The translations under genes were made by a program, and so were the position numbers. The notes beneath the pieces are model-generated. The model was not told the DNA's origin. It searched no databases and was given only the letters and a program-made list of their open reading frames with translations. Shown in pieces: positions 1 to 20,012 of a stretch of DNA of 20,012 bases. Position 1 is the stretch's first letter. Each line of letters opens with the position of its first letter. The stretch is from a virus, in the IMG/VR virus record IMGVR_UViG_3300030102_001213, positions 3,148-23,159 of that record, one strand, 5' to 3'.

Positions 1-1
1 C

Positions 2-130
2 CTTCATAACGTTCTGACAAAAGCCTTGACAGACGGCACCCCTGCCTACTATAATTCTAACATCCTCGGTCGTTACTATAGGAAAGACTATTTTGATTTT
101 GGAAATGATTCTGGCGTTGACGCCTGCTGA
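2..130 (+). CDS. 3' end of an unknown protein (partial)
   Basis: Frame 2 is open from the left edge to a TGA at 128-130 and gives 42 residues, starting LHNVLTKALTDGTPAYYNSN and ending NDSGVDAC. The other two plus frames have stops within the first 30 bases, so this is the likely continuation of a gene that begins outside the window. It overlaps the start of the cell-wall hydrolase by 26 to 38 bases, a gene-end overlap like others in this window. No family can be recognised from this fragment. The sigma70-type promoter at 26-55 lies inside it. Confidence 0.5.
   Translation, partial: LHNVLTKALTDGTPAYYNSNILGRYYRKDYFDFGNDSGVDAC
26..55 (+). promoter_or_regulatory. Consensus sigma70 promoter ahead of the hydrolase
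   Basis: An exact TTGACA (26-31) and an exact TATAAT (50-55) are separated by 18 bp. Transcription would start near 62, about 30 to 45 bases before the hydrolase start. Such a site would be read by unmodified host RNA polymerase and fits early expression. It could drive the hydrolase, the 484 gene and the two tRNAs as one transcript. Confidence 0.7.
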
Positions 131-482
131 TTATGACCATCTTGCACGAGCAGTGCAGGTAGAGGCAGCACCAAATACCATGGATGAATACTGTGTTGCT
201 GTTTCTATTCTGAACAGGGTTAAATCTCCTAGATTTCCTAACTCTGTTGCTGATGTAGTGTATGCACCTGGTCAATATGAAGGTTTCTTTTATCGTCGTC
301 CAGCAGCAAACCCTCATGTCATCTCTAAACTGAAGAACACACACAAACTTCTGGAAGCTTACAGTATTATTGGTGACAGAACTGACTTTAAAGGACAACG
401 TATGCTAAGATACCGTGTCGCATCAGAAGATCCCATGTGTAGCAACAATGGCAATTTCTATCATTACCACTGGCAGTTCTAA
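93..482 (+). CDS. SleB-like cell-wall hydrolase
   Basis: The protein resembles the Hydrolase_2/SleB family, small peptidoglycan-cleaving enzymes. Visible family features are LARAVQVEAAP with the likely catalytic Glu, followed by VAVSILNRV, FPNSVADVVY and GQYEGF, and a C-terminal NNGNFYHYHWQF. At about 125-129 residues it is a single catalytic domain with no signal peptide or wall-binding domain. Start choice is uncertain: TTG at 93 has an AGGA nine bases upstream, whereas ATG at 105 (MILALTPADYDHL) has no ribosome site at normal spacing. As no T4-type lysozyme is present in this window, this is a candidate endolysin or virion muralytic enzyme, but that role is inferred. It lies directly behind a consensus sigma70 promoter, which would be unusual for a purely late lysis gene. 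Confidence 0.85.
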   Translation: MILEMILALTPADYDHLARAVQVEAAPNTMDEYCVAVSILNRVKSPRFPNSVADVVYAPGQYEGFFYRRPAANPHVISKLKNTHKLLEAYSIIGDRTDFKGQRMLRYRVASEDPMCSNNGNFYHYHWQF

Positions 483-483
483 C

Positions 484-726
484 ATGATTAACAAAACTTT
501 TACTGGAATCCCTGCACCTGAGTATTTGGATGAAGATCCGTGGTTTGGATACGCACCATACTCAAAAACTCAGCAAGATAAAATGATTGCTCAACTAGTA
601 AAAGAAAATTTAATCCTTGGAGATGACAATGGTAGTAAAGAACTAGACAATATCCATCAAATCATGTATAATCTATCTACACAGTTCAAGTCCTACATTG
701 GTGGATCTGAAAACGTTTGGCACTGA
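484..726 (+). CDS. Small unknown protein, 80 aa
   Basis: The ATG at 484 follows the hydrolase stop by one base, so the two genes are probably co-transcribed. Starts further upstream in the same frame lie inside the hydrolase and are less likely. The protein begins MINKTFTGIPAPEYLDEDPW and is hydrophilic, with no membrane segment, metal motif or recognised domain. The part from about residue 30 looks helical. Its TGA at 724-726 shares two bases with the first nucleotides of tRNA-Arg. No function can be assigned. Confidence 0.7.
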   Translation: MINKTFTGIPAPEYLDEDPWFGYAPYSKTQQDKMIAQLVKENLILGDDNGSKELDNIHQIMYNLSTQFKSYIGGSENVWH

Positions 727-797
727 CTCAATAGCTCAGCGGATAGAGCAACTGCCTTCTAAGCAGTCGGTCGTAGGTTCAAATCCTACTTGAGTCG
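725..797 (+). tRNA. tRNA-Arg (anticodon UCU)
   Basis: A full cloverleaf can be drawn. The acceptor stem GACTCAA (725-731) pairs with TTGAGTC (790-796), with discriminator G at 797. The D arm is GCTC/GAGC, the anticodon stem ACTGC/GCAGT has loop CTTCTAA (anticodon TCT), and the T arm is GTAGG/CCTAC with loop TTCAAAT. CCA is not encoded (the following bases are CCT). It reads AGA, which is the predominant Arg codon in the tail-fibre and protease genes downstream. Confidence 0.95.
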
Positions 798-801
798 CCT
801 T

Positions 802-883
802 GTCGTTGTGGCGGAATTGGTAGACGCGCTGGGTTTAGGTTCCAGTGGATTTATCCGTGGAGGTTCAAGTCCTCTCAGCGACA
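802..883 (+). tRNA. tRNA-Leu (anticodon UAG)
   Basis: The acceptor stem GTCGTTG (802-808) pairs with CAGCGAC (876-882) with one G-T pair, and the discriminator is A883. The anticodon stem CTGGG/TCCAG holds loop TTTAGGT (anticodon TAG). A long variable arm, GGAT-TTA-TCC, marks class II. The T arm is GGAGG/CCTCT with loop TTCAAGT. CCA is not encoded. It lies four bases after tRNA-Arg and would read CUA and other CUN codons. Confidence 0.93.
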
Positions 884-890
884 TTAAATA
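883..890 (+). promoter_or_regulatory. Possible T4-type late promoter (ATTAAATA)
   Basis: The octamer ATTAAATA begins at the last base of tRNA-Leu and would place a start near 896, some 13 bases before the ATG at 909. It resembles the late-promoter octamers at 2830, 8782, 9871, 13382 and 18039 but is the weakest by context, and such AT-rich octamers occur by chance. Confidence 0.3.
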
Positions 891-908
891 CTAAAAACAA
901 CACTTAAA

Positions 909-1082
909 ATGAAGTATCGTTTGTACAATGAACACCATGTTCATCAAGGAACTTTTGAAACACTAGAGAAGTTGAGAAACTTTTTATGTGAGAGAAAGTA
1001 TGACACCAATGATAGAACATATATGCACGATACATTTGATTATATCAAAGATATTAAGTGGCATTGGGATATTGAACAGTAG
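909..1082 (+). CDS. Small unknown protein, 57 aa
   Basis: ATG at 909 to TAG at 1080-1082 gives a 57-residue protein beginning MKYRLYNEHHVHQGTFETLE and ending IKWHWDIEQ. It fills the gap between tRNA-Leu and the talC promoter, which argues for a real gene. It is polar and rich in aromatic residues and His (HHVH near the start), with no transmembrane segment. There is no clear ribosome site. The fold could be a small alpha/beta domain, but no family is recognised. Confidence 0.65.
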   Translation: MKYRLYNEHHVHQGTFETLEKLRNFLCERKYDTNDRTYMHDTFDYIKDIKWHWDIEQ

Positions 1083-1111
1083 TTGACATTAACTACAAAT
1101 TACATTATAAT
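1083..1111 (+). promoter_or_regulatory. Consensus sigma70 promoter of the talC operon
   Basis: An exact TTGACA (1083-1088) and exact TATAAT (1106-1111) are separated by the optimal 17 bp, directly after the stop codon of the 57-aa gene. Transcription would start near 1118, leaving a leader of about 28 bases before talC. The match to the host housekeeping consensus points to expression by unmodified host RNA polymerase. Confidence 0.85.
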
Positions 1112-1145
1112 TTAGAAAAAGTCCTTAGACTATATACTTAACATC

Positions 1146-1793
1146 ATGCAAATTTTCCTAGACACAGCTGATTATTCTGAGATTAAAGACAGGTATGATA
1201 CTGGTCTAATTTCTGGCATCACCACTAACCCTACACTAGTTCGTAAGTCTGGTGTAAGTTACTTTGATTTTATTTCTTTGCTCTCTAAAGAGTTTAGTTT
1301 TGAAAGTATTTCAGCAGAGGTTAATGGAAATACTGCTAGTGAAATGATTGAGAATGCTCAACAATACATTGCTATTGGATCTGAGATTACAATTAAACTT
1401 CCTCTTACTAGAGAAGGTCTTATTGCTTGTAAAGATCTATCTGATGATGGCATTCAAACTAACGTAACTCTTTGTTTCTCTGTTGCACAGGCAGCGATGG
1501 CAGCAATGGCAGGAGCAACATATATTTCACCATTTGTTGGTCGTCTTAATGACAATTCATTCAGTGGTGTTGAATTAGTACGTAGTATTGCAAGTTTATA
1601 TTGCAATCAGGCACAGGAAACAAAAGTTCTTGCTGCTAGTTTGCGTGACGTACATCATGTATCTCGCTGTTTCTTATACGGTGCTTCTGTAGCTACTCTA
1701 CCTACTAAAGTATTTGATAAGATGTATAATCATGTTTTGACAGACGCAGGTTTGGCAATTTTTGAGGAAGACTTTAAAAATTTAAAAGCATGA
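1146..1793 (+). CDS. talC: Transaldolase, cyanophage TalC type
   Basis: This is a 215-aa short-form transaldolase (TalC/fructose-6-phosphate aldolase group), which moves a dihydroxyacetone unit between sugar phosphates in the non-oxidative pentose phosphate pathway. Family features are all visible: FLDTAD with Asp6, TTNP at 26-29, the Schiff-base lysine Lys84 in TIKLPLT, NVTLCFS at 106-112 and SPFVGR at 128-133. The length is normal for the short class and there is no truncation. Cyanophage talC is a known auxiliary metabolic gene that favours the pentose phosphate pathway over the Calvin cycle during infection. It is the first gene after a consensus sigma70 promoter and its stop overlaps the next start (ATGA). 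No clear ribosome site precedes the ATG. Confidence 0.97.
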   Translation: MQIFLDTADYSEIKDRYDTGLISGITTNPTLVRKSGVSYFDFISLLSKEFSFESISAEVNGNTASEMIENAQQYIAIGSEITIKLPLTREGLIACKDLSDDGIQTNVTLCFSVAQAAMAAMAGATYISPFVGRLNDNSFSGVELVRSIASLYCNQAQETKVLAASLRDVHHVSRCFLYGASVATLPTKVFDKMYNHVLTDAGLAIFEEDFKNLKA

Positions 1794-2032
1794 TAACAAT
1801 TTACTCTAAAACAGGTTGTCCTTATTGCATCAAACTTATAAAAGTTATGGAGCATGAAGGGTTAAATCATGTTGTGTATCAATTAGATGAAGATTACACT
1901 AGAGAGGAATTTTACGAAAAATTTGGAGAGGGTTCTACCTTTCCACAACTTGTATTGGATGATATTCATTTAGGTGGATGTAAAGAATCCATCAAACATA
2001 TGCAAAAAGAGAAAATCTGTTGTCAGGTATGA
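1790..2032 (+). CDS. Glutaredoxin
   Basis: This 80-aa protein has the glutaredoxin fold signature. The redox motif CPYC lies at residues 10-13 after the strand MITIYSKTG, with a cis-Pro TFPQ segment near residue 50 and a GGC segment near 62. It would reduce disulfides using glutathione, and a usual phage role is electron supply to ribonucleotide reductase for DNA synthesis. It shares ATGA with talC upstream and with the next gene downstream, so it should be translationally coupled. Two further Cys (CC) stand near the C-terminus, as in some small glutaredoxins. Confidence 0.93.
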   Translation: MITIYSKTGCPYCIKLIKVMEHEGLNHVVYQLDEDYTREEFYEKFGEGSTFPQLVLDDIHLGGCKESIKHMQKEKICCQV

Positions 2033-2232
2033 TTGAAGTATCACTAGAAGAATTTGAAAAAGACTTTGATTCTTACATGGATAGAATTGAAGCGGGAGAA
2101 AAATTTATGATTAGGAGACCTGATGGTAGAGCAGTTGCTGCTGTGCCAGCTAAAGAACTGGCACCTCATACCGAGCACATGAGTGATGATGAGTGGTATA
2201 ATACTTATAACAATCACGATGATGCATCATGA
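2029..2232 (+). CDS. Phd/YefM-like antitoxin homologue, 67 aa
   Basis: The ATG at 2029 overlaps the glutaredoxin stop as ATGA, like its neighbours, so I prefer it to the TTG at 2020. The first 45 or so residues read like the Phd/YefM antitoxin N-domain: MIEVSLEEFEKDFDSYMDRI, then EAGEKFMIRRPDGRAVAAV and PAKEL. That pattern (an initial strand, a helix, a strand ending in R-x-DGR, then a hydrophobic strand and x-x-E-x) forms the DNA-binding dimer in that family. The C-terminal tail is short, acidic and rich in Asn/Asp/Tyr, where Phd proteins carry their toxin-binding segment. No toxin gene is next to it. It could be an orphan antitoxin against host toxins or a small repressor. The assignment is by motif only. 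Confidence 0.65.
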   Translation: MIEVSLEEFEKDFDSYMDRIEAGEKFMIRRPDGRAVAAVPAKELAPHTEHMSDDEWYNTYNNHDDAS

Positions 2233-2498
2233 CTAAACCAGAAGTAATCCTTGAACGTTATCCGTATCGCTACGTCAAATGCGGTACACTAGAGATCAAT
2301 GGTATGCCAGATTACCGCATCCAAAAATACAATACTTGGAGTGGACGTTACAATGACATGTATCTTCTGGATAATGGAATTCAACTTGACTATGCCATGG
2401 AAGATTTCCAGTACACCAAGTGGTTAGATCCAGATCCAGAGGTAACAGCATACCCTAGAAAATCAGACACTTGTAAATCACCTTACTTAGAATCATGA
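2229..2498 (+). CDS. Unknown protein, 89 aa
   Basis: It starts in an ATGA overlap with the antitoxin homologue and ends in another with the next gene. The sequence is rich in aromatic and charged residues (for example YPYRYVKCG, YNTWSGRYNDMY, MEDFQYTKWLDPDP) and is soluble in appearance. I compared it by eye with RelE/YoeB and Doc toxins because of its position after an antitoxin-like gene, and it has neither their catalytic residues nor their strand pattern. The function is unknown. Confidence 0.75.
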   Translation: MTKPEVILERYPYRYVKCGTLEINGMPDYRIQKYNTWSGRYNDMYLLDNGIQLDYAMEDFQYTKWLDPDPEVTAYPRKSDTCKSPYLES

Positions 2499-2824
2499 GC
2501 GTTAAATCACAATTGGAAAAAGCAGAATCAGCAGTCCGTCAGGCATTGATTGCTGCTCTAGCAGAAGGCGAAGACGAGTATCTAACAGAATTGTTTGATA
2601 CACTTAACAATGTTCGCGATTTAAAAACTAAAATTGATAACACTATTAGGTTTACCGATAATACTGAGGAGTATTACGATAAAATTTCTAGTCCAATCAC
2701 TGGTAATATTGACCTATCAGATTTAGTTATCAGCACAAAAACAGGAAAAGACTTGGACGTTATGGACAACGTTATTGATTTTCCACTTAGTTTTTCAGAT
2801 ACCAAACCTGGCTTAACCGATTAA
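2495..2824 (+). CDS. Unknown protein, 109 aa
   Basis: This is the last gene of the ATGA-linked talC operon. The N-terminal 50 residues are probably helical, perhaps a coiled coil (SQLEKAESAVRQALIAALAE and ELFDTLNNVRDLKTKID). The rest is polar and acidic, with an NIDLSDLVISTKTGKDLDVM stretch. No membrane segment or catalytic motif is seen. The late promoter of the first tail-fibre gene follows its stop codon directly, so it marks the border between the metabolic and virion regions. The function is unknown. Confidence 0.75.
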   Translation: MSVKSQLEKAESAVRQALIAALAEGEDEYLTELFDTLNNVRDLKTKIDNTIRFTDNTEEYYDKISSPITGNIDLSDLVISTKTGKDLDVMDNVIDFPLSFSDTKPGLTD

Positions 2825-2829
2825 CCTTT

Positions 2830-2837
2830 AATAAATA
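2830..2837 (+). promoter_or_regulatory. T4-type late promoter (AATAAATA) of the 1072-aa fibre
   Basis: The octamer AATAAATA differs by one base from the T4 late consensus TATAAATA, read by polymerase carrying the gp55-like sigma and the sliding clamp. The octamer lies six bases past the previous stop. The predicted start is about 2843, giving a leader of about 32 bases with AGGA at 2863-2866. Confidence 0.7.
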
Positions 2838-2876
2838 CTTCTAGCTTAGAAATATTGTCTTCAGGACTAGAAGTAT
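2835..2876 (+). repeat. Perfect 10-bp inverted repeat over late promoter and start codon
   Basis: ATACTTCTAG at 2835-2844 is exactly complementary to CTAGAAGTAT at 2867-2876, with a 22-base loop. The left arm overlaps the end of the late promoter octamer, and the right arm covers the first two bases of the start codon at 2875-2877 and the bases before it. The AGGA ribosome site is in the loop, next to the stem. In RNA read through from upstream the start codon would be paired. In RNA begun at the late promoter most of the left arm is missing. Confidence 0.7.
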
Positions 2877-5800
2877 GTCAAAATTACTTGCGAACCAAAT
2901 CGCTAATTATGGGGACGATGCTCCCATTGAGATCAAAGAGGGTCTCAATATCCCTGCTGGTAAACCCATTCAGGCAGCAGGGATTTCTGGAGCTTCTGGT
3001 CAAGTTTTAACTTCTACTGGGACTTCTATTTCTTGGACAACTCCATTTGACGGGAACTATAATACTCTTACTAATAAACCTACGATACCTGCAGCGCAGG
3101 TAAACTCTGACTGGAATGCGACTAGTGGTGTCGCATCTATTTTAAATAAACCAGTCGTTCCACCACTACCAAGTGTAACTTTAACTGCTGCTGGATCATC
3201 AACTCTTACATATAATGCACAGAATGGTGAGTTTACTTTTACTCCACCAGATCTCTCTTCGTATCTGACATCATATACAGAAACTGATCCTGTTTTCTTA
3301 GCACATCCAGCATATCAAGTTACAACTCAAAAGATTACTAATTGGGATGCATCTTATTCTTGGGGTAACCATGCTTCAGCAGGATACTTAACATCTTATA
3401 CAGAAACTGATCCTGTATTTTCTGCTTCTGAAGCTGCTAGTATCACAGCACAAAATAAAACTAACTGGAACACAGCATATGGTTGGGGTAATCATGCTAC
3501 TGCTGGTTATCTAACAACATACACAGAAACAGATCCTGTGTTCCTAGCATCAGCAGCTGCTGGTGTGACAACTCAGTTGGTATCCAATTGGAATACTGCA
3601 TATACTTGGGGAGATCATGGTACTGCTGGTTATTTGACAGATCTTTCAACATCATCTATCAATGGTCTTAGTGATGTTTCTATTTCTACTGCTCAAAATA
3701 ATCAATTATTAAAATATAACGGTACTAATTGGATTAATTTTACACCAAATTATCTAACTACACTTGGATCTGTTGGTGGTCATACTGATGTTTCTTTAAC
3801 TACACCTTCTACAGGACAACTTCTTCAGTATAATGGATCTGAGTGGGAAAATTGGACTCCTAATTATCTAACATCTTTCACGGAGACAGATACATTAGCT
3901 AGTGTAACTGGTAGAGGTGCCTCTACAAACACACCATGTACATTCCTTAATGTAACTGTAAGTGGAAACTTAAACGTTCTTGGTACAACCACACAAAATA
4001 ATGTTACTACTCTAAACGTAACTAACAATGAGATTGTTATTAATGAGAACCAAGCATCTGGTGGATTAAATGCTATCATTAGAAATGACAGAGGTAGTGA
4101 TCCTGATGTAGATATTCGTTGGGATGAGGTTGCAAATAAATGGAAGTTTACTAACGACGGAACCACATATTATGATTTACCAACTGCAGCATCTGATCTT
4201 ACAAACGATGCAGGATACCTAACATCACTCGGATCTGTTGGTGGTCATACTGATGTAACACTCACTACTCCATCAGATAATCAATTACTAAAATATAACG
4301 CTGGAGCTACTAGGTGGGAGAATTGGACTCCTAATTACATATCAACTACTGGATCAATTGATAGTCACACTGATGTTGTAGTTACCTCTCCTACTGCTGA
4401 TCAAGTATTAAAATATAATGGAAGTCAATGGGTAAACACTAGTATTAGCACTACCGCTCAGGTTGTTGTTCAAGATGCAGCACCAAGTAATCCACAATCA
4501 GGTGATATGTGGTGGAAGTCTGATGAAGGAACACTCAAGATTTATTACTCTGATGTTGATACAAACCAATGGGTAGACGCTTCACCTATTGGTGATCCAT
4601 TTGAGAACACTTATGCGAGTATTGCATTCTTCCCTCAAGCAAATGTTAGTAAAGGTGCTTTTGCTTTCTCGGAAGCTACTGATGCAATGTACTATTCCAA
4701 CGGTACAAGTTGGACTAACCACAGAATTGTTACTACAAACAGTGCTACTTCATCAGATTTTGCCACACTACTTGCCAATACACAATTAACATATTCTGTT
4801 AGTGCAGTTGATGATCCTGGCGCAAATGCTGACAAGAAACTCATTAGATTATCAGATTCTCAGGGTGTTACTAGTGATATTGTCCTTACTGCAGGAACTG
4901 GATTATCTATCATTAAATCTAATAATGAAATTACATTTAACAATGATGTAACTGATACAACATATGGTATTTCTTCTGAAGCTGCTTCTGGATCTAACGC
5001 TACCTTTAGACTTACAGGAAGTGATGGTGTATTAGACAATATTACATTTGCTGGTGCTGACGGTCTGACCGTAGAGAACACAGACGCCAATACAATTACC
5101 TTTAGAGCACCTAACATTTCTACTCAGTTGTATACTGATGAGAAAGCACAAGATGCTATAGCACAGATGTTTGCAAATGGTACACATACAAACATCACAT
5201 TCACATATGATGATGCCAACAATTCTATCAGTGCTTCTGCTACTGGTGGCGGAGGAGGAGGTGGTGGAACCACCTATGATTTATTGGGATCAAACACTAC
5301 CAGTAATAACGCCATCATTACTCTCCGTGATGCTAATAATAATGATGATGATATTGAAATTACTGGTAGTAATGGTACAACTGTATCATGGGATGGTGCT
5401 AACAAAAGAATCACTCTTGATAGCACAGCACCAGTTCAACCAGATTGGGATGCTACATCTGGACTAGGACAAATTCTAAATAAACCAAGCATTCCTTCAG
5501 CATATACACTACCTATTGCTACTGCTGGTGCTATAGGTGGTATTAGAGTTGGTGCTAACCTATCAATTGATCCATCTACTGGTGTTCTTGATGCTAATCC
5601 TGGCTCATACACATTACCAACAGCAGATGCAACAACTCTTGGTGGTATCAAAGTTGGTTCTGGTCTTTCTATTGATGGTAACGGTGTCTTAACTGCTACT
5701 GGTGGTTCTACCGTTCCACAAATCCAAGATTTATCAGGAACCACAGCGTCACTTGCTGATGACGCATCTGCTGAACTAAATATTACAGGTTACAAAGCCT

Positions 5801-6093
5801 ATTCGTTATTCAAGATCACTACTGATGCAGAAGCATGGGTAAGAGTCTATGTAGATGATGCATCTAGAGATGCTGATACTACGAGAAGTGAAGGACAAGA
5901 TCCTTCGCCAGGCAGCGGTGTTATTGCTGAAGTGAGAACGTCTGGAGCAGAGTCAATTCTGGTTTCACCTGGCATTATGGGATTCAATAACGACAATCCA
6001 AGAACGGATAACATTTACCTAGCAGTCACTAATAGAAGTGGCGCAGCAACTACAATTACAGTCACTCTAACAGCACTACAAATAGGAGAATAA
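2875..6093 (+). CDS. Tail-fibre protein with TETDPVF repeats, 1072 aa
   Basis: This large, glycine-, threonine- and asparagine-rich beta protein is typical of cyanophage tail fibres. Residues 1-60 form an N-terminal segment with the GQVLTSTGTSISW motif. Residues 130-252 hold three 41-residue repeats (YLTSYTETDPVF then NW-x3-Y-x-WG[ND]H). Residues 295-330 and 449-487 hold two GSVGGHTDV...ENWTPNY modules. Around 362-435 is a GNLNVLGTTT module shared with the 1512-aa fibre, and about 535-571 is an SGDMWW...YYSDVD...WVDASP module shared with the 350-aa fibre. An eight-Gly run lies at 791-798. The C-terminal 125 residues match the end of the 346-aa fibre. No enzymatic motif is seen. The ribosome site AGGA is eight bases before ATG. 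Its role in host recognition is inferred from architecture. Confidence 0.88.
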   Translation: MSKLLANQIANYGDDAPIEIKEGLNIPAGKPIQAAGISGASGQVLTSTGTSISWTTPFDGNYNTLTNKPTIPAAQVNSDWNATSGVASILNKPVVPPLPSVTLTAAGSSTLTYNAQNGEFTFTPPDLSSYLTSYTETDPVFLAHPAYQVTTQKITNWDASYSWGNHASAGYLTSYTETDPVFSASEAASITAQNKTNWNTAYGWGNHATAGYLTTYTETDPVFLASAAAGVTTQLVSNWNTAYTWGDHGTAGYLTDLSTSSINGLSDVSISTAQNNQLLKYNGTNWINFTPNYLTTLGSVGGHTDVSLTTPSTGQLLQYNGSEWENWTPNYLTSFTETDTLASVTGRGASTNTPCTFLNVTVSGNLNVLGTTTQNNVTTLNVTNNEIVINENQASGGLNAIIRNDRGSDPDVDIRWDEVANKWKFTNDGTTYYDLPTAASDLTNDAGYLTSLGSVGGHTDVTLTTPSDNQLLKYNAGATRWENWTPNYISTTGSIDSHTDVVVTSPTADQVLKYNGSQWVNTSISTTAQVVVQDAAPSNPQSGDMWWKSDEGTLKIYYSDVDTNQWVDASPIGDPFENTYASIAFFPQANVSKGAFAFSEATDAMYYSNGTSWTNHRIVTTNSATSSDFATLLANTQLTYSVSAVDDPGANADKKLIRLSDSQGVTSDIVLTAGTGLSIIKSNNEITFNNDVTDTTYGISSEAASGSNATFRLTGSDGVLDNITFAGADGLTVENTDANTITFRAPNISTQLYTDEKAQDAIAQMFANGTHTNITFTYDDANNSISASATGGGGGGGGTTYDLLGSNTTSNNAIITLRDANNNDDDIEITGSNGTTVSWDGANKRITLDSTAPVQPDWDATSGLGQILNKPSIPSAYTLPIATAGAIGGIRVGANLSIDPSTGVLDANPGSYTLPTADATTLGGIKVGSGLSIDGNGVLTATGGSTVPQIQDLSGTTASLADDASAELNITGYKAYSLFKITTDAEAWVRVYVDDASRDADTTRSEGQDPSPGSGVIAEVRTSGAESILVSPGIMGFNNDNPRTDNIYLAVTNRSGAATTITVTLTALQIGE
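3262..3630 (+). repeat. Three tandem 123-bp (41-aa) coding repeats
   Basis: Three consecutive units encode YLT[ST]YTETDPVF...NW...Y.WG[ND]H..AG, starting at residues 130, 171 and 212 of the 1072-aa fibre. The period is exactly 41 residues. The copies differ at the DNA level, mostly in third positions, so the repeat is kept by selection on protein. Two related copies are in the 350-aa fibre gene at about 8935 and 9175. Confidence 0.85.
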
Positions 6094-6098
6094 CAAAG

Positions 6099-8507
6099 AT
6101 GGCAATTTTAAAGTCAGTCGTTGATGTCAATAACGGCAACACTGGTTGGGATAAGTCTGACGTACTTGACGCTTTAGAGACTGTGTTTGCCAACCTTGGA
6201 TGGAACAATGGGACAGCAGCTTCTGGTGTGCCATGTGTTTTAAAAGCACCAGGATGGAGTGGTGGAAATAGTAGTGCAGACCTAAGCAAATACAGCAATA
6301 CTACATCACAGTGGTATAATAACAGTAGTCTTGCTACAGATAATTTTCAACATTGTGGAGGACCTGCTGCTCCTAACGGTGGTAATATAACTAGATATTT
6401 TTACGTATCAAATAATGGCACTAGTGCTTATAGAATGGTAGAAGAGTTTAGAATTAATGGAAGTACCTCTGTAGAACTTAATTTTCCAGATGCAATTGCA
6501 GATTCTAGACATGGATTGCAAACAGGTGATGCTGTTCATTACGCTCCTGGTGTTTCATCTCCTGATGCTAATAAAGTAATTGGTGGATTGTCTGTAGATA
6601 CAATTTACTATGCTATCAAAGTAGATGATACTAATTGGAAAGTAGCAGCTAATGCCACAGATGCTGCCAATGGAACTGCTATTAATATTACTGCTGCTTC
6701 ACAGACTGGATATTATTTTAGGAGACAAGATAGTTCTGCATTAGATAACATTACAATCACTTGTAAACTAGGAGATACACTCAACTTTATTACTTCTGGT
6801 GCTAGTGGTGCTGGAGGAACATTTAATCTTGTATACAATAGTGATTCATATGATGCTAATAAACTTTTAGTAAAGAGATCTGGTGATAATTGGCAAACTG
6901 CTCCATCAGGAAATGCTTCTGATGGTTCTGTTGATACAGTTTGGAATACTCAAGGATATAGACAGACTGAAAATGAAGTCTTGGATCCTGTCAGAGCGCC
7001 AGGTGATGGAGCTGGAACTGCTACTGGTGATGGTGGAATCATCAAATACATTTATGCCAATAGTACAAACGCTTCTATGAAGGCAGAAATTGTTGTAGAA
7101 CCATGGATCTTTAATAATGCTAGTAGCTTTAATCCATATTGGAAGTATACTGTTCCTGCTAGTGGAGGTAGATCTGAATTAAAACTAAGAGTTTATAGAG
7201 GTAATAAGTGGTATACCGATGCAAGAATATGTGCCATCACTATCAATAGTATTGGATCTGGTTGGACTGATGATGCTGTATTCACGATACCTGGCGAAGA
7301 GATAGGTGGTGTTGCAACAACAAACGACGTGACCTTTGGTGTCAATGCTGATGAAACTTCAAACAATGCTGGTGATGGTACTCCTTCTATTGGTGTGACA
7401 GATCTTAAGTCTGGATCTAACTTCTATCAAAAACATCCTAGTGGGTTTTATGCTATTGCTAGAGTAGAACATGATGCTGCCAAAGCATTTGGCACAACAT
7501 ACTATGGTTTTGGAATGGATCCTGATAATGATTATAAGTTGACCATAACTAGTGGTTGTGATTGGGACTTCTTAAACTATCCAGGAATTCATTATAATGT
7601 TGGAACTGATGACAATGTTGCTTTCGGAAGATATAATGGAAAATCAGGATTAGATTATCAAGGTAGTTACAGTTTTGTCAGAAGAGAAGAAGGTAATGAT
7701 ACTTATTGGAGAGAACTTAATTACGCAGCTACTTCAACTCCAACAGCATACCCTCTTGCTATTAGAGTTTACAGAGCACAATCTCCTCAAGATACTGACT
7801 TTGCCATCATTCAATTTACTCAGACAATTAATGGAATTATTCAACCATACGGAACATTTACTATAGCAAAAGGATCACAGCATGGTGCTGGTGTATATGA
7901 TTTAGATCATGTATTCCAAGATGCTGTGATGGTAGTTGGTACAGCTACAAGAACCATACAGTTCATATATGGTAATACTCAATATAATTGGTACGCAGGT
8001 ATAACTGAACCAGCTGATAGTAATACTAAAACAAGAGCAGCAAGTTATGGATATATGAGAGATGAATCACCTGATAGTGATTATGGTACTCAAACTACAT
8101 CGTTTACATGTAATATTGATACAGATAATGGTAACAATCAGTTTGGATCTTCTATGAAAACTTACTATAGAAATAGCACCTATGACAGTTACTCTTACAC
8201 TAGTTCCACTTATGGTCTCACTACTAATGCAATGAGTTCTTCTGCTGATTATTATAAACCTATCAAAGGTCTTCCAATTACTAATGCTTGTTTACCAATT
8301 CCTTACTATCTACCAGATGATTTTGTAATGTTACAGGTAGCAACAACTCCTGGTCTAGTTTCATTTAGAACTGGTGATACTGTAACTATAAGTGGATCTG
8401 AAGTGTATGAGATTATTATGGCTTCATATGAATCACAACAAAATGGACTTGACAATGTAAACAACAATTCCACAATCGGAATGCTATTCATGGCGAGGAC
8501 AACCTAA
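6099..8507 (+). CDS. Putative virion structural protein, 802 aa, unknown fold
   Basis: The start is ATG at 6099 with GGAGAA eight bases upstream, five bases after the fibre stop. The N-terminus, MAILKSVVDVNNGNTGWDKS, followed by VLDALETVFANLGW, looks like a helical attachment segment. The rest is aromatic-, Asn- and Ser-rich and probably beta-structured. It has no TETDPVF or WTPNY repeats, so it is not simply another fibre paralogue. A segment near residues 140-205 (HGLQTGDAVHYAPG, then TIYYAIKVDDTNWKVA) resembles beta modules seen in other phage virion proteins. No catalytic motif is seen. Its place between fibre genes and its coupling to the 91-aa gene suggest a structural or adhesion role. 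The function is not known. Confidence 0.75.
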   Translation: MAILKSVVDVNNGNTGWDKSDVLDALETVFANLGWNNGTAASGVPCVLKAPGWSGGNSSADLSKYSNTTSQWYNNSSLATDNFQHCGGPAAPNGGNITRYFYVSNNGTSAYRMVEEFRINGSTSVELNFPDAIADSRHGLQTGDAVHYAPGVSSPDANKVIGGLSVDTIYYAIKVDDTNWKVAANATDAANGTAINITAASQTGYYFRRQDSSALDNITITCKLGDTLNFITSGASGAGGTFNLVYNSDSYDANKLLVKRSGDNWQTAPSGNASDGSVDTVWNTQGYRQTENEVLDPVRAPGDGAGTATGDGGIIKYIYANSTNASMKAEIVVEPWIFNNASSFNPYWKYTVPASGGRSELKLRVYRGNKWYTDARICAITINSIGSGWTDDAVFTIPGEEIGGVATTNDVTFGVNADETSNNAGDGTPSIGVTDLKSGSNFYQKHPSGFYAIARVEHDAAKAFGTTYYGFGMDPDNDYKLTITSGCDWDFLNYPGIHYNVGTDDNVAFGRYNGKSGLDYQGSYSFVRREEGNDTYWRELNYAATSTPTAYPLAIRVYRAQSPQDTDFAIIQFTQTINGIIQPYGTFTIAKGSQHGAGVYDLDHVFQDAVMVVGTATRTIQFIYGNTQYNWYAGITEPADSNTKTRAASYGYMRDESPDSDYGTQTTSFTCNIDTDNGNNQFGSSMKTYYRNSTYDSYSYTSSTYGLTTNAMSSSADYYKPIKGLPITNACLPIPYYLPDDFVMLQVATTPGLVSFRTGDTVTISGSEVYEIIMASYESQQNGLDNVNNNSTIGMLFMARTT

Positions 8508-8782
8508 TGGCAGACATCACAATATCTGATTATGGTACAGTAACTACTGCAGTTACTGGTATTGATCAAACAAAAATGGTAGAGTCAACTGCTACTGGAT
8601 TTGTTAATCCTACTTTTTCTTCCGTATCTAGAGTAACTAGTGCTGCAAATGCTCCAACTAATTTTAATATTGGTGATCTTACAGATCCTCCTGCAGGATC
8701 TAGAGCAGCTGAAAGAGGTTTATTATATGGCAGGAGACCACATCGTGGATTGTTATTCCCTAGAGGATATTACAACAAATAA
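8507..8782 (+). CDS. Small protein coupled to the 802-aa gene, 91 aa
   Basis: The ATG shares one base with the previous stop (TAATG), and GAGGA sits seven bases upstream, so translation is coupled. The N-terminal two thirds are polar and Thr/Ser-rich. The C-terminal 30 residues are very different: RAAERGLLYGRRPHRGLLFP then RGYYNK, an Arg/Gly/aromatic tail. It could be a small virion component or an assembly partner of the 802-aa protein. That is inferred from coupling and equal setting, and no family is recognised. Confidence 0.7.
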   Translation: MADITISDYGTVTTAVTGIDQTKMVESTATGFVNPTFSSVSRVTSAANAPTNFNIGDLTDPPAGSRAAERGLLYGRRPHRGLLFPRGYYNK

Positions 8783-8789
8783 CTAAATA
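8782..8789 (+). promoter_or_regulatory. T4-type late promoter (ACTAAATA) of the 350-aa fibre
   Basis: ACTAAATA overlaps the stop codon of the 91-aa gene by one base. The predicted start is about 8795, giving a 21-base leader to the ATG at 8816. The CTAAATA form recurs at 18040-18046. Confidence 0.6.
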
Positions 8790-8815
8790 CATCAGAAGAA
8801 TAGTATCGTCTAGAA

Positions 8816-9868
8816 ATGGCATTAGATTTCCCCGCATCACCGAATATTAATGATACGTATACGTTTGGTGGTGTAACGTGGACTTGGGATGGAACAACTT
8901 GGAAAGTTCTAGGTAGATTCCAGTTCACCTCGTCCGAAACTGATCCTGTTTTCAGTGCATCTCCTTCTGCAAATATTCTTCAACAAAATATTACTAACTG
9001 GAATACAGCATATGGTTGGGGAGACCATTCAGGTGCTGGTTACTTAACTTCAGTAGGATCTATTGGCAGTCATAGTGATGTAACGATAGCAACGTTGCAA
9101 GATGGACAATTATTAAAGTATAGTGTTGGTAATGCTACATGGGAAAACTGGACTCCTAATTTTCTTACTTCATATACAGAAACAGATCCTGTATTCGGTG
9201 CATCACCAGCTGGTGGTATTACGGGAACAAATATTACTAACTGGAACACAGCTTACAACTGGGGTGACCATAGCACTGGAGGATACTTAACAGCAGAGGC
9301 AGATACTCTTGCTACTGTAACAGGTAGAGGTGCAACAACTACTACTGATATTACAACTACAGGAAAGATTTTTTATTCCAATAACTTTGCTGATCTAACT
9401 GCACTCAATGCTGTCAATCCAACCACATATCATGGTATGTTTGCACATGTTCATGCAGAGGGTCATGGATATTTTGCACATGCTGGTGGATGGGTTCAAT
9501 TGTTAGACGAGGGATCTTCCATCAATGAACTAGCTGATGTAACCACTGGAACTATATCTACTGGCGACGTATTAACATGGAATGGTAGTGCTTGGGCAGC
9601 AACTGCTCCTACTGGTGGAGGTGGAGGTGGTGCTAACGTAACTATTTCTGATACTATTCCTGCTGGTACTCCTAGTGCTGGTGATCTTTGGTGGGAGAGT
9701 GACAGTGGTCGTCTAAAAGTATACTATACAGATGTTGATAGTTCTCAATGGGTTGATGCATCTCCACCATTATCACAGACAGATTATATCAAACTTAGTG
9801 ATCTCAAAACAGTTGTGGCTGCATCCAGTGACTTCGCTGATTTCCAGTCAAGAATTGCTGCTCTGTAA
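8816..9868 (+). CDS. Tail-fibre protein, 350 aa
   Basis: This is a modular fibre. Residues 1-33 form an N-domain (MALDFPASPNINDTYTFGGV then TWTWDGTTWKVLG) that matches the start of the next gene. Two ETDPVF...NWNTAYxWGDH repeats start at about 41 and 121, separated by a GSIGSHSDV...ENWTPNF block like those in the 1072-aa fibre. Residues 200-232 carry a His-rich YHGMFAHVHAEGHGYFAHAG block including an H-x-H. A Gly run is at 267-272, and an SAGDLWW...YYTDVD...WVDASP module is at 287-317. It ends in a likely helix (DFADFQSRIAAL). The ribosome site is weak. The role is likely as a fibre or a fibre segment in adsorption. Confidence 0.85.
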   Translation: MALDFPASPNINDTYTFGGVTWTWDGTTWKVLGRFQFTSSETDPVFSASPSANILQQNITNWNTAYGWGDHSGAGYLTSVGSIGSHSDVTIATLQDGQLLKYSVGNATWENWTPNFLTSYTETDPVFGASPAGGITGTNITNWNTAYNWGDHSTGGYLTAEADTLATVTGRGATTTTDITTTGKIFYSNNFADLTALNAVNPTTYHGMFAHVHAEGHGYFAHAGGWVQLLDEGSSINELADVTTGTISTGDVLTWNGSAWAATAPTGGGGGGANVTISDTIPAGTPSAGDLWWESDSGRLKVYYTDVDSSQWVDASPPLSQTDYIKLSDLKTVVAASSDFADFQSRIAAL

Positions 9869-9870
9869 CC

Positions 9871-9878
9871 AATAAATA
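9871..9878 (+). promoter_or_regulatory. T4-type late promoter (AATAAATA) of the 346-aa fibre
   Basis: AATAAATA starts three bases after the previous stop. The predicted start is about 9884, so the leader is only about 18 bases and opens almost directly with the ribosome site AGGAG (9886-9890). The protease gene at 10944 has no promoter octamer of its own and probably depends on this one. Confidence 0.65.
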
Positions 9879-9901
9879 CAAAGATAGGAGAGTACTAAGA
9901 A

Positions 9902-10942
9902 ATGGCAATCAATTTTCCTGCAACAGCAGGACAACCAACAAACGGTTCATATACCTATACGGTAGCAGGTATTACTTACGCATGGGATGGGTCGTCATGG
10001 GAAGCAGCTGGTGCTGGTGCGAGTGCAACAGACACAACTCTCTTCAGTGTTAGTACAAATCCTACTGGTACTGCAGCTCTTTCTTACAATAATAATACTG
10101 GTGCGTTTACATATACTCCTCCTGATCTTTCTGGTTATCTGACATCAGAATCTGATACTCTCTCCACTATCTTAGGTAGAGGAAATGGATCGGGTGCAAA
10201 TGATATTGAGATTGCTGATGATCAATCAATTAAACTTGGTGCTTCATTTGACCTACAGATTTATCATAACTCAACTGCAGGATCTAATATCAGAGAGAAT
10301 GGATTCGGTCCTCTCAACATTTGGGGTACAGATATTAATATTCTTGACTCTACAGGAACTGAAACGAAAGCAACTTTCTCTACTGGTGGTTCTTGTTCAC
10401 TGAGTTGGGGTGGAACAACTAAGTTTGAGACTACAACAAATGGTGCAACAATTACAGGAGCACTTACAGCTGGTGGGTTAACTTATCCAACAACTAACGG
10501 AAATATTGGACAGGCATTGATTGGAGATGGTGCAGGTAATGTTGGATGGGGTGACGTTGCAACTATTGGTTTACAACCAAGAAAGACAGCATCTGTAACA
10601 CAGTCTATTGCTAGTGGTGCTGCATCAAACGTGTCTATATCAACTGCTAAAGGATTTGTTTTGTATAGTATTGAGACATCACACGCTGCATGGGTAACAC
10701 TATATACCGACACTGCCAGTAGAACTGCTGATGCTGGTAGACTTGAAATCACTGATCCCACACCTGGTTCTGGAGTTCTATCGGAAGTTATTACTACAGG
10801 AGCAGTCACACAATTAATTACGCCAGGAACTATTTGTTTTAATTCTTCTCCTACAGCAACAACATATGCCAAGATTGTAAATAAAAGTGGATCCACTGCA
10901 AACGTACAGGTAACTCTTACTTATCTACAACTAGAGGCATAA
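9902..10942 (+). CDS. Tail-fibre protein, 346 aa
   Basis: The N-domain (MAINFPATAG then YTYTVAGITYAWDGSSW) is a paralogue of that in the 350-aa fibre. A GAFTYTPPDLSGYL block like residues 118-131 of the 1072-aa fibre follows. Residues 100-190 hold a marine-phage fibre module: IKLGASFDLQIYHNS, RENGFGPLNIWG, then TTKFETTTNGATITGALTAG. The last 120 residues, from ASVTQSIASG to LTYLQLEA, match the C-terminus of the 1072-aa fibre. Ribosome site AGGAG stands 11 bases before ATG. It is co-transcribed with the protease gene, which begins one base after its stop. A role in host binding is inferred. Confidence 0.85.
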   Translation: MAINFPATAGQPTNGSYTYTVAGITYAWDGSSWEAAGAGASATDTTLFSVSTNPTGTAALSYNNNTGAFTYTPPDLSGYLTSESDTLSTILGRGNGSGANDIEIADDQSIKLGASFDLQIYHNSTAGSNIRENGFGPLNIWGTDINILDSTGTETKATFSTGGSCSLSWGGTTKFETTTNGATITGALTAGGLTYPTTNGNIGQALIGDGAGNVGWGDVATIGLQPRKTASVTQSIASGAASNVSISTAKGFVLYSIETSHAAWVTLYTDTASRTADAGRLEITDPTPGSGVLSEVITTGAVTQLITPGTICFNSSPTATTYAKIVNKSGSTANVQVTLTYLQLEA

Positions 10943-10943
10943 G

Positions 10944-13379
10944 ATGATCTGGCCAATTCCAATATCGGAAAAAACCTATATTGTAACTCTCTACAAACAT
11001 GAGGATTTAGAGCAGTTTTACAATGATATGAGTGATTATCATTTAGTAATGAAGCGTCCTATGAGTAGGAACACTCATTACAAAATGACAGAGGAACAAG
11101 CAAAAGTATTACGTCAAGATCCTAGAGTATGGGATGTGCAATTACCACCAGAAGAACTTGGCATGGTAATGGGTAGAGACACTATCAATTACAATGAATA
11201 TAGTATTAATGGAAACTTTTGGAAAGGAGATACCCAAGGTGCATCAACTGTAGCTTCTACTGATAGACAGTGGGGACAAATTCATTGTGCTGGTGATACT
11301 GTACAAAGAGGTAAGAGTCAGTTTGGTCTCATCAATAGTGGTGGAACTTATGAGCAAGTAATTGAGACTGTAAATATTTTTAATGATGGCAAGCACGTTG
11401 ATGTAGTTATCTGTGATGATCCAGTATCTTATGATTGTCAGGAATGGTTTAGTCCTACTACAGGTCAGACAAGATTCATACAGTATGATTGGTATGGTCA
11501 ACTTAATACTCTTGTTGGAACTATTGATGATGATAGTCAGACTTTACCAACAGGATCATATCCAAACTATTTTGATAATGCTACTAACACAGAAAGTCAT
11601 GGCACACACGTTGCTGGAACAGTAGCAGGACAACACTATGGATGGGCAAGAGAGGCAAATATTTACAGTTTACAAGTTCTTAGTAATACTTCTAACACAG
11701 GAACACCTGTACCAGATTTATTAATCTTTGATTACTTAAGAGCTTTCCATAGAAACAAGGCAATCAATCCTGATACTGGTATTAAGAACCCAACCATTAC
11801 AAATCATAGTTGGAGTTATCGTTATGATTTTTCTGATATTTTAGAGAAACCAAATTTTGATCTCTCGGATTTTATCTCAGTAAATTATAGAGGAATAACT
11901 TATAATAGTAGCAATCCTAATCCATCTGGTTGGACATTTGCAGGACTAGAAAAAGATTTTGGTTTTGCTTCTAATAAAATGAAAATAAATTCTGACTATG
12001 CAGCAATCAATGCTGATGTAGAGGATGCTATCAGTGAGGGTGTAGTTGTTGTCGCAGCAGCTGGTAATAATAATTTTCATTGTGTGCCAGATGGAAATCC
12101 TGATTACTCTAATACAGTAACTCTTACAGCTGGAACATACTTGTATAATAGAGGAGCATCACCAGGTAATTCACTTAATACTATATGTGTTGGATCTTTA
12201 GGTAATAGACATGATTTTAGAAGATCTACTTTCTCTAACTTCGGACCTTTGATTAATATATTTGCACCAGGAAATAATATTCTTTCTGCATATGATAGTG
12301 GTGGACTTGCTGATACTAAGTATGGTGGAGCACCAAACTATTTCTATCCTATCCAAGGAACTAGTATGGCATCACCACAGGTGGCAGGTGTGTTAGCATG
12401 TTTAGCTACTGGTAAAGAAAGATTTAATCAGAATGATGCCCAAGGATATTTGGATAGTACTGGTATTTACAATGACATGAGTTGGGATGCTGGTAGCGGT
12501 AGCGGAACTCCTGCAGCAACATTCAATATCACAACAACTTCTCCAAGTTTTTCATATTACACACTCAATGGAACAGATAGAAATGGTCCTGTAATTGGCA
12601 ACAACGCAGGAGTAGTTGTGTATGTTGGTGATACAATTAACTTTAATCTATCAAACGTATCTGGTGTTCATCCATTCCGTATTAGAAATTCACCTGGCGG
12701 TACAGACGTAAGTACTCCAGCAGCATCAGGTCAAGGTTCTAGTGGTAACTCAACAGTATCTTGGACACCAAATACAGTAGGTGATTATGTTTATCAGTGT
12801 AGTAATCATGGTAGTATGTATGGAACTATATCTGTAGTACCAGCACCTAGTAACGCAGGAACATTTGCTGATGATTCTTGTAAAAAAGATAGTCCTGATT
12901 TATATTTGATTGCAAAGAATCCCAGAGAGGGATTGACAGGTATGATATCTAAACAAGTAGGTGCTAGATCTAATGATAAAAGTGCTCTAAAATATCCTAG
13001 AGTTTCTACATTTAATAGACCAGCTCCAGCAGCACTATCCAAAACATTTACAATTGCTGTTACTAATATCGGTGCAGGTAGTTATGTGTTCAATGGTTCT
13101 GATAGAGGAGCTGATCATGTTGATGCACAAGATCCAGTGATTAACTTATATCAAGGTGATACTCTAATACTTACATTTAATATTTCTGGAAGTCATCCAT
13201 TTTGGATTAAAACTACACAGACTACAGGAACATCCAATGGAGTTACAACAGGGACTATTACAAACAATGGTCAGCAGTCATCTAACCTAACATGGGACAC
13301 TAATGGTGTAACGCCAGGAACTTACTACTATATTTGTCAGTTCCATGGTGGTATGTCTAATAGCATCATTGTAACTTAA
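10944..13379 (+). CDS. Subtilisin-like protease with two cupredoxin-like domains, 811 aa
   Basis: Residues 10-75 resemble an I9 inhibitor propeptide (TYIVTLYKHEDLEQFY ... DPRVWDVQ). The S8 domain is about 151-505 with a complete triad: Asp158 in VVICD, His219 in SHGTHVAG and Ser474 in GTSMASP. The oxyanion Asn375 lies in AAGNN. Two beta domains follow, at about 526-632 and 701-811. Each has the four type-1 copper ligand types in order: His576, Cys619, His622, Met625 and His751, Cys798, His801, Met804. The Cys-x2-His-x2-Met spacing is two residues shorter than plastocyanin's C-x2-H-x4-M, so copper binding is not assured. There is no signal peptide. The ribosome site GAGG is six bases before ATG. 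Its position in the fibre cluster suggests a virion protease that cuts host surface or fibre proteins. That is inference. Confidence 0.92.
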   Translation: MIWPIPISEKTYIVTLYKHEDLEQFYNDMSDYHLVMKRPMSRNTHYKMTEEQAKVLRQDPRVWDVQLPPEELGMVMGRDTINYNEYSINGNFWKGDTQGASTVASTDRQWGQIHCAGDTVQRGKSQFGLINSGGTYEQVIETVNIFNDGKHVDVVICDDPVSYDCQEWFSPTTGQTRFIQYDWYGQLNTLVGTIDDDSQTLPTGSYPNYFDNATNTESHGTHVAGTVAGQHYGWAREANIYSLQVLSNTSNTGTPVPDLLIFDYLRAFHRNKAINPDTGIKNPTITNHSWSYRYDFSDILEKPNFDLSDFISVNYRGITYNSSNPNPSGWTFAGLEKDFGFASNKMKINSDYAAINADVEDAISEGVVVVAAAGNNNFHCVPDGNPDYSNTVTLTAGTYLYNRGASPGNSLNTICVGSLGNRHDFRRSTFSNFGPLINIFAPGNNILSAYDSGGLADTKYGGAPNYFYPIQGTSMASPQVAGVLACLATGKERFNQNDAQGYLDSTGIYNDMSWDAGSGSGTPAATFNITTTSPSFSYYTLNGTDRNGPVIGNNAGVVVYVGDTINFNLSNVSGVHPFRIRNSPGGTDVSTPAASGQGSSGNSTVSWTPNTVGDYVYQCSNHGSMYGTISVVPAPSNAGTFADDSCKKDSPDLYLIAKNPREGLTGMISKQVGARSNDKSALKYPRVSTFNRPAPAALSKTFTIAVTNIGAGSYVFNGSDRGADHVDAQDPVINLYQGDTLILTFNISGSHPFWIKTTQTTGTSNGVTTGTITNNGQQSSNLTWDTNGVTPGTYYYICQFHGGMSNSIIVT

Positions 13380-13381
13380 GG

Positions 13382-13389
13382 CATAAATA
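13382..13389 (+). promoter_or_regulatory. T4-type late promoter (CATAAATA) of the 1512-aa fibre
   Basis: CATAAATA differs by one base from TATAAATA and starts three bases after the protease stop. The predicted start is about 13395, giving a leader of about 27 bases to the ATG at 13422. A GGGAAG partial ribosome site is at 13412-13417. Confidence 0.65.
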
Positions 13390-13421
13390 AACAAGAGCAC
13401 TAGTATCCACTGGGAAGTTAA

Positions 13422-16400
13422 ATGGCTGATCGTTTTCCGTTAATTGTCAACTCTGTATCCAAGAAGATTGAAGAACTGGTATCGGGTGACAACTTAGATC
13501 TTACTGGCAACGGTATCGTTATCAGTACTGACACTGGTGCAGGAAAATATTTAACAAGTGATGGGACTACAGTCTTTTGGGGAAATCCTGGCGATGTATA
13601 TCTGACGCAAACTCAAACACTTACTAATAAAACACTAGAATCTAGTGTTATTTCAGGTGCTCTCAATACATTATCTGATATACCAAACAGTGCTTTAGTT
13701 AACTCAGGTATTACAGTTAATAATATCACTATCCCTCTTGGTGGATCTGTGGTAACACCTGATAACAATACTACCTATGTTGTTTCTGCTCAAGATGGTC
13801 TATCAGCATCTGAAAAAATTATACGTTTAACTTCTGGTGGTAATTTTGGTGCTGGTGTTAATGATGATGTTATTTTAGCTGTAGGAGTACCAACAACAGT
13901 TCCATCTGGATCAAATACGGTATCTTTATTCCTTGATAGAGTAGGAGATAAGTTAACCGTATCTGGACATGTTGTAGATAACAATACAATCACAACACTC
14001 AACGCTCCTGGCGGAACCAATACCTCTGGAGCAATCAACTTTACGTCAACTGGTGCTGCTACAGTTTCTATGACTGGTAGTACTATTAATATTGACGCTC
14101 TTGATACTGATACTAGAACTAAAATTCGTGCAGGATCTGGTGGTACATACGGTCCTGCTGACACACAGCAAGGACTGTTTACATTTTTAGATGGGACAGG
14201 AACTACAGTAGCACAAGGTGTTGATGGTAGTGGAGATCCTACTATCACTTATACATCTACTGATACTGTAACTCAAATTCGTGGTGGATCTACTGGTACA
14301 TACACACCAACCGCAACTGGAACTGCATCAACACAAATTTCTATTGAGGGTGGAAGTGCTCTTGGTGGAAATACACAGGTAACTCAGAACGGAAATACTA
14401 TCCTTATTGATAGCACTGACACCAACACCGTAACTAAAGTTGGTAGTGATAACAATGGAAGTCCTGTAGCACCACAGGCAGGAGATTTTATTTTCAAACA
14501 ATCTGGTGCAACAACAATTACACAAAGCACAAACGGAAGTGGTCAAGTTGAAATTACAGTTAGTTCTGTAAACAGTGATACTGGTGCTACTTTGACTGCT
14601 AGTAATGGTATTATTCTAGCAACTTCTGATTTTAGATTAAAAAATGCCAGCAATCTAAGTGGTAACAGAGTATTAAAATGGGATAATGGTAACGCTCAGT
14701 TAGCAAATAGTATTATCACAGATGACGGAACTACTGTAACCATTGATGGAGATCTTGTTGTAGAAGGAACTCAAACAATTCTCAACACCAGTGTATTACA
14801 GATTGAAGATAATATTATTGAATTAAGAAAAGGAGCTAGTATTGTTGGTGCTGATGGTGGTATTCAAGTCAATAGAACTACAGATGGTAATGGTGTTGTA
14901 ACTGCATACAAAGGATTACAGTGGCATGAGTCTGGTGGTTACTGGAGATCTTGGGATGGATCTGTTGAGGAGAGATTAGTAACAGAAACAGAAACTCAAG
15001 TTCTTACAAACAAAACTTTAACTAATCCAACTCTTACAACACCAACTCTTGGTGCAGCATCAGCAACTAGCATCAATGGATTGGAGATTGCTTCCACTGC
15101 CTCTGCTGTTCTTGACATTCAATCTGGTAAGACAGTTGATATTAATAATGATCTAACACTTAAGACAGATAACAACACAGGAAATACTAACGTAAACTTC
15201 AGAGTTGGTGGAGATGTTGCTTATAAGTCTGATACACTCGCATCGTTTGCTTCTACCACAGCAACTCAGTTAAGAACTTTAATCAGTGGAACCACTGGTG
15301 TTGATGATCTTGTTTTCCAAACTAGTCCTGTTATCTTAACTAGTTTAGTAACTACATCTACTGGTTTTGCTTTACTTAACTCTGGTGCTCAGTCAATTCA
15401 GTTTGGTGGAGCTGCAACTGCAATTGATGTTGGTTCTCAATCAGGAACTGTAACTTTTAATGGTGATGTAGTAGTAGCAAAAGATTTTACAATTGGTGGT
15501 GCTAACACTGATCTACTAGAATGTAATGCTAGAATTGATATTGTCAACTCTGATATTTTAATCAGAGGTGGATCAGGTGATCCAATGACTGTTGGTAGAG
15601 GAAACAGTGCCATTGCAAGTAACACAGCTGTTGGTAAACAAGCACTGTTATCTGCAGTTTCTGGATCTCAAAATAGTGCATTTGGCTTTGAAACTTTACT
15701 AACAATAAATTCTGGTGCTGGAAATACTGGATTGGGACATCAGGTATTAAGATCCACAGGTGTCGGTGATGGAAACACCGCAGTTGGTCGTGGTGCAATG
15801 CTCAGTAATCTTTCGGGAGATAACAACGTTGCACTTGGATCCAATGCACTTGAGACAAACACTGTGGGTAATGCCAATGTTTGCATTGGATACTTTGCAG
15901 GATATAATGTTGGTGGTAGTGGAAACGTTCTTATCGGTCCTGCTGATAGTGGAAACCCAGTCAACGATGCTACTTATTCTCCATTGAATGCTTCTGGAGA
16001 TAGACAACTTGTTATCGGATCTGGAACTGAGTTCTGGATTAGAGGAGATTCTAACTTTGATGTTACTCTTAACAATAATGCAACTGTTAACAGTTCTCTT
16101 ACAGTTAAAGGTGACTTGGTTGTTAATGGAGTTACGACTACCATAAAATCAAATACTCTTGAGGTATCTGATAAAAATATTGAACTTGCTAAAGTTGTTA
16201 GTACACAGTTTACATGTACTACTGCAGATGGATCAGCAAATATTTCATCTATTTCGCCAACACTAGGATTAATTCCTGGCATGGTTGTTACATCTAACAC
16301 AGGTGGTGTTAGTGTTCCTAACAATACAACAATCGTATCTATTACTTCAAACACTGCTGTACTTTCTAACAATGTATCAGGTACAGGTACACCAACCTTC

Positions 16401-17960
16401 AGTGCCATAGGTCCTTCTGATACTGCAGCTGATGGTGGTGGTATTATTCTTGACGGAACTACAGACCACACATTTACATGGTCTAATGCTAATGATGCTT
16501 GGCAGTCCTCTGAGAATATGGATATTGCTGCTGGCAAGACCTACAACATTATTGATGGCAGTGGAAATGCACGTCAAATGTTGAGTTTGACTCAACTAGG
16601 ACCTACTGCTGGAACTGGTGTCGTTTGTGGTCTTGGAAGTGGTGTTACCAGTTCTGTTCTAACTTCTGTTGGCACTCTCACATCACTTGATGTTTCTGGT
16701 AATGTTGGAATTGGTCTAGGTTCAGATTCAGTAGATCGTGCATTACACGTTAAATCTGCTGGTCTCATAGCAAAACTTGAAAGCACTACTGCCAATGCTT
16801 TAATAATGTTTGCGACTCCTACTAATGAGGCTGCAAATACTATTCCTAATATTGGTGCAAATGATAATGATTTAGAATTTACAACAGGAAATCTTACTAG
16901 AGCAAAAATTTTAAGTGATGGTAAATTTGGTATCGGACCTGAAAATGCAACGGAATTACTTGCTCTTTCTTTTGCAGATTCATCAAGTGGTTCGTCTAGC
17001 AGTGCAAAGATAGAATTTAGAACTGCAACTTATTCTAAACTCGCAATGATTGAAGGTGCTGATGATACTGCAGCAATAAACGATGGTAATGCTCGTGGAA
17101 GTTTGCGTTTTATAACTCGTCTTGGTGGTAATGAAAATGAGAGGATGCGAATCACATCGGATGGTAAAATCGGTATCAATATAACTGACAACACCACTGC
17201 AGATTTGCATGTAAGAGAAGGAAATAATGGTGCTGGAATCTTTAGACTTGGTGGTGGTACTGGTGGTGGTACTGGACTGGATATGACTTACAGTAATTCT
17301 GGTACAACTATAACAACAATTAAACAAAATTATAGATCTACAAATAATGGTGCAGAGTTAGCACTTGACTCTGGTTTCATAACATTTAGGACTGGTACTC
17401 TTGGTGAAGAAAAAGCTCGCGTTAGAGCTAACGGTGACCTTACCACAAAAGCATCAGAGACTGAGAACAGACAGACAGCAGGATTTACTGCAAGAAAGGG
17501 TGACTCAGTTCAATGTACAAGAGATTCAGGAACTCCTTTAGAAATTTGCAGAACAACTAATACTGGATCTTTTATTAACTTCTTCTCTGGTACTAGCGCA
17601 GTTGCATCTGTATCCTACGATGGTTCTACCATGACTTATGGTGGTACTTCAGACTATAGATTGAAAGAAAATATAATTGGAATGACAGGTGGTATTGATG
17701 CAGTGAAGCAGTTGAATCCAATTAAATTTAATTTTATATCTTCACCAGAAAAAACTGTTGAAGGTTTCTTAGCACATGAAGTGCAAGAGGTGGTTCCACA
17801 GGCAGTTGTTGGAGAGAAAGATGCTGAGATTGATGAAGAAGGTAAAGGTTATCAACAACTAGATTCTTCACAATTAGTTCCTACTTTAACAGCCGCTTTA
17901 CAAGAAGCGATTGCTAAGATAGAATCATTAGAGGCAAGAGTCAGTGAATTGGAGAATTAA
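13422..17960 (+). CDS. Large tail fibre with S74 autocleaving chaperone, 1512 aa
   Basis: The N-terminus (MADRFPLIVNSVSKKIEELV, then DNLDLTGNG) is a type I associate with cyanophage fibres. The long body is beta-rich, with LTNKTL and LTNPTLTTPTLG segments and two GDLVVxG...L.(I/V).D..IEL modules (at about nt 14750 and 16110). A YadA-head-like repeat block (N[TS]A.G..AL..) lies at residues 734-839, and RMRITSDGKIGI modules lie near the end. The last 103 residues are a Peptidase_S74 intramolecular chaperone: Ser1410 and Lys1415 in SDYRLKENI form the known catalytic dyad, followed by EGFLAHEVQEVVPQAV and a C-terminal coiled coil (IAKIESLEARVSELEN). In this family the domain trimerises the fibre and then cuts itself off before the Ser, leaving about 1409 residues. 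It is the likely main receptor-binding fibre. Confidence 0.93.
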   Translation: MADRFPLIVNSVSKKIEELVSGDNLDLTGNGIVISTDTGAGKYLTSDGTTVFWGNPGDVYLTQTQTLTNKTLESSVISGALNTLSDIPNSALVNSGITVNNITIPLGGSVVTPDNNTTYVVSAQDGLSASEKIIRLTSGGNFGAGVNDDVILAVGVPTTVPSGSNTVSLFLDRVGDKLTVSGHVVDNNTITTLNAPGGTNTSGAINFTSTGAATVSMTGSTINIDALDTDTRTKIRAGSGGTYGPADTQQGLFTFLDGTGTTVAQGVDGSGDPTITYTSTDTVTQIRGGSTGTYTPTATGTASTQISIEGGSALGGNTQVTQNGNTILIDSTDTNTVTKVGSDNNGSPVAPQAGDFIFKQSGATTITQSTNGSGQVEITVSSVNSDTGATLTASNGIILATSDFRLKNASNLSGNRVLKWDNGNAQLANSIITDDGTTVTIDGDLVVEGTQTILNTSVLQIEDNIIELRKGASIVGADGGIQVNRTTDGNGVVTAYKGLQWHESGGYWRSWDGSVEERLVTETETQVLTNKTLTNPTLTTPTLGAASATSINGLEIASTASAVLDIQSGKTVDINNDLTLKTDNNTGNTNVNFRVGGDVAYKSDTLASFASTTATQLRTLISGTTGVDDLVFQTSPVILTSLVTTSTGFALLNSGAQSIQFGGAATAIDVGSQSGTVTFNGDVVVAKDFTIGGANTDLLECNARIDIVNSDILIRGGSGDPMTVGRGNSAIASNTAVGKQALLSAVSGSQNSAFGFETLLTINSGAGNTGLGHQVLRSTGVGDGNTAVGRGAMLSNLSGDNNVALGSNALETNTVGNANVCIGYFAGYNVGGSGNVLIGPADSGNPVNDATYSPLNASGDRQLVIGSGTEFWIRGDSNFDVTLNNNATVNSSLTVKGDLVVNGVTTTIKSNTLEVSDKNIELAKVVSTQFTCTTADGSANISSISPTLGLIPGMVVTSNTGGVSVPNNTTIVSITSNTAVLSNNVSGTGTPTFSAIGPSDTAADGGGIILDGTTDHTFTWSNANDAWQSSENMDIAAGKTYNIIDGSGNARQMLSLTQLGPTAGTGVVCGLGSGVTSSVLTSVGTLTSLDVSGNVGIGLGSDSVDRALHVKSAGLIAKLESTTANALIMFATPTNEAANTIPNIGANDNDLEFTTGNLTRAKILSDGKFGIGPENATELLALSFADSSSGSSSSAKIEFRTATYSKLAMIEGADDTAAINDGNARGSLRFITRLGGNENERMRITSDGKIGINITDNTTADLHVREGNNGAGIFRLGGGTGGGTGLDMTYSNSGTTITTIKQNYRSTNNGAELALDSGFITFRTGTLGEEKARVRANGDLTTKASETENRQTAGFTARKGDSVQCTRDSGTPLEICRTTNTGSFINFFSGTSAVASVSYDGSTMTYGGTSDYRLKENIIGMTGGIDAVKQLNPIKFNFISSPEKTVEGFLAHEVQEVVPQAVVGEKDAEIDEEGKGYQQLDSSQLVPTLTAALQEAIAKIESLEARVSELEN
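15621..15938 (+). repeat. YadA-head-like NTA.G..AL coding repeats
   Basis: Within the 1512-aa fibre, NTAVGKQAL, NSAFGFETL, NTGLGHQVL, NTAVGRGAM, NVALGSNAL, NVCIGYFAG and NVLIG recur about every 23-25 residues. This is the left-handed beta-roll repeat seen in trimeric autotransporter heads and some phage fibres. Each unit would form one turn of the trimeric roll. Confidence 0.75.
17649..17957 (+). other. S74 intramolecular chaperone domain and cleavage site
   Basis: The Ser1410 codon is TCA at 17649-17651, so cleavage is predicted between Thr1409 and Ser1410. Lys1415 is the partner residue. The 103-residue released part ends in a heptad-like helix. Confidence 0.85.
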
Positions 17961-18038
17961 ATGACAGCATTAATTATTGTAGTGATTGTATTAGCTATTA
18001 CAGGTTGGATGATCAGATATTTTGATCCCCATAACTAA
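17961..18038 (+). CDS. Single-span membrane micropeptide, 25 aa
   Basis: ATG follows the fibre stop TAA with no gap, and GGAGAA (17951-17956) stands four bases upstream inside the fibre gene. The peptide MTALIIVVIVLAITGWMIRY then FDPHN is one hydrophobic span of about 15 residues with a short charged tail. It fills the space up to the next late promoter. It may be a small membrane protein linked to the membrane gene run that follows. It could also be chance, given its size, although coupled start, ribosome site and composition together favour a gene. Confidence 0.5.
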   Translation: MTALIIVVIVLAITGWMIRYFDPHN

Positions 18039-18046
18039 CCTAAATA
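18039..18046 (+). promoter_or_regulatory. T4-type late promoter (CCTAAATA) of the membrane-protein run
   Basis: CCTAAATA starts right after the micropeptide stop. The predicted start is about 18052, giving a 17-base leader to the ATG at 18069, with no visible ribosome site. It would drive the 136-, 74- and 190-aa genes together. Confidence 0.6.
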
Positions 18047-18068
18047 GAAGCACAAATAATATAATACT

Positions 18069-18479
18069 ATGGCAGAAACTAAAGAGGTTGCTGACAAGAA
18101 ATCAAAAGGTCCTTTAGGTAAGCTTAAAGAAGCAGTTGATGATAAGGAAGAACAACTTCTGTACTTAGCAACTCTGATCAGAGTGATTGTTCTCGTGTGG
18201 TCCGCAGGAATTTTAACTTTGAACTACGTTAAAATACCAGGTTATGACGCAGGAGAAAAAATTGATCCGACCTTTATAGCTTCGGTCTTCACAGGAACGC
18301 TAGCTACTTTTGGCGTCCAAACGGGAGGTAAGAAGAAGAAAGGTGATGCTGAACCTGGCAGTGCTAACATATCTAAAAAGGATATGGAGTTTCTTATTGC
18401 TAAGGCATCAGAGACTGCACCTGCACAGACTATCAGGATTGAATCAGCTCCTGTAAAAATTGTTCCATCTGACAAATAA
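18069..18479 (+). CDS. Two-span membrane protein, holin-like candidate, 136 aa
   Basis: A Lys-rich N-terminus (residues 1-29) precedes a first hydrophobic segment at about 30-53 (LLYLATLIRVIVLVWSAGIL), a short loop (KIPGYDAGEKIDP) and a second, weaker one at about 67-86 (TFIASVFTGTLATFGVQTGG). KKKK follows at 88-91, then a polar tail. By the positive-inside rule both ends would be cytoplasmic, the arrangement of class II holins. No sequence motif proves holin function, and it could also be a virion or superinfection membrane protein. It begins the late-promoter unit that also holds two more membrane proteins. No ribosome site is visible. Confidence 0.75.
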   Translation: MAETKEVADKKSKGPLGKLKEAVDDKEEQLLYLATLIRVIVLVWSAGILTLNYVKIPGYDAGEKIDPTFIASVFTGTLATFGVQTGGKKKKGDAEPGSANISKKDMEFLIAKASETAPAQTIRIESAPVKIVPSDK

Positions 18480-18483
18480 AATC

Positions 18484-18708
18484 ATGCAAAAAATTATTAA
18501 CGGAATCGCCATCCTAAGTGGCGTGGTATCACTAGCAGTAGTGGGTAGTGGAGTATTCATCTATGTACAGAAGGATGCTATCATTGAAGGAGTAAAAGAA
18601 AATATTAAAGAACAAGTATTAGGTGGGGTAACGAGTGCTTTACCTGGCATTGCTGCTGATGCTATGCCTGAGTTACCTGAGATGACTGGTCCTGCAATGC
18701 CATTCTAA
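18484..18708 (+). CDS. Single-span membrane protein, 74 aa
   Basis: The ATG at 18484 follows the previous stop by four bases. A TTG at 18460 would be further upstream but overlaps the preceding gene and is less likely. Residues 4-29 (IINGIAILSGVVSLAVVGSG) form a membrane span or uncleaved signal anchor. An amphipathic helix with alternating charges (KDAIIEGVKENIKEQVLGG) follows, then a Pro/Gly/Met-rich tail ending TGPAMPF. I associate this general shape with cyanophage late regions, but no function is known to me. Confidence 0.72.
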   Translation: MQKIINGIAILSGVVSLAVVGSGVFIYVQKDAIIEGVKENIKEQVLGGVTSALPGIAADAMPELPEMTGPAMPF

Positions 18709-18710
18709 CC

Positions 18711-19283
18711 ATGATTAAATTCAAATATGTTGTAGCTACTGTTGGAGGTTTACTCGCAGTAGCACATGTTGGTTTGCTTGGATATGTATTTCATAGACCA
18801 AAGACACCATCAGTTCCTACAATTAACATACCTCATGGAGACTATTCCTCTTACAGTATTAAAGCTGATAAGGATGGATATGAAATTGAATATAAAGCAA
18901 ACGATCCTGCAATCCTAGAGTCTGAAAGATCTTTAGATCTTTTGAAGGATAAGAAGGGATTATTTGGTGGTAGTCTAGAGAATCGTTTGGAGTATCGTCG
19001 TGATCAATTCACCATGGATGGGTTCAGAAATCTTGGAGGTGCCGAAACGCAGGATGGTGAGGGAAAGTACAGTGCAAAAGACGTAGAGTGTTTAGTGGCG
19101 GACGCTGGAGCAAGAGGACAAGGTGCAATGGCAGGTAGTGCTATCACTGCTGGTGTTGTTGTTCCTGCTGTCTCTAACATCCCATACATCGGATGGTTAG
19201 CTGGCGGTTGGGCGTTACTACTAGGAAATAAAGCAGGTTCTGAAGTGGGTTCACAAGTTGGTGCTGTATTTAATGATTGTTAA
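18711..19283 (+). CDS. Membrane-anchored protein with glycine zipper, 190 aa
   Basis: It starts two bases after the previous stop. Residues 5-28 (KYVVATVGGLLAVAHVGLLG) are an N-terminal membrane anchor. The middle (30-135) is charged and soluble, with a possible periplasmic position. The C-terminal 55 residues are hydrophobic and glycine-rich (ITAGVVVPAV, IPYIGWLAGGWALLLG) and end with a regular glycine zipper, Gly172, 176, 180 and 184 in GNKAGSEVGSQVG. Such zippers pack membrane helices in pores and in some envelope proteins. It has two Cys, one near the middle (VECLVAD) and one as the last residue. The function is unknown, and a role in envelope disruption or DNA entry is speculation. The stop is one base from the stop of the convergent gene. 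Confidence 0.78.
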   Translation: MIKFKYVVATVGGLLAVAHVGLLGYVFHRPKTPSVPTINIPHGDYSSYSIKADKDGYEIEYKANDPAILESERSLDLLKDKKGLFGGSLENRLEYRRDQFTMDGFRNLGGAETQDGEGKYSAKDVECLVADAGARGQGAMAGSAITAGVVVPAVSNIPYIGWLAGGWALLLGNKAGSEVGSQVGAVFNDC

Positions 19284-19284
19284 A

Positions 19285-20012
19285 TTATTTCTTAGGACGT
19301 TTAAAAGGAGGTAATCCTTTCTTTTCTCTGTACTTGTTCGTTTGAATTTCGTTAGCAGATAATTTAGGAGGTTCTTTTCCTAGTGCCTTCTTAATCTTTT
19401 TAATGATCTGTTTAACGATTGGTTTGACAATCTTCAATAGAAAAGGAGTTGCAGCAGCTGCAGCTGTTGCCACAACAGCAATTGATGCAGTAGTTGTAAC
19501 CTGATTTGTAGATGGTATTCCTTTTATAATCTGATCTGTAATAGTAATATCTTCTTTGATTGGTATACATTGTTTTCCAATCAATCTATATTCAGTAATT
19601 TTTTTAGTACCGTTATCAGTAAGAGTGCCGATAGGTTGTGTTAATTCTTGCACCTCTGTAGGACACTTTATATTCGCTGTAGCAGCGTCCTTTGGTATCT
19701 CTGGTGGTTTTGCCTCTGGCGTCTCAGTGTTCCCTACAGGAGGGACTGGTGCTTCATATTCATAATCAAGTTGATCTGGACTATAATCAATGGGATTGTA
19801 GGATGGCATTCCTGCATCACAATATATCTTGACGCCTTTTGGATCGTCTTTTTCTAACATATTGTTTTCTTCCACCTCGTGTGCTTCAACACAACCAGGC
19901 ATATCCACAATCGGAACACCAATTTCAGATGTTACTGGTGGATAGATTGGTATAGCTTGAGGTGGATCTAACAAATAATCAGGAGTGAAAGGGATTTTGA
20001 TTATATCAATCT
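19285..20012 (-). CDS. Unknown protein with cationic membrane-active-like helix (5' partial)
   Basis: The minus-strand frame stays open to the right edge. Upstream of the TTG at 19974 it reads IDIIKIPFTPDY with no ATG and no stop, so the gene very probably starts outside the window. The visible 241 residues have a Pro-, acidic- and Tyr-rich N-terminal half (IPIYPPVTSE, DYEYEAPVPP). An Ala-rich hydrophobic stretch follows (IAVVATAAAAATPFLL), then a Lys/Ile amphipathic helix (VKPIVKQIIKKIKKAL) and a basic tail ending KRPKK. It is the only minus-strand gene here and converges on the membrane-protein run. It may be a virion or membrane protein. I do not recognise the family. Confidence 0.8.
   Translation of the reverse strand, partial: IDIIKIPFTPDYLLDPPQAIPIYPPVTSEIGVPIVDMPGCVEAHEVEENNMLEKDDPKGVKIYCDAGMPSYNPIDYSPDQLDYEYEAPVPPVGNTETPEAKPPEIPKDAATANIKCPTEVQELTQPIGTLTDNGTKKITEYRLIGKQCIPIKEDITITDQIIKGIPSTNQVTTTASIAVVATAAAAATPFLLKIVKPIVKQIIKKIKKALGKEPPKLSANEIQTNKYREKKGLPPFKRPKK
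19304..19325 (+). terminator. Weak possible terminator hairpin
   Basis: AAAGGA (19304-19309) can pair with TCCTTT (19315-19320) around a five-base loop, followed by CTTTT. It lies 21 bases after the stop of the 190-aa gene, inside the 3' end of the convergent gene. The stem has only two G-C pairs, so it would be weak. It is the only hairpin near this convergent junction that I found. Confidence 0.25.

Follow-up and report, generated by a model that had tools for sequence, protein, structure and literature searches.

Inhibitory structures in the translation initiation region are documented for the bacteriophage T4 genes e, soc, and 49 and for I-TevI (PMC3014915; for I-TevI, PMC2988022), and a preliminary description of the locus studied here had rightly named the first three as users of the arrangement that it proposed. 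I-TevI, I-TevII, I-TevIII, segB, and Aeh1 mobE are late genes carried on early transcripts, in which the ribosome binding site is hidden by a hairpin and is freed by late initiation (PMC2988022). In cyanophages, the nearest described leader structure is an inverted repeat located before psbA in S-PM2d (PMC5931967). The mechanism itself is already known in T4, and what is new here is its proposed extension to a cyanophage fibre gene. The preliminary description knew of no precedent for such a gene, and we found none in a search that covered mainly open-access papers.

The DNA that was analysed, called the window below, is a stretch of 20,012 nucleotides taken from a virus record that is 23,159 bases long. 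Among named phages, it is most closely related to Synechococcus phages of the family Kyanoviridae, above all to ACG-2014i.

The fibre leader and the operon upstream

The features of the locus are collected in Table 1. The late promoter box, AATAAATA (2830-2837), is of the same type as NATAAATA, the late promoter of S-PM2 (PMC2984593), and it is linked to the fibre AUG by an inverted repeat. The left arm, ATACTTCTAG, and the right arm, CTAGAAGTAT, are exact reverse complements separated by 22 nt, and the perfect 10-bp repeat first claimed for this site is thereby confirmed. The first two bases of the fibre ATG (2875-2877) lie within the right arm. From the spacing of T4 late promoters, late transcription is predicted to start at about 2843 (plus or minus 1) and, because of this position, the late RNA would retain two of the ten left-arm bases. 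The coordinates also agree with the layout given in the preliminary description, with the left arm mostly 5′ of the predicted +1 and the right arm over the ATG.

Table 1. Coordinates of the features of the locus within the window.
Feature	Position	Strand	Evidence and remarks
Sigma-70 promoter TTGACA-17-TATAAT	1083-1111	+	12/12 matches; likely to drive early/middle expression of the talC operon
talC transaldolase, first gene of the operon	1146-1793	+	Pfam TAL_FSA, E 7e-52
Glutaredoxin	1790-2032	+	Pfam Glutaredoxin, E 3.8e-12
Phd-like antitoxin homologue	2020-2232	+	Pfam PhdYeFM, E 2e-4, under the curated cutoff; same annotated place in relatives
109-aa ORF, last before the late promoter	2495-2824	+	ORF; stop codon ends 5 nt 5′ of the late box
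Late promoter box AATAAATA	2830-2837	+	Sequence; NATAAATA type; [AC]TAAATA box in 82/82 distinct leaders
Left arm ATACTTCTAG	2835-2844	+	Late box includes its first 3 nt; its last 2 nt lie 3′ of the predicted +1
Predicted late transcription start (+1)	2843	+	Inferred from T4 late promoter spacing
Inner hairpin UCU(UCA)GGA, conserved	2858-2866	+	Possible pairing of the Shine-Dalgarno, with stacking on the outer helix
Shine-Dalgarno AGGA	2863-2866	+	Sequence; 8 nt 5′ of the ATG; kept in most leaders; adjoins the right arm
Right arm CTAGAAGTAT	2867-2876	+	Covers A and U of the start codon; pairing kept in relatives
1072-aa tail fibre gene, directly 3′ of the late promoter	2875-6093	+	PHROG 9729 tail fiber protein, E 1.8e-179

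Perfect 10-bp repeats at such a spacing are not rare by themselves, since three occur in the 20-kb window. A perfect repeat over the ATG is rare: when the leader was shuffled by dinucleotides, one arose in 0.065% of cases. Judged by the comparative evidence presented below, the question of a chance origin is moot. Rfam covariance models gave no match over 2830-2877 at E values up to 10; the nearest match (2774-2807, E 9.6) is at chance level.

A search for terminator-like sites in 700-3100 returned none, in keeping with the early claim that no terminator is visible after the talC operon, and a perfect sigma-70 promoter is present in addition. A 12/12 sigma-70 site, with 18 nt spacing, is also found upstream of talC in 8/8 relatives, which makes nine of nine phages in all. 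In Prochlorococcus infected by the T4-like cyanophage P-HM2, talC falls into the middle cluster of genes (PMC5082946). The last ORF before the late box has counterparts with similar C-termini (GKDLDNLDG) directly upstream of the leader in many relatives.

Some other observations concern the surroundings. Two tRNA genes (window 725-883), followed by the sigma-70 promoter, lie upstream of talC. The Phd-like antitoxin homologue is found between talC and the fibre gene in nine of nine phages (L006-L013 and the window), and no partner toxin is evident in their annotations. On the 3′ side, short segments from the 5′ portion of the fibre gene are repeated with 70-77% identity (window 3268-3516, 8936-9292, and 10082-10147), within the gene itself and in the two downstream fibre ORFs, which suggests duplicated or shuffled fibre modules.

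Predicted folding and pair-preserving evolution of the leader

The predicted folds of the two RNAs agree with the claim that a long RNA hides the start whereas a short one frees it. The read-through RNA (2830-2885) has a folding energy of -15.0 kcal/mol (z -4.5), with no shuffle equally good, whereas the predicted late RNA, starting at 2843, reaches -3.4 kcal/mol (z +0.6) and the hairpin is gone. The opening energy of the start region, that is, the cost of keeping the 14 nt 5′ of the ATG through the ATG unpaired, is 12.1 kcal/mol in the read-through RNA vs. 3.9 kcal/mol in the predicted late RNA. This result is robust to an error of 1 nt: with the late start moved to 2842 or 2844, the opening energy is 3.9-4.2 kcal/mol. 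Moving the start to 2841, 2840, and 2838 raises it to 6.3, 7.1, and 9.3 kcal/mol, respectively, and this steep climb with earlier starts makes a sharp prediction for the late 5′ end.

Inside the outer helix, two inner pairings compete. CUU/AGG is the minimum-energy one, whereas UCU/GGA pairs more consistently across sequences, with 97.4% of cells paired in 52 sequences.

The comparison across related cyanophages that had been called for was run on leaders gathered by scans of IMG/VR and of phage records, 82 of which are distinct. Only full leaders were counted, as the left-arm pattern alone also matches unrelated coding DNA. All 82 have the late box, and all are followed by one type of fibre N-terminus, MSK[IL]LANQI; among isolates, this fibre family is found in Synechococcus phages only (25 records). 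Pairwise identity between leaders is 83% over the 8 nt 3′ of the box and 80% over the 18 nt 5′ of the ATG, to be compared with 35% just 5′ of the box and 49% at the third codon positions of the fibre gene. The conserved bases flank the predicted +1 on both sides. Over the 82 leaders, the median fold is -14.5 kcal/mol for the long form vs. -5.4 kcal/mol for the short one, and start accessibility is 0.185 vs. 0.54, the long-form value lying below 0.25 in 69 leaders. Most relatives keep the pairing, via wobble and compensatory changes.

How the arms change was followed in 52 leaders, where 93.4% of the cells of the 10-bp helix are standard pairs, vs. 26-55% in slid controls in which one strand was moved by 1-3 columns. 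Two helix pairs show changes on both sides. Double compensation yields a perfect helix from other bases in L010 (S-MbCM7), where ATATTACTAG faces CTAGTAATAT, and in L336, where ATATTTCTAG faces CTAGAAATAT. Because the leader is so conserved, the covariation term of RNAalifold is weak, and a directional count of transitions was adopted for this reason; a shuffle control on the number of covarying pairs was likewise not decisive at this level of conservation. At the central pairs 4-8, 39 wobble-keeping transitions, meaning left C-to-U or right A-to-G changes that both lead to G.U (compensated cases being counted on the left side), stand against one uncompensated pair-breaking transition, in L329. 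With five sites of each kind, the expectation without structure is about half and half, and p is about 1e-10 if the leaders are independent, as the count takes them to be. Fitch counts on a small tree, built from only 180 nt of coding sequence, give about 36 to 1. Since the tolerated changes maintain base pairing of the + strand RNA and destroy the symmetry of the DNA, the target of selection is the RNA rather than a DNA palindrome. Taken as a whole, these comparisons show that the leader helix has evolved in a pair-preserving manner, with strand polarity.

Exceptions were also found. The canonical left arm is lost in L303 and L306, and a new TCTCAG pairs there with CTGAGA over the Shine-Dalgarno region. 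In a distant homologue from Sf-FR1, the late box is present, no hairpin was found, and a strong terminator-like sequence lies upstream. The preliminary description had staked its case on the absence of a terminator and on arms that keep their pairing in relatives; this part stands for the window and for most relatives, but some relatives do have a terminator directly upstream, and folding of the 82 leaders revealed no hairpin over the start in three of them (L305, L313, and L315). As judged from the leader sequences, the predicted switch is common, not obligatory, in the fibre family.

A proposed early/late switch and competing readings

We regard a T4-type early/late translational switch acting on the cyanophage tail-fibre gene as the best explanation for this leader, and as a probable one. 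The sequence, the predicted fold, the loss of this fold in the short RNA, the conservation, and the promoter layout have been shown above. In the proposed mechanism, RNA of the talC operon, driven by the sigma-70 promoter, would read through into the fibre gene and carry both arms. In its hairpin, the right arm would enclose the AUG and the adjoining helix the Shine-Dalgarno; 30S binding would thus be blocked and the fibre would not be translated. After DNA replication, an RNA polymerase of the gp55 type, directed by the late box, would initiate within the left arm, and the resulting mRNA, devoid of eight of the ten left-arm bases, could not fold and would be translated. Read-through, the late start at 2843 (plus or minus 1), and the block of 30S binding are the steps that we infer.

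Features of T4-type switches can be recognized at the locus. The predicted fold of the longer RNA has a hairpin enclosing the start codon and the Shine-Dalgarno, and the late promoter is placed, for the predicted +1, in such a way that late RNA would lack the 5′ arm. Early/middle genes lie upstream on the same strand, making read-through possible, with a terminator intervening in 12 of the relatives' leader types. Finally, pairing is kept in relatives, apart from the three leaders already mentioned.

The same hairpin could also work as a translational insulator, silencing any read-through RNA all through infection, whether it comes from a tRNA or metabolic operon or has passed a leaky terminator, so that fibre output would depend on the late promoter only. 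Directly upstream of the 82 leaders lie protein ORFs (41 leaders), tRNA-Gly genes (27), intrinsic terminators (12), and unclassified elements (2), and preservation of the hairpin behind the first three, which are unrelated contexts, fits with insulation. In the 12 leader types with a terminator directly upstream, read-through should already be low, which counts against a timing switch. However, with a sigma-70-type promoter upstream and a talC expressed with the middle genes in P-HM2, most read-through should precede late transcription, and insulation and timing are, mechanistically, the same device. We hold pure insulation to be unlikely.

The upstream elements call for two remarks of their own. 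By inspection, the C-termini encoded by the upstream ORFs resemble those of small hypothetical proteins and of probable 2OG oxygenases. The tRNA-Gly gene ends 3-11 nt 5′ of the late box in 27 leader types (for example, L010, L013, and L133), and at so short a distance 3′ processing of the tRNA would give an RNA starting with the complete hairpin.

According to another reading, the leader and the fibre N-terminus form a conserved DNA module that provides homology for fibre-gene exchange, the repeat being incidental. Indeed, in pattern scans the complete leader always stands before the MSK[IL]LANQI N-terminus, in several genomic contexts. Yet the arms are more conserved than third codon positions in the fibre gene itself, and changes that keep RNA pairing with a wobble polarity are not predicted by homology alone. 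This reading is already disfavoured and seems to us quite improbable.

Even less credible is a structure acting on the late mRNA itself, as a 5′ stabilising element or as a weak Shine-Dalgarno hairpin, for instance with the conserved GUCU...GGAC stem. The consistently paired inner stem does lie wholly inside the late RNA, but the conserved left-arm bases 5′ of +1 and the pair-preserving changes in the outer stem are then left unexplained. A DNA operator, in which the repeat would bind a dimeric repressor, can draw on the overlap of the left arm with the late promoter and on the precedent of I-TevI, which autorepresses its own late promoter (PMC2988022), but it was rejected as extremely improbable because the common changes (left C-to-U, right A-to-G) break dyad symmetry and yet are tolerated in the + strand RNA, where they keep pairing.

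If a T4-type switch does operate here, it would add an abundant group of marine viruses to the short classic list of T4 translational switches, and it would reach a fibre probably involved in host recognition. It would also illustrate one way for a late gene to lie behind an early metabolic operon with no terminator in between. Cyanophage transcriptome studies that ignored it would mistake read-through RNA for a sign of early fibre expression. The natural compensatory variants make the switch directly testable. As a tentative extension, for us somewhat short of probable, the leader and the fibre N-terminus may constitute a portable regulatory cassette, the RNA switch travelling with the fibre gene among marine cyanophages and being placeable behind unrelated sigma-70 or tRNA operons. 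Whatever site the gene reached, fibre synthesis would then stay tied to late transcription coupled to replication.

Control scans and comparison with known systems

Among about 45 late-box starts in ACG-2014i, whose genome is the nearest complete one, the fibre leader comes first, with an accessibility gain of 0.37 on losing the upstream arm; the next largest gains are 0.27 and 0.24. The four other late-box genes scanned in the window (8816, 9902, 13422, and 18069) show no switch, with accessibility changes of -0.06 to +0.03 vs. -0.37 for the fibre gene, which bears out the earlier remark that the other late promoters lack a comparable repeat. In T4, a similar measure goes from 0.18 to 0.33 for gene e (gain 0.15) and from 0.18 to 0.39 for segB (0.21), the gain being 0.49 for gene 49 and as weak as 0.06 for soc. 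Since soc is a known case, the measure is informative but imperfect. The predicted switching of the fibre leader lies in the range spanned by genes e and 49 of T4.

The scans drew attention to two other sites. A strong start hairpin at Syn9 gp4 was considered as a second cyanophage switch and rejected, as two divergent late promoters form the palindrome. Such a palindrome exists between a gp4-like gene and neighbouring tail genes in Syn9 (L271, about 5147-5181) and in T4 (genes 4 and 53, 77337/77385, NC_000866), and in both its RNA would form a hairpin on a start codon or close to one. It is probably a by-product of the back-to-back promoters, and its RNA hairpins may matter. The second site is T4 gene 5.4 (80779, NC_000866), which has a variant late box, ATAAATT, upstream, followed by GTACC...GGGGTATTATAAATG. 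Of the T4 genes scanned, this one has the strongest predicted switch, with accessibility going from 0.04 to 0.56, and it is absent from a published list of known switch cases.

With respect to the known systems, the fibre leader shares its layout with T4 gene e (lysozyme), where the late promoter lies in the 5′ arm, early read-through RNA sequesters the initiation region, and late RNA lacks the arm (PMC3014915). The predicted strength is similar, -16.4 kcal/mol for gene e. However, gene e is a lysis gene of an E. coli phage whose repression was measured (about 100-fold), whereas the gene studied here is a tail-fibre gene of cyanophages. Moreover, the outer right arm of the fibre leader covers the AUG and not the Shine-Dalgarno, unlike in gene e; the likeness is one of layout, and no sequence homology is claimed. 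T4 gene 49 has the same geometry and a strong predicted switch (accessibility 0.10 to 0.59), but it encodes endonuclease VII, with an alternative internal start, and is unrelated to fibres. Like the fibre gene, soc is a structural late gene with an inhibitory structure in its initiation region (PMC3014915), although its product is a small outer capsid protein and it scores weakly for accessibility. The I-Tev genes, segB, and Aeh1 mobE share the principle, but they encode homing endonucleases and not virion proteins. Finally, the psbA 5′-UTR of S-PM2d also carries a cyanophage inverted repeat near a late promoter motif, but this repeat is of 36 bp, the control proposed for it is a light-dependent one of the mRNA, and no start-codon switch is described (PMC5931967).
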